Source: Parvularcula bermudensis HTCC2503 (lineage in GTDB: Bacteria; Pseudomonadota; Alphaproteobacteria; Caulobacterales; Parvularculaceae). From it: DNA of 64,000 nucleotides. The DNA lies in NCBI RefSeq assembly GCF_000152825.2, contig NC_014414.1:124001-188000 (forward strand). Reading direction: 5' to 3'. A model generated the notes under the pieces. It was not told the origin of the DNA and searched no databases. It was given only the letters and a program-made list of their open reading frames with translations. Made by a program: the position numbers and the translations under genes. Shown in pieces: positions 1 through 64,000 of this stretch; the stretch's first letter is position 1, and every line of letters begins with the position of its first letter.

Positions 1-339
1 ATTGCCGGGGCGATGAATTTTATCGGCGGGGATACGCTTTATGGCCGATATTGGGGGTGTACCGAGCACGTCCCGTTTCTTCATTTCGAGGTCTGCTACT
101 ATCAGGCCATCGATTTCGCGCTCCAGCACGGTCTCCGCTTTGTCGATGCCGGCGCCCAAGGCGAACACAAGATCGCCCGTGGCTATCGTCCGGTGACCAC
201 CTATTCTGCGCATTACCTTCCGAACCCTTCCTTTCGGGAGGCGGTGGAGCGCTTTCTCGACGCTGAGAGGCGCGAGGTCCAAGACGCCATCTCCTATCTG
301 TCCGATTTTACCCCGTTCAAGAAAACCGAGGGGCCGTGA
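1..339 (+). CDS. FemAB/GNAT-like acyltransferase (DUF482 type), 3' end only
   Basis: The reading frame is open from base 1, so the 5' part lies outside the window. The visible C-terminal part (about 112 residues) holds the block GGDTLYGRYWG, then FLHFEVCYYQAIDFA and AGAQGEHKIARGY. These are characteristic of the COG3146/PF04339 family, described as peptidoglycan-biosynthesis-like N-acyltransferases with a GNAT fold. The substrate is not known for this family with certainty. The stop overlaps the next start by four bases (GTGA at 336-339), which suggests translational coupling. The family call is firm; the function is inferred only from the fold. Confidence 0.8.
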   Translation: MAGAMNFIGGDTLYGRYWGCTEHVPFLHFEVCYYQAIDFALQHGLRFVDAGAQGEHKIARGYRPVTTYSAHYLPNPSFREAVERFLDAERREVQDAISYLSDFTPFKKTEGP

Positions 340-746
340 AGGAAATCGCGCGGTTCTACGACCCCGAGGAGGCCCTGATCGCCGCGGGCTTTCTCCGTGC
401 GCAGGGGCTCAGCGTCCACCTGGCGGATGAAGCCACCCTCGCAGCCCAGCCCCATTTGCGCATCGGGCTCGGCGGCTATCGTCTGCTCGCCGATCAACGG
501 GACGCGCATATGGCGCGTATCGCCCTCAATACCATTGCGGCAGCTTCCTCCTCGCCCGACACGCCCCCGGCTGAGAGAAGTGACGGCGCTCCCGATCGTT
601 GCCCGCAATGCGGCGGCCCGCTGCGCCGCCGTCGGCACCGGCTGCTTCCGGCTCTTTTGCTGCTGACCGGGGCCCTCTTTCCCTTTTCCCGGGCCGGCAA
701 GGAATTGCGTTGCGGCACCTGCGGCCATAAACAGCAGGCCCCGTAA
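336..746 (+). CDS. DUF2007-domain protein with split zinc ribbon
   Basis: A protein of 136 residues. Residues 1-70 resemble the DUF2007 (putative signal-transducing) domain, beginning with a FYDPEEALIAAGFL-type helix. The C-terminus carries a CPQC pair (C89, C92) and a CGTC pair (C126, C129) that together look like a zinc ribbon. The linker between the two knuckles is arginine-rich and then strongly hydrophobic (LLPALLLLTGALFPF, about 104-117). That segment could lie in a membrane, or be a buried strand pair. The GTG start overlaps the upstream stop. Function is unknown; a sensory or PII-like role has been proposed for the domain family. Confidence 0.7.
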   Translation: MKEIARFYDPEEALIAAGFLRAQGLSVHLADEATLAAQPHLRIGLGGYRLLADQRDAHMARIALNTIAAASSSPDTPPAERSDGAPDRCPQCGGPLRRRRHRLLPALLLLTGALFPFSRAGKELRCGTCGHKQQAP

Positions 747-755
747 GGAGTGGCT

Positions 756-1184
756 ATGGACCTTTCGACCCCCTACGACCCCGAGAATGTCTTCGCGAAG
801 ATCCTTCGCGGCGATATTCCGGCTGCGGTGATTGCCGAGACCGATGACACCCTCGCCTTTATGGACGCCTTTCCCCAGACGAAGGGCCACAGTCTCGTGA
901 TCCCCAAGTCACAGGCCACCAATCTGTTAGAGATCGGCGAGGCCCCCCTCGCCGCCTTGATCGCGGAGACCCAGCGCATTGCGCGGGCCGTCCACCGCGC
1001 TTTGCAGCCCGATGGCATTCGATTGATGCAATTCAACGGCAGCGCGGCGGGCCAATCGGTCTTTCACATCCATTTTCACATTCTGCCGATATGGGCGGAT
1101 CAGGCCCCCGGCCCCCATGGCCAAGGCCAGGCAGACCCTGAGACCCTGAGCGCGCTGGCGGAGGACATCCGTGCCGCCCTCTGA
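756..1184 (+). CDS. HIT family hydrolase
   Basis: A histidine-triad nucleotide hydrolase or transferase of 142 residues. The motif HIHFHILP gives the three histidines H104, H106 and H108, and the N-terminal FAKILRGDIPA block is typical of HINT-type proteins, which hydrolyse AMP-linked substrates. I chose the ATG at 756 because AAGGAG at 745-750 lies five bases upstream; a GTG at 750 would sit inside that ribosome binding site. The 3' end overlaps the following SDR gene by 14 bases, so the four genes from base 1 to 1881 appear co-transcribed. Confidence 0.9.
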   Translation: MDLSTPYDPENVFAKILRGDIPAAVIAETDDTLAFMDAFPQTKGHSLVIPKSQATNLLEIGEAPLAALIAETQRIARAVHRALQPDGIRLMQFNGSAAGQSVFHIHFHILPIWADQAPGPHGQGQADPETLSALAEDIRAAL

Positions 1185-1881
1185 TCAACTACGCCTTATC
1201 CTCGTGACCGGCGCGTCCCGCGGCATTGGCCGGGCCCTGACCGTCGCCCTGGCGGCGGCGGGTCATCACCCCATCGCGCTTGCCCGCACCCAAGGGGCCC
1301 TCGAAGCCCTCGACGACGAGATTACCGCCGCCGGGGGCCGGGTGACGATGATCCCCGCCGATCTGACCGATCGCGAGGCCATGGCCCGATTGCCCGAAGC
1401 GTTGGCGGCGCGGTTCGGTCGCCTCGACGGGTTCGTCGCCAATGCCGGGAGTCTCGGCGATCTGACACCGATTGCGGACATTCAAGAGAAGATGTGGGAC
1501 CGCACGATGGCCCTCAATGTCACGGCGAATGCATTCTTGCTGACAGGCCTTGATCCCCTCCTCCGTCAATCGGCGGCGGGACGGGTGGTCGGGATCACCT
1601 CAAGTCGTGCGCGGAAGTTCAAACCCTTTTGGGGCCCTTATTCGGCGAGCAAAGCGGCCTTCGAAGCGGTCTTTCTGACCTATGCGGCGGAGACGGAGGA
1701 GAGCGCCCTCAGGGTCAATCTCGTCAACCCAGGTCCAATGCGCACGGCCATGCGGGAGAAAGCCATGCCGGGGGAGGATCCAGCGAGCCTGCCGCCCCCC
1801 GCAGCACTGGCTCCACTGGTCCTCGACCTTCTCTCTCCCGAAGAAGACCGTCACGGTCAGCTGGTGACCTTCTCGGCCTGA
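1171..1881 (+). CDS. SDR family NAD(P)-dependent oxidoreductase
   Basis: A classical short-chain dehydrogenase of 236 residues. It has the cofactor motif TGASRGIG (13-20), NAG (about 91-93), the catalytic Ser at 144 and the YxxxK pair Y157/K161. Sequence after the active site (NPGPMRTAMR) matches YciK-like and similar small SDRs. The GTG start lies inside the end of the HIT gene. The substrate cannot be told from sequence; the neighbours (HIT, acyltransferase) do not point to a pathway. Confidence 0.88.
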   Translation: MPPSDQLRLILVTGASRGIGRALTVALAAAGHHPIALARTQGALEALDDEITAAGGRVTMIPADLTDREAMARLPEALAARFGRLDGFVANAGSLGDLTPIADIQEKMWDRTMALNVTANAFLLTGLDPLLRQSAAGRVVGITSSRARKFKPFWGPYSASKAAFEAVFLTYAAETEESALRVNLVNPGPMRTAMREKAMPGEDPASLPPPAALAPLVLDLLSPEEDRHGQLVTFSA

Positions 1882-1883
1882 GG

Positions 1884-1911
1884 CCCCAGGGGCGCGGGCG
1901 CGCCCTTGGGG
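1884..1911. terminator. Stem-loop between convergent genes
   Basis: A 12-bp stem (1884-1895 with 1900-1911, one G-T pair) and a GGGC loop lie in the 43-bp gap between the SDR and the convergent MarR gene. There is no T tract on either strand, so it is at best a weak or bidirectional terminator. The position supports that role. Confidence 0.45.
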
Positions 1912-1924
1912 TCCTGAGGGTCAA

Positions 1925-2431
1925 TTATAGTTGAAAGCGGATCTGGTCGGCCCAGAAGCGCTCAAGGCGTTCGAGGGTCGTATTGGTGGTGTCCATCATC
2001 TCGGCATGGACATCGCCCACCTTTTCCACCGAGTTCAGGTGACGCTCGAAAAGGCCGCCAATGATCTCGCGGATCTCGAACCCCTTATCCGTAAGGGACA
2101 CCCGCACGGACCGCCGGTCCGCATCGGACCGTTTATGGGAGATGTATCCCGTATCGACCAATTTCTTCAGATTGTAGGACACGTTCGAGCCCAGATAGTG
2201 CCCCCGTGTCCGCAACTCGCCTGCGGTCAATTCTGCATCCCCGATATTGTAGAGGAGCAGCGCCTGGACGGCGTTAATATCGTCAAGGCTCTCGCGCTCC
2301 AGCTCATCTTTGATGACCTCGAGCAATTGCCGGTGAAGGCGCTCGATCAGGGTTAACAGCCGCAGATAACACGAATGAATATCAAGCAGATCATCCTGAT
2401 CTTTATTGGGGAAGGCTAGCCCGGCTTGCAT
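1925..2431 (-). CDS. MarR-family regulator, LdtR-like
   Basis: A winged-helix regulator of 168 residues. The core TAGELRTRGHYLGSNVSYNL followed by KLVDTGYISH and SDADRRSVRVSLTDKG is a MarR recognition helix plus wing, flanked by long dimerisation helices. It resembles the LdtR branch described in Liberibacter and rhizobia, which controls stress tolerance and an L,D-transpeptidase gene. That assignment rests on recall of the sequence style, not on a search. It is divergent from hemB, and the 109-bp intergenic region holds a perfect 7-7-7 inverted repeat that could be an operator. A small-molecule ligand is expected for the family. Confidence 0.75.
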   Translation of the reverse strand: MQAGLAFPNKDQDDLLDIHSCYLRLLTLIERLHRQLLEVIKDELERESLDDINAVQALLLYNIGDAELTAGELRTRGHYLGSNVSYNLKKLVDTGYISHKRSDADRRSVRVSLTDKGFEIREIIGGLFERHLNSVEKVGDVHAEMMDTTNTTLERLERFWADQIRFQL

Positions 2432-2499
2432 AACTAGAACTCTCGGTTGGACTTAAGCATAAGACGGTCTAGCGAACGGACACTAAACCCCGGTAAAAA

Positions 2500-2520
2500 T
2501 GTGAGTACAAACAACTCACA
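2500..2520. promoter_or_regulatory. Operator-like palindrome upstream of hemB
   Basis: TGTGAGT (2500-2506), a 7-nt spacer and ACTCACA (2514-2520) form a perfect inverted repeat with half-sites one helical turn and a half apart. It is 20 bp before the hemB start and 69 bp before the MarR start. A 21-bp dyad of this size suits a dimeric winged-helix regulator. The cognate factor is inferred, most likely the divergent MarR protein. Confidence 0.5.
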
Positions 2521-2540
2521 CTTCCGAAACCAAGGATCCC

Positions 2541-3557
2541 ATGCCCGCTTACGTTTTTCCCGGTCGTTTCCCCTCCACCCGTCCGCGTCGATTACGCAGC
2601 GCCCCGTGGATCCGTGACCTTGTGGCGGAAACCGCGCTCAGACCTCAGGATTTGGTGCTGAACCTCATTTTGCGGGACGAAACAGCCGCCGCCGGCCCGA
2701 TCCCGGCTATGCCGGGGATCGCACGCCATACGGTCGACGAGGTGGTGACACGGGCCGAAATCGCCTGGGAAGCGGGGATCAAGGCTCTAGCGCTCTTTCC
2801 GTTTACCGGCCCCGACAGTCGGTCACCGGGGGGGGAGGCGGCCCTTGATGCCGACAATTTGATGTGCCGTGCCGCCCGGGGGATCAAAGCATCGCTGCCT
2901 TCCATCGGGTTAATCGCCGATGTGGCCCTCGACCCCTACACCGATCACGGCCATGATGGGCTTCTTGCCGACGGCGAGATCCTCAATGATGAGACAGTTG
3001 CTGTCCTGTGCGACCAGGCCGCGCTGCTTGCCCAAGCGGGGTTCGATACCCTTGCCCCTTCCGACATGATGGACGGACGGGTCGGCGCCATCCGCCGGCG
3101 CCTCGACGATGACGGCTACACCGATCGACTGATCCTGTCCTACGCGGTCAAATACGCGTCGCGCTTTTACGGCCCCTATCGCGATGCCATCGGGTCCCGC
3201 GGCGTCCTGTTGGGGGACAAAGCGACCTATCAGATGGATCCGCGGAATGCTGACGAGGCCCTGAAAGAGGCCGCCCTCGATTGTGCCGAAGGCGCCGACA
3301 TCCTGATGGTCAAGCCGGGCCTGCCCTATCTCGACCGTATCGCCGCGGTGAAGGCGACTTTCGGCCTGCCGGTCGCGGCGTTCCAGGTCTCCGGCGAATA
3401 TGCCATGCTGCGCTGTGCGGCCGATCAGGGGGCCTTTGCCTTCGCCCCGGCCGCCCTCGAAGCGCTGATCTGCCTCAAACGCGGCGGGGCCGATATGATC
3501 TTCAGTTACTATGCCGACGAGGCGGCACGGTGGCTGTCAGATGGGCTGCCGTCCTGA
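2541..3557 (+). CDS. hemB: Delta-aminolevulinic acid dehydratase (porphobilinogen synthase)
   Basis: Condenses two 5-aminolevulinate molecules to porphobilinogen, the second common step of tetrapyrrole synthesis; cytosolic. The protein has 338 residues. The two Schiff-base lysines are K204 (in SYAVKYASRFYGPYR) and K258 (in ILMVKPGLPYLD). The metal-site region reads DVALDPYTDHGHDG (127-140), with Asp where zinc enzymes have three Cys. This marks it as the Mg-dependent class common in alphaproteobacteria. The ATG at 2541 is preceded by an AAGGAT-type site. It ends 11 bp from a convergent flavin reductase gene, leaving no room for a separate terminator. Confidence 0.97.
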   Translation: MPAYVFPGRFPSTRPRRLRSAPWIRDLVAETALRPQDLVLNLILRDETAAAGPIPAMPGIARHTVDEVVTRAEIAWEAGIKALALFPFTGPDSRSPGGEAALDADNLMCRAARGIKASLPSIGLIADVALDPYTDHGHDGLLADGEILNDETVAVLCDQAALLAQAGFDTLAPSDMMDGRVGAIRRRLDDDGYTDRLILSYAVKYASRFYGPYRDAIGSRGVLLGDKATYQMDPRNADEALKEAALDCAEGADILMVKPGLPYLDRIAAVKATFGLPVAAFQVSGEYAMLRCAADQGAFAFAPAALEALICLKRGGADMIFSYYADEAARWLSDGLPS

Positions 3558-3568
3558 CCCCTCCACAC

Positions 3569-4051
3569 TTAGCTGATGACCGGACCGGAGAAATAATGTC
3601 GCCCTGCATAGACGAGGGGGGCGCCTTCCCGGCTGTCGAAATGGACGACTTCGCCGATCAAGATGACATGGTCGCCTGCCTCATGCCGCGTTACGATCTT
3701 GGTATCGAAGCCTGCCACCCGGCCCCTGACGAGGGGACAGCCGGTGATCGCCACCTCCCCCGTCTCGGCCGGAAAGCTGTGCCGGCCGGGCGTGGCAAAC
3801 TGGTTCGAGATGGATTGCTGATCGGCGGCGAGAACACTCACCGCATAGGCTTCGCTCTCGGCAAAGGCCTCGAACACGCTGGCCCGCCGCTCTATACACC
3901 AAAGAACAAGGCTGGGATCCAGGGAAACGCTGGTAAAACTATTAACGGTAATGGCCACAGGCCCGCCCTTTGCAGGGAGGCAGCTGACCACCGTGACCCC
4001 CGTAGGATATCGAGAGAATGCGGCCTTAAGATCGAGGAATGGATCATTCAT
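3569..4051 (-). CDS. Flavin reductase family protein
   Basis: A protein of 160 residues with the FMN-binding split-barrel pattern FSRYPTGVTVVSC, AITVNSFTSVSLDPSLVLWC and YAVSVLAADQ typical of flavin reductase-like (HpaC/RutF-type) proteins. These supply reduced flavin to two-component monooxygenases, using NAD(P)H. No partner monooxygenase is adjacent, so the partner is unknown. The gene is convergent with hemB and divergent from the SLC13 transporter. Confidence 0.88.
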   Translation of the reverse strand: MNDPFLDLKAAFSRYPTGVTVVSCLPAKGGPVAITVNSFTSVSLDPSLVLWCIERRASVFEAFAESEAYAVSVLAADQQSISNQFATPGRHSFPAETGEVAITGCPLVRGRVAGFDTKIVTRHEAGDHVILIGEVVHFDSREGAPLVYAGRHYFSGPVIS

Positions 4052-4184
4052 CGCGACGGATTAGACGACGCCAAGCCCAAGGACAAACGTCGTTTGCGAA
4101 AACCCCCTGCAGGATTATGGCTTTTCGACGCGATCCCCCCCAAACAGAACGGCACCGGATTTCGGCAGATTGGCTAGGGACGTA

Positions 4185-6035
4185 ATGGAAGGTCTTGTCG
4201 TCACATGGCAAATGTGGGTCGTGTTCGGGACGATTTTCGCCGCGATCGTGGCGTATTCGAGCGACCGCGTCAGCCTTGAGGTGGTCAGCGGCTGGGTGAT
4301 TGCCGGGCTGCTCGTCTTCTTCCACTTTTTCCCCGTTTATGGCCCGGACGAAGCCAATCGGCTGAGTTCTGAGAGCCTGCTCTCCGGCTTTGCCAGCCCC
4401 GCCCTCTTTGCGATCCTCGGTCTTCTGATCGTCGGGCAGGGGATGTACCAGTCTGGGGCCCTCGAATTACCGACGCGAATGCTGCTGCGGTTGTTCGACC
4501 GGGCGCCCAAACTGGCCGTCTCCAGCATGTTCATGTTCGTGATCACGGTCAGCGCGTTCTTGAACAATACCCCCGTGGTGGTGATGTTCGTCCCCATCAT
4601 TTCGGCCATGGCGGTTCAGTCCAAAATCGCGCCGTCCCGGCTGATGATGCCGTTGAGCTTCGTGTCGATCCTCGGCGGGATGCTGACCACCATCGGGTCG
4701 TCGACCAACCTCCTCGCCGTCGAAATCTTCGAGCAGGAGACAGGCGAAGCCATCGGCCTTTTCGCCCTGGCCCCTCTGGGCCTGGTCCTTGCCGTTGTCG
4801 GTCTTGGATATCTCGCCATTGCGACGCGGTACTTTCTCCCCAACCGATTGGGGGAGATCCAGGCGACCGCTGACGGGCGTCAGTTCCTTGCGCAGATTAC
4901 TCTGGAGCGCGGCAGCCCGCTGATCGGAGAGACCGCCGCCGCCGGTCAGTTCCCCAGCCTCAAAGATGTGACGGTGCGCCTGGTCCAGCGCGGCGATGAC
5001 CTCATCTTGCCGCCCTTTGACGACACCACCTTGCGCCTGCGGGACAAGGTCGTCATTGCCGCCACGCGAGAAACGCTGACCAAGCTGCTCAAGAGTAATG
5101 TTGGGTTGCGCGCGAGCTTTTTATCCGAAGTCTCCCCCCCCGAGGGCGGGACCGGAGAATTGAGCCTCATTGAGGCGGTAGTGGCCCCAGGCTCGCGTAT
5201 CATCGGCCGCTCGATCAATCAGATCCGGTTCCGGTTCCAGACCAATTGTGTGATCCTAGGTATTCAACGCCGTAGTCGGATGATGCGGGGCGATATTCAG
5301 GACATTCGCCTCGACGCCGGTGACGTGCTGCTCATTCTCGGCGACCGACAAGACATCCGACGCCTGAGGAGTGACCGGGACATCCTGATGCTTGAGCAAT
5401 CGATGACGCAATTGCCCGACCCGGATCACGCCCGCTTTGCCGGCCTGATCTTTGTCGGGGTTGTCGGCACCGTCGCCTTTGGCCTGCTCCCGATCGCCAT
5501 CGCCGCGACAGTGGGGGCGGCGGCCATGGTGGCCACCGGGTGCCTCAATGTGCGCCAGGCTTCGCGGGCAGTGGACCGTCGCGTCTTTTTGCTGGTCGGC
5601 GCGGCGATCGCCATGGGCACGGCCCTGCAGGCCACGGGGGGGGCCATTTATATCTCCCAATTGCTTGAACCGCTCAGCCAGCGCCCCAATGGCGCGGTCG
5701 TCCTCCTCTCCGCTTTTTTCTTACTGACAGCCCTTCTTACCAATGTGCTGTCGAACAACGCCACCGCCGTCTTGATGACGCCCATCGCCGTCAGTGCCGC
5801 CCAAGCGGCGGGGATACCGCCCATGCCGCTGGTCCTGACCGTGATCTACGCGGCGAATTGTTCCTTTGCGACACCCGTGGCCTATCAGACCAATTTGTTG
5901 GTGATGGCCCCGGGGAATTATCGCTTTCGAGACTTCATCGTGATAGGAACTCCGCTTATCCTCTTGCTTTGGCTGGTCTTTACTTTTGTCGCACCGAGTT
6001 ATTTCAGAGCTGTGGGCCTTCTCCCCGTTGGATAA
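4185..6035 (+). CDS. SLC13-family permease with two RCK_C domains
   Basis: An inner-membrane ion-coupled transporter of 616 residues. About five transmembrane helices are followed by two RCK_C (TrkA_C) domains (about residues 220-305 and 325-400), then another membrane block. The repeated motifs LNNTPVVVMFVPI and SNNATAVLMTPIAV, and the SSTNLLAVEIF loop, fit the SLC13/CitT/ArsB superfamily. Related proteins move divalent anions such as sulfate; the substrate here is not defined. I chose ATG 4185 with AGGGA just upstream. A TTG at 4170 is an in-frame alternative. Confidence 0.88.
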   Translation: MEGLVVTWQMWVVFGTIFAAIVAYSSDRVSLEVVSGWVIAGLLVFFHFFPVYGPDEANRLSSESLLSGFASPALFAILGLLIVGQGMYQSGALELPTRMLLRLFDRAPKLAVSSMFMFVITVSAFLNNTPVVVMFVPIISAMAVQSKIAPSRLMMPLSFVSILGGMLTTIGSSTNLLAVEIFEQETGEAIGLFALAPLGLVLAVVGLGYLAIATRYFLPNRLGEIQATADGRQFLAQITLERGSPLIGETAAAGQFPSLKDVTVRLVQRGDDLILPPFDDTTLRLRDKVVIAATRETLTKLLKSNVGLRASFLSEVSPPEGGTGELSLIEAVVAPGSRIIGRSINQIRFRFQTNCVILGIQRRSRMMRGDIQDIRLDAGDVLLILGDRQDIRRLRSDRDILMLEQSMTQLPDPDHARFAGLIFVGVVGTVAFGLLPIAIAATVGAAAMVATGCLNVRQASRAVDRRVFLLVGAAIAMGTALQATGGAIYISQLLEPLSQRPNGAVVLLSAFFLLTALLTNVLSNNATAVLMTPIAVSAAQAAGIPPMPLVLTVIYAANCSFATPVAYQTNLLVMAPGNYRFRDFIVIGTPLILLLWLVFTFVAPSYFRAVGLLPVG

Positions 6036-6071
6036 TTGCCGCGGCATCGATCTTGAGAAGCGGGAGCGTGC

Positions 6072-6806
6072 ATGACGAAACCGTTTCAATCCGAGAGTAA
6101 GGAGTTCTTCCTGACGTCTCCGACCCCCTGCCCCTATCTTCCGGGGCGGCAGGAGCGGAAGATCTTCACTTTCCTCGGCGGCAAGGACGCCGAAATCGTC
6201 AACGCCGATCTGAGCGAGCGGGGCTTTCGGCGATCCCAGAATATCGCCTATCTCCCCGCTTGCGACCGATGCCGGGCCTGTCGGTCGGTACGCGTTCCCG
6301 TGGCGGATTTTTCTTCCCGCCGGTGGAAAAGACTGATCGGGCGCAATCGTGATCTGGTCAGGACCGTTCTGCCCGCCAAGACCACCGCCGAACAATTCGG
6401 TGTGCTGAGAAGCTATCTCGATGCCCGCCATGCCGAGGGGGGAATGGCGGACATGACCGCCCTCGATTACGCCGCCATGGTCGAACAGACGCCTGTATCG
6501 ACGGAGGTGGTGGAATATCGCGAGGGGGGCGAATTGATCGCCTGTAGCCTCCGCGATCGGTTCGAGGGCGCACTCTCCATGGTCTACAGCTTTTTCGATC
6601 CGGCGGCGTCGAAACGCTCGCCCGGCACTTTCATGATCCTCGACCATATTATCGAGGCGGCGGAGACAGGGCTCGATTATGTCTATCTGGGCTATTGGAT
6701 CGAGGGGTCACGGAAGATGGACTATAAGCGTCGCTTTACGCCCCTCGAAGCGTTGACCTCGACGGGATGGCAAACACTCCCGCGCCTTCCGAGGAATCGC
6801 CCTTAA
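6072..6806 (+). CDS. bpt: Aspartate/glutamate leucyl- (arginyl-)tRNA-protein transferase
   Basis: Transfers an amino acid, leucine in characterised Bpt enzymes, from aminoacyl-tRNA to proteins with N-terminal Asp or Glu, marking them for ClpS/ClpAP by the N-degron route. Length is 244 residues, usual for the family. The N-terminal conserved Cys residues are seen at C20, C64, C67 and C70 (CDRCRAC), followed by the RSVRVPV block. The later motif YLGYWIEGSRKMDYKRRFTPLE is diagnostic for bacterial ATE/Bpt proteins. The gene stands alone and converges with an SDR gene. Confidence 0.93.
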   Translation: MTKPFQSESKEFFLTSPTPCPYLPGRQERKIFTFLGGKDAEIVNADLSERGFRRSQNIAYLPACDRCRACRSVRVPVADFSSRRWKRLIGRNRDLVRTVLPAKTTAEQFGVLRSYLDARHAEGGMADMTALDYAAMVEQTPVSTEVVEYREGGELIACSLRDRFEGALSMVYSFFDPAASKRSPGTFMILDHIIEAAETGLDYVYLGYWIEGSRKMDYKRRFTPLEALTSTGWQTLPRLPRNRP

Positions 6807-6818
6807 GGCCGGGGCCGC

Positions 6819-7733
6819 TCAGTCCGACTGGGCGACCTTTTGGGCCATCACGGCGAATTTCATCGTTTGCTGGTTTCCCTCGACAAGACGTTCCGCCCCC
6901 GTCTCATCGGTAATCTTCTCCCAATTCTCGGCAATCGCCTCGGCATTTTGCTGCGATGTCGGCAGCGCAATGCCGCGGGTCTCCTCAATATAGGTGACGG
7001 AATAGCCGCCCGCCGTCGCATTGAGGATCGTACGATTGGGGCTGTCCTCGGAGACAAGATAAACAGCGGCGGGGGTGACGGAGTCAGGGGTCAGAAGCGC
7101 ATCCGCCCCAGGGGGCAGCAACCCTTCGGTCATCCGTGTCGCGGCGGCGGGACAGAGAGCGTTGACCCGTATGTCGTATTTCTTCCCTTCAATGACCAAT
7201 ACATTCATCAACCCCACAAGGCCCATCTTGGCCGCACCGTAATTCGATTGGCCGAAATTTCCGTACACCCCCGAAGATGATGTCGTCACCAGCACGCGAC
7301 CATAGGCTTGATCCCGCATGATCGGCCAAACAGCCTTCGAACAAATCACCGCGCCCATCAAATGAACGTCCACGACCTTTTCGAAGTCTTCGATGCTTCC
7401 CTTATGGAAGCTGGCATCCCGCAAAATACCCGCATTGTTGATGAGGATATCGATACGGCCCCATTTCTCCATCGCCGTCTCGACCATATGCGCGACCTGG
7501 TCGGCATTCGTCACGTCCGCCCCGTGAGCGATCGCCTCGCCCCCCGCCGCAGCGATCTCGGCGACCACAGCTTCTGCTGGACCCGAAGAGCCGCCGCTGC
7601 CATCGACGGCCCCACCGAAATCGTTGACGACCACTTTGGCGCCGCGGCGGGCGAGGTCGAGGGCGTGGGATCTGCCAAGTCCCGCCCCTGCACCGGTTAC
7701 GATGGCCACGCGGCCGTCAAACGAAATCGCCAT
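6819..7733 (-). CDS. SDR oxidoreductase, (3R)-hydroxyacyl-CoA dehydrogenase-like
   Basis: The protein has 304 residues when started at the ATG at 7733, which has GAGGA seven bases upstream; the frame runs on to 7814 but that part lacks conserved sequence. The motif TGAGAGLG (13-20), then VVVNDFGGAVDGSGGSS, NNAGILRD and a QSNYGAAK active site match the SDR domain of peroxisomal multifunctional enzyme type 2 and its bacterial homologues. Those oxidise (3R)-hydroxyacyl-CoA. The C-terminal 60 residues extend past the usual SDR end. A fatty-acid or steroid role is likely but unproven. Confidence 0.87.
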   Translation of the reverse strand: MAISFDGRVAIVTGAGAGLGRSHALDLARRGAKVVVNDFGGAVDGSGGSSGPAEAVVAEIAAAGGEAIAHGADVTNADQVAHMVETAMEKWGRIDILINNAGILRDASFHKGSIEDFEKVVDVHLMGAVICSKAVWPIMRDQAYGRVLVTTSSSGVYGNFGQSNYGAAKMGLVGLMNVLVIEGKKYDIRVNALCPAAATRMTEGLLPPGADALLTPDSVTPAAVYLVSEDSPNRTILNATAGGYSVTYIEETRGIALPTSQQNAEAIAENWEKITDETGAERLVEGNQQTMKFAVMAQKVAQSD

Positions 7734-7810
7734 GGTCAAATCCTCTTCGATGGCCTCGTATTCTCCCAGAGAGTAGGCCAGCATTTGCGCGCCGTCACGG
7801 GCGCCGCCAA

Positions 7811-7840
7811 ACAAAACCCCCCGCTGCGCACAGCGGGGGG
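7811..7840 (-). terminator. Rho-independent terminator of clpX
   Basis: A perfect 10-bp stem (7817-7826 with 7831-7840) with a 4-nt loop. Read on the minus strand it is followed by TTTTGTTTGG. It sits 49 bp past the clpX stop and before the SDR start. Confidence 0.85.
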
Positions 7841-7888
7841 TGAGGGTGTTGTTGGTCGCCTTGAAACGGGTGTCCCCGTCTCCTGCCC

Positions 7889-9202
7889 TTAGGCGGAGCT
7901 CTTGGCCGCGACCTGGCTGTCCTTTTCGCCGTAGACGTAAAGGGGATCGCCCTTGCCTTCGACGACTTCGGCGTTGATCACGACTTCCTCGACATTTTCG
8001 AGGGTGGGCAGATCGAACATGGTATCGAGCAGAATGCCTTCCATGATCGACCGAAGGCCCCGCGCCCCGGTCTTCCGCGTGATCGCCTTTTTGGCCACCG
8101 CCACCAACGCCTCGGGTTTGAAGGTCAGCTTCACGTCTTCCATCTCGAACAGACGCTGATATTGCTTCACCAACGCATTTTTCGGGCTGGTCAAAATTTG
8201 AACCAAGGCCTCTTCATCGAGGTCTTCGAGGGTGGCGATCACCGGCAGACGACCGATGAATTCAGGGATCAACCCGAATTTCAGCAGATCCTCCGGCTCG
8301 ACTTCGCGCAGAACGTCGCCGATACGCCGATCTTCGAGTTCCTTCACCTCGGCGTTGAAACCGATCGATGCGCCATCGCCGCGGGATTGGATCACTTTGT
8401 CGAGACCTGCGAAGGCCCCGCCAACGATAAACAGAATATTGGTCGTGTCGACCTGCAGGAATTCCTGCTGCGGATGTTTCCGCCCGCCCTGGGGCGGCAC
8501 GCTCGCCACTGTGCCTTCCATGATCTTGAGAAGGGCTTGCTGAACCCCTTCCCCTGATACGTCGCGGGTGATCGAGGGATTATCAGACTTGCGGCTGATC
8601 TTGTCGATCTCGTCAATATAGACGATCCCGCGCTGGGCCCGCTCCACATTGTAGTCCGCTGACTGAAGAAGCTTCAGCACGATGTTCTCGACATCTTCGC
8701 CGACATAGCCGGCTTCGGTCAGCGTGGTCGCGTCGGCCATGGTGAACGGCACGTCGAGAATGCGCGCGAGGGTTTGCGCCAGGAGCGTTTTCCCCGATCC
8801 GGTCGGTCCCACCAAAAGGATGTTCGACTTTGCCAGCTCCACGTCGGAATTCTTTTGCGCGTGATTGAGGCGCTTGAAGTGGTTATGGACCGCCACCGAC
8901 AGCACACGCTTCGCATAGGCCTGGCCGATGACATAATCATCGAGCACGGAGTGAATGTGCTGGGGAGACGGCACCCCCTCCCCCGATTTGACGAGAGAGG
9001 TCTTGGACTCCTCACGGATAATATCCATGCACAGTTCGACGCATTCATCACAGATGAAAACCGTCGGCCCGGCGATCAGCTTACGGACCTCGTGCTGAGA
9101 TTTTCCACAAAACGAGCAGTACAGCGTGTTCTTTCCATCGCCACCGCCTGTGGTACCCGTCGGGCCGGCGCCCGATCCACCTTTATTACCGACTTTGCTC
9201 AT
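7889..9202 (-). CDS. clpX: ATP-dependent Clp protease ATP-binding subunit ClpX
   Basis: AAA+ unfoldase that feeds substrates to ClpP; cytosolic hexamer. The protein has 437 residues. The N-terminal zinc-binding domain has C29/C32 and C51/C54, the Walker A motif is GPTGSGKT (132-139), Walker B lies around VYIDEIDK, and the IGF loop (ASIGFNAE) contacts ClpP. The ATG at 9202 has AGGAGG about eight bases upstream. It carries a Gly-rich N-terminal stretch before the zinc domain. It lies just downstream of clpP but with 196 bp between them, so it may have its own promoter. In Caulobacter relatives ClpXP degrades CtrA with help from CpdR; both cpdR and popZ are in this window. Confidence 0.98.
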
Positions 9203-9398
9203 GCAAGGCGCCTCCTGGGCCAGGCCACCGAGCTGATCTCAATGGCCGTCTCGATCCGTCTTCTTACTTGCCACAATCCTGCATGAAGAGGACCAGTCAC
9301 GCAATCGCGGCTTAGCCCCAAGATTGCGCGGCTTTTGTTACTATCTCGTTCGCAATGAAGCGTTAATCACTAATTCATCACCCTTAAAGATGGGCTAC

Positions 9399-10031
9399 TC
9401 ACCCCTCATCGCCAGAGGCGACGGCGCGTTTTTCCAGAACCTGGTCGATCAGGCCGAAATCCAGCGCGTCTTCGGGGGTCATGAACGTATCGCGGTCGAG
9501 GGTGCGCTCGATCGTCTCATAATCCTGGCCGGTATGCTCAACGTAAATTTCGTTCAGACGCTTTTTGGTTTGAATGATGTCACGCGCATGGCGCTCAATG
9601 TCAGACGCCTGCCCCTGAAACCCAGCGGAGGGCTGGTGCACCATGATCCGGGAATTCGGCAGCGAAAAGCGCATCCCTTTGTCCCCGGCCGTTAAGAGCA
9701 ACGACCCCATGGAGGCGGCGAGCCCCACACACATGGTGGAAATCTGCGGCCGGATATATCGCATCGTATCGTACATCGCGAGACCGGCCGTCACCGACCC
9801 GCCGGGGCTGTTGATGTAGAAGGCGATGTCCTTTTTCGGATTGTCCGCCTCGAGAAACAAAAGCTGCGCCACGATCAAGGTCGACACTTGATCGTGGACC
9901 TGCCCGGACAGGAAAATGATACGTTCCTTGAGCAGTCGGGAATAGATATCGAAGGAGCGCTCCCCGCGGCTGGTCTGTTCAATGACCATAGGGACCAATG
10001 TGTTCATATAGATGTCGTGGGGATCACGCAT
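9399..10031 (-). CDS. clpP: ATP-dependent Clp protease proteolytic subunit ClpP
   Basis: Serine peptidase that forms a double heptameric ring with ClpX or ClpA. Length is 210 residues. The catalytic triad is visible: S107 in GLAASMGS, H132 in [11 protein letters not shown] and D181 in [23 protein letters not shown] is the conserved oxyanion-region block. The N-terminus [19 protein letters not shown] is the usual alphaproteobacterial one. The trigger-factor gene, often upstream in other bacteria, is not seen here; popZ lies upstream on the same strand. Confidence 0.98.
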
Positions 10032-10252
10032 GGATAACTCCTGTGAGGACAGCGTCGACGGACGTCGGCGCCAATAGAGGTAAGATCTCCCGCCTGGGGA
10101 TCAACGCCTTCCGAAGAGAGCATCGTGGGAGACGACAAGACCCCTGACGCTTAGCCTCAGGCCCTCAAACAAACCGTTACCCGGGCAGGACCGAAAACCA
10201 CAGAAAAGGCTGACGGCAAGCCCTATGTCGCGCCCCCACGGCACCGAAGCAA

Positions 10253-10831
10253 TCAGCGGCGGCGGGCGATGCGCCGCACTTCTTCTTCGACCTTTTCCTC
10301 AACAATGCGCGGCAAATGCGTGTCGAGCCACTGACGCACCATGGGCTGCAACATCGTCTCAACCAGGTCTTCTATCGTGCGCGCGCCCTGATTGGTCAGG
10401 CGCACATTTTCCTCAAGGGCGCCAAAGGCGTCGGCAGCGGCTTCGGAAGCTTCGGCACCGACCAGTTGATCTTGAAGGGCGGGAGCGGCGGCTGCGGTCA
10501 TAGACACGGACTCTTCTTGCGCTGACGGAGAGGGAGCTGGGGGTTCGTGGTGATCGTAATCGTCGAGGGGATCGCTCACAACCTCGGCGGTCGCCTCGGC
10601 AGGCAATTCTTCTTCGGCGGCGGCCGCGGGGCCGTCGGCCTCAAGTGCCTCAGTCGACTCCTTGGCCTCGGCCATCGGCCTGTCCGCCCCTTCGACAGCG
10701 TCCTCTTCGGCCAATTGAAGGGTCTCGAGTTGCGCCTGCTTTTCTATGGATGGTTGATCGTCCTCGGCGATAATCCGCCTTATCGAGGCGAGTATCTCAT
10801 CCATGCTCGGTTCGGTATTTGGTTGCGCCAT
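10253..10831 (-). CDS. popZ: PopZ-like polar organizing protein (DUF2497)
   Basis: PopZ forms a polymeric condensate at the cell pole that anchors the ParB/parS centromere and recruits cell-cycle kinases and proteolysis adaptors in Caulobacter. The N-terminal helix EPSMDEILASIRRIIAEDD and the C-terminal helices ending in WLDTHLPRIVEEKVEEEVRRIA are the two conserved parts of the family. Between them is a Pro/Glu/Ala-rich acidic linker of roughly 100 residues, expected to be disordered. I chose the ATG at 10831, directly before the conserved helix, giving 192 residues (Caulobacter PopZ is about 177). The PIMT-like gene immediately upstream is, as I recall it, also near popZ in Caulobacter. Confidence 0.9.
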   Translation of the reverse strand: MAQPNTEPSMDEILASIRRIIAEDDQPSIEKQAQLETLQLAEEDAVEGADRPMAEAKESTEALEADGPAAAAEEELPAEATAEVVSDPLDDYDHHEPPAPSPSAQEESVSMTAAAAPALQDQLVGAEASEAAADAFGALEENVRLTNQGARTIEDLVETMLQPMVRQWLDTHLPRIVEEKVEEEVRRIARRR

Positions 10832-10918
10832 TGGGGAGCGATACCCTTCTGTCTGGTCTATGAAACATTCCCGCATTCGCCTTGCGGGGCAACCCGCGGA
10901 AGAAAGAATAACGCCGCG

Positions 10919-11578
10919 TTAAAATACGAAGGCGCGTTCTTTTTCGAACCCCGGCAGAATACCCGCTGGATACGCTTCGAAAAGGATCCTGTGCCCCCTT
11001 TTTTCCCCATGCCGGGTCCAAAGGGTGGCGTGCCCCACGCCGTCTTCGCACATGATCGCGACCAATCGCCCGCCATTCGGCTTCAATTGCGCAAACAGGG
11101 TGTCGGGCAAGGTTTCGATACCGCCCTCAATGACAATGACATCATAGGGGCCCTGCTTGGGACACCCCTCAGCCAGCGTGCCCTGCACAAACGCCACCGT
11201 GTCGTAGCCATGGGTGCGGCAGGTTTCCGTGGCCCGCTCGATCGGGCGGTCATCAGCCTCAAGTCCCACCACGACACCGGCGAGAAAGGAGATCACGGCG
11301 GAGGAATATCCATAGCCGCAACCAATATCGAGCACCAGGTCGCCAGGCTGGATCGTGGCCCCATGCACCAGCTTGGAGAAGTCGCGTGCCTTGAGCAGCC
11401 ATCGCCCATCAAATAACGGGACATCCTTTTCGACATAGGCGAGACTTCGGCGATTGGTGGGGACAAAGGCCTCCCGCGGGACGGTCGACATGGCCCGCAC
11501 CAAGGCAGGGTCGGTGACGTCATTCGGCCGAACCTGGCTGTCGACCATATGTTTGCGGGCCTCTATCGTATCCATCAT
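10919..11578 (-). CDS. Protein-L-isoaspartate O-methyltransferase family protein
   Basis: A class I SAM-dependent methyltransferase of 219 residues. N-terminal MVDSQVRPNDVTDPALV and AMSTVPREAFVP match the alphaproteobacterial PIMT-like group, and LDIGCGYGYSSAV is the SAM-binding motif I. True PCMT repairs isoaspartyl residues in aged proteins. Many alphaproteobacterial members near popZ are divergent, so the substrate is uncertain. Two in-frame ATGs (11578, 11575) make the start ambiguous by one codon. Confidence 0.85.
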   Translation of the reverse strand: MMDTIEARKHMVDSQVRPNDVTDPALVRAMSTVPREAFVPTNRRSLAYVEKDVPLFDGRWLLKARDFSKLVHGATIQPGDLVLDIGCGYGYSSAVISFLAGVVVGLEADDRPIERATETCRTHGYDTVAFVQGTLAEGCPKQGPYDVIVIEGGIETLPDTLFAQLKPNGGRLVAIMCEDGVGHATLWTRHGEKRGHRILFEAYPAGILPGFEKERAFVF

Positions 11579-11796
11579 CGCTCCAAAGGCTTTGGTTCGT
11601 TGGAATAGGCCGCCCCGCGCCGTCAGGAAAGCCCCCGTCCGACCGGAAATGCAGGATGCCCCCTCGCCCCATGCGCACGCCCTGGCGGCCCCTAAGAATG
11701 CGCAATGGAACAGCGCATCACGGGGCCACAGCGGCGCGCAGTTTTCCTTGCGGCGCGAAGACTGACAGCGTAAGGCCCGGTCTCTCGTCTCGGCGA

Positions 11797-11870
11797 GGCC
11801 ACGTGGCGGAGTGGTGACGCAGCGGATTGCAAATCCGTGTACCCCGGTTCGATTCCGGGCGTGGCCTCCA
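11797..11870 (+). tRNA. tRNA-Cys (GCA)
   Basis: A full cloverleaf: acceptor GGCCACG (11797-11803) pairs with CGTGGCC (11860-11866), the anticodon loop TTGCAAA gives GCA, the T arm contains GGTTCGATTCC, and CCA is encoded at 11868-11870. Confidence 0.95.
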
Positions 11871-12165
11871 GGTCTTCGACCGATCCTTTTATATCTCTCT
11901 TCTATCTAACGAGCCTCTCTTCGTCTGATCCTCAGATATCCCAATCTTTCACGGCCCCGCTTGTCCCTTGTGCCGCGCGCTTGAGGAGAGAGACACAGGT
12001 GACCAGCACGCCGATAACGATGCACCGCAATATTCCGAGAACAATTCCCCCGTTTTGGCGAAACTTTACGACATAATGTGACACAAAAGGCGCGTTCGAG
12101 CGGATGACACAGTGTCCTCCGTCCTTTTAAACTAAAACCAATCGGTCCTCGTTTATGATGACCGA

Positions 12166-13716
12166 ATGATGGGATTTCTTATGGTGAGCGGAGCAGGGGA
12201 GCGTTGCCGTTTTGGCGCGGTCTGGCCCGGAACGGCAGCTCTTTTGATGAGCGTTGCCGCCTGCGCCACCGTGCCCGCCGAACAAGCCCTCGACGGGATT
12301 TCCACCCCACCGAGTTGGACTGCGCTGACGGATGATGCCCCGGCCCAGGCCGTCACCGAAAACTGGCTTGCCGATCTTGGGGATGCGCGGGCGGATGCCG
12401 TGGTCGCCGAAGCGTTGGCCCGGAACAAGGATCTGGAGAACAGCGCGTCCCAGGTGGGGGCGATCCTCGCCAATGCCAGGGTCACCCGGGCGTCACTGCT
12501 GCCGCAAGCGCAATTCGGCTTTACCGCCTCGAGCGTTCGGACACCGGCGGGGGATCCGCAGTTCAATCCCGAAACCGGCGAATTCGAGGGGGGTGGGGAA
12601 GCAAGTTCCTCAGACTCCTATCGCCTCTCCACGTCATTATCCTGGGAGCTCGATGTCTGGGGACGGCTGACGGATCAAACCCGTGCCGCCTATCTGGATG
12701 TCGAGGCGGCGCGGCTCGACTTCGCGGCCGCACAATTGTCTCTCGCCGGGGCCGCCGTCCAAGGGCTCTACGGGCTGACCGCCGCGACCCTTCAGCGTCA
12801 ATTATCCGAACGCGATGTCGAGACGGGGGAGAACAACCTTCGGGTCATTGAGCGGCGCTATGAACGCGGGATCTCGACCAGCCTCGACGTGCGCCTTGCA
12901 CGGTCGTCCCTGGCCCAGTCCCGCGCCAATCTCGCCCAGCGTCGACAGACCGAGATCGCCGCGGCGCGGCGGCTCGAAACCCTGCTCGGCCGCTATCCCG
13001 CGGGCCAGATGCAAGGGCTTGGCACCCTGCCCGGCTTGCCGACAATCCTTGACGAGGATGGCGCCATTACGGGGGTGGGGGAACCGGGATGGCTGCTCGT
13101 CAGACGCCCCGACATCCTTGCCGCCGAAGCCGATATTGAGGCGTCCGGCCTCAGGGTTGCCGCCGCGCGAAAAGCCTTTTTGCCCAGCCTGTCCCTTTCC
13201 GCCTCAGCCCAGAGCCTTGTGGCCGACAGCTACGACGATGTCTCATACGACCCCGACGACCTGATCGCCAATCTCGTCGGCAATCTCGTCCAGCCTCTGT
13301 TTCAGGGCGGTCGCCTGCGGGCCAATGAAAAGGCGCGGGAATTTCAGTTAAAAAGCAGTCTCGCGCAATACGGCCAAACCGTTCTCAGCGCCTATGAAGA
13401 GGTGGAGAACGCCCTTACGGCGGAGCACCTGCTCAGCACACAATATACAGCCCAGGCGCTGGCCCTCGAAGAGGCGAAGGCGGCTGAAGCCTTGACAGTC
13501 CGACAATATCTGGCCGGCACCGCGACGATCTTTGACCTGATTAACGCGCAGCAGCGGGCGATTTCGTCGGAGTCTCAGTTCATCACCGCCGCCGAGGCGC
13601 GGTTGTCCAACCGCATCGACCTTTACCTCGCCCTTGGCGCGCCCTTCCACCCCCAAACCGATCCTGACCTCATCGCTTTCGATCAGCCGATCGGGTCGTC
13701 TAAGGAGGGGTCATAA
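12166..13716 (+). CDS. RND efflux outer-membrane factor, NodT family lipoprotein
   Basis: TolC-like channel of the outer membrane, 516 residues. The N-terminus has a signal peptide ending in a lipobox-like SVAAC, so the mature protein is probably a lipoprotein. NWLADLGDARADAVVAEALARNKDL and the long Ala/Gln-rich helices are typical of NodT/OprM proteins, with two OEP repeats. It opens a three-gene operon with an adaptor and an RND pump; the stop shares one base with the next ATG (TAATG). ATG 12181 is an alternative start that would leave a shorter signal sequence. Confidence 0.93.
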   Translation: MMGFLMVSGAGERCRFGAVWPGTAALLMSVAACATVPAEQALDGISTPPSWTALTDDAPAQAVTENWLADLGDARADAVVAEALARNKDLENSASQVGAILANARVTRASLLPQAQFGFTASSVRTPAGDPQFNPETGEFEGGGEASSSDSYRLSTSLSWELDVWGRLTDQTRAAYLDVEAARLDFAAAQLSLAGAAVQGLYGLTAATLQRQLSERDVETGENNLRVIERRYERGISTSLDVRLARSSLAQSRANLAQRRQTEIAAARRLETLLGRYPAGQMQGLGTLPGLPTILDEDGAITGVGEPGWLLVRRPDILAAEADIEASGLRVAAARKAFLPSLSLSASAQSLVADSYDDVSYDPDDLIANLVGNLVQPLFQGGRLRANEKAREFQLKSSLAQYGQTVLSAYEEVENALTAEHLLSTQYTAQALALEEAKAAEALTVRQYLAGTATIFDLINAQQRAISSESQFITAAEARLSNRIDLYLALGAPFHPQTDPDLIAFDQPIGSSKEGS

Positions 13717-14981
13717 TGATCCGCAAAATTACCGTTATCTTCGGCAATCTCGCCGCCGTCCTCGTCGTCGTGGCGATCTTCGCCGTGATCCTTGGCTTCC
13801 TCAAAGCCGGTCAACCAAAGGCCGAGCGCCAGGCGCCAACGGCCTTCGATCCGACGGTCTTCGTCGAGGAAGTCGCTTTCGGCGAGGCCAAGTTGAATGT
13901 CGCCGCCCAAGGCGAAGTCACGCCCCGCCAGGATATCAGTCTGGTGACCCAGGTCAGCGGAAAAATTCTCTCCGTGTCGCCCGATTTCGCCCCCGGCGGC
14001 GCGGTCACCGCGGGGCAAGAATTGGTCAAGATCGAGGATTCCGACTATCGTCTGGCAGTGTCCCGCGCGCAGGCCGAGGTGGCCCAGGCGCGGACGGAGC
14101 TGGAGATCGAGCGGGCCGAATCCGCCCTTGCGCAACAGGACTACCAAGATCTTTTGGGCGATACCGGATCAGGTCCCTCAGACCTCACCCTTCGCCGCCC
14201 TCAACTCGCCCGTGCCGAAGCCAATTATCAGGCGGCCCTCGCCAATCTCGAGGAAGCGCGGCTGAATATAAAGCGCACGACCGTCACCGCCCCCTTCTCG
14301 GGCCGGATCCGATCGATTGCGGCGAATACCGGTCAATTCGTCAATGCAGGGGCAAGCTTGGGGCAAATTTTCTCCACCGAGATTGCGGAGATCCGCCTCC
14401 CGCTATCGGACAGCGATCTGGCAAAGCTTGGCATTTCCCTCGCCTTCGACAGCGACGACGACCGCCCCAAGGTCACGCTCTCGACGATTGTGGGGGGGCG
14501 CCTCCATCGCTGGGAGGGGCAGATCGTTCGCGTTGACGCGGCCATCGATCCCACCACGCGTCAGGTGGCGGCCATCGCCCAGGTCCCCGACCCCTATGGT
14601 CGGAGCGCCGATGGCGGGACCCCCCTGGCGATCGGCCTCTTCGTGGATGCCCTGATCGAAGGCCCACGGGTTGAGCGCGCCGTCACATTGCCGAGGGTCG
14701 CGATCCAAGAAGAGAATACGGTTTATGTCCTCGACGAGGACAATGTGCTCACTGCCCAACCGGTCGACATCGCAGCGTTCACCGACCAGGGGGCGATCAT
14801 CACCGGCGGCCTGAGCGAGGGACAACGGGTGGTGGTCTCTCGCGCCGCGGTGCCGGCGGGCACGACAGTTCGGCCTCTTATGCGGGGTCGAGATACCGCC
14901 GCCCTCGGCAGCTTAAGCGGCTCGTCGGAGGGCGAGCTTGCATCGGTCCCAGGGACCAGCGGCGGGCGGGGCGCGCCATGA
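13716..14981 (+). CDS. RND efflux periplasmic adaptor (membrane fusion protein)
   Basis: A protein of 421 residues linking the inner-membrane pump to the outer-membrane channel. An N-terminal transmembrane anchor (residues about 7-28) is followed by a lipoyl/barrel-sandwich half (VAAQGEVTPRQDISLVTQVSGKI), an alpha-hairpin (AQAEVAQARTELEIERAES), and the return half TVTAPFSGRIRSIAANTGQFV. A strong AAGGAGGGG site lies before its ATG. Gene order OMF-adaptor-pump with 1- and 4-bp overlaps indicates one transcript. Confidence 0.93.
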   Translation: MIRKITVIFGNLAAVLVVVAIFAVILGFLKAGQPKAERQAPTAFDPTVFVEEVAFGEAKLNVAAQGEVTPRQDISLVTQVSGKILSVSPDFAPGGAVTAGQELVKIEDSDYRLAVSRAQAEVAQARTELEIERAESALAQQDYQDLLGDTGSGPSDLTLRRPQLARAEANYQAALANLEEARLNIKRTTVTAPFSGRIRSIAANTGQFVNAGASLGQIFSTEIAEIRLPLSDSDLAKLGISLAFDSDDDRPKVTLSTIVGGRLHRWEGQIVRVDAAIDPTTRQVAAIAQVPDPYGRSADGGTPLAIGLFVDALIEGPRVERAVTLPRVAIQEENTVYVLDEDNVLTAQPVDIAAFTDQGAIITGGLSEGQRVVVSRAAVPAGTTVRPLMRGRDTAALGSLSGSSEGELASVPGTSGGRGAP

Positions 14982-17900
14982 ACGGGTTCGTCGCCTGGTG
15001 GGCCCGCAACAGCGTTGCCGCCAATCTCCTCATGGTGCTGATCCTGGTTGCGGGGATGGCCACATTTTTGTTCCAGATCGAGCGGGAGGTCTTTCCGACC
15101 GCCTCTCTCGACCAAGTCAATGTGAGCGTCTCTTGGCCCGGCGCCTCTCCGCGCGACGTTGAGGAACAGATCGTCCTCCGCATCGAAGAGGCGGTTTCCG
15201 GTCTCGACAATGTGAAGGAAATCAGCGCCCAGGCCCGTGAAGGGTCCGCACAGGTCACCGTCGAAATGGAGGACGGGGCCGATTACGATTCCTTCCTCAA
15301 TCTCGTGAAGGCGCGGGTCGATGGGGTGTCGAACCTGCCCCCCTCCTCCTTTCCCCCCGTCGTCAGTCGCCCCACGGCCGATACGCCCATCACCTTTGTC
15401 TCGGTCACCGGCGACCCGGCGCAGATCAGCGAAGTCGAGCTCAACCGATTGGCCCGTCGGTATCGGGACGAATTGGCTCAGATCCCTTTCAGTAGCCCCC
15501 TCATCGAGGTTCAGGGCTATCAGGAGGAAGAAGTCGCCGTCGAGATCACCGAATCGGCCCTGCGCCGCTATGGTCTGACCTTCGACGAAGTCGCCGCCGC
15601 CATCGGCAGCACCTCGGTCAATCGTTCGATGGGTGAAATTCGCACCACCACCGGCAATATCCCTATTGCGACCCGTCAATTGGCTGACACCGCCGATGAG
15701 TTCGAGGCCCTGGTCATCCGGCGCAACCAAGATGGCTCCGTCGTCCGTGTCGGCGATGTCGCCACCGTCACGGACGGCTTTGCCGAACGGAACTCGATCT
15801 TTCGGATCGACGGCAAGCCCGCGCGCCTGATCGAAGTTTTGCAACCGGAGACGGTCAATATCGTCAATACCAGCCGGGCGATCTCTGACTGGATCGACGA
15901 AAAGCAGTCTTCCCTGCCCCCCGGCGTGGAACTGAAGGAGCAATACACACTCGCCGAGCTTTATTTCGGTCGGATGAAGCTGGTCAGCGAAAACGCCGTC
16001 GCGGGGCTCATCCTGGTTCTGATCATCCTGTTCCTGTTTTTGCGCCCCACCGTGGCCATATGGGTCTCGGCCGGGATCGGCATTTCCTTTATCGGCACGT
16101 TTATTTTCCTGCCGATGGTCGATGTTTCCCTCAACATGCTGTCGCTGTTCGCCATGTTGCTGGTGATCGGGATCGTGGTGGACGATGCCCTCGTGGTCGG
16201 CGAAAGCATCCACCGGCAGACCGAGATCGGAAAACAAGGTCTCGATGCGGCCGTTCTCGGCACCCAAATCGTTTTGAAGCCGGTGGTCTTTGCCGTCTTG
16301 ACCACCATGATCGCGTTCTCTCCCTTCCTGCTCATCGGCGGTGTCTGGGGCGATTTCACCAAGCATATCGCCTGGACAATCATCCTTGCTCTGACTTTTT
16401 CTCTCATTGAAAGCTTCCTCATCCTGCCCGCTCACCTTGCTCATTTGAGCAAACCAAAGTCCGGGGGACTGCTGAGCTTTCAAGGAAAGATCGCCGACGC
16501 CTTGGTGACCTTCGGCGACATGATTTATCGGCCGGTCCTGCAACTGGCCCTCGCCTCTCGCTATGTGACCGTTGCGATTTTCCTCGGTCTTTTCGCGGTT
16601 AGCGTGGCATTGCTGCAATTGGGGTATGTGAAATTTCAGTTCCAGCCCGATGTAGAGCAGCGCCTCATTATGCTGACCGTCGATATGCAATCGGCAACGC
16701 CGATGTCGCGTACCGAGCAAGTGCTGGAGCAGGTGGAAACGGCGATCGAACAGCTCGACCAGGAACTTCTCGACCGCAATGGTCAGGATACGGTGTTGTC
16801 GGCCACCGTCGCGGCCTGGCCGGGCTGGATCAATGTCACGCTCATCATGAGCCCCTCGGATGCCCGAGACCAGACCTTGGGCACGATCTCCGAACGACTG
16901 CGCACACTGATCGGCCCTGTTCCGGACTCTGAGGACATTTCCCTTTCCACGAATTTTGCGAATGATGGGGGCGATCGGTTTATCGTCGGCCTGCAATCGG
17001 CCGACATCGATGAATTGAGCGCCGCCGTAACCGAGGTCAAAGCCTTTATCGGCCAGTTCGGCGAACTCTACGATGTCGGGGACAGTCTGCAATCAGCCCA
17101 GGATGAGCTTGTTTTCGAACTCAAGCCCGGGGCCGAGCGCTTTGGGCTGAGCATCGGCGAGGTTTCCCGCCAGGTCCGCCAGGCCTTTTACGGCGAGGAG
17201 GCCCAGCGCCTGCCCCGAAACGGTCAAGATGTGCGGGTGATGGTCCGCTATCCCCTCGAGACCAGAGAGAATTTCGAAAGCCTGTCGAGTATGCGCATTC
17301 GGCTTGCCGATGGGCGCGAAATTCCCCTCAGCGCCGTTGCGGACTATCGGTACGGTCCCGCCGTCCGCCGGATCGACCGGGTCGATCGGGAACGGTCCGT
17401 GCGCGTCTGGTCACGCGTGAGGGAAGGCGCCGATGCGGGCCCGATCCGCGCGGATTTCTACTCAACCTTTGTGCCGCAATTACTGGCCAAATACCCGTCC
17501 GTCGAAATCAAACGGCGCGGCAATGATGAGGAGCAGCGTGAGTTCCAGCAAAATGTAACCGTGCTCTACGGCCTTGCCCTCTTCTGCATGTATATGCTGC
17601 TGGCCATTGCCTTCTCGTCCTATTTCCAGCCGCTGATGATCATGTCGGCGATTCCCTTTGGATTTATGGGGGCGTTGTTCGGGCACCTCCTATTGGGGGA
17701 AAACTTTGCCATGTTCTCGATCTTCGGGATCTGCGCCGCCGGGGGCGTTGTCGTGAACGACAATCTGGTTCTCGTCGATTACGTCAATCGCCTCCGACGA
17801 GAAGGCGTGGGCGCCGCCGCTGCCCTGGTCGAGGCCGGCGTCGTGCGTTTCCGTCCCATCTTGCTGACCTCTGTGACGACCTTTGTGGGCCTCGTCCCGA

Positions 17901-18157
17901 TCCTGCTTGAGGACAGCTACGACGCAAAGTTCCTGCGCCCGATGGTCATCGCCCTTGCCTTCGGGGTGCTGTTTGCCCTCTTCGTCACCTTGATCTTCGT
18001 CCCCGCCCTCTACGCCGTGGGGGTGGACATCGCTCGTTTCTATCGGGGGTTGTGGACCGGAGAGGATCAGCCCAGATTGGGTCATGAGGGGGGGCTGTCG
18101 GGACCGACACCGCACCATCCAGAAATCGATGACGACCGATTACATCCTGCGGAATAA
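14978..18157 (+). CDS. RND efflux transporter permease
   Basis: Proton-driven inner-membrane pump of 1059 residues with the AcrB-type layout: TM1 near the N-terminus, a large periplasmic loop, the TM2-6 block including VIGIVVDDALVVGESIHRQ (the TM4 region of the proton relay), a second large loop, and a closing TM block. NGQDVRVMVRYP and related docking-domain motifs are present. It belongs to the HAE-type pumps of the AcrB superfamily rather than the heavy-metal type. The substrate is unknown. The start ATGA overlaps the adaptor stop. Confidence 0.95.
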   Translation: MNGFVAWWARNSVAANLLMVLILVAGMATFLFQIEREVFPTASLDQVNVSVSWPGASPRDVEEQIVLRIEEAVSGLDNVKEISAQAREGSAQVTVEMEDGADYDSFLNLVKARVDGVSNLPPSSFPPVVSRPTADTPITFVSVTGDPAQISEVELNRLARRYRDELAQIPFSSPLIEVQGYQEEEVAVEITESALRRYGLTFDEVAAAIGSTSVNRSMGEIRTTTGNIPIATRQLADTADEFEALVIRRNQDGSVVRVGDVATVTDGFAERNSIFRIDGKPARLIEVLQPETVNIVNTSRAISDWIDEKQSSLPPGVELKEQYTLAELYFGRMKLVSENAVAGLILVLIILFLFLRPTVAIWVSAGIGISFIGTFIFLPMVDVSLNMLSLFAMLLVIGIVVDDALVVGESIHRQTEIGKQGLDAAVLGTQIVLKPVVFAVLTTMIAFSPFLLIGGVWGDFTKHIAWTIILALTFSLIESFLILPAHLAHLSKPKSGGLLSFQGKIADALVTFGDMIYRPVLQLALASRYVTVAIFLGLFAVSVALLQLGYVKFQFQPDVEQRLIMLTVDMQSATPMSRTEQVLEQVETAIEQLDQELLDRNGQDTVLSATVAAWPGWINVTLIMSPSDARDQTLGTISERLRTLIGPVPDSEDISLSTNFANDGGDRFIVGLQSADIDELSAAVTEVKAFIGQFGELYDVGDSLQSAQDELVFELKPGAERFGLSIGEVSRQVRQAFYGEEAQRLPRNGQDVRVMVRYPLETRENFESLSSMRIRLADGREIPLSAVADYRYGPAVRRIDRVDRERSVRVWSRVREGADAGPIRADFYSTFVPQLLAKYPSVEIKRRGNDEEQREFQQNVTVLYGLALFCMYMLLAIAFSSYFQPLMIMSAIPFGFMGALFGHLLLGENFAMFSIFGICAAGGVVVNDNLVLVDYVNRLRREGVGAAAALVEAGVVRFRPILLTSVTTFVGLVPILLEDSYDAKFLRPMVIALAFGVLFALFVTLIFVPALYAVGVDIARFYRGLWTGEDQPRLGHEGGLSGPTPHHPEIDDDRLHPAE

Positions 18158-18179
18158 TTCTCATCACGCCGTTTACTCG

Positions 18180-18195
18180 CCGTTAACCTTAACGG
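18180..18195. promoter_or_regulatory. AT-centred palindrome CCGTTAA-CC-TTAACGG
   Basis: A perfect 7-bp inverted repeat with a 2-nt centre, 22 bp after the RND pump stop and just before the candidate small RNA hairpins. The TTAACC-TTAA character recalls CtrA half-sites, but the spacing is shorter than the CtrA consensus, so the factor is unknown. It could also be a promoter-proximal operator for the RNA that follows. Confidence 0.35.
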
Positions 18196-18199
18196 CTTA

Positions 18200-18281
18200 G
18201 GCATTAGGTATCTTCTCTCCCAGGAAGATACCCACCATACCCCCAAGTTGGCCCCGTCTCCCCAAGGCGGGGCCATTTTTT
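18200..18281 (+). ncRNA. Candidate small RNA with two CUCCC-loop hairpins
   Basis: Hairpin 1 has a 9-bp perfect stem (18207-18215 with 18224-18232) and the loop TCTCCCAG. Hairpin 2 has an 8-bp perfect stem (18249-18256 with 18268-18275), the loop TCTCCCCAAGG and a following run of six T. Two C-rich loops that could pair with Shine-Dalgarno sequences, plus a terminator, recall the alphaproteobacterial sRNA families with CUCC loops. The 5' end is a guess, and I see no convincing promoter. The alternative is simply the RND operon terminator with an upstream stem. Confidence 0.45.
18249..18281 (+). terminator. Rho-independent terminator
   Basis: An 8-bp stem TGGCCCCG/CGGGGCCA (18249-18256, 18268-18275), 11-nt loop and T6 (18276-18281). 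It ends the RND operon and/or the candidate small RNA. Confidence 0.85.
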
Positions 18282-18347
18282 GTCCTTCCGCCGGTTTTCA
18301 GGCTGGATTTGCCCCTAGGAGATGAGTAAGGCAGCGGTCCACGGCAT

Positions 18348-18422
18348 TCCGGAGTAGCTCAGTGGTAGAGCAAGCGGCTGTTAACCGCTTGGCCGGGGGT
18401 TCGAATCCCTCCTCCGGAGCCA
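18348..18422 (+). tRNA. tRNA-Asn (GTT)
   Basis: Acceptor TCCGGAG (18348-18354) pairs with CTCCGGA (18412-18418). The anticodon region GCGGCTGTTAACCGC gives GTT, the T arm is GGGTTCGAATCCC, and CCA is encoded at 18420-18422. Confidence 0.95.
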
Positions 18423-18792
18423 TTTTTCAGCCCAAATCCCGCATTAAAGACAGGCGTTCGGCGGAAATCTTGAGAGTGACCGGCGCCCATAACGGCGCAT
18501 GGGCACAACACACGATCCTTACCGACAGTCCCACGGCCGCACCCGGATGACCCTGCGGGGGCCGCAGACCCACATCGGGCAGATTTCCGTCGGGCTGGTC
18601 GGCCGGATCGGCGAAGGAACAGGTATTGCTAGCTCCCCTCAAGGTCTCAGAGCCATCGAGCCATTAAGACTATCTGTGACTCCCCCTTGTGAGAATTCGA
18701 TTTTCCGGCCAATCTCCTAGGGTAATCGCCTAAACGAGGTTAAAGAGGTGTCTCAACACACCCGCCGCCAGAGCGAGAGGAAACATAGCGCT
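18423..18792. other. Intergenic region without recognised gene
   Basis: About 370 bases between tRNA-Asn and the aldehyde dehydrogenase. Short open frames here have no conserved look. The last 100 bases probably hold the promoter of the dehydrogenase gene; I see no clear -35/-10 pair, repeat or hairpin. Confidence 0.5.
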
Positions 18793-20217
18793 ATGTTAGA
18801 ATTAGCTGTCTCCAAATCTGAGGTTTCCGTTTCGGAGCGTCTCGACACCATTTTGGAAAAGCAACAGGCGGCGTGCCGACGTCAGCGGGTGCTGAGCGCC
18901 GACCAGCGCCGCGATGCCATCGCCCGTGTCAAAAAGATCGTGACGCATCATAAGGATGCCCTCATCGAGGCGGTTAATCGGGATTTCGGCCACCGCTCAC
19001 GCATGGAAACCGAACTGTGCGAGCTGATGCTTGTGGCGACCGCGGCGGACCATGCGAGGAGCCACGTCAAAAAATGGATGAAACCGCGACGCCGCGGGGT
19101 CAATTTGACCTCACTCCCGGGCTCGGCATGGGTGCAGCATGAGCCGCTCGGCGTCCTTGGGATCATCTCCCCCTGGAATTACCCGCTGCTCTTGACCCTT
19201 TCCCCCCTGATCGATGCGCTGGCCGCGGGGAACCGCGTCATGATCAAACCGTCCGAATTGACCCCCCAGACATCGGCGCTGATGGCGCAATTGATCGAGA
19301 CCTATTTCGATGAAGAAGAAGTTGCGGTGGTGACCGGCGGGATCGATATCGGCGCCTATTTCTCCACCATGCCTTTCGATCATCTGCTGTTCACGGGCTC
19401 GACCTCAATCGGACGGCGTATCGCCCTTGCCGCGGCGGAGAATCTCACCCCCACGACCCTTGAATTGGGCGGGAAATCACCGGCCATCGTCTGTGACGAC
19501 TACTCCATGGATAAGGCTGTGCGAAGCATCGCACTGGGCAAGTTCATCAATGCCGGCCAGACCTGTATCGCCCCAGACTATGTGCTCGTGCCTAAAGGGA
19601 CCGGGACGGCGTTTGCCGAGGCGTTGATCGCGGAGGTCAAGCGCGGCATCCCCGATCTGGCCAGCGAGACCTACACGGGGATCGTCAATGAACGGCATTT
19701 GGAGCGCCTTGAGCAGATCGTGACCGAGGCCGCGCGCCTTGGGGGCAAAGTGCTCACCGCCGGGCAAGCCCCCGTGGGCAAAATGAGCCCGACCGTGATT
19801 CTAAACCCGCCCAACGGGGTGGCGATCTTAGAGGAAGAGATTTTCGGGCCGGTCTTACCGATCGTGGAATATAGCGACCTCGACGATGCCCTGCGCTTCA
19901 TCAATGATCGCACGCACCCTCTCGCGCTTTATGTCTTTACCAAGAACAAATCACGGGAGAAGCAGGTGCTTTCGGGGGCCATTTCCGGCGGGGTATCGGT
20001 CAACTCGACCCTGCTCCATCTAGTTCAGCACAATTTGCCCTTTGGCGGCGTGGGACATTCCGGCTCCGGTGCCTATCACGGGGAGGATGGCTTCAAACGA
20101 TTCTCCCATGCCCGCTCGGTGTTCAAGGTCGGTCCCCTGAATAGTTTCGAGATGCTTGGCCCTCCCTTTGGACGTCTCGCCAAGCTGACGACGAATTTCT
20201 TCTTACGGAAATCCTGA
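18793..20217 (+). CDS. Aldehyde dehydrogenase, coniferyl aldehyde dehydrogenase-like
   Basis: NAD(P)-dependent oxidation of an aldehyde to the acid. The protein has 474 residues from ATG 18793; a GTG at 18748 would add 15 residues but has its purine-rich stretch directly against the start codon. Conserved elements are ISPWNYPLLLTLSPL (cofactor), FTGSTSIGRRI, the catalytic Glu in LELGGKSPAIV and the catalytic Cys in NAGQTCIAPDYV. The hydrophobic C-terminal extension (LAKLTTNFFLRKS) is shared by coniferyl-aldehyde and fatty-aldehyde type enzymes that may associate with membranes. The substrate is not certain. Confidence 0.88.
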   Translation: MLELAVSKSEVSVSERLDTILEKQQAACRRQRVLSADQRRDAIARVKKIVTHHKDALIEAVNRDFGHRSRMETELCELMLVATAADHARSHVKKWMKPRRRGVNLTSLPGSAWVQHEPLGVLGIISPWNYPLLLTLSPLIDALAAGNRVMIKPSELTPQTSALMAQLIETYFDEEEVAVVTGGIDIGAYFSTMPFDHLLFTGSTSIGRRIALAAAENLTPTTLELGGKSPAIVCDDYSMDKAVRSIALGKFINAGQTCIAPDYVLVPKGTGTAFAEALIAEVKRGIPDLASETYTGIVNERHLERLEQIVTEAARLGGKVLTAGQAPVGKMSPTVILNPPNGVAILEEEIFGPVLPIVEYSDLDDALRFINDRTHPLALYVFTKNKSREKQVLSGAISGGVSVNSTLLHLVQHNLPFGGVGHSGSGAYHGEDGFKRFSHARSVFKVGPLNSFEMLGPPFGRLAKLTTNFFLRKS

Positions 20218-20337
20218 GCCCTCCATCTGGGGCGCGCGCCTTCGTTACGTCTCCAATGGCATGAGGCGGGCGAGGCCCCCTGACGATGATCGAAAGAGTG
20301 AGGGTGTCACATGCCTCCCTCGCCGGACCGGGCGGAA

Positions 20338-21003
20338 TCAGGACAAGGCGCGCACCGGAAGCAGCGCGCCGTGGATATCCGCCGCCGCCTCCGAGGCGAG
20401 GAAGCACATTGTCCGGGCCAGTCGATCAGGGGAGACCCATTTTCCCCAGTCCGCATCGGGCATGGCCGCGCGATTGCCCGGCGTGTCGATGATGGTGGGG
20501 AGGACGGCGTTGACATTCACCCCGTGCAGACGCTCCTCCGCCGCCGCAGTCTCCGTCATCCGCATAACGACGCTTTTGGCGGCAATATAAGCCCCCATCT
20601 CCGCCTGACCGGAGAGCGCCGCATAGGCCCCCACCGTGACAAACGCCCCGCCTCGTTCGCGCAGACGGGGGAGGAAATGCCGCATGACGACGCGGCAGGT
20701 GTCGACATTGGCGCGCATCATTGCGTCCCAACGGTCCGAGGCCGGATCGCTGAGGCGTTCTCCCATATCGAAGCCGCCGGCGATGGCAAACACAGCGTCG
20801 ACGGTCTCCACCCGGGCGGCTAACGCCGCCACCGCCGCATCGTCGGTCACATCGAGTTCGGCCATCCGTTCACGGTCAGATAGCTCTGTGAGCGTTCGAT
20901 CGACAAGGAACGGCCAGCCCCCATTGGCCTCCACAGCCTTTACCGCGGCTCTGCCCAGCGCTCCCCCCGCGCCTGTAATGACAACGGATTTTCCTTCGAG
21001 CAT
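20338..21003 (-). CDS. SDR family oxidoreductase
   Basis: A short-chain dehydrogenase of 221 residues with the cofactor motif TGAGGALG (10-17) and an active-site YIAAK. The short length and MLEGKSVVITGAGGALGRA start recall dihydropteridine-reductase-like SDRs. It is the last gene of a probable minus-strand cluster with the 360-residue protein and YbjQ (36-bp gap). The substrate is unknown. Confidence 0.82.
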   Translation of the reverse strand: MLEGKSVVITGAGGALGRAAVKAVEANGGWPFLVDRTLTELSDRERMAELDVTDDAAVAALAARVETVDAVFAIAGGFDMGERLSDPASDRWDAMMRANVDTCRVVMRHFLPRLRERGGAFVTVGAYAALSGQAEMGAYIAAKSVVMRMTETAAAEERLHGVNVNAVLPTIIDTPGNRAAMPDADWGKWVSPDRLARTMCFLASEAAADIHGALLPVRALS

Positions 21004-21039
21004 AAGACCGCCCCTCTCTGATCAGATCGCTGTCCGCCC

Positions 21040-22122
21040 TTAGGGTAGAGGAAGTTCCACCGCTTCGACAGAAATTTCATGGGCATTATCCGCAAGGGGC
21101 AGGGTCGCCCCATAGCTGATCAAAAGGCGAATACGGTCGGGAAGGGGCATCTCAGCAGCAAGGCCACAGGCCCGCCGCGGCCCGCCATGATCGGCGAGAG
21201 AATGGTGGTGGCGGAAATCCGTCGGGCTGGGGGCATTGGCCGTCGGTGACCAGCGACAGGACCAGATATCCCGCCCCAAAGGGCCCGACACAACCGGCCC
21301 GGAGAGAAAATAAAGCCGATCACGGAGAAAACTCATCGCATGAATGCCCCCTCCCCCCAGATCGCAGGTCAGGATATCGGGATGTCGCTCCCCCTCCTTC
21401 GGGAATTTCAAGCGACCTTCCGCCTTCTCCGCAATCGGCCATCTGACCAAAATCGCCTTTCCGTCGATGACGGGGCCCTTCAGAGCGAAAATCACGGAGG
21501 AAGAGGACGGCTCCATCATGACACCGCCCACCGCAAGGCCGTTATCGCCCTCGGGAAGTCCGGCAAAAGGCGTCAGCAATGGGTGTGACGCCAGGCGTTG
21601 ACGGATGACGTCACGCCCCTCCTCCATCGGGATCGATGCTGCCTGGCGCAGCGGAAAGCCGAACGGCGCCACCGCGCCCACGACCTCGAAAACCCCCTTT
21701 TCGCGCTCCAGCAGAGGCACCCGACCGAAAAAAGCCTCATCCGCACACCAGTGAAGATCCGTCAGCGGCGTATCTCCATCTTCACCAGAAGGGCGCCGAA
21801 GACTTTGCGTCGCACAGACCCACAAATATCCGTCGGCAATGGAAAGTCCTGCCAGCCTCACGCCCTTTCCGGTCACACTTGGAAACGAAAAGACCGTAGA
21901 GAGATCGTAGCGCTTATGTCGATGAAAGCGATCCCCCCCCGGGGAGAGGACAAGGCGGTCCACAAAAGCCCCAAGGGCGGGCGCAAGGAATAAGGTCTGC
22001 CCGATGCGGATCATTGACCCCGCCGTGGCGACGGACGGCGTCCCTGTCCGCCCCCCAAGAATCAGGGGATCGAAGATCAAAGGAACAGTCGTCCGTTCGC
22101 CTATTTGGAGCACCTTGCTCAA
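21040..22122 (-). CDS. DUF3616-like beta-propeller protein
   Basis: A protein of 360 residues, no signal peptide, rich in short beta-strand repeats. The stretch [36 protein letters not shown] resembles DUF3616/esterase-like-phytase propeller proteins, where a conserved 'RGP' turn recurs. The start is TTG at 22122, overlapping the YbjQ stop (TTGA), consistent with coupling. No enzymatic residues can be named. The assignment is tentative; a non-enzymatic propeller is equally likely. Confidence 0.6.
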
Positions 22123-22442
22123 CGCAAGGACACCGCCGTCCCATTACATGAGACCATCAGCATAGAGCCTTTATTCGTGTCGACCGCCTCATAATCGATA
22201 TCGATGCCGACCACGGCATCGGCCCCGAGTTGCAGAGCCTCCTCAACCATGTCGGCCATGGCGTGATCCCGCGCCTCTCTGAGCGCCTTTTGATAGCCGC
22301 CTGAGCGGCCCCCAATAATATCGCGCAGCCCTGCGAACAGGTCCCGAAAGATATTCACGCCGAGGATCGCTTCGCCCGCCACAACGCCTTTGACTTCAGT
22401 GACTTCGCGCCCCGCTACGCCTTCGGTGGTCGCAACGATCAT
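22119..22442 (-). CDS. YbjQ family protein (DUF74)
   Basis: A protein of 107 residues matching YbjQ along its whole length: the [25 protein letters not shown]-terminus, the [13 protein letters not shown]-like block ([14 protein letters not shown]) and [17 protein letters not shown]. YbjQ proteins form pentamers and are sometimes called heavy-metal-binding; their role is not established. It overlaps the downstream gene by four bases. Confidence 0.9.
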
Positions 22443-22455
22443 CCTGGTATCTCCC

Positions 22456-22971
22456 CTATCGCTCTATGCCTCTGGCAGGATAATCGTTATCGATGACAAA
22501 TTCGAGCCCGGACAACAGATCGTCCAAGGTCGGTCGTGCGAACGGTACCGACTGAAGATACGCCGCGAACAAAGTCCCGTCAGGCTTGATCATAAAGATC
22601 CCGGGCTCCGCAAAAATGGCGGGCTCTTCTTCCTTGATGGCGGTCGACAGGAATAGCCCCCAATCGGTGGCCCTTTCGGCGCTCAGCCCATAGCCAAGCG
22701 GAACGTCGTCAATCGCCCATTCCTCCGCGGTTTGCTGGGCCCGCTCTCGACTATCCATGGAAAGAGCGAAAATCTCCGCCCCGAGATCAGCAAAACGACC
22801 GATCATCTTATTCAGCTTTTCCAATTGTTCTTTGCACGCAGGACAATGAAGCCCACGATAAACGAGGATAATTGTCATCGCATCCGGTGTGCGGCGATCA
22901 AGAGACCAATGATCGCCCTTTAGAGTCGGGATGTCGAGCGACGGCGCCTTCCGGCCGGGATGAAGCAGCAT
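22456..22971 (-). CDS. Peroxiredoxin-like (AhpC/TSA) protein
   Basis: A thioredoxin-fold protein of 171 residues. [19 protein letters not shown] carries a CxxC pair at the position of the peroxidatic Cys of AhpC/TSA proteins. Such CPxC members may act as peroxidases or disulfide reductases. It lies 13 bp upstream of YbjQ on the same strand and may start that operon. No export signal is seen, so it is expected in the cytosol. Confidence 0.85.
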
Positions 22972-23280
22972 ACGAACCTCTTTTGTTCGGGCGTGTCACA
23001 GAAGAACACAAAGCCCCGATGCACGGTTCCGCCAGCGAGAGGCAGTTTCAGACTCACGGTTGAGGTTTCAGGCGGGCAGCCGGGCGAAGGGCCGATCCTT
23101 GCCGCGGTAGAGGACGAGACGGCCCTCGCCGCCGTAAACCCGATCCTCTCTGGCAAGACCGTCTCCGCCGATGGCACAGAAAGGATCGTTCTGATGTGCC
23201 AGGGAACCTCTGGGACATAGGCCGTTTGTGTGTTTCAGGATTTGGCATGAGGCCGTGGGGGGCCACCCCACGGCCTGTTG
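22972..23280. other. Region between clpB and the peroxiredoxin gene
   Basis: About 309 bases. It holds an 11-bp hairpin (next entry) and a minus-strand open frame at 23068-23271 whose last part (CPRGSLAHQNDPFCAIGG, then VYGGEGRLVLYRGKDRPFARLPA) reads like real protein but which I do not recognise. It might be a small gene or a relic; no clear ribosome binding site was found. Confidence 0.35.
23250..23276 (-). terminator. Stem-loop after clpB
   Basis: A perfect 11-bp stem AGGCCGTGGGG/CCCCACGGCCT (23250-23260, 23266-23276) with a 5-nt loop begins five bases past the clpB stop. There is no T tract on the minus strand, so termination may be partial or assisted. Confidence 0.5.
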
Positions 23281-25944
23281 TCAATTTAGCATGTGGGTTG
23301 GGGGGGATCCGGCATCGGATGTCGGCACGGTCCCGAGGGAGAAGGCTTTCCGACTCGTCAAATGCTCCCCATCGAGAATTAACCCCGTATCATCCGCAGA
23401 CAGATGCAACGTTGCTCCATCGGAAATGCGGCCCGCCAATAGACGCTCTGCAAGCGGGTCTTGCACGGCCTTTTGGATCACCCGCTTGAGCGGGCGCGCA
23501 CCGAAGGCTGGATCATATCCCGATTGCGCGAGCCACTGCCGAGCCGCGTCATCAATCTCGATAACGATCTTTCGATCATCGAGAAGCGATTGTAGCCGCG
23601 CGATCTGGATATCGACGATACCGCCCATCTGATCTCGCTCAAGACGCGAGAAAAGAATGATCTCATCGAGACGATTGAGGAATTCCGGCCGGAACGCACT
23701 TCTGACGGCGGCCATCACCTGCTCCCGTACCGTCTCTACCGTCTGTCCTTCGGCAAGGCCGGTCATATACTCCGCGCCAAGATTGGAGGTGAGGATAATG
23801 ATCGTATTCTTGAAATCGACCACCCGCCCCTGACCATCCGTCAGGCGGCCATCGTCCAAGACCTGAAGGAGGATATTGAATACATCCGGGTGCGCCTTTT
23901 CCACCTCATCGAACAGGATCACTTGATAAGGGCGCCGACGGACAGCCTCGGTCAACACGCCCCCCTCCTCATAGCCGACATAGCCGGGAGGCGCGCCAAT
24001 CAGGCGACTGACCGCGTGCTTTTCCATGAACTCCGACATATCGATCCGCGCAATGGCCTGATCGTCATCGAACAGAAACGCCGCCAAGGCCTTTGTCAGC
24101 TCGGTCTTGCCAACCCCTGTCGGGCCCAGGAAGAGGAACGATCCAAGGGGACGGTTAGGATCCTGCAATCCCGCCCGCGCGCGCCTGACGGCGGCGGATA
24201 CGGCGGTCACCGCCTCCTCCTGTCCGATCACGCGAGAGTGGAGAACCTCCTCCATACGGAGGAGTTTGTCACGCTCCCCCTCAAGCATCTTGTCGACGGG
24301 GATACCGGTCCATTTCGAAACGACCTGCGCGATCGTTTCGCTATCCACGACCTCTTGCACAAGACCTGAATTGACCCCGTCCGCATCCTGACGGCCCTCC
24401 GCCTCCTCAAGCCGACGCTCCAGGGCCGGGATCTGGCCATATTTCAACTCTGAGGCCTTGGCCAAATCGCCCCGCCGTTCGGCGTCCACCAGATCCTGCC
24501 GGGCTCTGTCGAGCTCTTCCTTGACTGACGTGGTCGAGGCCAGCGCCTCTTTTTCCGCCTGCCAGGCGGCCGTCAGCTCGGCCGACCGCTCCTCAAGCGC
24601 GGCAAGGCCCTTCTCCAAATCCGTCAACCGATCTTTCGACGCGGTATCGTCCTCTTTGAGAAGGGCCTCCCGCTCGATCTTCATCTGGATGATCTGCCGA
24701 TCGAGGGCATCGAGCTCCTCGGGCTTTGAATCCACGGCCATACGGAGCCGTGAGGCCGCCTCATCGACAAGGTCAATCGCCTTATCGGGCAAAAAACGAT
24801 CGGTAATATACCGGTTCGATAAAGTCGCCGCGGAAACAATCGCGCTGTCGGCAATCCGCACGCCATGGTGCAACTCATATTTCTCTTTCAGCCCACGAAG
24901 GATAGAGATCGTATCGGCAACCGTTGGCTCACTGACGAACACAGCCTGGAAGCGACGCGCAAGGGCCGCATCCTTCTCGACATATTTACGATATTCGTCG
25001 AGGGTTGTCGCGCCGATGCAGTGCAATTCCCCGCGGGCCAGCGCGGGCTTCAGCAGGTTGGAGGCATCCATGGCGCCGTCGGTCTTCCCGGCCCCCACCA
25101 AGGTATGCATCTCATCGATGAAGAGAATGATTTGCCCCTCCGCCGATGTCGTCTCCGACAACACGGCCTTCAGCCGCTCCTCGAATTCACCCCGATATTT
25201 GGCCCCCGCGATGAGAGACCCAAGGTCGAGGGCGAGGAGCCGTTTATCCTTGAGGCTCTCAGGCACATCGCCATTGACAATCCGCAAGGCCAGCCCCTCG
25301 GCGATGGCGGTCTTACCCACCCCCGGTTCACCGATCAGAACGGGGTTGTTCTTGGTACGGCGGGACAGGATTTGCATGGCTCGGCGGATTTCTTCGTCAC
25401 GGCCGATGATCGGATCGAGCTTCCCTTCGCGCGCGGCGTCGGTAAGATCACGCGCATAGCGTTTGAGCGCGTCATATCCCTGCTCCGCATTCGCATTATC
25501 CGCTGTACGACCTTTGCGGATTTCATTGATGGCTGTATTGAGTGATTGAGGGGACAGCCCCGCCTTTTTCAAGGTCGCCGCCGTTTCCCCCTCAAGCGCC
25601 AGAGCGACGAGTAGACGCTCTGCGGTGACATAGCTGTCGCCCGCCTTTTTCGCGATATCCTCGGCCTGGGTAAAAATACGGGCGGTGGGCTGGGCCATAT
25701 AGACCTGTGCGTTCGCCCCTTGAACGGTCGGCAATTTTGCCAATGCCTGATCGACGGCGGTAAGCGCCAGATCAGGGTCGCCCCCGGCACGGCGCATCAG
25801 ATTCGCCGCAAGCCCTTCACTGTCGTCAAGCAATGCCTTCAGAACGTGGAAGGGCGTAATCTGCTGGTGATTTTCCCGGATCGCAATGGTCTGCGCCGCC
25901 TGGACCAGGCCCTTGGCGCGGTCCGTGTATTTGTCAAAATTCAT
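23281..25944 (-). CDS. clpB: ATP-dependent chaperone ClpB
   Basis: Hexameric disaggregase that works with DnaK. Length is 887 residues from the ATG at 25944 ([18 protein letters not shown]), slightly longer than the usual 860 because of a C-terminal tail. Two AAA+ modules are seen: Walker A1 GEPGVGKT and Walker A2 GPTGVGKT. They are separated by the coiled-coil middle domain (about 400-540) rich in Glu/Leu/Ala repeats. The N-terminal Clp_N repeats are complete. A sigma-32-type promoter lies about 65 bp upstream. An in-frame start at 25995 is less likely because the region before MNF is not conserved. Confidence 0.97.
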
Positions 25945-26008
25945 GACTGACCTCATTTGAGCATCAATACGGATGATCGCTCCGAAAAGCGGCAACGATC
26001 ATAGTCAT

Positions 26009-26036
26009 AAATGAGAACCGGCCCCTCGATTTCAAG
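26009..26036 (-). promoter_or_regulatory. Heat-shock (RpoH) promoter of clpB
   Basis: On the minus strand CTTGAAA (26036-26030) is followed, after 13 bases, by TCTCATTT (ending at 26009). The RpoH consensus is CTTGAAA and CCCCATNT, so the -35 is perfect and the -10 has two mismatches. The distance to the clpB ATG (about 65 bp) is reasonable. Confidence 0.7.
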
Positions 26037-26140
26037 CAGGCAACGCGGCGGGACTGGACGGCGCTTGATATCGATCAATATCAGTTTTCGACGGGGACAA
26101 GAAAAAAGCGTGCCCCAGCCAGCGATGGACGGAGACGACA

Positions 26141-26287
26141 ATGCCATTAGAATTTGCCTTCATTGCCGGGACTGTCATTTTAGCCCTCGGTCTCGCTTAT
26201 GGGGTCGCAAGGACGCGGGCGCGGACGGAAGACGAGATCGCGCTGACCGAACAGGCGACCAAGGACCTCTATAAGCGGCGGTCCTGA
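26141..26287 (+). CDS. Small single-pass membrane protein, 48 residues
   Basis: ATG 26141 is preceded by GGAG seven bases upstream. The product starts MPLEFAFIAGTVILALGLAYG, one clear transmembrane helix, followed by a charged cytosolic tail (RTRARTEDEIALTEQATKDLYKRR). It is divergent from clpB and precedes phosphomannomutase. I do not recognise a family. A hydrophobic N-terminus followed by an amphipathic charged tail with a ribosome binding site is unlikely by chance. Confidence 0.7.
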   Translation: MPLEFAFIAGTVILALGLAYGVARTRARTEDEIALTEQATKDLYKRRS

Positions 26288-26370
26288 CAATTTGACGGCA
26301 CGGGGGCGAGTTTTGGGCGTCCGTCTGTTTGCGCCGCGCCGTAAAGGGGGTAGTCTGGCACCGTAGTTGA

Positions 26371-27870
26371 ATGCAGGATCTCATGCTGCCGAAACCTCTC
26401 GCCGACCTCGCCCCTAATACTTTCGAGTACGAGACCTTGCCCAAGGTCAAAGCCACCGGCTTCCGCGAATATGATGCGCGGTGGCTTTTCGAGAAGGAAA
26501 TTAACCTCCTCGGCATCCAGTCTCTCGGCGCGGGCCTCGGGACGCTCATCCATGAATTGGGTAAACGGCCTGACATTGTCGTCGGGCACGATTTTCGCAG
26601 TTATTCCGCCTCGATCAAACAAGCGTTGATCGTCGGGCTGATGGGGGCTGGCGTACGGGTTCACGATATTGGCCTGGCCGTCTCGCCCATGGCCTATTTC
26701 GCGCAATTCGACCTCGACGTTCCCTGCGTCGCAATGGTGACAGCCAGCCACAATGAAAATGGCTGGACCGGTGTGAAAATGGGCGTGGATGCACCGCTCA
26801 CCTTTGGTCCCGATGAAATGGGCCGACTGAAAGAGATCGTGCTCAGCGGCCAGACGAAAGCTCGGGAAGGCGGCGGTTATCGCTATGTCGAAGGGGTGCG
26901 CGAGCGCTATATCGCCGACCTGGTGAAGGACGTGAAAATTGCCCGTCCCCTCAAAGTGATCGCCGCCTGTGGTAACGGGACCGCGGGCGCCTTCGCACCG
27001 GAGGCTCTCTCCCGTCTGGGGGTCGAGGTCATCCCCATGGATGACGAGCTTGATCATACCTTCCCGAAATATAATCCGAACCCCGAAGACATGAAGATGC
27101 TGCACGCCATGCGCGATGCCGTTCTGACGCATAAGGCGGATCTGGCGCTAGGTTTCGACGGCGACGGCGACCGTTGCGGCGTGGTCGATAATCGCGGAGA
27201 AGAAATCTTCGCCGATAAGATTGGGGTGATGCTGGCCAGAGATCTGTCCAGCCGCCACGATAATGCCGTCTTCGTGGTGGATGTGAAATCCACCGGCCTC
27301 TTCACCGCCGATCCGGTGCTCCAGAAACAAGGGGCCACGACGCATTATTGGAAGACCGGCCATAGCTATATCAAGCGCCATACGACCGATCTCAATGCGA
27401 TGGCGGGGTTTGAGAAATCAGGGCACTTCTTTTTCCGGGAGCCCTATGGCCGGGGCTATGATGATGGGTTGGTTGCCGCCATCGCCATTCTGAAAATGCT
27501 CGACAACAACCCAGAGAAGTCTCTGGCCGAGCTCCGCGAAGATCTGCCCACGACCTACCAATCGCCCACCATGTCGCCGCATTGCGACGACGATAAAAAG
27601 TACGGCATCGTCGAGAAAATCGTCACGCATTTTGAGGGCCAGAAAGAGCTGATCGGGCAGAAGGTGTCGGACGTCAATACGGTGAACGGCGTTCGCGTCA
27701 CGGTCGAAGACGGGACCTGGGGACTGGTCCGTGCCTCCTCCAACAAACCCGAATTGGTGGTGGTGGTGGAAAGTCCGGTCTCGGAGGAGAACCGTAACAA
27801 GATGTTCGCGGAGATCGAGCAGGTCATGGCCGGCTATCCCGAAATCGGCGCCTTCAATCAGAAATTATAA
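26371..27870 (+). CDS. Phosphomannomutase/phosphoglucomutase
   Basis: Interconverts hexose 1- and 6-phosphates through a phosphoserine; supplies GDP-mannose and other sugar nucleotides. The protein has 499 residues. The active-site serine lies in VTASHNENGWTG, the metal loop is GFDGDGDRCGVVD, the sugar-binding loop is FEKSGHFFFREPYGRG, and the phosphate-contacting C-terminal domain has RASSNKPELVVVVE. This is the AlgC/ManB class of the alpha-D-phosphohexomutases. The gene is followed 15 bp later by glutathione peroxidase. Confidence 0.95.
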   Translation: MQDLMLPKPLADLAPNTFEYETLPKVKATGFREYDARWLFEKEINLLGIQSLGAGLGTLIHELGKRPDIVVGHDFRSYSASIKQALIVGLMGAGVRVHDIGLAVSPMAYFAQFDLDVPCVAMVTASHNENGWTGVKMGVDAPLTFGPDEMGRLKEIVLSGQTKAREGGGYRYVEGVRERYIADLVKDVKIARPLKVIAACGNGTAGAFAPEALSRLGVEVIPMDDELDHTFPKYNPNPEDMKMLHAMRDAVLTHKADLALGFDGDGDRCGVVDNRGEEIFADKIGVMLARDLSSRHDNAVFVVDVKSTGLFTADPVLQKQGATTHYWKTGHSYIKRHTTDLNAMAGFEKSGHFFFREPYGRGYDDGLVAAIAILKMLDNNPEKSLAELREDLPTTYQSPTMSPHCDDDKKYGIVEKIVTHFEGQKELIGQKVSDVNTVNGVRVTVEDGTWGLVRASSNKPELVVVVESPVSEENRNKMFAEIEQVMAGYPEIGAFNQKL

Positions 27871-27885
27871 GGATCAATCGCCCCC

Positions 27886-28437
27886 GTGACCGACCGTCCC
27901 TTTGACAGCATTCCGCTCCGGACGATCGCGGGGGACCCACTGTCCCTCGCCGATTTTGCCGGAAAAGTTATTTTAATCGTCAATGTCGCCTCAAAATGCG
28001 GCCTCACGCCGCAATATGCGGCGCTTCAGGCTCTTTATGAGGCCAAAAAGGATCAGGGGCTCGTAATCCTGGGCGTGCCGGCGAATGATTTTGCCGGGCA
28101 GGAGCCGGGGACGGATGAAGAGATCCAGACCTTTTGCGCGACAACCTATGATGTCGACTTTCCGCTTCTGTCGAAAGCGGTCGTGACCGGCCCCAGCAAG
28201 CATCCTCTTTATGCGGCATTGACCGATGCGCAACCGGTCAAGACGGGGGATGCGGACGGCTTTCGCGCGAAATTGCGATCCTTTGGGTCCGAGCCGACCG
28301 AAGACCCAGAAGTGCTCTGGAATTTTGAGAAATTCCTTATCGGAAAAGAGGGCAAAGTGATCGGACGATTTGTCCCGACCACAGCCCCCGATGACCCCGC
28401 ATTGATCTCGGCCATCGATGCGGCCCTGGCCGCTTGA
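27886..28437 (+). CDS. Glutathione peroxidase
   Basis: Reduces peroxides with glutathione or thioredoxin; cytosolic, 183 residues. The peroxidatic site is NVASKCGLTPQYAALQALYE, with Cys in place of the selenocysteine of animal enzymes. Conserved Gln/Trp partners appear in the usual places (VPANDFAGQEPG, and WNFEKFLIGKEGKVIGRF). The start is GTG at 27886. It probably shares the phosphomannomutase transcript. Confidence 0.95.
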   Translation: MTDRPFDSIPLRTIAGDPLSLADFAGKVILIVNVASKCGLTPQYAALQALYEAKKDQGLVILGVPANDFAGQEPGTDEEIQTFCATTYDVDFPLLSKAVVTGPSKHPLYAALTDAQPVKTGDADGFRAKLRSFGSEPTEDPEVLWNFEKFLIGKEGKVIGRFVPTTAPDDPALISAIDAALAA

Positions 28438-28507
28438 CCCTATGGGCCGGGCCCTCTGCCTGAGACCAGCAGAGCCAGAGCCTAAAAGGGTCGCCCCCCT
28501 CGCAGCA

Positions 28508-29455
28508 TTAGGCGGTCAGCGCATCGTCGCGCATCGGCCCAATGTCATGTTCGACCTCCCCCACCCCGTCCAGGACCAGCCGGAGGCGGTCGCCCACCCG
28601 CAAGGTACGGCCATTCTCCATGCCGGACCCGCCGGGCAATGTGCCGGTGGCAATCAGCTCGCCCGGATAAAGCGGTTCGTCGACGGAAAGATAGGCGAGA
28701 ACCTCGTCGATCTTATGTTCCATGCCGACGCTTGAAACCTCGGCGACAATGTCCCCATTGATCTCCACCCGCCCGGTCAATCGATCGATCTGCGGCCAGA
28801 TTGCCTCGGAAGTCACCAAACTGTCCGACATCGAACTGCCAAAACTCTTCGCTTTTTGCGGACCAAGCCCCGTCTGCATTTCCGCCCGTTGAACGTTACG
28901 GCACGTCAGATCATTGACCAAGACAAAGCCGCCAATGGCCGCCCGGGCGTCCTCAACGCTCGCATTTAACAGCGGTGCAGAGAGAACCACCCCGAGCTCC
29001 AGTTCATAGTCGAGGACAGAGGCGTATCTGGGCCAAGGAATCGGGGTCCCGCTGGCGATGATCGTGGAATGATTGCCGAAATAGAACAGGGGTTGCCGCT
29101 CAAAGAGCGGGCTTGGGGTAAACGCTGGAAACGGGTGCCGCGTGATGGCCTCATAGATTTGGGTCAGGGGGAAAAGGCGCGGCAGAAACCGCTTGGTGAA
29201 CCCCCGCGATGAGTCGATCCAGTGCTGACGAAACAGCATGCAATCGCGGAAAGACCGCGGCGCAAACGGCAATTGCCGTCCCTCTGCCGGCGGCATGCTT
29301 GCCTCTAAGGAAAGAAGCCAGTCTGGGACTTCGTCCCGACCGGCAACCCGCCATACCGATTGACGATCGTCATCCTCAGCGGCGACCTCAAAGCGCTGCA
29401 CAAGGGAGGGACCATTCCACCCAGATTGGCCATGCCGTCGTCTGATCTTCACCAT
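28508..29455 (-). CDS. Fumarylacetoacetate hydrolase family protein
   Basis: A metal-dependent C-C hydrolase/decarboxylase-type protein of 315 residues. The block VLDYELELGVVLSAP supplies the acidic metal ligands of the FAH fold, and RNVQRAEMQTGLGPQKAKSFGSSM and GTLPGGSGMENGRTLRVGDRL complete the catalytic core. The N-terminal domain is long (residues 1-110), as in true fumarylacetoacetases. No other tyrosine-degradation genes are near, so the substrate is open. Confidence 0.87.
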   Translation of the reverse strand: MVKIRRRHGQSGWNGPSLVQRFEVAAEDDDRQSVWRVAGRDEVPDWLLSLEASMPPAEGRQLPFAPRSFRDCMLFRQHWIDSSRGFTKRFLPRLFPLTQIYEAITRHPFPAFTPSPLFERQPLFYFGNHSTIIASGTPIPWPRYASVLDYELELGVVLSAPLLNASVEDARAAIGGFVLVNDLTCRNVQRAEMQTGLGPQKAKSFGSSMSDSLVTSEAIWPQIDRLTGRVEINGDIVAEVSSVGMEHKIDEVLAYLSVDEPLYPGELIATGTLPGGSGMENGRTLRVGDRLRLVLDGVGEVEHDIGPMRDDALTA

Positions 29456-29569
29456 GACAATGCCCCCCCCGGAAAGGCAGATACGGGCCTATTGCCGCCC
29501 CATGACGATCCGCCCTCTCGAGATCCGGTTCCCAGAGAGCCGACCCTCAAAGATCAAGCATGACCCAGA

Positions 29570-29614
29570 CGAAAAGCCCCTTAAGGCCCCGGCGACCGGC
29601 CCTTACCGGTCGCC
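29570..29614 (-). terminator. Putative terminator after mdh
   Basis: A perfect 9-bp stem GGCGACCGG/CCGGTCGCC (29591-29599, 29606-29614). On the minus strand it is followed by a CCTTAAGG-containing stretch that ends in CTTTTC. It lies 15 bp past the mdh stop. The T run is short and displaced, so confidence is moderate. Confidence 0.5.
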
Positions 29615-29628
29615 TCAAGGGAGAGGGG

Positions 29629-30609
29629 TCAGCTCAAGAGGTGCTCAACCGCGGCGCGCTCCTCGCGGAGTTCGGCTTCCGTCGCGGCTATTTTTTCTTT
29701 GGCAAAGTCGTTCAGATCGAGGCCTTGGACGATCTCGTACTTGCCGTTCGCGCAAGTGCATGGATAGCCGAACATGATCCCCGGCTCGATGCCGTAGGAT
29801 CCATCGGCCGGCACCGCCATCGACACCCATTCGCTGCCTTCGGTGCCGAGGGCCCAGTTCCGCATATGGTCGATCGCCGCCGAAGCCGCAGATGCCGCCG
29901 AGGATGCGCCCCGTGCCTTGATGATCGCCGCGCCCCGTTGCTGAACGGTCGGGATAAAATCATCCTTATACCACTCTTCGTCGATTTTCGAGAGCGCTTC
30001 GGCGCCGCCGACTTTCGCATGGTACAGGTCGGGGAATTGGGTCGAGGAGTGGTTCCCCCAAATGGTCACGCCACTGATATCGGTCGTCGCGGCCCCGGTT
30101 TTTTCCGCCAATTGGCTGATCGCCCGGTTATGGTCGAGACGCATCATCGCATTGAAGCAGGAGGGGTCGAGGTCCGGCGCGTTGGCGGACGCGATCAAGG
30201 CGTTGGTATTGGCGGGGTTCCCCACCACCAGAACCTTCACATCGCGGCTGGCCCCCTTGTTCAGGGCCTTACCCTGCGGCCCGAAGATGCCGCCATTCGC
30301 CGATAAGAGATCCTTGCGCTCCATGCCCTGCTTACGCGGCATTGCGCCCACCAGCAGACCGTAATCGCATTTATCGAAGGCCCGTTCGGCATCATCCGTT
30401 GGGTTCAGCCCCTGCAGCAGCGGGAAGGCACAATCATTGAGCTCCATCGCCACCCCTTCGAGGGCGCCCATGGCGGGAGTGATCTCGAGCAAATTGAGGA
30501 TGACGGGCTGATCCTTGCCCAGCATGTCCCCCGACGCGATGCGAAAGAGAAGCGCGTAGCCGATTTGGCCTGCGGCCCCGGTGACAGTCACAGTGACGGG
30601 AGATTTCAT
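29629..30609 (-). CDS. mdh: Malate dehydrogenase
   Basis: Oxidises malate to oxaloacetate with NAD in the TCA cycle. Length is 326 residues. The N-terminus [25 protein letters not shown] and the [24 protein letters not shown] block mark the cytosolic-type [16 protein letters not shown], the MRLDHNRAI substrate-binding Arg and the active-site His in [12 protein letters not shown] are present. Many alphaproteobacteria use the other, LDH-like MDH instead, so this type is a useful lineage trait. It stands alone on the minus strand. Confidence 0.96.
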
Positions 30610-30725
30610 ATCTTAAGTCCTTTCTCGATCGCGGCAGCGGAGAAGGAGCGCCCGGTCGCGCGGCCCTCTCCGGTATCGTCCCCTGCCCTTTGGCCGATTG
30701 TGATCGACTTGCGAAGGCTCTTCGA

Positions 30726-31361
30726 TCAGTTTTGCGGGCCTTGGGCCTGATTTTGCGCTTCGATCAATGCCTGATCACGCGCCTTGGCGCGCTTATAGGC
30801 CGGACGGTCCCTCAATCTGGCCGCATAAGTGTCGAAGGCCGGGCGCGACGGGATCGTGCCAAAGGTCAGCCCCCAATCGACCTGGGACCCAACATAGACA
30901 TCAGCGGCCGTAAATCGCGCGCCACACAAATAGTCGCGCCCGCTCAAGGCCCCCTCAAGGACCGACATTGTGAGATCATAATTGCCAAAGCCGGCCATGA
31001 CTTCTTGATCGGGCTGTGGGGAGAACCCCATGGCGCGGGTGGTCACCGCCGCCTCCACCGGCCCCGCGGCAAAGAAGATCCAGCGATAATAGTCCGCCCG
31101 CTCATCCGGATGCGGCGCGAGATCCGCCTCTTGCGCCATCTCCGCAAGATAGACGCAAATGGCGGCGCATTCCGTCACGATCCTCCCCTCATGAACGATG
31201 GCAGGAACCTTTCCCATCGGATTGATTTGGCGATAATTTTCGCCCTTCATCTCAGGGCCGTACGCAACGATCTTTTCCTCATAGGGAAGACCGCTTTCCT
31301 CCAACATCCACCGGACGATTTGACCGCGCGACATCGGGTTCGTGTAAAAATCGAGTGCCAT
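30726..31361 (-). CDS. Glutathione S-transferase family protein
   Basis: A protein of 211 residues with an N-terminal thioredoxin-like domain (FYTNPMSRGQIVRWMLEE, MGKVPAIVHEGRIVTECAAIC with the cis-Pro and ES/TE-type glutathione contact) and a helical C-terminal domain. I chose the ATG at 31361 because AAGGAGG lies five bases upstream; the frame extends to 31379. The role is probably detoxification or stress; no substrate is evident. Confidence 0.88.
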   Translation of the reverse strand: MALDFYTNPMSRGQIVRWMLEESGLPYEEKIVAYGPEMKGENYRQINPMGKVPAIVHEGRIVTECAAICVYLAEMAQEADLAPHPDERADYYRWIFFAAGPVEAAVTTRAMGFSPQPDQEVMAGFGNYDLTMSVLEGALSGRDYLCGARFTAADVYVGSQVDWGLTFGTIPSRPAFDTYAARLRDRPAYKRAKARDQALIEAQNQAQGPQN

Positions 31362-31428
31362 CGCCCCCTCCTTGTTCACCCTTTGTCCACATTCGTCGGC
31401 GCGGAATCAAGGGGAAAACGCAGTCCTC

Positions 31429-32769
31429 TCAGGCGAGACGTCGCTGGGGCAGAATGGCCGAGCGCAGATAGTCGACAAGCCCCGTCAACGGCACCTCCTG
31501 CTTGGCGCCGGTGCGACGATCCTTGACCTCCGCCTGCCCTGCCTCAACGCCGCGTGGGCCGATCGTGACGATCAGGGGCAGACCGATCAGGTCCATCCGC
31601 GCAAACTTCTCCCCGGCCCGATCCCCCGAATCGTCGAGCAGCACATCAAGCCCGGCCGCCACGGCTTCATCGTAAAGGCGGTGACAGGCCCCATCGGTGC
31701 CGTCATGCCCCGTCTTCAAATTGACGAGGCCGACCTCATAGGGCGCCACGGGGACAGGCCACCGGCACCCCTGGTCGTCGTGATGGGCCTCGATCAAGGC
31801 CCCCACCAGCCTAGAAACGCCGATACCGTAGGACCCCATCTCCACAAAGGCCCGACCGTCCGGTCCCTCCACCGCGAATTGCATCGGCTCTGAATATTTT
31901 GTGCCGAAATAGAAGATGTGGCCGACCTCAATCCCCCGCGCTTGCAAGCGTTGGTCTTCCGGCAGGGCGAGGAAGGCGGCCTCGTCATGCATTTCATCCG
32001 TCGCGGCATAGGTGCCAGTCCATTCGGCGAACAAGGGCTCAAGATCGCCGTCATAATCTAAGCTCGTCGGCGGTGGGGTCTTCTCCACCAGACCTTTGGC
32101 GGTGAAGACCTCGCTTTCGCCGGTCTCGGCGAGGACAACGAATTCATGGGACAATTTCCCCCCGATCGGGCCGGTATCGGCACGCACGGGAATCGCCTTG
32201 ACCCCCAGTCGCGCGAAGGTCCGAAGATAGGCGGCGAAAAAGCGCAAATAGCTGCGCCGCGCGGCCTCGGGAGAAAGGTCAAAGCTGTAGGCGTCTTTCA
32301 TCAGGAACTCTCGCCCCCGCATGACGCCGAAACGCGGCCTCACCTCGTCGCGAAATTTCCATTGAATATGGAAGAGGGTCTTGGGCAATTCCTTGTAGGA
32401 CTTGATCCCGGCACGAACCAATTCGGTGATCATCTCCTCATTGGTCGGTCCGTAGAGCATGTCCCGACCGTGGCGATCCTTCAGCCGCAGCATTTCCGGC
32501 CCATAGGCATCGTACCGGCCCGATTGGTGCCACAGGCTGGCCGGCTGGATGGTCGGCATGAGCAATTCCGCCACCCCTGCCCGCTCCTGTTCTTCGCGGA
32601 CGATCGCCTCCACCTTCTTCAAGACTTTCAGACCGAGGGGCAGCCAGGCATAGATCCCGGCCGCCTGCTGGCGGACCATACCTGATCGCAGCATCAGACG
32701 ATGCGAGGCGATCACCGCTTCGGCCGGCGTTTCCTTTAACAAAGGCAAATATGTACGGGACAGCTTCAT
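31429..32769 (-). CDS. proS: Prolyl-tRNA synthetase (type 2)
   Basis: Charges tRNA-Pro with proline. Class II synthetase of 446 residues, the short alphaproteobacterial/mitochondrial-like form lacking the long editing insertion of type 1. Motif 2 is seen around [27 protein letters not shown] and motif 3 near [15 protein letters not shown]; the C-terminal anticodon domain follows. The start is the ATG at 32769 ([18 protein letters not shown]); the in-frame extension to 32847 is not conserved. Confidence 0.96.
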
Positions 32770-32962
32770 CTTGCCGGCGGATCTTCTCTTGGACGAATAA
32801 GACGAGGTTAGCCCTGCTCCCTGGGGCACACATATAAGGGGGGTCAAGCCATAACGGCCCTTGGCGGGCGAGGGGCGTTAACGTTTCTTCTTCACAAAGC
32901 GCAGACTAAGTCACCGATCATAGTTAAGGCACTCAGTAAGACTCTTCGACTATGCTAGGCTT

Positions 32963-33547
32963 ATGACCCATGCTGCCCCCGAAGACCGTCGCTCCCATCG
33001 CCGCTTGCCGCTTCGGTCAGCGGCGCGTTTCCTTCTCCCAGAATATGGGGAGAGCCAGGCGCTGGTGACCAATGTGTCACTGAGCGGCCTTGCGCTCAAA
33101 TCGCCCTCCCGCCCGCGATTGGGCGTCCCCTTGATCGTCTATGTCGATGCCTTGGGGCGCCTCGAAGCTGAGGTTGTCCGTCACCTCTCCGACGGCTTTG
33201 CGCTGGTGTTCAAGTTCACCAAGGAAAAGACGCGACGGATCGCAAGAAAGATCCTTGCCTTTGCGCTCAACCAACGACGCGGTAGCGGACTGGCCTCGCC
33301 GACCCTCGCCCGCGCCACCTCCCCCATCCGCTACGAGGATGGGCGGGAGGAAGCCTGTAAATTGCGCGATTTTTCGATCCTGGGCGCCATCGTCGAGAGC
33401 GAACGGCGTCCCTTTTTAGGGGCGACGGTCATCGTCCATGGACGGCTCGAAGCCACAGTGGTCCGTCACCTGAACGATGGATATGCGGTGGAATTTTCCC
33501 AATACTGGCAAAGCATTCCAAAATTCGCACAAAGGTCGTTGGCCTAA
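32963..33547 (+). CDS. Tandem PilZ domain protein
   Basis: A protein of 194 residues with two PilZ-like halves. The first has the c-di-GMP-binding signature: a basic RRSHRRLPLR stretch at about residues 9-18 and NVSLSG around residue 37. The second half (about 113-190) keeps a DFSILG motif but lacks the RxxxR arginines, so it is probably degenerate. It is followed by a REC-GGDEF cyclase, so a local c-di-GMP circuit is plausible. Soluble; no signal peptide. Confidence 0.82.
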   Translation: MTHAAPEDRRSHRRLPLRSAARFLLPEYGESQALVTNVSLSGLALKSPSRPRLGVPLIVYVDALGRLEAEVVRHLSDGFALVFKFTKEKTRRIARKILAFALNQRRGSGLASPTLARATSPIRYEDGREEACKLRDFSILGAIVESERRPFLGATVIVHGRLEATVVRHLNDGYAVEFSQYWQSIPKFAQRSLA

Positions 33548-33652
33548 AAATTTGCAGCTTTAGAGAGTTGTTCAGTTCGAAGTGATACAAATCATAACAG
33601 GCGCCTAGTCGGTGCCATAGCCTGCACCAGCAGACCTCTCATGGAGCGAGTG

Positions 33653-34627
33653 ATGCACAATGATATGCTAACGATGTCCCGGAGCGCCCCAAAGCCGACA
33701 TCGATCCCTAATTCCGATCAGCAACGATCCGCTCCTCGCGCACTCGTCCTGGAAGATGACGGTTTCGACGCCGCCGTCACCCGTGAGCTGCTAGAGAAAT
33801 TCTGCACCCGAAAATATCAAGTGACCGTCGCCTCCTCCGTGCAGGAATCGATTCGTCACCTATCCCGAGAAGTCTTCTCGGTGGCCCTTGTCGACATGAA
33901 CGTCATCGACAGCAAGGGACTCGAAACCGTGCAGGACATCGTCCGATCGAGCAGCGATACGCCAATCGTCGTCTTGACGGGAGATGAAGATATCGACACC
34001 GCGACCGAAGCTCTCCGCCTCGGCGCCCAGGACTACATTCCCAAATCACAGCTCGACAATCGCACTCTCCAACGAACCATTGAATACGCCATACAGCGAA
34101 AGGCCAAAGAGACCGAATTGACGATGCGCGCCTATTATGACGGGCTCACCGGCTTGGCCAATCGGGCGCATCTCTACGAACGGTGGAACCGGTCCCTTGC
34201 GCGGACCGAGCGCTCTGGCAAGGATGCCGGCTTGATGATCGCCGATCTCGACCGGTTTAAAACGATCAATGACCATTACGGTCACGATGCCGGCGACGAC
34301 TTGCTCAAGCATTTCGCCAGTGTTCTCCTCGACTCCGTACGGGAAAGCGATGTCGTGGCCCGCCTCGGAGGGGACGAATTTATCGTCGTACTGGAAAGCC
34401 TTCAGAACAAGGATGAGCTTGATCGCGTCCGGCAGGCAATCTTTGATAATATCGGCGGCGGGTTCAATTATAGGGGACAGGTCATTCCCTATACGGTCAG
34501 CATCGGCGGAACGCTGACATCTCCCAAGGATCAAGAAGACCTGCTGGCGGTCATCAAGCGCGCCGACATCGAAATGTACGAATTCAAAGCAAGCTCTCGT
34601 GTGGCGGCAAAGAAAATCGACAACTAG
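33653..34627 (+). CDS. Response regulator diguanylate cyclase (REC-GGDEF)
   Basis: Makes c-di-GMP from two GTP when activated. In the 324-residue form, the REC domain (about 28-140) has the phospho-acceptor D81 in ALVDMNV and a K131 in YIPKS. The GGDEF domain has GGDEF (239-243) and an intact inhibitory I-site RESD (230-233). I chose the ATG at 33653, with GGAG six bases upstream, over the in-frame ATG at 33641. The kinase partner is likely the histidine kinase encoded convergently at 34872-38009, but that is inferred from position. Confidence 0.92.
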   Translation: MHNDMLTMSRSAPKPTSIPNSDQQRSAPRALVLEDDGFDAAVTRELLEKFCTRKYQVTVASSVQESIRHLSREVFSVALVDMNVIDSKGLETVQDIVRSSSDTPIVVLTGDEDIDTATEALRLGAQDYIPKSQLDNRTLQRTIEYAIQRKAKETELTMRAYYDGLTGLANRAHLYERWNRSLARTERSGKDAGLMIADLDRFKTINDHYGHDAGDDLLKHFASVLLDSVRESDVVARLGGDEFIVVLESLQNKDELDRVRQAIFDNIGGGFNYRGQVIPYTVSIGGTLTSPKDQEDLLAVIKRADIEMYEFKASSRVAAKKIDN

Positions 34628-34755
34628 AGCATTTTCAATACGATTTGGGAAACGGTTCGTACCAAGAAAATATTCTCAAAAAAGACTTGGAGATATTTCG
34701 CGCCGCCGATTGACGTGAAATGGCTCTTAGTTCTCTCCTCCTCTCTCCCCCCTCT

Positions 34756-34782
34756 GCGGCTCTTCGGAGCCGCCTTTTTTTT
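34756..34782 (+). terminator. Strong rho-independent terminator
   Basis: Stem GCGGCTC/GAGCCGC (34756-34762, 34767-34773), the stable tetraloop TTCG, then C and eight T (34775-34782). It ends the PilZ/REC-GGDEF transcript. On the minus strand it has no T run after the stem, so it acts on the plus strand only. Confidence 0.92.
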
Positions 34783-34871
34783 GCGCTTTTGACCACTGAA
34801 GGGGGGAGGCGATGGCTCAAGACAAGCCGGCAGCGCAAAGGCGCTGTGGCCCGGCGCAATTGGTCGGAGGG

Positions 34872-37800
34872 TTAATGGACCTCGGCAGTCGACCGCCTTT
34901 GGATCATCACCTTGGGCAAAGTGACGTGAAAGGCCGACCCGCGATCGGTCACCGGCGACAGGATCCACAAATGTCCCCCAACGCTTTCCACCAGCTTCTT
35001 GACGATCGCGAGCCCGATGCCGCTGCTCTTCTCCGTCGTGCCAGGCTGACCAAAGGTCTGGAACATCTTGAAAATGCGAGGCTGTACGCTTTGCGGGACT
35101 CCGGGGCCATCGTCTTCGACGATGAAATGATGCTGCTCGCCTTCGTCCAGATAGTTGACCGTGACGGTTGGGTCGGTGCCATCGTGATGCTTGATCGCAT
35201 TCCCGATGAGGTTCGTGAAGATTTGTTCGATTAGTGTCGGGATTGTTTCGATGACCGGCAATCCCTCCCCCCATTCAACACGGGCCGATGTCCCCTCCGT
35301 CGTCCAGGTCGCGATGTCCGCTAACATCGTCCCCATATCGACAGGCTCGGGATCGCCGTCCAACTTACCCGCCCTCGAATACGCAAGAACATCGGTGAGA
35401 AGGCGGTTCATGCGCCCGACGCGGCCGCGGAGGAGCAATAATTTTCCCTTGGCATCGTCGATCTGTCCGTTCTCAAGATCTTCTTCGATCCACTGGGCGA
35501 CATTATCCATCCCGCGAAGCGGTGCGCGCAAATCATGGGACGCGATATACGCGAAATGATCGAGATCCTGATTGGTTTGTTCGAGCCATTTTGTGCGTTT
35601 ACGGATCTCATCTTCCATAAGACGACGACGATTGATGTTGGTGGTCGACCCAATCACGCGAATGGGTTTTCCGCACTCGTCCCACTGTGCCTGACCGGTG
35701 GTCATCATCCACTGATAGCCTTTGGTAGCGTGGCGAAGCCTGTACTCGATCGAGAAGGGCTGGCCGAACTCCAAGTGATTGTTCAAGGCAGATCGGGCCA
35801 TCTCCAAATCATTGGGATGGATGAGATCATGAAAATCGGTCCGCTTGAGCTCTCGAGGATATGTCGGCAGTCCCAGATTCTCAAGAAAGTGCTCCGAACA
35901 CCAAATCTCGTTCGGTTGCGCCAGTTTGAACTCCCAAATGCCGACACTCGACCCCTTTGCCGCGAGCTCGAAGCGCTGCTGGCTTTCCCGCAGTGCCTCC
36001 ATCGATTGATGAAGGCCAATCTCATATCCCACCCATTGGGCCAAAAGTGCGACCAGATCTCGCTCCGGCTGGGTGAACGGGCCGCCGCGCGCGTCGTGGG
36101 AGGAGAAATTGATCGTCCCAAATCGCACGCCATCGACAATCAGTGCACAGCCAATATAGCTCTCAAGGCCATGGATCTGATAACAGGGATGAGATTGAAG
36201 GCTCGTTTCACCGGCCTTGTGATAGGCCACAACCTCGGTCTTATTGTAGGTGTGGTAACAATAGGTGGTCTCAAAGGGGAGGAGGCTTCCTTGGGGGATC
36301 GCCTCCCCCGTAGTCACGGCCTCGACCACCCGATAATTCGGGCCGTCAATATGGCTGATAATCCCCGTTTCTAATCCGAGGTAATCCGAGGCCTGTTTGA
36401 GAAGACAGCGCATCTTTTGCGGGAAGTCGAGCGTCTCGGATTTCAGTGTCGTCCATAAATCGTTCTTGGTCCGCTCGGTCCTGAGGCTTTCGGTAACATC
36501 CTGAAAGGTGCCGGCGAACACGATATATTGCTCTTTTTCGACCCGGCCGCCCGTCAATTTGATATCGGCATAGGTGCCGTCCGTCCGCTGGAACCGGCAG
36601 ATCAGGGTCTCTTCCCCCTCCCCCATTTTCAGGCGATCGACAAAGCGGTCAAAGGCAGCCCGATCGACGGGGTGAAGCCGCGTGATCGGATCACAGGCGC
36701 CCGGCGCTTCGCCCAATAGAGGGAGGAGATGGTCCGACCATTTCACCTGATGCGTAGCAGGATCAACTTCCCAAATGCCGACTTTGGCTGCTTGCGACGC
36801 CAATTCGAACCGGGTTTCGAGCCATGCGACCTTTCTACGGTTTTCGACTTCGTCCGAGATATCCGTGAAGGTTCCCACCGCCCGGCGAGGCGCCCCATCG
36901 GGCGTCCAGTCAACCACTTTCCCCTGGCGCAGGATCCAGACCGTATGCCCCTCCTTATGCGGAAAGGGAATTTCCACAGAAAACGACTTGCCGGTACAAT
37001 GACGCAAATAATCAGCAAACGCCTCATCAACCTGGGCCAAGGTTGTGCGGTCAAGCAAGGCCCGCCAGGAGGACGGTCTGGCGGCATCTTCCTCCCCGCC
37101 ATAGCCGATGAGACGCCAGAACTGATCGGACGTTTCCTCCACTTCCTCGGCGATGAACCATTCCCAATAGCCATTGTGATTAGCGTCGAGAATGGTTTCG
37201 AGAAGAACGCTTGTGGCTTTGAGTTGCTGCTGGTGCGCTACGTCTTCGGTGACATCCTGGAACGTACCGAACATCCCCGTGGCCCTGTCCTCCGCATCCG
37301 TTGTACAGATACCGCGGCTGCGAACGACCCGCACCTCGCCGTCCCGACGAATGATACGAAGGTCGAAGGCAAACGGTTTTCCCTTTCGCTGCGCCTCACG
37401 CACATAGGCGTCGACGCGATCGCGATCCTCGGGATGGTAAAAGTCGATCCCTTCGGACAGGCTGGGGTGATAGCCCGGTGGGACCCCATGTATCCGGCAA
37501 ACTTCGTCAGACCAGAATACCGACCCAGATTGGAGATCGACATGCCAGTGTCCGACCCGTGAATATTTCTCGACCAGCTCCAACAAGCGTCGTTGCAGCG
37601 ACAAATCGTCGATGACGCTTTTATCCACCACCGTCTCGACAAAAGCGAAGCTGAGAACGGCCGGCATGCCCTCCTCCGAGGGCTTAAGGGTGGTCGCGGT
37701 CGTATGTAGCGGCCGCCAACGGCCGTCCTGTTGACGCAGGCGAACGACCCTGCCGCAGGACTTTTTGCCCTCCCCGGCCAATTGCTGCAGGATCGCGCCG

Positions 37801-38009
37801 TCCTCTTCATGGACATAGCGGCTGCAAAATTCTGTCAGCGAAAGTCCCAGCTTCAGATCGTGCCCAATGAGATCGAGCCAGTTCCCCGCTGCGAGGACCT
37901 GATCGCAATCCGCCGTGCAATGAAGCACGGCACAGCGGGGGAGAGATCTCTCCGACTGATTGTGCTCGGACAGCCACTGACCGAAATCGACAACCGTGTT
38001 AGACATCAA
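34872..38009 (-). CDS. Multi-PAS/GAF sensor histidine kinase
   Basis: A soluble kinase of 1045 residues with no transmembrane segment. Order: PAS (about 22-125), PAS (140-260), PAS (270-392), PAS (395-515), GAF (about 535-665), PAS (675-800), HisKA with the phospho-acceptor in YIASHDLRAPLRGMDN (about 820-835), and HATPase_c with N box NLIGNAIKHHDG, G1 VEDDGPGVP and G2 GIGLAIVKKL. The style (SHDLRAPLR) matches bacteriophytochrome/light- or redox-sensing kinases, but the GAF lacks an obvious chromophore Cys, so the signal is unknown. The upstream gene, seven bases away on the same strand, encodes its probable response regulator. Confidence 0.92.
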   Translation of the reverse strand: MMSNTVVDFGQWLSEHNQSERSLPRCAVLHCTADCDQVLAAGNWLDLIGHDLKLGLSLTEFCSRYVHEEDGAILQQLAGEGKKSCGRVVRLRQQDGRWRPLHTTATTLKPSEEGMPAVLSFAFVETVVDKSVIDDLSLQRRLLELVEKYSRVGHWHVDLQSGSVFWSDEVCRIHGVPPGYHPSLSEGIDFYHPEDRDRVDAYVREAQRKGKPFAFDLRIIRRDGEVRVVRSRGICTTDAEDRATGMFGTFQDVTEDVAHQQQLKATSVLLETILDANHNGYWEWFIAEEVEETSDQFWRLIGYGGEEDAARPSSWRALLDRTTLAQVDEAFADYLRHCTGKSFSVEIPFPHKEGHTVWILRQGKVVDWTPDGAPRRAVGTFTDISDEVENRRKVAWLETRFELASQAAKVGIWEVDPATHQVKWSDHLLPLLGEAPGACDPITRLHPVDRAAFDRFVDRLKMGEGEETLICRFQRTDGTYADIKLTGGRVEKEQYIVFAGTFQDVTESLRTERTKNDLWTTLKSETLDFPQKMRCLLKQASDYLGLETGIISHIDGPNYRVVEAVTTGEAIPQGSLLPFETTYCYHTYNKTEVVAYHKAGETSLQSHPCYQIHGLESYIGCALIVDGVRFGTINFSSHDARGGPFTQPERDLVALLAQWVGYEIGLHQSMEALRESQQRFELAAKGSSVGIWEFKLAQPNEIWCSEHFLENLGLPTYPRELKRTDFHDLIHPNDLEMARSALNNHLEFGQPFSIEYRLRHATKGYQWMMTTGQAQWDECGKPIRVIGSTTNINRRRLMEDEIRKRTKWLEQTNQDLDHFAYIASHDLRAPLRGMDNVAQWIEEDLENGQIDDAKGKLLLLRGRVGRMNRLLTDVLAYSRAGKLDGDPEPVDMGTMLADIATWTTEGTSARVEWGEGLPVIETIPTLIEQIFTNLIGNAIKHHDGTDPTVTVNYLDEGEQHHFIVEDDGPGVPQSVQPRIFKMFQTFGQPGTTEKSSGIGLAIVKKLVESVGGHLWILSPVTDRGSAFHVTLPKVMIQRRSTAEVH

Positions 38010-38015
38010 ATGCTC

Positions 38016-38750
38016 CTAGGCCGTCGTTGAAGGGCCAAGCAGCTGTTGTATCGCGTCTTCGACCGCCCGGAGATCAATCACACTTCGCTTTGAGAACAGC
38101 ACATTGCTGAGCGCCTCCCGCTCTTCTCGAGAGGCTCGGGTACAGCAGGTCAAAAGACGGATCATTGAGACACAGGGCGGTTTGGTGAAATAGGCGATGA
38201 CATTGTCAAACGACCGAGCTTGTTCGCGATCCTCGGCGAGGTCGGAGGTCGACATGATCACCGTGGGGAACATCTCAAGATCGAGGGTCGGCGAGTCCTC
38301 GATTGCGCGGAGGAAATCAAAGCCGGACATGCCCGGCATATTGATATCCAGAAAGATCAACTCAGGCCGTTCGCCGCTATCCAACACCTCAAGAGCACTT
38401 TGGGCGAAGGAGAAATTAACGGCACGCTCAACCGCAGCTGACCGCTGAAAGACCCGTTCGTACATTAAGATATCGAGTTCATCATCGTCGATGACGAAGA
38501 CCGTCGATAGGGGCGCGACGGGGAAGGTTTCCTGCGGCGCCAACGCATAGGGACGGTGCTCTGTGATCTCAGCCGACGACACAGGGGCGAGCGCAGGACG
38601 AGAGGGAACCGGCGCGCTCGCCTGCAAAAACACCGTTTCGAGCACCATTTGGTCCTCGGCATGGTCAATCGAGACCGTCACCTGACGGGTCGCGGCGGCG
38701 GTGTTTTTTCTTTTCTGATTTCGTACCGGCTCGACCACGTTCCCGCCCAC
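38016..38750 (-). CDS. Response regulator with long N-terminal extension
   Basis: A protein of 244 residues: about 80 residues of unconserved N-terminal sequence, then a single REC domain (TVFVIDDDELDILMYERVF, LIFLDINMPGMSGFDFLR with the phospho-acceptor Asp, VIMSTSD, AYFTKPP). The receiver resembles Rcp-type single-domain regulators that pair with PAS/GAF kinases. There is no output domain. It precedes the kinase gene with a six-base gap. The extension could be partly an artefact of the start choice: no better start with a ribosome binding site was identified. Confidence 0.82.
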   Translation of the reverse strand: MGGNVVEPVRNQKRKNTAAATRQVTVSIDHAEDQMVLETVFLQASAPVPSRPALAPVSSAEITEHRPYALAPQETFPVAPLSTVFVIDDDELDILMYERVFQRSAAVERAVNFSFAQSALEVLDSGERPELIFLDINMPGMSGFDFLRAIEDSPTLDLEMFPTVIMSTSDLAEDREQARSFDNVIAYFTKPPCVSMIRLLTCCTRASREEREALSNVLFSKRSVIDLRAVEDAIQQLLGPSTTA

Positions 38751-38903
38751 CTTAGACAGCTGTCACAATGACTTAGCGAGAGAATGCTTGTGGACGGTTA
38801 AGTAGTCGTACGATCAGAAAAAATTCGCTCAACCTCTGTCAACCATAGCGCCCAGGAGGCGCGCGCACCGCGACAGAGACCGCGATAGAGCAAGACGGGC
38901 CGC

Positions 38904-38924
38904 GCCCTCCCGCGAGGGGCGCTC
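38904..38924 (-). terminator. Weak stem-loop after acyl-CoA dehydrogenase
   Basis: A short GC-rich inverted repeat (GCGCCCCTC ... GAGGGCGC on the minus strand) starts four bases past the stop. No T tract follows, so this is tentative. Confidence 0.3.
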
Positions 38925-38927
38925 GCG

Positions 38928-40202
38928 TTATGTCGCCCCCATCGTCGACATCGTCTCAGCGCGGCCGACGACCATATGATGGACCTCATCGGGACCGTCC
39001 GCAAAGCGCAAGGTACGCGCCGCTGCGTACATCCCGGCCAGGGGGGTCCAGTCGGACACCCCCGTCCCGCCATGGAGTTGAATGGCCTCGTCCAAAATCC
39101 GGCATACGGTTTCCGGGACCATCGCTTTCGCCATGGAAATCCACACCCGCGCCTCTCGATTGCCTTGCACATCCATGGCCCTGGCCGCTTTCAGGACGAT
39201 GAGCCGCATGGCTTCGATATCGATGCGCGCGCGGGAGACGATTTCGAGGTTCTTCCCCAGTTTGATCAGGGGCTTTCCAAAGGCTTCCCGAGTCACCCCG
39301 CGCCGCACCATCAATTCGAGCGCCTTTTCGGCCTGACCGATGGCCCGCATGCAGTGGTGGATACGGCCGGGGCCCAAACGAAGCTGGGAGATCTCAAACC
39401 CCCGCCCCTCACCGAGCAACATGTTCTCTTTTGGGACACGTACATCCTTGAGCCTGATATGCATGTGGCCATGGGGGGCGTCGTCGTGACCAAAGACGGT
39501 CATTGGCCCGACGATCTCGAGGCCGCCTGCCTCCATTGGCACCAGGATCTGGCTCTGCTGCTGGTGGGGGGGCGCCTCCGGGGAGGTTTTGACCATGCAG
39601 ATCATGACTTTACACCGAGGATCGCCGGCCCCCGAGATCCAGTATTTCTCGCCATTGATGACCCACTCATCGCCGTCCAGCTCCGCCCGCGTCGAAATAT
39701 TGCGTGCATCGGAGGAGGCCTGGCCGGGCTCGGTCATCCCAAAGCAGGAACGGATTTTCCCCTCAAGCAGGGGGGTCAACCACTGCGCTTTTTGCTCAGC
39801 TGTCCCGACCCGCTCCAGCACTTCCATATTGCCGGTGTCCGGCGCCGAACAATTCATGGTCTCTGAGGCGAGGAAATTCTTGCCAAGCTCGATGGCGATA
39901 TAGGCGTAATCGAGATTGGAGAGCCCCTCCCCCGTCGCCGCATCGGGCAGGAAGAAATTCCACAGGCCGCGGGCTTTGGCTTCGTCCTTCGCCCCCTCCA
40001 AAAGGGCGAGCTGCTCGTCCGTATAGGCCCAGCGGTCTGGCCTATTTTGTCCTGCTTTTTCAAAAGCTTCCGACATGGGATCGACGATTTCACCGATAAA
40101 GCTCTTGACCTTCTCCAGCAGCGGCAAGGCCGCTTCGGACATACGCAGATCGTGCATGTCATCGCGGGCGGAAAAGCTGTAGAGGGAGGGGGTGTCGGTC
40201 AT
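38928..40202 (-). CDS. Acyl-CoA dehydrogenase family protein (ACAD11-like)
   Basis: FAD-dependent alpha,beta-dehydrogenation of acyl-CoA thioesters; 424 residues, slightly longer than the 380-390 of short-chain enzymes. CFGMTEPGQASSDA, KYWISGAGDPRC, LRLGPGRIHHCMRAIGQAEKALELM and the C-terminal LHGGTGVSDWTPLA plus RFADGPDEVHHMVVGRAE are typical of the long-chain ACAD10/11-like bacterial group. It is 220 bp from, and divergent with, a BVMO gene, suggesting a shared catabolic role. Possible substrates are branched or cyclic acyl-CoAs; not provable here. Confidence 0.93.
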   Translation of the reverse strand: MTDTPSLYSFSARDDMHDLRMSEAALPLLEKVKSFIGEIVDPMSEAFEKAGQNRPDRWAYTDEQLALLEGAKDEAKARGLWNFFLPDAATGEGLSNLDYAYIAIELGKNFLASETMNCSAPDTGNMEVLERVGTAEQKAQWLTPLLEGKIRSCFGMTEPGQASSDARNISTRAELDGDEWVINGEKYWISGAGDPRCKVMICMVKTSPEAPPHQQQSQILVPMEAGGLEIVGPMTVFGHDDAPHGHMHIRLKDVRVPKENMLLGEGRGFEISQLRLGPGRIHHCMRAIGQAEKALELMVRRGVTREAFGKPLIKLGKNLEIVSRARIDIEAMRLIVLKAARAMDVQGNREARVWISMAKAMVPETVCRILDEAIQLHGGTGVSDWTPLAGMYAAARTLRFADGPDEVHHMVVGRAETMSTMGAT

Positions 40203-40346
40203 TTTGGGCGTCTCCAGCAGTGGTGAGGGATCGGGAGAGGTGATCTCTTCTTCTAACTCTTCTTGGGATATGTCGGCGACCCTCGCCAGTTGGCGTCAAC
40301 TTCGCAATAGTCCGAGGAGCCTAGGCCTTGGCAGGGCCTTGTGGCT

Positions 40347-40376
40347 ATGTCAGGCTGTATTAGCGCGCGTTATAAT
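40347..40376 (+). promoter_or_regulatory. Possible housekeeping promoter of the first BVMO gene
   Basis: TATAAT at 40371-40376 with ATGTCA at 40347-40352 (four of six matches to TTGACA) and an 18-bp spacer, 46 bp before the chosen start codon. A perfect TATAAT in a GC-rich genome is notable. Confidence 0.45.
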
Positions 40377-40422
40377 GGCCGCATCAGACGGTCATTGAAC
40401 AGAATGAATGAAAGGGAGTCCC

Positions 40423-42000
40423 ATGGACGGTAGTGCATTTCCGAGCCCACAAGAGCCCGGCGGCGGGCGGCCCGAAGGCGATGAAGGCCAATATGATGTG
40501 GTGATTGTCGGGGCGGGGATTTCCGGCATTAATGCCGCCTATCGTCTGACCGAATCCGATCCGACCCTGACCTACAAAATCTTCGAGGGGCGGGAGCGTC
40601 TGGGCGGCACCTGGGACCTGTTCAAATATCCCGGCATTCGCTGCGACAGTGAGATGTCCACCCTCGCCTTTCCCTTCCGCCCGTGGGAGGAGAAATCGCT
40701 GATTGGATCGGGATATGAGATCCGTGATTATCTCGAGGACACGGCGCGGGAAAACGGGATTTATCCGCGCATCGAGTTTCAGACATATGTCAAAAGCGCG
40801 GCCTGGTCGTCCGAGGAAAATCTCTGGACCGTAAAGATCGTCAACGCGGCGGGAACCGAACGCACCGTCAAGGGGCGCTATATCTATCTCGGGACCGGCT
40901 ATTACGATTATGGCAGCGGCTATACCCCAGACTTCCCGGGCCTTGAGTCCTTCGGCGGACAGATGATCCATCCCCAGCACTGGCCGGAGGATCTGCCGCT
41001 GAAAGACAAAAAGGCCGTCATCATCGGCAGCGGCGCCACCGCCATCACCCTGGTCCCCGCCATGGCGGACGAGGGCGCAGAGGTGACGATGCTGCAACGC
41101 TCCCCCACCTATGTGATCGCGATGCCGAGTTCCGCGGCCCCGGCCCGTGCCCTTCGCGCGGTGTTCGGCCGCAATCTTGGTAACAAGATTGAGCGCTGGC
41201 GGAGCCATTTCCTCGGCGATACCTTTTACAAGGCCTCCAAGGCGTTTCCGGGGCTGATCCGGAACATCCTTCAGCGTCGGGCCCAATCCCTTTTGGGTAA
41301 AAATGTTTCGGTCGACCCGCATTTCACGCCGAAATACAATCCTTGGGATCAACGGCTTTGCCTCGACCCGGACGCGAAATTGTTCAAAACCCTTCGCAAG
41401 GGCAAGGCAAAGGTGGTCACCGACCATATTGAGCGGTTCGACGAGACCGGCATTCAGCTCAAATCGGGTGACCATCTTGATGCAGATATCGTCGTCAGCG
41501 CCACCGGCCTCAATGTGAAAATGTTCGGGGATATCGACCTGTCCGTGGATGGGCGCCCCATCGATCCGGCCGATCACTTCGTTTACCGGGGGATGATGCT
41601 GGATGGTGTGCCGAACTTCTTCCTGGCCATCGGCTATGTAAATGCCTCCTGGACCTTGAAGGTGGATCTGACCGCCCAGCTGGCGGCATCGGTCATCGGG
41701 CGGGCCAAGGCCGGCGGCCACCAACGTGTTGCCGCCATTCCATTGAGCGATATGGGGAAAGAATCGCCACTGCTCGACCTCACCTCCGGGTATGTCCAGC
41801 GGGCGCTTGAGCGTCTGCCGCGACAAGGGGCGGAAGAGCCCTGGGTTGTCCATCAGGACTTCAAGAAAGATATCAAGTCTACCCGCGAAGGCATGAAGGG
41901 AGACGAAGCCGTCAAATTCGATCCGAGCCCCGATCAGCTAAAGCCTTTTCAACCTCGGACACCTTCAGCCACCGCCCCCGAACTCCAGGCGGCGGAGTAA
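40423..42000 (+). CDS. Flavin-containing Baeyer-Villiger-type monooxygenase
   Basis: FAD/NADPH-dependent monooxygenase of 525 residues. FAD Rossmann motif VIVGAGISGINAAYRL, the BVMO fingerprint FGGQMIHPQHWP (FxGxxxHxxxWP fully kept), and the NADPH motif IIGSGATAITLVPA. It inserts oxygen next to a carbonyl, typically in ketones or steroids. I chose the ATG at 40423 with AGGGAG just upstream; an in-frame ATG at 40408 precedes that site. A close paralogue lies convergently at 42212-43714. A strong terminator follows. Confidence 0.9.
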   Translation: MDGSAFPSPQEPGGGRPEGDEGQYDVVIVGAGISGINAAYRLTESDPTLTYKIFEGRERLGGTWDLFKYPGIRCDSEMSTLAFPFRPWEEKSLIGSGYEIRDYLEDTARENGIYPRIEFQTYVKSAAWSSEENLWTVKIVNAAGTERTVKGRYIYLGTGYYDYGSGYTPDFPGLESFGGQMIHPQHWPEDLPLKDKKAVIIGSGATAITLVPAMADEGAEVTMLQRSPTYVIAMPSSAAPARALRAVFGRNLGNKIERWRSHFLGDTFYKASKAFPGLIRNILQRRAQSLLGKNVSVDPHFTPKYNPWDQRLCLDPDAKLFKTLRKGKAKVVTDHIERFDETGIQLKSGDHLDADIVVSATGLNVKMFGDIDLSVDGRPIDPADHFVYRGMMLDGVPNFFLAIGYVNASWTLKVDLTAQLAASVIGRAKAGGHQRVAAIPLSDMGKESPLLDLTSGYVQRALERLPRQGAEEPWVVHQDFKKDIKSTREGMKGDEAVKFDPSPDQLKPFQPRTPSATAPELQAAE

Positions 42001-42039
42001 CACACTTCTCCTAGGGGATCATTCGATCCTCCCGACTTG

Positions 42040-42070
42040 CCGCCCGGCGCACCGCGCCGGGCGGTTTTTT
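42040..42070 (+). terminator. Strong rho-independent terminator
   Basis: A perfect 11-bp stem (42040-42050 with 42054-42064), 3-nt loop and T6 (42065-42070), ending the first BVMO transcript. Confidence 0.93.
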
Positions 42071-42129
42071 GTATCCGCCAGCCCCATATTCCTGGGCGCA
42101 CCGCCCAGGGCTAAAACGACCTCAACGAC

Positions 42130-42166
42130 AAAAAAGGTCCGCCAAGAGATCATCTCTCAGCGGACC
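42130..42166 (-). terminator. Rho-independent terminator of the second BVMO gene
   Basis: On the minus strand GGTCCGC (42166-42160) pairs with GCGGACC (42142-42136), with an inner AGAGAT/ATCTCT stem, followed by six T (42135-42130). It lies 46 bp past the stop. Confidence 0.88.
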
Positions 42167-42211
42167 AGTGGGGGGAGGAAGTATCAGTCTTTAGGACGAA
42201 CGCGCCGCCTA

Positions 42212-43714
42212 TTATTCTGCGGCGTAGGCCAACGCCTCAGGCAAGGGCGAGAGGCGAAGTTCAGGTGCGACGACTTCGCCCTCCTTCATCATCTCTGCAT
42301 CCTCACTGTAATTGAAGGTCATCTCCCATGGGAAGGCATCCCCCTGTCGGGGCATCTTGTCGATCGCCCGCCGAACATATCCAGCACCAAAATCGAGGAG
42401 CGGCCGCAACTCCATGGGACGATCGGGCAATTCCGGGGTACACACCGCCATCCCCCGACGATCCATCTCCGCGAACAGGCGGCAAAGATATTCGCAAAGA
42501 AGGCCAACCTTAAGCGTCCAGGAGGATTGGGTATAGCCGAGCGCCATCACGAAATTCGGGATTCCGTTATACATCATCCCCTTAAAGACGACCCGCTGCG
42601 ACCAATCGATTTCTTCACCGTCCACGGTGTAGGTCACGCCCCCCAGAAGTTTGATATTCAATCCGGTGGCGGTCACGATGATATCGGCCTCGACTGTCTC
42701 ACCCGAACTCATCTCGATCCCTTTTTCAGTAAACCGAGCGATCGTTCCCGTGACGATTGAGCATTCCCCTTTTCTCAATGATTTGTAGAGGTCGCCGTCA
42801 GGAACGGCACAGAGACGCTGATCCCACGGATCATAAGGGGGGTTGAAATGCGTATCCACGGGATAGTGGCTTGGCAGATAGACCTTGTTCACAAGGCGGA
42901 TGAATTGACGCATCATGCGCGGAAAACGTCGGCTTGCCCCCCAAAGAAGTTTCTGCCGGAGAATATTTTTCGCCCGCATCAACCGGTGGAGCGTATTCTT
43001 CGAGACAAAGGGCCTGAATAGATACTGCCAGGGATCGACTTGCGGCACAGGCAACACATAGGTGGGCGTCCGCTGAACCTGGATCACATGAGCGGCTTTT
43101 TCGGCAAGGGAGGGAAGGAGTGTCACCGCCGTTGCCCCCGAGCCGATCACCGCGATCCGTTTGCCGCTATAGTCGAGATCTTCGGGCCAATGCTGGGGAT
43201 GAATGATCTCGCCTTTATAGGCGTCTTCATTGGGGAAGGAAGGCCGATAGCCCTTGTCGTAGTCGTAATATCCGGTCCCTGAGAATATCCACCGTCCGAA
43301 AACATCGCTTTGCTCGCCGGTCTTTGTATTCTCGACACGGACGGTCCACAGAGCTTGTTGGGAGTCCCAGGAACAGGACAGGATCTTGGTATGGAATTGA
43401 ATATGGTCCTTGACGTCAAATTCCTTGGCGGTGTCGTCGAGATAATCCTTGATCTCGTCGCCCCGGGCGATCGACCGTTTGCGGTCCCACGGCTTGAACT
43501 CATAGCTGAATGTATAAAGGTCGCTGTCCGAGCGGATGCCGGGATATTTGAAGAGGTCCCAGGTGCCGCCAAGATCGTGCCGCATCTCTAGGATGGTCCA
43601 GGTCTTTTCGGGACTTTTCTGCCGAAGCGTGGCGGCACAGCCGATCCCTGAGACACCGGCCCCAAAAATCAGCACGTCATAGATTTGTTTCTTATGAATG
43701 GGGGTAACTGACAT
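42212..43714 (-). CDS. Flavin-containing Baeyer-Villiger-type monooxygenase (paralogue)
   Basis: A protein of 500 residues from the ATG at 43714, which has AGGAGG about eight bases upstream; the frame continues to 43813 without conserved sequence. FAD motif IFGAGVSGIGCAATL, the BVMO-type fingerprint as YKGEIIHPQHWP (Tyr instead of Phe at the first position), and NADPH motif VIGSGATAVTLLPS. The shared DLGGTWDLFKYPGIRSDSD block and similar length show it is a paralogue of the gene at 40423. It is divergent from a PucR-type regulator (88-bp gap), which probably controls it. Confidence 0.9.
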   Translation of the reverse strand: MSVTPIHKKQIYDVLIFGAGVSGIGCAATLRQKSPEKTWTILEMRHDLGGTWDLFKYPGIRSDSDLYTFSYEFKPWDRKRSIARGDEIKDYLDDTAKEFDVKDHIQFHTKILSCSWDSQQALWTVRVENTKTGEQSDVFGRWIFSGTGYYDYDKGYRPSFPNEDAYKGEIIHPQHWPEDLDYSGKRIAVIGSGATAVTLLPSLAEKAAHVIQVQRTPTYVLPVPQVDPWQYLFRPFVSKNTLHRLMRAKNILRQKLLWGASRRFPRMMRQFIRLVNKVYLPSHYPVDTHFNPPYDPWDQRLCAVPDGDLYKSLRKGECSIVTGTIARFTEKGIEMSSGETVEADIIVTATGLNIKLLGGVTYTVDGEEIDWSQRVVFKGMMYNGIPNFVMALGYTQSSWTLKVGLLCEYLCRLFAEMDRRGMAVCTPELPDRPMELRPLLDFGAGYVRRAIDKMPRQGDAFPWEMTFNYSEDAEMMKEGEVVAPELRLSPLPEALAYAAE

Positions 43715-43802
43715 TTTTCTTTCCTCCTGCCCTTTGATTACCTCGCCCCTTCGGACAGAGTGAGTGGCAAAATGCCCAGATTGACGACGAAAGAGACGCA
43801 AA

Positions 43803-45014
43803 ATGCCCATCACTCCCGATCGTCTCGCCTATTTGATGCGGGAAGCGGCCACGCGGGCCCGGCTGAACCCTGATAAGAGCCTGAAAATGATCGACGATGC
43901 GGTCCTCAACGCCATCGACCAAACGCAAGACCCCCTGCTGGTTGCCCAAATTCGTCTCGCCAACAGGCTGAACATGGATTACTGGCTCAACCGGGCATTT
44001 CAGGCGCCGGAAAAAATCCCCGAGCCCAATCTCTCTCCGGAGATCCTTCGCTCGGTCCACGAAAACGCCCGGGTGGGTCTAGGGGAAACGGCCCTCGAAG
44101 CGTTCAGAGCCGGCCAGAACGCGGCCTTCATGATTTGGATGGAGGTCGTCTTTGAGCTGACTGACGATCCCGAGGAATTGAAGGCCGTTCTCGACCATTC
44201 CTTGCGGTCGATCTCGTCCTTTGTGGAAGAAACCGCGCGGGCAATTCGCATTGAGAATGCCAAAGGCCTCGAAGACGCAGCCCAAGGGTCCCCTGCCCAA
44301 CGGCGGGTCCTGGTCGAGCGGCTATTGGAGGGCGAAACGTTCGATGCCCCCCTGGCCGCGCGCCGTCTTGGCTATCGCCTAGACCAACGTCATCAGGCGG
44401 TCATCTTTTGGATTGACCGGATGGAGGGAGATCCGGACATCCTTGCGGATTTCGCCACCAGGCTGACCACACTGACCCCGGGGAAATCCATTCTTCGGAT
44501 CGACGAGGACAAATCGCGGTTGTGGCTCTGGTTCACCGACAAGATCGACAGCAAGATGTTGGCCTCTCTCCGGCCCGAGACGGTCTATGTGGCGATCGGA
44601 CCTGTCCTGTCCGGGGTGGAGGGGTTTCGGCGCAGCCACCTTGATGCGCGAACCGCCGAGCGCCTTATTGCCGAGGGCCCAGGTGACCGGCGAATAGCCA
44701 CTTATGAAGACACCCGACTCGCCGCGCTCATGGGGACGAATTCGGCCCTGCGGGATCAGTTTCTTGAGGAAGTCCTCGGGCCTCTTTCAACGGCTCCCCC
44801 CCATTTCGCCCAATCCCTGAGGGCCTATTTTCTTCATGGTGAGAATGTCAGCCGTACCGCAGAGGCCCTCGCCATTCATCGGAATACCTTGATGCGCCAT
44901 TTGGAAGGGGCCGAGGATTTGCTTCCCCGCCCCCTCTCCGAAGCGCGGATTGAAGTGGCAGCAGCCCTAGAGGCGCTCCATTGGCGACGCCGCGACGGAT
45001 CCGCCGCGGCGTGA
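43803..45014 (+). CDS. PucR/CdaR-type helix-turn-helix regulator
   Basis: A protein of 403 residues. The C-terminal part RAYFLHGENVSRTAEALAIHRNTLMRHLEGAEDLL is the HTH of PucR/CdaR proteins, and the central segment (about 170-300) is a GGDEF-like fold without catalytic residues, as usual in this family. It is divergently placed 88 bp from the second BVMO, so it is the likely regulator of that gene. The effector is unknown. Confidence 0.82.
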   Translation: MPITPDRLAYLMREAATRARLNPDKSLKMIDDAVLNAIDQTQDPLLVAQIRLANRLNMDYWLNRAFQAPEKIPEPNLSPEILRSVHENARVGLGETALEAFRAGQNAAFMIWMEVVFELTDDPEELKAVLDHSLRSISSFVEETARAIRIENAKGLEDAAQGSPAQRRVLVERLLEGETFDAPLAARRLGYRLDQRHQAVIFWIDRMEGDPDILADFATRLTTLTPGKSILRIDEDKSRLWLWFTDKIDSKMLASLRPETVYVAIGPVLSGVEGFRRSHLDARTAERLIAEGPGDRRIATYEDTRLAALMGTNSALRDQFLEEVLGPLSTAPPHFAQSLRAYFLHGENVSRTAEALAIHRNTLMRHLEGAEDLLPRPLSEARIEVAAALEALHWRRRDGSAAA

Positions 45015-45117
45015 GCTGTTGGGAAAGCGCGCGGCCCGGGACAGGAACCGATATCGGCGGCTTTTTCATATGAGCCGGAGCGCCCGTAAGATCGGGGCCG
45101 GCCATTCATTGGAAGTA

Positions 45118-45192
45118 TGGTGGGCGTACCAAGGATCGAACTTGGGACATCTACCGTGTGAAGGTAGCGCTCTACCGCTGAGCTATACGCCC
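45118..45192 (-). tRNA. tRNA-Val (CAC)
   Basis: Read on the minus strand: acceptor GGGCGTA (45192-45186) pairs with TACGCCC (45128-45122), D arm contains AGCTCAGCGGTAGAG, anticodon loop TTCACAC gives CAC, T arm GTTCGATCC, and the encoded CCA is at 45120-45118. Confidence 0.95.
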
Positions 45193-45275
45193 TGAGCGTG
45201 GGGTAATAGGCGACGCAGCGCGGCGCCGCAACGGCAAAGGATCATTGCTCGATCGGATTTTCGGCCAAGGGCGAC

Positions 45276-45638
45276 TTAGGCCGCGGCGAGCATCCGATCG
45301 ACTTCGTTCACCAAATCTCTGAGATGGAAGGGCTTGGACAGCACCTTTGCCTCGGCGGGGGCCTTGTTGGCCGGGTTCAGGGCCACGGCCGCAAAACCGG
45401 TGATGAACATGATCTTCATATCAGGATCAATGTCGGTGGCCCGACGGGCCAGTTCGATCCCGTCCATGATCGGCATGACGATATCTGTCAGCAAAAGGTC
45501 GAATTCGCGCACCTGCAACTCGTTCAGCGCATCGTCCCCTTGCGCGGCGTCGACAACGATATGACCAGCCTTTTCAAGGGCTTTCTTCAGGAAGCCCCGC
45601 ATGCTGTCATCATCTTCCGCCAAGAGAATGGCCGCCAT
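45276..45638 (-). CDS. cpdR: Cell-cycle response regulator CpdR
   Basis: A single-domain receiver of 120 residues. In Caulobacter unphosphorylated CpdR recruits ClpXP to the pole and primes it to degrade CtrA and other substrates; phosphorylation by the CckA-ChpT relay blocks this. The start ILLAEDDDSMRGFLKKALEKAGH, phospho-acceptor D52 in LLLTDIVMPIMDGIELARRA, the IMFITGFAAVALNP stretch and K in LSKPFHLRDLV match CpdR closely. It ends in three alanines. The tRNA-Val next to it is a common alphaproteobacterial neighbour. Its partners clpX, clpP and popZ are 35 kb away in this window. Confidence 0.92.
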   Translation of the reverse strand: MAAILLAEDDDSMRGFLKKALEKAGHIVVDAAQGDDALNELQVREFDLLLTDIVMPIMDGIELARRATDIDPDMKIMFITGFAAVALNPANKAPAEAKVLSKPFHLRDLVNEVDRMLAAA

Positions 45639-45775
45639 ACCGTCGCCCCTTAGAAAATCTTCGCCACTTCATAGCGGAAACGCCGTTAAGGTGACCTTAC
45701 TTTAGATCATTCTAGCGGAGTAGCCCATCGCAAAAATTTCGGCGGCGCCAACGCTGATCGATTAAGGGAGACGGC

Positions 45776-46654
45776 ATGGTTGCGAAAATCGTAAAGCCCT
45801 CATTTCCAGGCCATGCCATTGCGATTCCCGATCTATGGTCGGCCCCTTTCGTTTTCGCTTCTCCCCATTCGGGCCGTCACTATCCCCAACGGTTTCTCTC
45901 CATGAGCGCGCTTGATCTGCGTGACCTACGCCGCTCCGAAGACGCCTATGTCGACCTTTTATTGCCAAAGGCGTCCGACACAGGGGTGCCGGTCCTCACG
46001 GCGCGATTCCCCCGCGCCTTTGTCGACGTTAATCGATCGCCGCGGGAAATTGATCCGACGGTATTTACCAGCCCGCCCTATGACGATCTCGACACTCAAT
46101 CCCCCCGGGTGGCGGCGGGTTTTGGCCTGATCCCCAGCCGCGCGGCGACGGGCGCGGATATCTACACGCGCCTCCTGCCAGCCCAGGAGGGACGGTCACG
46201 CATGGACCGATGCTACACCCCCTACCATAACGCGTTGAGCGAATTGCTTGGCCTGTGTCGTCACCGCTTCGGCCACGCGATCCTTGTCGATTGGCACTCC
46301 ATGCCGTCCATGACCCTTGGACGGGAGCATCTACCCGACGTCATTCTCGGGGATCTGCACGGCCAGGCCTGTACTGCGGATCTGCGCGATGTTTGGGAGC
46401 AAGGGTTCCAAAGCTTTGGGTTCTCGGTGGGCCGCAATCTGCCCTATGCCGGGGGGTATGTGACCCGCCGCTATGGTCGCCCCGCCGAGGGGATCGAGGC
46501 GATCCAGATCGAGATCAATCGTCGCCTTTATCTCGATGAGGAGCGGACGACCCGTAACGCCTCCCGCCATCGCGCGCTACAGGCCCGCTTGGCCGCCGTG
46601 ATCAGTACGGTGATCGGGGCCTATGAAACCCCCCTCCAATGGGCCGCGGAATAG
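45776..46654 (+). CDS. N-formylglutamate amidohydrolase
   Basis: A zinc hydrolase of 292 residues. FVFASPHSGRHYPQRF and DVNRSPREIDPTVF are the conserved substrate and metal blocks, together with VDWHSMPSM (metal ligand region) and RNLPYAGGYVTRRYG. HutG-type enzymes release formate from N-formylglutamate in histidine degradation; no other hut genes are near, so the physiological substrate may differ. The adjacent insertion region begins 94 bp downstream. Confidence 0.92.
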   Translation: MVAKIVKPSFPGHAIAIPDLWSAPFVFASPHSGRHYPQRFLSMSALDLRDLRRSEDAYVDLLLPKASDTGVPVLTARFPRAFVDVNRSPREIDPTVFTSPPYDDLDTQSPRVAAGFGLIPSRAATGADIYTRLLPAQEGRSRMDRCYTPYHNALSELLGLCRHRFGHAILVDWHSMPSMTLGREHLPDVILGDLHGQACTADLRDVWEQGFQSFGFSVGRNLPYAGGYVTRRYGRPAEGIEAIQIEINRRLYLDEERTTRNASRHRALQARLAAVISTVIGAYETPLQWAAE

Positions 46655-46748
46655 GATCTTTCGTCCCCGACGGCGCTTTTCTCATTTAACCCCATTGATC
46701 CACGAAGAATACTAGTAAAGAGTAAATGCCTGGGGGAGGCTCTATTCC

Positions 46749-47173
46749 GTGAATTCACGACATTATTTGAGAGAAATAAAATCAATCATCGATGAAGTTT
46801 GTGGTGAAGCCACTTTGCATGTGTGCATTGAAGCTTCGCATCCTTCCACCTTAGGACGACCATCTGACCAGCTCGTTGAACTCTTAATGAGTGAAAATTT
46901 CGGCAGCACCAATGGGATGAAAGTACATTTCATTCCAGATCGTCTCTCTGTGCCCCCACTTGAAGGCCATATTCTTTCCATAGGCGGACCACGCTCTAAT
47001 GTTATTTCTCGTATCGCGATGGAGTATGAAGTCAATTTTCTAAATGAAACACCATTTTATCGGCGCTACACAGGTGCTCGCTTTGACCTCGATTACATAC
47101 ATACAACAAGAAGAGATTACGAGGGACGACTTCTTTCAGATGTATCTACGTTAGACGATACTGCAATTTGGTC
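46749..47173 (+). pseudogene. 5' part of IS-interrupted large NAD(P)/FAD-binding-like protein
   Basis: The GTG at 46749 has GGGAGG nine bases upstream. The frame runs for 142 codons and then enters the IS element at 47174. The base composition is far more AT-rich than the flanks. The N-terminal region includes ILSIGGPRSNVISRIAMEYE, a GGPxSN-type motif I cannot assign to a family. Without the element the frame would continue directly into the segment from 48430, giving about 1001 residues. In its present state this fragment would make a short product of about 152 residues ending in IS sequence. Confidence 0.75.
47170..47173. repeat. Left target-site copy (GGTC)
   Basis: Four bases before the IS left end. 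The right copy at 48430-48433 reads GGCC, so the duplication is imperfect (3 of 4). IS3-family elements of the IS407 type make 4-bp duplications. Confidence 0.55.
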
Positions 47174-47213
47174 TGCCTCCCGAAAAGTGGTCCGGTTGAT
47201 GTGTTAGACTTGG
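47174..47213. repeat. IS left terminal inverted repeat
   Basis: Begins TGCCTCCCG and contains GTGGTCCGG and GTTAGACTTGG. It matches, with one gap and several substitutions, the complement of 48391-48429, which begins TGACCCCACG. Confidence 0.7.
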
Positions 47214-47234
47214 CTCCATGGAAGGAGCTGAGGA

Positions 47235-47513
47235 ATGGGACGGAAGAGACGAACGGCCGAGGAGATCATCGGTCATTTGCGAGAGGTCGAGGTGCGCCTG
47301 GCGAAGGGCGAGACCATCGGGATTGCCTGCCGGGCGATCGGTGTGACCGAGCAGACGTACTATAGGTGGCGACGGGAGTATGGCGGTCTGAAGGTCGATC
47401 AGGCGAAGCGGCTTAAAGAGCTTGAGAAAGAGAACCAACGCCTACGGAAGGCTGTGTCGGATCTCACGCTGGACAAGCTCATTCTTTCTGAGGCCGCAAA
47501 GGGAAACTTCTGA
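47235..47513 (+). CDS. IS3-family transposase OrfA
   Basis: A helix-turn-helix DNA-binding subunit of 92 residues: KRRTAEEIIGHLREVEVRLA, then GIACRAIGVTEQTYYRWRREYGG, followed by a leucine-zipper-like helix (KRLKELEKENQRLRKAVSDL) for dimerisation. It ends with the slippery heptamer AAAGGGA at 47498-47504, in the correct phase (A AAG GGA) for a -1 shift into OrfB. Confidence 0.93.
   Translation: MGRKRRTAEEIIGHLREVEVRLAKGETIGIACRAIGVTEQTYYRWRREYGGLKVDQAKRLKELEKENQRLRKAVSDLTLDKLILSEAAKGNF
47391..47504 (+). promoter_or_regulatory. Programmed -1 frameshift region of the IS transposase
   Basis: The heptamer A_AAG_GGA (47498-47504) is a canonical slippery site. A -1 slip on it joins OrfA to the OrfB frame (mod 3 shift verified by codon phase), giving an OrfAB transposase of about 380 residues. 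A downstream stimulatory structure was not looked for. Confidence 0.6.
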
Positions 47514-48376
47514 GCCCCGACCGCCGTCGGAAATGCGTCGATCACGTCACGAAGGAGCATGGCGTCTCAGAGCGCCGTGCCTGCGAGGTGGTGGGTCAGC
47601 ACCGTTCGACCCAGAGGAAGCGTCCTTCGGGCCGTCCTGGCGAGAAGGCGCTGACCGGTGCCATCATTCAGCTAGCTGAGCAGTATGGCCGCTATGGCTA
47701 TCGCCGGGTGACTGCATTGCTCCGGCGCGACGGATGGCACGTGAACCAGAAGCGGGTCTATCGCATCTGGCGGCGGGAGGGGCTTAAAGTACCGCAGAAA
47801 CAACCGAAACGCGGGCGCCTATGGCTGAACGATGGGTCGTGCGTGCGGCTTCGGCCGGAGCGCCCGAACCACGTCTGGAGCTACGACTTCGTCCAGGACC
47901 GGACCCATGATGGAAGGGTCTATCGGATGCTCTGCATCATCGACGAGTTCACGAGAGAGTGCCTCTCGATTCGCGTCGAGCGAAGGCTCAACTCGCAAAA
48001 CGTGCTCGAAGAGCTCTCTCAGCTGTTCCTCATCCACGGGCCACCGGAGAACATTCGCTCCGACAACGGACCAGAGTTCATCGCTACGGCTGTCCGGGGA
48101 TGGCTCGGCAGGCTGGGCGTGACGACACTGTATATCGAGCCTGGCTCACCATGGGAGAACGGCTATTGCGAGAGCTTCAACTCGAAACTCAGGGACGAGT
48201 TCCTGGACCGGGAAATCGTCTATACACTGAAGGAAGCGAAGGCCCTCATCGAGTGGTGGAGGCGCCACTACAATCAGCTGCGGCCACACTCATCGCTGGG
48301 GTACAACCCGCCCGCACCGAAGACCATCTTGCCCGCGGGGCTCCCGCCGCCTTACTATGAAGGTGCGGCGGCATGA
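47504..48376 (+). CDS. IS3-family transposase OrfB (DDE integrase catalytic domain)
   Basis: Catalytic part of the transposase, normally made as OrfAB by the -1 shift at 47498-47504; an internal GTG at 47588 could give a shorter OrfB. The HTH_21-type segment (YGYRRVTALLRRDGWHVNQK, RVYRIWRREGLKVP) precedes the RVE core. The catalytic residues are D in VWSYDFVQDRTHDG, D in IRSDNGPEFIA, and E in SPWENGYCESFNSKLRDEF. All three are present, so the element may still be active. Confidence 0.93.
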   Translation, partial: KLLSPDRRRKCVDHVTKEHGVSERRACEVVGQHRSTQRKRPSGRPGEKALTGAIIQLAEQYGRYGYRRVTALLRRDGWHVNQKRVYRIWRREGLKVPQKQPKRGRLWLNDGSCVRLRPERPNHVWSYDFVQDRTHDGRVYRMLCIIDEFTRECLSIRVERRLNSQNVLEELSQLFLIHGPPENIRSDNGPEFIATAVRGWLGRLGVTTLYIEPGSPWENGYCESFNSKLRDEFLDREIVYTLKEAKALIEWWRRHYNQLRPHSSLGYNPPAPKTILPAGLPPPYYEGAAA

Positions 48377-48390
48377 GCCCCGCTAACCTG

Positions 48391-48429
48391 CCAGGTCTAA
48401 CGCTACCGTTGGACCACCTCGTGGGGTCA
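48391..48429. repeat. IS right terminal inverted repeat
   Basis: Imperfect inverse of 47174-47213. It ends GTGGGGTCA immediately before the right target copy GGCC. Confidence 0.7.
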
Positions 48430-48433
48430 GGCC
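48430..48433. repeat. Right target-site copy (GGCC)
   Basis: Imperfect copy of GGTC at 47170-47173 (one transition), placed so that the host frame joins as ...ATT TGG YCA GCC CAT TAC. Confidence 0.5.
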
Positions 48434-51014
48434 AGCCCATTACTATTTTGATAAGATACGAGCATTCAATTCTAAATTTGATGACGGTAATTCATCTAGA
48501 GGCATAAATTTATTCAGCGTTGCACGAACGATCAATTGTGGAACAAAATCTCTACCTTCTCTATCCGCCTCCCTAGATATCCCAGGTATGTCAAAAATTA
48601 ACGACTTTGTTATTTATGACAATTTTGTTGAAACAGTGTTGCCAAATGTTTTTTCTGACAATTTCAATAATAATGTTTTGATAATACTTGCAGGATTGAG
48701 AGATTTGGGAACATTAACTTCGGTTCTACAAATATCTGAGTTTCAATATTACTCGCAACTACGCCAACATTTGATAAAATGGCATTCAGAAAATCGCCAA
48801 ACCGCCATTCAGCGCGCATGGAGCGTGATTCGCCCGCTGAGCAATTTATTTATTGATTCAAATGTGAAACATTCACTTCGTGATAGTGGTCATTTTGACG
48901 AAGGTAATTTCACTGATGATGATCCGATCATCGATGACAATAATGTATTAGACGCACTTAGTAAGCGCAGTAAATACAGAGAGATAAACAAGAGATCAGT
49001 CAAATATTATGTATCCCCTCACCCCCACCCGAACGCATCCACTTCGCCGGTAAAACACAAAGTAAAGAAGTATAATCAGGCTGAAAAAAACAAAGAATTC
49101 CACAAAGAATTAAAAGATCAATACTACACTAATGCTGCTAGCAATAATATATCTGTAAAAATTGATGTCATCAATCATCAACAGATCTTAGACGCAATGT
49201 CCGTTCAACGTGATGATTTGCTTAGAAGACATGATATTTACGCGCTGGGCTGTTTCGAAAAAAAGAAAACTGTTTATACACAGCAGGCCCGCGCACTTAC
49301 TTTAATTCACGCCCTTTTTAAGGCTGGTAAAATTGCGAAGGGAACGAAAATTGGAATTGTGGGAGGGGGTATTAGCGGGATCGCTGCTGCGATAGCCGCC
49401 AAAAAGGTTGGCGCGCGCGTGGTCGTGGTTGAAAAAGAGGAAAATCTCATTCCTATACAGCGGGACTGCTCACATCGCTACCTCCATCCACATGCATATG
49501 ACTGGCCCGCAGCTTGGTGTAATGAAAATAATTCTGGTCTTCCGATTGACGAATTGAACTGGGAAGCAGGCACGGCCAAAGAAGTCACCGAAACACTCGA
49601 AGATAAATTCAAGAAATTTGTAAATAAGTCCAACGAAACGGGCGATTTAAAAGAAATCACATTCTATACGTGCTGGCCAGCACGAATGCTGCTGTTCGAT
49701 CGCGTCAATAAAAAACACGTTCTGTCAAAACGAGCATTTGATCGTGATGGAGAAAACTGGCGGCTTTTCGAAAGGGACCCTAGTTGGTCTGGTGTGGTAG
49801 ACGAATGCACTCCAATAAGTGACGAATTTCGTGCCGAAAGAGAGCAATGGAAATCTGCTGCCAGTAAGCTTATCCGTAGAATTCGGCATGGCGATATCTC
49901 GCTACCCCCGCCATATCTCTCCCCGAAAGGAAGAAATGGTATAAACGGGCAAACTCCCATATTTTGGAATGGACAAGAACATTTCACCTTTAAAGGAAAA
50001 GAAATATCCGCAAAGGCATTTCCCGATGATGATATCAATCCTGATTTTATTGTAGATTGTGATATACTTATATTTGCGACTGGTTTTGGCATTGAGGACC
50101 CACGAGATTCCATCTTAAATGATCTTAAAAATCATTTCGGTCACAAAAAAGAATTTGACGAAATAGTTGAAAAAAGAATCAATAAACTTCCATTAAAAAA
50201 TAATGGATATTGGGAAAAAGACCGCATCAATGAAGAAAAGAGTCTTACTAATACAATTCATGAGACGGACATAAAAGAAAATACACACGACAAACCGCCA
50301 AAGCTGTATGTTGTTTCTGGCAGCGGAGACGGTGCGTTAATAGATATACTAAGATTGCTTATCTTAGATTTTACGGGCCCTGAGTACCATCGAGATTTAT
50401 TAGACAAGCTCAACGCTTTACTCTTTCCGAGACAAGCTGTTGGAGTGTGGCTGAGTCAAAAAGATGTGCTTGTTTACGCTGAAGCCCTGAGGCGTCTTTT
50501 TAACTCAGATGATTTCAAGCGTACTGAAGGGGAGACGGATAGACTTAGCATGATAGGGCGAACGATGGCAGGGTTTGATATAGACGCATTCCTTGATCAT
50601 TTCAGCATCAATTTAGCAGACGCAGAAGTTTATAATGTTTCAATTGACCCCCAACCATTCTGGACCCCTGCATCGGTAGCGCACCGATTACTCGTCTGGT
50701 GCTTGCACAAAAAAGGGCGCGTGAGATTCGTTAGGGGGCGTGTCATCAGATATGCTGACAAACGAAGCGCTATCCAGCGAACTGTCACTGGCAAATGGCG
50801 AGATGTTGGTAACAGCGCTATCGTCGCGAGACATGGGGTCGCACGACAATCAGAAGCTTTTTTGAGAATCCAAGGCGTCTTGATCAATACGACGAGAACG
50901 CCTGGTGAAGTCGCCGCCGACGGGCGCCGATTGGTGTCTCTGCTGAGATTATCGGATCGCCTCCATCCTGAAACCGAAAAGTTCTTCCGGCACACAATCA
51001 AGCATCTGAGGTGA
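48430..51014 (+). pseudogene. 3' part of IS-interrupted large NAD(P)/FAD-binding-like protein
   Basis: The frame is open from the IS junction (48435 onward) to the stop at 51014. An internal ATG at 48588 gives 808 residues and could still be translated if transcribed from the IS. In the joined protein (about 1001 residues) the Rossmann motif KIGIVGGGISGIAAA begins near residue 447, followed by VVVVEKE; the stretch RYLHPHAYDWPAAW comes next, and CDILIFATGFG near residue 690 is the ATG motif of FAD/NAD(P) flavoproteins. A later GSGDGALIDILR motif is also distinctive. Sampled GC is 30-35% in most of the gene, near 50% at the 3' end. No family can be assigned. Confidence 0.7.
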
Positions 51015-51067
51015 GGCACAATCCACGCGTGGACAGGTCTTCGCTAGCGGTCACCAGCGGCAAGGAC

Positions 51068-51096
51068 AAAAAAAAGGCCGCGGCAGCGCCGCGGCC
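51068..51096 (-). terminator. Strong minus-strand terminator
   Basis: A perfect 9-bp GC stem (51076-51084 with 51088-51096) with a 3-nt loop. On the minus strand it is followed by eight T (51075-51068). No protein gene lies upstream of it on that strand, so it should end a non-coding transcript. Confidence 0.75.
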
Positions 51097-51180
51097 AGTT
51101 GTAGGGAGGAAACGCCCAAAAAATTGGGCAAGCGGCCTAGCCGCAGACCTGATCTAGACAATGTAATGATCGGGTTCAAT
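51068..51180 (-). ncRNA. Candidate minus-strand small RNA
   Basis: Read on the minus strand: hairpin GCGGC-TAG-GCCGC (51144-51132), hairpin GCCCAA-TTTT-TTGGGC (51129-51114), an unpaired TCCTCCC (51110-51104), then the strong terminator. An exposed anti-Shine-Dalgarno-like CCUCCC between hairpins is seen in alphaproteobacterial sRNAs. The 5' end and promoter are unknown. Confidence 0.4.
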
Positions 51181-51436
51181 AGGTTTTTGCACTGGCGAAT
51201 AAAATGCAGCTTTATCCCGCTCCTGCCGGCACAAATCGAATCAAATGCCAATACGCACCAATTTGTTGCAGGGTTTAGCTCTTTGTGCCTTTGTCGATGA
51301 GGCCGACTCACCGGGCGAAGGCAGAGCGTTGCAGAGCGTAGCGGCGACCGAGACCCAAAGCCTTCGCGCCCCTCCCCTTTCGCCCAATAGGCGCTTCACA
51401 ATTGTCTCCGGCCGGGCACCCTCATATGTGGTCGCT

Positions 51437-52642
51437 ATGACAGATCAAGAAAACATGCCCCAGGGCCGATCCCATCGCATCAAAGATCTCGGGGGGCGGG
51501 TCCGCAGTTTGACCCGCGCCCGGCAAAAATTCGAAATGCCCAATGCCGAGTCGCCGAACCCCCAATCTGGCCTGAAGATCGTCATCGCCACCGATGCGTG
51601 GAAACCGCAACTCAATGGGGTTGTCACGACCCTTGATACGCTGGGGCGGATTTTGACCAAATTCGGGAATGAGGTCCTCTACATCACGCCTCAGGATTTC
51701 AAGTCGATCCCCATGCCGACCTATTCGGAAATCAGGCTTTCGCTGTTTCCGAATCGCAAGGTCGCCTCCATGCTCAATAAGTTCAAACCCGACGCCATTC
51801 ATATCGCGACGGAAGGCCCCATCGGTCGGGCGACGCGGCGTTTTTGCCGCCGGCGGAAATATCCCTACACCACGAGCTTTCACACCCGCTTTGCGGAATA
51901 TGCCCATGAGCGGACCGGGTTCCCCATCAGTTGGGGATACGCGCTGCTCAAGGATTTTCACAAACACGGCGAAGCGATGATGGTGGCCACCCCCGGCCTG
52001 ATCGAAGAATTGTCGGGTCGCGGCTTCGAGAATATGCGGCTGTGGGAACGCGGGGTCGATACCGACCAGTTCCGGCCACTCGACAGCGACGTGCTCAAGG
52101 ACCTCCCCCGTCCCATCTTCACCTATGTCGGCCGGATCGCCGTCGAGAAGACCCTTGAGGATTTCCTGGACCTCGATCTTCCCGGCTCGAAGGTTATTGT
52201 CGGCGCCGGCCCCCAGGAAGCGGAGTTACGACAAAAATATCCGGCGGTGCATTTCGTCGGCAAACATTTCGGCGACGATCTGGTGAAATATTATTCCGCC
52301 AGCGATGTGTTCGTCTTCCCCTCTCGGACCGATACTTTCGGCCTCGTCAATGTGGAGGCGCTCGCCTGCGGCGTGCCGGTGGCCTCCTATCCCGTGAGGG
52401 GGCCGCTCGAAATCCTGGCTGACGCCCCCCCCGGTTGCGGCTGTCTCGATGAGGACCTGAAGACCGCCTGTATGACCGCACTTGAGACCCGAGATCCCGA
52501 GGCGTGCCGGGCCCATGCCTTGACATTCAGTTGGGATGCCGCCGCCCGTCAGTTCATTGCCAATCTCGAAATTCCGGGGTTCGATGATCAATTCTGGCTG
52601 CGCTCCGCCAAGATGATCGAAGATCCCATCCTGCCCACGTGA
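51437..52642 (+). CDS. GT4 glycosyltransferase (Sqd2/MgtA-like)
   Basis: A two-domain GT-B enzyme of about 401 residues. KIVIATDAWKPQLNGVVTTLDTLGRIL is the N-terminal domain start; HTRFAEYAHERTG and the C-terminal FTYVGRIAVEKTLEDFLDLDL plus FPSRTDTFGLVNVEALACGVPVASYPVRGP (E-x7-E-type donor site) mark family GT4. Relatives add sugars to diacylglycerol or to cell-surface glycans. The start is uncertain: the conserved domain begins at about 51566, and 51437 is the first ATG after the unconserved leader; its ribosome binding site is weak. Confidence 0.86.
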   Translation: MTDQENMPQGRSHRIKDLGGRVRSLTRARQKFEMPNAESPNPQSGLKIVIATDAWKPQLNGVVTTLDTLGRILTKFGNEVLYITPQDFKSIPMPTYSEIRLSLFPNRKVASMLNKFKPDAIHIATEGPIGRATRRFCRRRKYPYTTSFHTRFAEYAHERTGFPISWGYALLKDFHKHGEAMMVATPGLIEELSGRGFENMRLWERGVDTDQFRPLDSDVLKDLPRPIFTYVGRIAVEKTLEDFLDLDLPGSKVIVGAGPQEAELRQKYPAVHFVGKHFGDDLVKYYSASDVFVFPSRTDTFGLVNVEALACGVPVASYPVRGPLEILADAPPGCGCLDEDLKTACMTALETRDPEACRAHALTFSWDAAARQFIANLEIPGFDDQFWLRSAKMIEDPILPT

Positions 52643-52746
52643 GTATTGCGGCCCTGGTCGCCCCACCGCAGCGACCGGAGCCACTGGGCAGGGAAACAGA
52701 AGCCCTGTAACGACAATTTCTGTCAGTGCGCGTCCGGAGGTCAGCC

Positions 52747-53841
52747 ATGTCGTCAGGCCCGAATTCCCCATCCAATATCCATATCGCCCTCGATGTGATG
52801 GGCGGCGATGCCGGACCGGACGTCATGCTCCAGGGGCTGCGCCAAGCGCGAGAGACGGGCTTTGACGCCGAGGTTACGCTGCATGGGCGACAGGCCGATA
52901 TTGAGGCCGCCCTGGAGGCGGCGAACATTACCGACCGCGTCCCGGCGATCGCGCCCGCGGAGGATGTGGTCACGATGGAGGACAAGCCGACCGATGCCCT
53001 GCGTCGGCGCCGGGGCTCCTCGATGTGGCAAGCCATCGCGCAGGTGAAAGAGGGGAACGCCAAGGCCGTCGTCTCCTCCGGCAATACCGGCGCCCTGATG
53101 GCCATGTCGGTCCTGCAATTGCGCAAGATCGAAGGGATTGACCGGCCCGCCATCGGCGCGTTGTGGCCCACGGTGTCGAGCCGCTGCGTGGTGCTCGATG
53201 TCGGGGCGAATGTCGAAGTCAGCGCCAATCAGCTCGTGCAATTCGCGATTATGGGCGAAGCCTATGCGCGGGCCTTGTTCGGGCATGACCGCCCTTCGGT
53301 CGGGCTGCTCAATGTCGGCGCCGAGGAACTCAAAGGTCATGGCCTGATCCAGACCGCCGCCAAGATCCTTCGCGAAGCCGACCCGGAAATGGCTTTTATC
53401 GGTTTCGTCGAAGGGAATGACATTTCCAAAGGCGTGGCGGACGTTGTCGTCACCGACGGGTTCAGCGGCAATATCGCCCTCAAAACCGCCGAAGGGACGG
53501 CCAGAATGGTCGGCGGCTGGGTGAAAGATACCCTGACGGCAAATCTCCGGGCCAAAATGGGGGCGGCGTTGATGATGGGCGCCCTCAAGGATCTCAAGCA
53601 AAAAATGAACCCGTCACGGGCCAACGGCGCCCCCCTTCTTGGGGTCAATGGCCTCGTCATCAAAAGCCATGGAGGCGCGGATGCCGATGGCGTGGCGGCG
53701 GCGCTGATGACCGCCTTGGCTCTCGCCAAACATCCCTATCTTGAGGAAATTCAACGGACTGTGGCGAAGGTCAATCGTCGGGTGGAGAGCGGCGCGGTGG
53801 CCGACCTCGATGGCCATGATCTGGCAAAGGCAGCGCAATGA
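52747..53841 (+). CDS. plsX: Phosphate acyltransferase PlsX
   Basis: Makes acyl-phosphate from acyl-ACP for phospholipid synthesis with PlsY. A protein of 364 residues. [37 protein letters not shown], and [17 protein letters not shown] are characteristic. The ATG at 52747 has GGAGG six bases upstream. It overlaps fabH by four bases (ATGA), the usual plsX-fabH arrangement. Confidence 0.97.
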
Positions 53842-54821
53842 CGGCAGCACTTCCCTTCAGGCCCCTTTATAGGGGCTGCGGCGCCGCCCTGCCCGACAGG
53901 ATCCTGACCAATGCCGAGCTGAGCACCCGGGTCGAAACCAGTGACGAGTGGATCCGCAGCCGAACGGGCATTCAGGAACGGCGCCTTGCGGGACCGGAGG
54001 AGACAACCGCCGATCTGGCGGAACGCGCCGCGCAAAAGGCCCTCTCCGATGCGGGGATGTCGGCGGATGATATCGACCTTCTCGTGCTGGCCACCGCCAC
54101 GCCGGATCTCACCTTTCCCTCCACCGCAACGATCGTCCAGGGGCGGCTGGGGATGACCAAGGGGGCCGCGTTCGATGTCCACGCGGTTTGTACGGGCTTT
54201 GTCTATGCCCTCGCGACCGCCTCGAATTTCTTGAGTTGCGGCCAGCATCGGCGCGCCCTCGTCATCGGTGCCGAGACGTTCTCTCGCCTTCTTGATTGGA
54301 CCGACCGGACAACTTGTGTCCTGTTCGGAGACGGGGCCGGCGCCATGGTCCTTGAGGCCGTGCCGACCGAGACGGCGGGCGATCGCGGCGTGCTGTCAAC
54401 TTATCTTTGTTCGGATGGTCGGTTGACCGACCTGCTCTACGTCGACGGCGGGCCGTCACGCACCGGGACCGTCGGTCATTTACGGATGCAGGGCAACAAA
54501 GTGTTCAAAGCCGCCGTCATTCGCATCGCCGACGCCATGGCCAAGGCGGCCGAACGCGCCGATATCCCCTTAACTGAGATTGACTGGTTTGTCCCGCATC
54601 AAGCCAATGAGCGGATTATCGGCGGTGTCGTAGACAGACTAAACCTTGACCGGAATCGCGTTGTCTCAACGATTGCCCGTCATGGGAATACTTCAGCTGC
54701 GTCGATCCCCCTTGCCTTTGAAACAGCGCGACGCGACGGGCGTCTCAAAGACGGCGATCTCGTGGCGATCGAGGGGATGGGCGGCGGCTTGACTTGGGGG
54801 GCAGGATTGATGCGATTGTAG
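53838..54821 (+). CDS. fabH: Beta-ketoacyl-ACP synthase III
   Basis: Starts fatty acid synthesis by condensing acetyl-CoA with malonyl-ACP. Length is 327 residues. The catalytic triad is C118 (AVCTGF), H254 (PHQANERI) and N284 (HGNTSAAS). The C-terminal [19 protein letters not shown] is standard. It is followed after 88 bp by ihfA. Confidence 0.97.
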
Positions 54822-54909
54822 AGGTGAAATTATTGCGCCTTTCTCATCGCAATTTCATACAAACTCCTTTAGGTTTCGACCGTTGGGCTCCGGAGAATAA
54901 AGACGGAAG

Positions 54910-55248
54910 ATGACCAAGACACATACACGCGCCGATCTTTGCGACACTGTTTACGAGAATGTTGGGTTGTCCAGACAAGAATGTGGCGAACTGATTGAGT
55001 CGGTACTTGAGAAGATCGCTCAGCACCTTGAAGAAGGCGAGCAAGTCAAACTGAGCTCCTTTGGCACGTTTCAAATCCGCGAAAAGAATGAGCGGATTGG
55101 ACGTAACCCTAAAACGGGTGAACAGGTCGCCATTACACCCCGTCGTGTCCTGACCTTCCGCGCCTCCCATGTGCTGAAAGACCGCGTGGACGATGGCCAT
55201 AAGGGTGGCCACAAAGGCAGTCACAAGAATGGCGGGCAGGCGGAGTGA
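54910..55248 (+). CDS. ihfA: Integration host factor subunit alpha
   Basis: A DNA-bending HU/IHF-family subunit of 112 residues; acts with IhfB in replication, transcription and recombination. The core runs from [20 protein letters not shown] to [12 protein letters not shown], with the beta-arm [17 protein letters not shown]. After the core there is an unusual His/Lys/Gly tail ([14 protein letters not shown]) of about 20 residues. The stop overlaps the MerR gene start. Confidence 0.93.
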
Positions 55249-55694
55249 CAAAGGCCCCAGATGCCTTTCGAACGATCTCTGAGGCGTCAGAGGAACTCGG
55301 CCTCGCTCAACATGTCCTGCGTCATTGGGAAGACATGTTCGGAGCCATTCGCCCTATGCGACGGGCGGGCGGGCGTCGGTTCTATCGACCGCAGGACCTC
55401 CACCTTATCTACGGGGTCAAAATCTTGATCCACGAAAAAGGATTCACGACCAAGGGCGTCCAGCGTATTTTTGCCGAAAAAGGCGCGTCCCACATCACCG
55501 ATATCGGCAAGCGCGCGCTTGAGGGGGCGCCCGAATCTGCGGCCACGACGCCAGAGACGGTCAGCCTCTCCCATGAAAGCCTTACCCTGGTTCTGAACCG
55601 CGTGCGGTCCGCCCGACACGCCCTGTCCACTATGCGACGGGGCGCCGAGAGAGAGAGCTCAGACGCGACCGCTTTGCCGACGAACACCGCTTGA
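55245..55694 (+). CDS. MerR-family transcriptional regulator
   Basis: A protein of 149 residues. The N-terminal [45 protein letters not shown] is the MerR HTH and wing of the type always found after ihfA in alphaproteobacteria. The start is GTG inside the ihfA stop (GTGA), so the two are coupled. No metal-binding cysteines are seen; the target is not known. Confidence 0.92.
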
Positions 55695-55751
55695 AGAGCC
55701 CCCTGTCTTTGGGCTAGAGGGGCGGTCTCGCTTTAGCGAGGCTCGTGATGT

Positions 55752-55828
55752 CGGAGTGTAGCGCAGCCTGGTAGCGCACTTTACTGGGGGTGAAGGGGTC
55801 GTCGGTTCAAATCCGGCCACTCCGACCA
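55752..55828 (+). tRNA. tRNA-Pro (GGG)
   Basis: Acceptor CGGAGTG (55752-55758) pairs with CACTCCG (55818-55824). The anticodon loop CTGGGGG gives GGG, the T arm is GTCGGTTCAAATCCGGC, and CCA is encoded at 55826-55828. Confidence 0.95.
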
Positions 55829-55895
55829 CGGCGAGCCAACAATTCCAGTAACGAACCCAGTAACTAACGATGGGCGCACGCCGGGCCCATAAAAG

Positions 55896-55955
55896 CTGCT
55901 GGCCAGAAAGGTGCGGGCCAGAAAGCTGCGGGCCAGAAAGCTGCGGGCCCGTAAA
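55896..55955. repeat. 15-bp tandem repeat, about four copies
   Basis: Units start at 55896, 55911, 55926 and 55941; the consensus is near CTGCGGGCCAGAAAG, with the last copy diverging. A plus-strand open frame across it (55870-56091) would read WPERCGPESCGPESCGP, but no ribosome binding site or conserved flank supports a gene. It has no dyad spacers, so it is not a CRISPR array. Confidence 0.8.
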
Positions 55956-56093
55956 CGGTGTTCCGGGTCAAAATCGGCTCACCATTCTCAATCTCGCACG
56001 GCAAAAGCCATCCCGGCTGGGCAGCACAGCCCCCTTAGACGTTCTCTGCGACCTTCACGCTAGAAGACCTGACAAGCGGGGCCCCTCCTGAAT

Positions 56094-56543
56094 TTATCGG
56101 TCGAGGATCTCGGGCCAATTCGCATCGGCGGTCTCGATCAACCCCGCGCGATCCCGATCCCACAAGGCCTGCACCCCCTCGTCGTAATTGAGATAGAGCT
56201 TGCCCCCGACGATCGCCCAATATCTGGGGTCGCCTTTCGACAAGGATCCCTGGGCGACGGCCCAGGCGCAATAGCCGCCATATTGCGGCACATACGCCTC
56301 CGGGTCGGCGGAAAACCGTTCGAGGTTTTCTTGATTGGCGAAGCGGAATGCCGCCCCGCGATAGGTGCGGCTGATCTGGCGATCTCCCCGCTGCGGCGTC
56401 CCGTCGAAATAGCTGACTGGGTCATAGCCCCCCACAGCCACATTGCTGAGGCGACCGGTGAAGAAGGGGGAGGATTGGGCGGCCGCGACACCGAAGCAAA
56501 GCACACATAGCGCGGTGAGCGCGGCAATCAGGTGTCTGGGCAT
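56094..56543 (-). CDS. YHS domain-containing protein, exported
   Basis: A protein of 149 residues from the ATG at 56543 with GGAGGG six bases upstream; the in-frame extension to 56663 overlaps the nadE 3' end and is unlikely. A signal peptide (hydrophobic LIAALTALCVLCFGVAAA) is followed by a YHS-type domain: VAVGGYDPVSYFDG, YRGAAFRFANQENLERFSADPEAYVPQYGGYCAWA. YHS domains are often metal-associated. It faces the periplasm and its function is unknown. Confidence 0.88.
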   Translation of the reverse strand: MPRHLIAALTALCVLCFGVAAAQSSPFFTGRLSNVAVGGYDPVSYFDGTPQRGDRQISRTYRGAAFRFANQENLERFSADPEAYVPQYGGYCAWAVAQGSLSKGDPRYWAIVGGKLYLNYDEGVQALWDRDRAGLIETADANWPEILDR

Positions 56544-56610
56544 CCCTGTCCCTCCGAATGACGTTACCTCTTTATTCGCGCCGCGGGAGGGAAAGGTTTC
56601 GATCCCTCCG

Positions 56611-58278
56611 CTATTCGTTCGCGCCCCAGCGATTGAGGAGGGGATAGCGTCGATCGCGGCCAAAATTTCGGACCGTTATCTTCGGTCCCGGCGGCGCTTG
56701 GCGGCGCTTATACTCCGAAAGCAGGAGAAGGCGGCGAACTTTTGTCACAAGAGCGGGGTCGTGGCCACGCGCGGCCACGGCTTTTGGCGAGAGATCCTCC
56801 TCCACGAGCCCGGAGAGAATATCGTCAAGAATATCGTAAGCCGGCAGGGACTGGTCGTCCCGCTGGTCGGCCCGAAGCTCCGCCGAGGGGGGTTTGGTAA
56901 TGATCCGCTCAGGAATAACCTCTCCCCGCGGACCGAGACCGCCCGATGGATGGTTGGCATTGCGCCAGCGGGCAAGGCGGAAGACAACGGATTTATAGAC
57001 GTCCTTGAGCGGATTATAGGCGCCATTCATATCGCCGTAGAGCGTCGCATAACCGGTGGCCATTTCGGACTTGTTGCCGGTTGAGAGAAGGAGACACCCG
57101 AACTTATTGGAAAGCGCCATCAGCGCGGTCCCGCGGATCCGGGATTGCAGGTTTTCCTCCGTCACATCGGCGGATCTCCCCGCGAACAGGGGCGCCAAAC
57201 TGTCCGTGAAGACCGCGATCATGGGCTCAATCTCAACCCGGTCCAACGTCACCCCCAGGGCCTTTGCGCAGGCCGCGGCATCGTCGAGGCTCTCGGTACT
57301 GGTATAGCGGGAGGGGAGCATGACGCAGCGGACATTGTCCGGCCCCAGGGCATCGACGGCGATGGCGGCCACCATGGCGCTGTCGATACCGCCTGAGAGA
57401 CCGAGCACCACAGAGGAGAACCCACTCTTCCGCACATAGTCACGGGTTCCCGTCACCAGCGCCGGATAGATCAGCGGCTCCTCAACGGGCCAGTCCTCCG
57501 ATGGCCCCGTTTCGAAGCGGAGGTGCCCCGCCTCATCCCGCCGCCATACCGTCCGCGTGATCCCTCGCGCGAACAGGGGACCACGATAGACCCCCTCATC
57601 CCGATCGACGGCGAACGCCCCCCCATCGAACACAAGCTCATCCTGGCCCCCCACCTGATTGGTGAAGACCAAGGGACGCCCGGTTTCCCGCACCCGCGCC
57701 TTAGCGTGGAAGAGACGCTCCGCATGGGCCGTCAATCGGAAAGGGGAGCCATGGGGCGCAACGAAGATTTCCGCCCCCCTCTCCGCCAGATCCGCCGCCG
57801 GGGTCGGGTACCACATATCCTCACACGTCATCAGCCCCAGCCTGACGCCGGCCACAATCCCAAGGTCGGGGATGGCGGTCGACGCGGAGAAGGTCCGCGG
57901 CTCGTCAAACACTCCGTATTCGGGCAAATATCTTTTATAGGCGACGGTCTGGACCTTGCCATCGGCCAGCAGGACCGACGCATTATAGGGTTTCCGCTGG
58001 CGCCCTTCCGCCGGCCATGGCGTGCCGACGACCAGCGCTGGTCCATCCGCCGTCACCTGTGCCAGGGCGTCGACCGCTTCGCGGCACCTGATCGCATAGG
58101 GCGCGTGCAGCACCAAATCTTCGGGCGGATAGCCTGAGACGCAGAGCTCGGAACACACCACGAGGTCGCAATCGGTGGCCTCTTTATGGGCGGCCTTGAT
58201 CCGCTCGATATTGCCGGCGACATCCCCGACCGTCGGGTTCAGGACAGCAAGCGCAATCGATAATCGCCCTGTGGTCAC
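56611..58278 (-). CDS. nadE: Glutamine-dependent NAD+ synthetase
   Basis: Final step of NAD synthesis: amidation of deamido-NAD with ammonia released from glutamine. The protein has 555 residues. The N-terminal nitrilase-type glutaminase domain has the catalytic Glu in VVCSELCVSGYPPEDL, Lys in AYKRYLPEYGVFDE and Cys in LGLMTCEDMWYP. The C-terminal synthetase domain has the PP-loop LGLSGGIDSAMVAAIA. I chose GTG 58278, one base past the DegT stop, for translational coupling; an upstream in-frame start at 58329 would overlap the DegT gene. Confidence 0.95.
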   Translation of the reverse strand: MTTGRLSIALAVLNPTVGDVAGNIERIKAAHKEATDCDLVVCSELCVSGYPPEDLVLHAPYAIRCREAVDALAQVTADGPALVVGTPWPAEGRQRKPYNASVLLADGKVQTVAYKRYLPEYGVFDEPRTFSASTAIPDLGIVAGVRLGLMTCEDMWYPTPAADLAERGAEIFVAPHGSPFRLTAHAERLFHAKARVRETGRPLVFTNQVGGQDELVFDGGAFAVDRDEGVYRGPLFARGITRTVWRRDEAGHLRFETGPSEDWPVEEPLIYPALVTGTRDYVRKSGFSSVVLGLSGGIDSAMVAAIAVDALGPDNVRCVMLPSRYTSTESLDDAAACAKALGVTLDRVEIEPMIAVFTDSLAPLFAGRSADVTEENLQSRIRGTALMALSNKFGCLLLSTGNKSEMATGYATLYGDMNGAYNPLKDVYKSVVFRLARWRNANHPSGGLGPRGEVIPERIITKPPSAELRADQRDDQSLPAYDILDDILSGLVEEDLSPKAVAARGHDPALVTKVRRLLLLSEYKRRQAPPGPKITVRNFGRDRRYPLLNRWGANE

Positions 58279-58279
58279 A

Positions 58280-59455
58280 TCATCCCCCGCAGACCTCTTT
58301 CTTGGCCGCTTTGAAGGCATCGCAGACAAAGTGGGCCTGATCGTCCGTCAGATAGGGGTGCATCGGCAAGGAGAGCACCTGGCCCGCGGCCGCTTCGCAC
58401 CCGGGCAGCCCCCCCTCCGGCGCCAAATGCGCAAAGGCGGGCATCTTATGGAGGGGCGTCTTATAATAGATCGCCGTGGGGACGCCGATTTTCGTCATCG
58501 CCTCACGGATCGCATCCCGTTGAACGGTTCGGATCGTGTAATATCCATAGCCGCTCTCGATGCCGGGCGGTATTTCCTGGGGCGTCGCAAAGCCATCAAG
58601 GTCGCTGGCATAAATTGCGGCGATCTCGTGGCGCCGCTTCAGCTCATCCCAAAAGATCGCTTCTTTTTCCAGAAGGACCGCGGCCTGAAGGCTGGCCATC
58701 CGGCCGTTGATCCCCACCCGAACGGAGATGGCGCGATCATTGTCCGTTCCGTGCCAACGGATCGACCGGCAAAGTTCGGCCATCTCGTCATCGTCGGTGA
58801 AGGTCGCGCCCCCATCGCCATAGGCGCCGAGCGACTTGCCGGGAAAGAAACTGCAGCCGGTGACGGAAGCAATTGCGCCCACCCAGCTGCCCTGGTGTTT
58901 CCCGCCAAAGCTTTGCGCGCCATCGGCGAACAGCGTCAGCCCGTGGGAGGCGGCAATCGTGCCGATCGTCATATAATCCGCCGGCGCCCCAAACAGATCG
59001 ACGGGACAGACGACCCTGGGGGTCAGTCCCGCTTGTTTCGCTTCGTCGATCCGCCGATCGAGATCGTTCGGACACATATTGAGTGTCGAGGGATCGATAT
59101 CCACGAAGACCGGGCGTCCCCCCGCGACCAGGACGGCATTGGCGGTGGCGTTATAGGTGAAGGCGGGGATGAAGACTGCATCGGTCGGCTGCAGTTTAAG
59201 TCCCATCATCGGGATCAACAGCGCGTCGGTCCCCGAACTGCACGCGATACAGTGCTGAACCCCGACTTTATCGGCGAGGGTCTTTTCCAACTCATCGATC
59301 TCCGGCCCGGCGATATACCGACCATGATCGAGGACATCGAGGAGCCGTTTTTCGATCCGTTCACGAATGAGCTTCTGTTGAGCCTTCAGGTCGATGAACG
59401 CAATCGTCCCGACACGGGTTTCCCTCTCAAGGGCCAGATTGGCAACGCCGTTCAT
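58280..59455 (-). CDS. DegT/DnrJ/EryC1-type sugar aminotransferase
   Basis: A PLP-dependent aminotransferase of 391 residues acting on keto sugars bound to nucleotide diphosphate. PAFTYNATANAVLVAGGRPVFVDIDPSTLN and DGAQSFGGKHQG are typical of the family; the PLP Lys lies in FFPGKSLGAYGDGG. It is coupled (ATGA overlap) with the Gfo/Idh gene upstream. The pair recalls the WbpB/WbpE steps of acetamido-sugar synthesis; whether that pathway is complete cannot be told here. Confidence 0.92.
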   Translation of the reverse strand: MNGVANLALERETRVGTIAFIDLKAQQKLIRERIEKRLLDVLDHGRYIAGPEIDELEKTLADKVGVQHCIACSSGTDALLIPMMGLKLQPTDAVFIPAFTYNATANAVLVAGGRPVFVDIDPSTLNMCPNDLDRRIDEAKQAGLTPRVVCPVDLFGAPADYMTIGTIAASHGLTLFADGAQSFGGKHQGSWVGAIASVTGCSFFPGKSLGAYGDGGATFTDDDEMAELCRSIRWHGTDNDRAISVRVGINGRMASLQAAVLLEKEAIFWDELKRRHEIAAIYASDLDGFATPQEIPPGIESGYGYYTIRTVQRDAIREAMTKIGVPTAIYYKTPLHKMPAFAHLAPEGGLPGCEAAAGQVLSLPMHPYLTDDQAHFVCDAFKAAKKEVCGG

Positions 59456-60396
59456 GGGCGCCCTCCTCTTACGATCTCATTCGCCGCCCGTTCGATCTCG
59501 ACGGCCAGGGCCAGGGCGCGACGTCCGGCCCGGCCGCCCACAGTGGGCTCCTGCCCCGTCGTCACGGCGGCGACGAATGCTTCGGTACCGAACCGCAAAG
59601 GATCCCGATAGGCCAGCGGCAGCGTCGCCGCGGACAGATCGATCCCCAAGGGCTGGTCAGTCGTATTTTCGAAGGTTCGGGTCAGGAAATCGAGCAAGAC
59701 ACTCCCTTCCCCATAATCGAGGAACAGATCCCTGACCGGCCTTTGCTCAAGACGGGAGGCCGACAATTCCGCCTCAAGCCCCCCGGCTAGCTGCAAGTCG
59801 ACCCGCACGAAATCCGCCAACGTCCCATGGACGGCCTTCGCCTCAATATTGACGATTCTCGCCTCATGGGTGCCGGTGAGGATCGCCAGAAGGTCGAGAT
59901 CGTGAATCATCAAATCGAAGACGATCGAGACATCCATGGCGCGTCCCGAATAATTGTTGAGACGGCGGGAGCGCACGCGGTTCGGGATGCCGCGCTCGAA
60001 CAAGCCGAACGCATCGGCGACATAGCGTTCCTGATGGCCGACCTGGAGGATCAGCTCATTGCGCTCAGCGAGGGTGATGAGCCCATCGGCCGCCGCAAGA
60101 TCGAGGGCAATCGGCTTTTCCACCAGCACATGCCGGCCCGCCGACAAAGCCTGCTCGACCAGGGCCGAATGCGTGGTCGCCGGGGTGGCGACAGTGAGAA
60201 TATCGACCGCGGCGAGGAAATCGTCGAAGGCGGCATAGGGCGTGACCCCGCGTTCCGCTGCGGCCTTGGCCGCCCGTTGCGGATCGGCATCGAAGATTCC
60301 GACGAGATCGGCCCCGTCGACTTCGAGATATTTATTCGCGTGATAGCCGCCAAATACACCGGCTCCGGCAACGCCTGCCCGCAACTTATCCGTCAT
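59452..60396 (-). CDS. Gfo/Idh/MocA family oxidoreductase
   Basis: A two-domain NAD(P)-dependent oxidoreductase of 314 residues. RAGVAGAGVFGGYHANKY is the N-terminal Rossmann motif, and VLVEKPIALDL carries the EKP motif of the active site. It is probably a sugar dehydrogenase that supplies the 3-keto sugar for the downstream DegT transaminase. The stop overlaps the next start by four bases. Confidence 0.9.
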   Translation of the reverse strand: MTDKLRAGVAGAGVFGGYHANKYLEVDGADLVGIFDADPQRAAKAAAERGVTPYAAFDDFLAAVDILTVATPATTHSALVEQALSAGRHVLVEKPIALDLAAADGLITLAERNELILQVGHQERYVADAFGLFERGIPNRVRSRRLNNYSGRAMDVSIVFDLMIHDLDLLAILTGTHEARIVNIEAKAVHGTLADFVRVDLQLAGGLEAELSASRLEQRPVRDLFLDYGEGSVLLDFLTRTFENTTDQPLGIDLSAATLPLAYRDPLRFGTEAFVAAVTTGQEPTVGGRAGRRALALAVEIERAANEIVRGGRP

Positions 60397-60452
60397 GGCC
60401 TTGCTCCTACCGCGAACCGGCGATCCTGCATCACACGAAAAGTGACAGCCGA

Positions 60453-61829
60453 TTACGGGGCCGTCGACGACCCGATTTCAGCGGATTGTCGATCCTCGCG
60501 CAGTTTTTCGGCCAGGATAAAGGCCAATTCGAGGGACTGGCTGGCATTGAGACGGGGATCGCAATGGGTGTGATACCGCAAGGAGAGGTTTTCTTCAGAG
60601 ATCGCCTGACCGCCGCCGATACATTCGGTCACATCCTGTCCGGTCATTTCGAAATGCACCCCGCCGGGATGGGCCCCCTCGCTACGGCAAATGTCGAAGA
60701 ACTGCGTGATTTCCGCTGCGATATTGTCGAAGGCGCGGGTCTTATAGCCGCTCTGCGCCTTTTGCGTGTTGCCGTGCATCGGGTCCGAGGACCAGACGAC
60801 ATGGCGGCCCTCCTCCTCAACCCGCCTGATCAATCGCGGCAAGCCATCGCCGACCTTATTGGCGCCAAACCGTGAGATCAGCACGAGGCGTCCAGCTTTA
60901 TTGTCGGGGTTGAGAATGTCGATGAGCGCGATCAGGTCATCGGGCTCCAGCGTGGGGCCACATTTGATCCCGATCGGATTTTGAACGCCCCGGCAGAACT
61001 CGACATGCGCCCCATCTGGCTGGCGGGTCCGGTCGCCGATCCAGATCATATGGGCGGAGGTATCGTACCAGTCACCACTGGTCGAATCCTCACGGGTCAT
61101 CGCCTGCTCATAGCCAAGCAAGAGGCCTTCGTGGCTGGTGTAGAACTCCGTTTCGCTGACGCTCTCATCGCCGCTGCCGGTGATCCCGCAGGCCTCCATA
61201 AAGGCCATGGCCTCGGAAATCCGATCCGCGAGGGCACGGAAGCGCACCCCTTGCGGCTCATTGGTGAATTCCAGCATCCAGCGATGGACGTTCCGCAAAT
61301 CGGCGTAGCCGCCCTTTGCCAGGGCTCTTAACAGGTTGAGGGTCGCCGCGGCCTGTCCATAGGCTTGTTGGAGCCGACGGGGGTCGGGGACGCGGGAGGT
61401 TTCGTCGAAGGCCATCCCGTTGATATTGTCGCCGCGATAACTCGGCAGGGTCACCCCCCCGGAATCTTCGGTCGGTGAGGAGCGAGGTTTCGCGAACTGA
61501 CCGGCGATGCGTCCCACCTTCACCACCGGCATGGCGGCGCCATAGGTCAAGGCAACCGACATTTGCAGCAGCACCCGGAAGGTGTCGCGGATATTGTTGG
61601 GGTGGAACTCCTTGAAGCTCTCAGCACAGTCCCCGCCTTGCAGCAGAAAGGCCTTTCCCGCGGACACATCCGCCAAGCGGCGGCGCAAGGTCCGCACCTC
61701 CCCCGCAAAAACGAGAGGAGGAAAGCGTGACAATTCTTGCTCCACGGCCGCGAGAGCCTCGGGATCGGGATAATCGTCGGGAATGTGTTTTGCGGGCTTT
61801 ACGCGCCAGCTATCGGGTGTCCACATCAT
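60453..61829 (-). CDS. 3-deoxy-7-phosphoheptulonate synthase, class II
   Basis: First step of the shikimate pathway: phosphoenolpyruvate plus erythrose 4-phosphate. The protein has 458 residues from the ATG at 61829, usual for class II enzymes. Conserved blocks include [65 protein letters not shown] and [15 protein letters not shown] with the metal-binding His/Glu residues. The in-frame extension to 61940 is not conserved. Confidence 0.96.
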
Positions 61830-62006
61830 GGCCTTAGACCGGTCCTGTTCTCGGAATTGAGCGCCTACCCGCCTCAACGCGTCGGCGCAAATCCCCTCCG
61901 GCTCAAAACGCCCCTTGGCATCGGCCGAAACTGCAAACAAATCGAGAAATAGGGGCGCGCCGGTCTATATGCTCCCCTAACACCGTTAACTGCGTAGAGG
62001 TTCTTC

Positions 62007-63350
62007 ATGTCCCCCATTCTCGCCGCCCTATTCGCGACGACCGCCCTGACCGTACATCCCGCAACATTGCATCCCGCAGCCCAAGAGGCAGCCCAAGGGC
62101 AAGGCAGCCAAACGACCCCGGCGACGCCCGAGAGCGAGCTGCGCGATCTCGGCGATGGTCTTTACATGATCACCGGAGAAGGCGGGAATATCATGGTGTC
62201 GACGGGCGCCGACGGGGCGTTCGTCATTGACGACCAATTCGACCGCTTAGCCGAGAAGAACCTCGCCCTGATCGAAGAGGTGTCCGAAGAGCCGATCGTC
62301 TTCGTTCTCAACACGCACTATCACGGCGACCACACCGGCGGGAACCTCGCCTTCTACAATGCGGGCGCCACCATCATCGCGCACGAAAATGTCCGGCGCC
62401 GCCTGGCTGAAGCGGCGGACAAGGAAGACGGCGCCCTGCCCGTAATCACCTTTTCCGAAAACGTCACTTTCCATTGGAACGATCAATCGATCCGGGTCAT
62501 GCACGTTCCCAACGCCCATACCGACGGCGACTCGTTCGTCTTTCTGCCACAGGCGAATGTCATCCACTCCGGCGATCTCGTCTTCTCCAGCATGTATCCT
62601 TATATTGACGTTGAGGCGGGCGGCTCCGTGGACGGCATGTTGAGCGGCCTCAACCGTATTCGCCAATTAGCCAACAGCGAGACCCAGATCGTACCGGGAC
62701 ATGGCCCCCTCTCCGACGAGGATGACGTGACCGCGCAGATCGACCTATTGCGTACCGCCCGTCGTCTGGTCCGTGAGCAGATGATGGAAGGCCACGATGT
62801 CGAGGCGGTGGTCGAGGCCGACCCGCTCGCCGACTATAATGAAGACTGGGCCTGGCGCTTTGTCTCCGGCGAAAAGATGGTGCGTCAGCTCTTCGCCGAC
62901 TTAATGGCAACGGATACCGACGCCAAGGCGGCCGTCGAAGCCGGCTCCACCGCCGACGCCGCCGAGACCACGGCAAGCGCCGAGCCCCCCGAGGAAACTG
63001 CGGCGGCAGAGGAGACCGAGGAGGCGCCCGAAACCGAGGAGACCGCCGCCCCCGCCGCGGACGACGCCTCCGCCGCGGACGCGCCGGTTCCGGCCAATCG
63101 CGACGCGGCCCTTGACGCCGCTGTGGCCGACACCTCCGACACGTCCGATGCGCCCGAAGAGGAAAACACCGAGGACGGACTTGGCCTTCAGGATCGCCTC
63201 GAAGACGCCCAAAATGCCGCGCAAGCCGCTGCGGCCGCGGCACGACGCCGGGCCGAACAGGCGATCGACGCCGTTCGCGGTAGCGGGGCTGAGGAAGAGG
63301 CGGCATCCGCCGAGGAAAACGCCGATCCCGATGCCTCCGACGCCGAATAA
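62007..63350 (+). CDS. Exported MBL-fold metallo-hydrolase with acidic Ala/Glu tail
   Basis: A protein of 447 residues. A signal-like N-terminus (PILAALFATTALTV) precedes a metallo-beta-lactamase fold with LNTHYHGDHTGG (H104, H106, D108, H109), NAHTDGDSFVF and VPGHGP. After about residue 305 comes a 140-residue stretch rich in Ala, Glu, Asp and Thr with few hydrophobics, ending in an amphipathic AAAARRRAEQ segment and a final acidic run. The catalytic part belongs to periplasmic subclass-B1/B3-like MBL-fold proteins of unknown substrate. The tail is unusual in length. Confidence 0.9.
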   Translation: MSPILAALFATTALTVHPATLHPAAQEAAQGQGSQTTPATPESELRDLGDGLYMITGEGGNIMVSTGADGAFVIDDQFDRLAEKNLALIEEVSEEPIVFVLNTHYHGDHTGGNLAFYNAGATIIAHENVRRRLAEAADKEDGALPVITFSENVTFHWNDQSIRVMHVPNAHTDGDSFVFLPQANVIHSGDLVFSSMYPYIDVEAGGSVDGMLSGLNRIRQLANSETQIVPGHGPLSDEDDVTAQIDLLRTARRLVREQMMEGHDVEAVVEADPLADYNEDWAWRFVSGEKMVRQLFADLMATDTDAKAAVEAGSTADAAETTASAEPPEETAAAEETEEAPETEETAAPAADDASAADAPVPANRDAALDAAVADTSDTSDAPEEENTEDGLGLQDRLEDAQNAAQAAAAAARRRAEQAIDAVRGSGAEEEAASAEENADPDASDAE

Positions 63351-63359
63351 TCTCCTCCC

Positions 63360-63393
63360 CGTCCTGAGGGGCACTTCTCTGCCTCTCAGGACG
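63360..63393 (+). terminator. Stem-loop after the MBL gene
   Basis: A 14-bp stem (63360-63373 with 63380-63393, one G-T pair) and a 6-nt loop, ten bases after the stop. There is no T tract, so termination is possible but unproven; it could also stabilise the 3' end of the transcript. Confidence 0.5.
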
Positions 63394-63430
63394 AACCGAG
63401 GATGCTTCATGGACAAAGACCCCCTAAGAG

Positions 63431-63763
63431 GTGCGCTTGCCTGATCTCACCACGCCATCTCTCCGGCTCGATCGGTGGCTGTGGCATGCGCGGATCTTCA
63501 AAACCCGCGCCCTTGCGGCGCGAATCGTCTCGCAAAAAGGGGCACGGGTCACCCGGGCGGGGAAGACGCAAAAGACCACCAAACCAAGCTTTGCCATCCG
63601 GCCCGGTGATACCCTGGCGATCGTTCAAGCCCAGCGGGCGATCATCCTTGAGGTCGTGGCCCTCGGCGACAGGCGCGGCCCCGCTCGTGAGGCGCAAACC
63701 CTTTACCGCATCAGCGACGACAGCCCGGCGACACAGGGCAATGGAAGGACTTTCCCATGCTAA
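63431..63763 (+). CDS. S4-domain RNA-binding protein (Hsp15-like)
   Basis: A protein of 110 residues with the S4 motif LRLDRWLWHARIFKTRALAARIVSQKGARV, then AIRPGDTLAI. Hsp15 relatives bind stalled 50S-nascent chain complexes. The start is GTG 63431. It is followed by a TerB-like gene with a 7-bp overlap, so they are probably cotranscribed. Confidence 0.88.
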   Translation: MRLPDLTTPSLRLDRWLWHARIFKTRALAARIVSQKGARVTRAGKTQKTTKPSFAIRPGDTLAIVQAQRAIILEVVALGDRRGPAREAQTLYRISDDSPATQGNGRTFPC

Positions 63764-64000
63764 ATCGCCTCTTTGCCGCCTTTCAAGGCGCCCCGCAGGA
63801 CGAGACCGCCGCCCCCCAGATGGAGCCCGCCATCGCCGCCTTACTGGTCGAGGCCGCCCGCGCGGACGACATCTATACGGAGGATGAAAAGCACCTCATC
63901 GACACGCTCCTCTCCAAACGCTTCGCGTTGTCTGCGGACGCGGCGGCGGATCTCAGAGCTCGGGCGGAGATCGCCCAGGCCGAAGCGAACGATCTTTACG
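63757..64000 (+). CDS. TerB-like protein, 5' part only
   Basis: The frame opens with ATG 63757 (GGAAGGA upstream) and is cut by the window edge after about 81 codons. The stretch AIAALLVEAARADDIYTEDEKHLIDTLLSKRFALS matches the N-terminus of TerB-family proteins (tellurite-resistance type, all-helical). Family and function need the rest of the sequence. Confidence 0.8.
   Translation, partial: MLNRLFAAFQGAPQDETAAPQMEPAIAALLVEAARADDIYTEDEKHLIDTLLSKRFALSADAAADLRARAEIAQAEANDLY

Follow-up and report, generated by a model that had tools for sequence, protein, structure and literature searches.

At positions 48588–51014 (+) of the window—the whole 64,000-nucleotide stretch of Parvularcula bermudensis HTCC2503 DNA analysed here—lies an open reading frame (ORF) of 808 aa. 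A first-pass annotation took it for a large, foreign-looking flavoprotein of no nameable family, with an unplaced N-terminal region and three possible roles: modification enzyme, defence effector, or metabolic oxidase. What is this protein, and which of these roles suits it? The best reading is that the gene was acquired and encodes, in one polypeptide, a relative of the Lamassu flavoprotein effector; this protein is probably defensive and has an orphan N-terminal region that is perhaps sensory. In this genome the gene is interrupted.

Structure of the interrupted gene

The ORF at 48588–51014 is real, but it belongs to the larger fragment of one split gene, and that fragment begins earlier, at 48435. 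The interrupted gene comprises a 5′ fragment at 46749–47168 (+; 420 nt), which is an ORF of 140 codons from a GTG at 46749 and encodes part of an orphan N-terminal region, and a 3′ fragment at 48435–51014 (+; 2580 nt including the stop), which holds 859 codons plus stop and whose first ATG, GTG, or TTG, at 48588, opens the 808-aa ORF. Between them sits an IS3-family insertion sequence (IS) at 47169–48434 (+), with orfA at 47235–47513 and orfB at 47588–48376; its transposase is recognised by the Pfam models HTH_Tnp_1 and rve and by NCBIfam transpos_IS3 (E = 2e-68). DNA comparison finds the element in six further copies in the same genome (seven in total), 100% identical, with one being 1 base shorter. 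The ends of the element are placed at about 47169 and 48434 because these bound the block common to the six other copies, and the coordinates of the gene fragments follow from them. No target duplication was seen by eye at the IS ends. The insertion looks recent, since the IS copies are nearly identical and both gene fragments are otherwise open.

The locus is thus a single gene of around 1000 codons, with foreign base composition, broken by an IS3-family element. Chance does not account for it: in other families there are two intact homologues that are conserved over the full length, and both fragments are collinear with them. The 5′ fragment is homologous to residues 8–148 of the intact proteins (58.9% identity to the Oceanicaulis protein over 141 columns in blastp, and 48.9% to that of G468), and the 3′ fragment is 40.9% identical to the Oceanicaulis protein over 883 columns (blastp). 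GC content is 0.42 in both fragments, 0.61 in the IS element, and 0.59 in the window; the gene is therefore considered to be acquired. The foreign look of the flavoprotein is borne out by this difference, together with the small number of genomes of the order that carry the full-length fused form (3 of 398).

Intact relatives and their distribution

Intact relatives, in which the N-terminal region and the flavoprotein core are likewise fused, occur in two other genomes. Oceanicaulis sp. HTCC2633 carries an open frame of 995 codons, giving 957 aa from the likelier start (pattern-based contig scan), and genome G468 carries a protein of 926 aa with the same order of parts and no internal stop. 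When 398 genomes of the order were searched, with at most two best first-look candidates scored per genome, 14 gave matches, which were full-length in three: the window genome (in pieces), G685, and G468. The G685 protein is 100% identical to that of Oceanicaulis sp. HTCC2633, and the two are counted as one relative. The three fused-gene genomes belong to three different families of one order.

Searches with the N-terminal region by itself added no further convincing match. The phylum sample yielded a match in one of 398 genomes (the window's own), and the three families yielded 1 of 105, 2 of 137, and 1 of 62 genomes, the second match among the 137 being merely the QQxRA stretch of the core in G730. 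At the level of the class, six of 385 genomes matched at E values up to 0.05, five of them weakly (E 0.02 to 0.05); after rescoring, these five were judged to be chance, and the two that were read by eye are a MetE-like protein and a peptide-binding protein. Few of the genomes sampled carry the fused form, and its distribution among them is patchy. The whole fused protein has no match among 50,697 phage records, nor was one found in viral contigs by pattern-based scans. The Oceanicaulis gene is host-like in composition (GC 0.618 versus 0.634 for its own locus). No report of the fused form was noticed in the literature within reach of the search, which excludes most subscription papers.

The flavoprotein core

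The core lies at 49281–50357 (+) and matches the PADLOC LmuA model PDLC03858 at E = 1.3e-51 in the window fragment and at 1e-55 and 3.4e-53 in the intact relatives. Three controls (L003, L004, and L025), which were brought in as weak matches to the core and look like ordinary flavoproteins, did no better with the same model than 1.8e-4 (the others: 0.0092 and no match). An Agrobacterium plasmid protein matches PDLC03858 over its full length (E = 0). Its operon is annotated as encoding an ABC-three component system protein, a middle component, and an AAA family ATPase, and is read as LmuA, LmuC, and LmuB, that is, as a Lamassu-type operon.

Fifteen cores were compared (three fused, two LmuA, and ten others), and an ordered signature emerges: QQxRA, GxGxxG, RxxHPxxYDWP, GFGxE, YW, and GxGDG. 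In the window the same order is read as QQARA (from 49281), GGGISG (49362–49379), RYLHPHAYDWP (49476–49508), FATGFG (50073–50090), NGYW (50202–50213), and VSGSGDGALIDILRL (50313–50357), in which VSGSGDGALID begins at 50313; all are on the plus strand. The motifs named in the first-pass annotation, among them GxGxxG, the ATG-type motif (FATGFG), and GSGDG, are present, and its estimate of about residue 447 for the Rossmann motif agrees with residues 447 and 448 in the intact homologues. Patterns of the QQxRA, GxGxxG, and HP..WP types, which allow small variants, occur in all 15 cores (G472 is without a strict GxGxxG). All six patterns occur in 12 of 15: the SGxGDG form is missing in G771, G683, and G472, and GFGxE is also missing in G472; GxGDG proper is present in every core. 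None of the three controls contains any pattern besides GxGxxG. A tree built from these cores unites the three fused proteins in a single clade (100/99), nested in a group of eight with the two LmuA proteins, the ATPase-paired cores, and G574 (100/100); branching inside this group is weakly settled (80/78 at the next fork).

We conclude with high confidence that the C-terminal part of the protein is the flavoprotein core of the LmuA family. The first-pass annotation could name no flavoprotein family: for the C-terminal half there is now such a name (LmuA-type, PDLC03858), but the N-terminal region stays an orphan. One review includes a double-Rossmann dehydrogenase among effector domains (PMC10586767).

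Pfam NAD_binding_8 scores above cut-off in the core (27.1 versus 21.9 bits), and by analogy with known flavoprotein families GxGDG would make the second contact with FAD, as in glutathione-reductase-like flavoproteins; the core presumably binds FAD. A housekeeping flavoenzyme was considered and rejected: the matches listed from Pfam, NCBIfam (up to 25 listed), and a PDB profile search (up to 60 listed) are short, mostly of 30–60 residues, and centre on the dinucleotide-binding motif. The full-length housekeeping match that would speak for such an enzyme was accordingly not seen among them. A true flavin monooxygenase (FMO) or Baeyer–Villiger type (BVMO) was rejected as well. These class B flavin monooxygenases resemble the core in their FAD-type GxGxxG motif; however, the core is without their FMO and BVMO fingerprints in all 15 cases, including FxGxxxHxxx(Y/F) (0/15), and there is no FMO family among the window protein's 13 Pfam matches. 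Given the fingerprint result, 'FMO' in 'Lamassu-FMO', which we take to be the name for Lamassu with a flavoprotein LmuA, is a label and not demonstrated chemistry.

Relationship to Lamassu

Fused proteins and the flavoprotein type of LmuA share the same core motifs in the same order and fall within one supported group of the tree, but several features separate the fused genes from Lamassu. LmuB was found in none of the three fused-gene genomes (G000, G468, and G685), whereas in a control record this query picks up an LmuB of 30% identity (E = 2.6e-91), and no candidate ORF for LmuC was noticed by eye beside the fused genes. The core is at the N terminus in LmuA, whereas in the fused proteins it is C-terminal to the 400-residue orphan region. 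The C-terminal half of LmuA is missing from the fused proteins: the profile alignment to LmuA covers residues 19–271 of 836, and 228–230 residues follow GxGDG in the fused proteins versus 592 and 578 in the two LmuA proteins. This C-terminal region (50358–51014, +, in the window) shows strong conservation among the three fused proteins, can be aligned in part with stand-alone cores, and is far shorter than that of LmuA; profile alignments to stand-alone and ATPase-paired cores go beyond the point where those to LmuA stop, reaching columns 898 and 892 of the 948 in the query. With no LmuB found and the C-terminal half of LmuA missing, membership of Lamassu was rejected. The same review describes the C-terminal domains of LmuA as variable and as a possible docking station (PMC10586767).

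Gene neighbourhoods of the core

Twelve non-Lamassu core neighbourhoods were read and selected proteins scanned, the resulting counts having no matched random control; the G010 core, on a 3.4-kb stretch, was excluded. TIR, SIR2, or methyltransferase genes are near the core in 3 of the 12 (G468, G574, and G646). The repeated association with anti-phage genes anticipated for a defence gene is thus seen to this extent, but it holds for only one of the three fused genes, that of G468. Within L027:2788-17556, this gene is flanked by genes for a 1564-aa TIR-nSTAND1-WD40 protein and, on the opposite side, for a TIR protein that ends in Glyco_hydro_108 and peptidoglycan-binding domains; a serine recombinase is also encoded on that second side. 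The G574 locus (L030:2632-17403) is a probable defence island: it encodes a SIR2-NACHT protein, the core, a type II methyltransferase, and a TIR protein, and a gene there looks helicase-like by eye; in G646, a TIR protein is encoded nearby. Integrase, recombinase, or relaxase-like genes occur in 3 of the 12 neighbourhoods (G472, G468, and G771), although the G771 gene encodes a DUF3363 protein that itself matches a relaxase model only below cut-off.

The fused genes of the window and of Oceanicaulis are flanked by apparent housekeeping genes; no defence gene was noticed beside them, and PADLOC gave no match for three window neighbours or one Oceanicaulis neighbour. These flanks count against a defence island for both genes.

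A P-loop ATPase gene directly precedes the core in 2 of the 12 neighbourhoods (G730 and G473). The two-gene units, at L029:6856-10278 and L031:7657-10700, consist of the ATPase followed by a stand-alone LmuA-type core. Their ATPases are 35% identical to each other, and neither matches PADLOC; that of G730 has a Pfam ORC-CDC6-like match (27.9 bits, cut-off 27), and that of G473 has no Pfam match. P-loop ATPase and stand-alone core form a candidate defence pair. Their core is homologous to that of the fused proteins and lies in the same supported group of eight, but the ATPase is encoded separately, unlike the arrangement in the single-chain fused proteins. The fused N-terminal region matches the G730 ATPase at E = 1.4, which is not noteworthy, and the G473 ATPase is not among the matches listed.

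Three-gene rows occur in 3 of the 12 neighbourhoods; their third proteins, each about 880 aa long, are homologous, with 24%–27% identity between loci. In these rows (L035:8148-13595, L036:8291-13370, and L037:8205-13373) the core comes first, followed by a small protein (about 260 aa) and then the large one. The large proteins of L036 and L037, and a similarly placed one in L033, have no Pfam match.

The N-terminal region

Some 400 residues ahead of the core are conserved in all three fused proteins, including GGPRSN, a DRLSVP stretch, YDxFxET..PNVFS, and GxRxLG(T/S). In the window, GGPRSN is encoded at 46983–47000 (+) in the upstream fragment, and the remainder of the region, at 48435–49250 (+), holds YDxFxETxLPNVFS, LIIxxGLRxLGT, and WSVIRPL, all conserved in alignments. 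The GGPxSN-bearing region that the first-pass annotation left unplaced has indeed no convincing family match: in Pfam and NCBIfam every match falls below cut-off, the strongest being at E 0.07; solved structures give nothing beyond a TFIID subunit at E = 0.89; and plasmids give no match, or E values of 4 or more. Its motifs may resemble a domain of actinobacterial proteins. Two AlphaFold2 runs on the three-row alignment reached mean pLDDT values of 33.3 and 37.6, too low for the models to be relied on, the second showing only a low-confidence beta-alpha pattern, and the region is probably alpha/beta with a GGPxSN loop. It may perhaps be a sensor, a role suggested because it occupies the place of the separate partner proteins of other systems; with no convincing match, the word 'sensor' rests on position and analogy.

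Proposed function and alternatives

On balance, the intact relatives would seem to be defence devices made of a single polypeptide. Sensing or gating would fall to the N-terminal region, as it does to LmuB and LmuC in Lamassu and as it may to the separate ATPase in the sister two-gene unit. A trigger would set off unchecked redox chemistry in the flavoprotein half, which might deplete NAD(P)H, generate peroxide, or oxidise a target, and this would stop the metabolism of the infected cell through killing or growth arrest. A more specific proposal, which we put forward tentatively and would not call probable, is that an FAD-dependent killer module is under the direct control of an undescribed alpha/beta ligand-sensing domain, marked by its GGPxSN and LGT motifs, the whole being a single-polypeptide anti-phage system; elsewhere, the same module would serve Lamassu, the pair with a P-loop ATPase, and an operon of a third type.

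Among the three roles first proposed, defence effector is now the best supported. The protein could instead be an FAD oxidoreductase of metabolism or secondary metabolism, an accessory gene product whose N-terminal region is an unusual domain for a substrate or a partner. Of the three fused genes, two do lie among apparent housekeeping genes, and the core has a real dinucleotide-binding motif; against this, no full-length enzyme-family match is found among the matches listed, the best core match is a defence effector model with low background in the controls, no biosynthetic neighbours were noticed, and the distribution is patchy. A metabolic role is therefore considered unlikely. There is only a slight chance that the protein is an FAD-dependent enzyme modifying protein or nucleic acid: some flavoproteins modify macromolecules, which is the sole point in its favour, but the family matches are weak and confined to the dinucleotide motif (GIDA at 18.6 bits with a cut-off of 22.1 in Pfam; an MnmC-type model at 15.7 bits with a cut-off of 600 in NCBIfam). 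Slighter still is the chance of an orphaned LmuA working with a Lamassu complex encoded elsewhere. The grouping of the core with LmuA in the tree would suit it, but the missing LmuB with a positive control, the alignment that ends near residue 271 of 836, and the short stretch after GxGDG (228–230 versus 578–592 residues) leave this explanation largely refuted.

The window copy is a separate matter, and it is likely to be a decaying pseudogene with no present function. The IS insertion splits the gene, and the 3′ ORF begins inside the N-terminal region, from a start without a clear ribosome site (by eye), so that it retains merely part of that region. Both fragments are nevertheless otherwise open, the IS copies are nearly identical, and the 3′ fragment still encodes the entire core. 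The whole protein of the window copy is probably non-functional, and confidence in a present function for the copy as a whole is low. Decay of this one copy is compatible with the defence reading of its intact relatives.

If the defence reading is correct, the flavoprotein effector would not be bound to the SMC-like Lamassu machine but would be mobile and able to work with several partners. On the more specific and tentative proposal above, it would be a portable redox effector whose chemistry differs from that of nucleases and NADases. The fused proteins would hold sensor and effector in one chain, so that the action of the flavoprotein during infection could be tested with one gene instead of three. 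The two intact sequences would also provide a seed for annotating the N-terminal domain.
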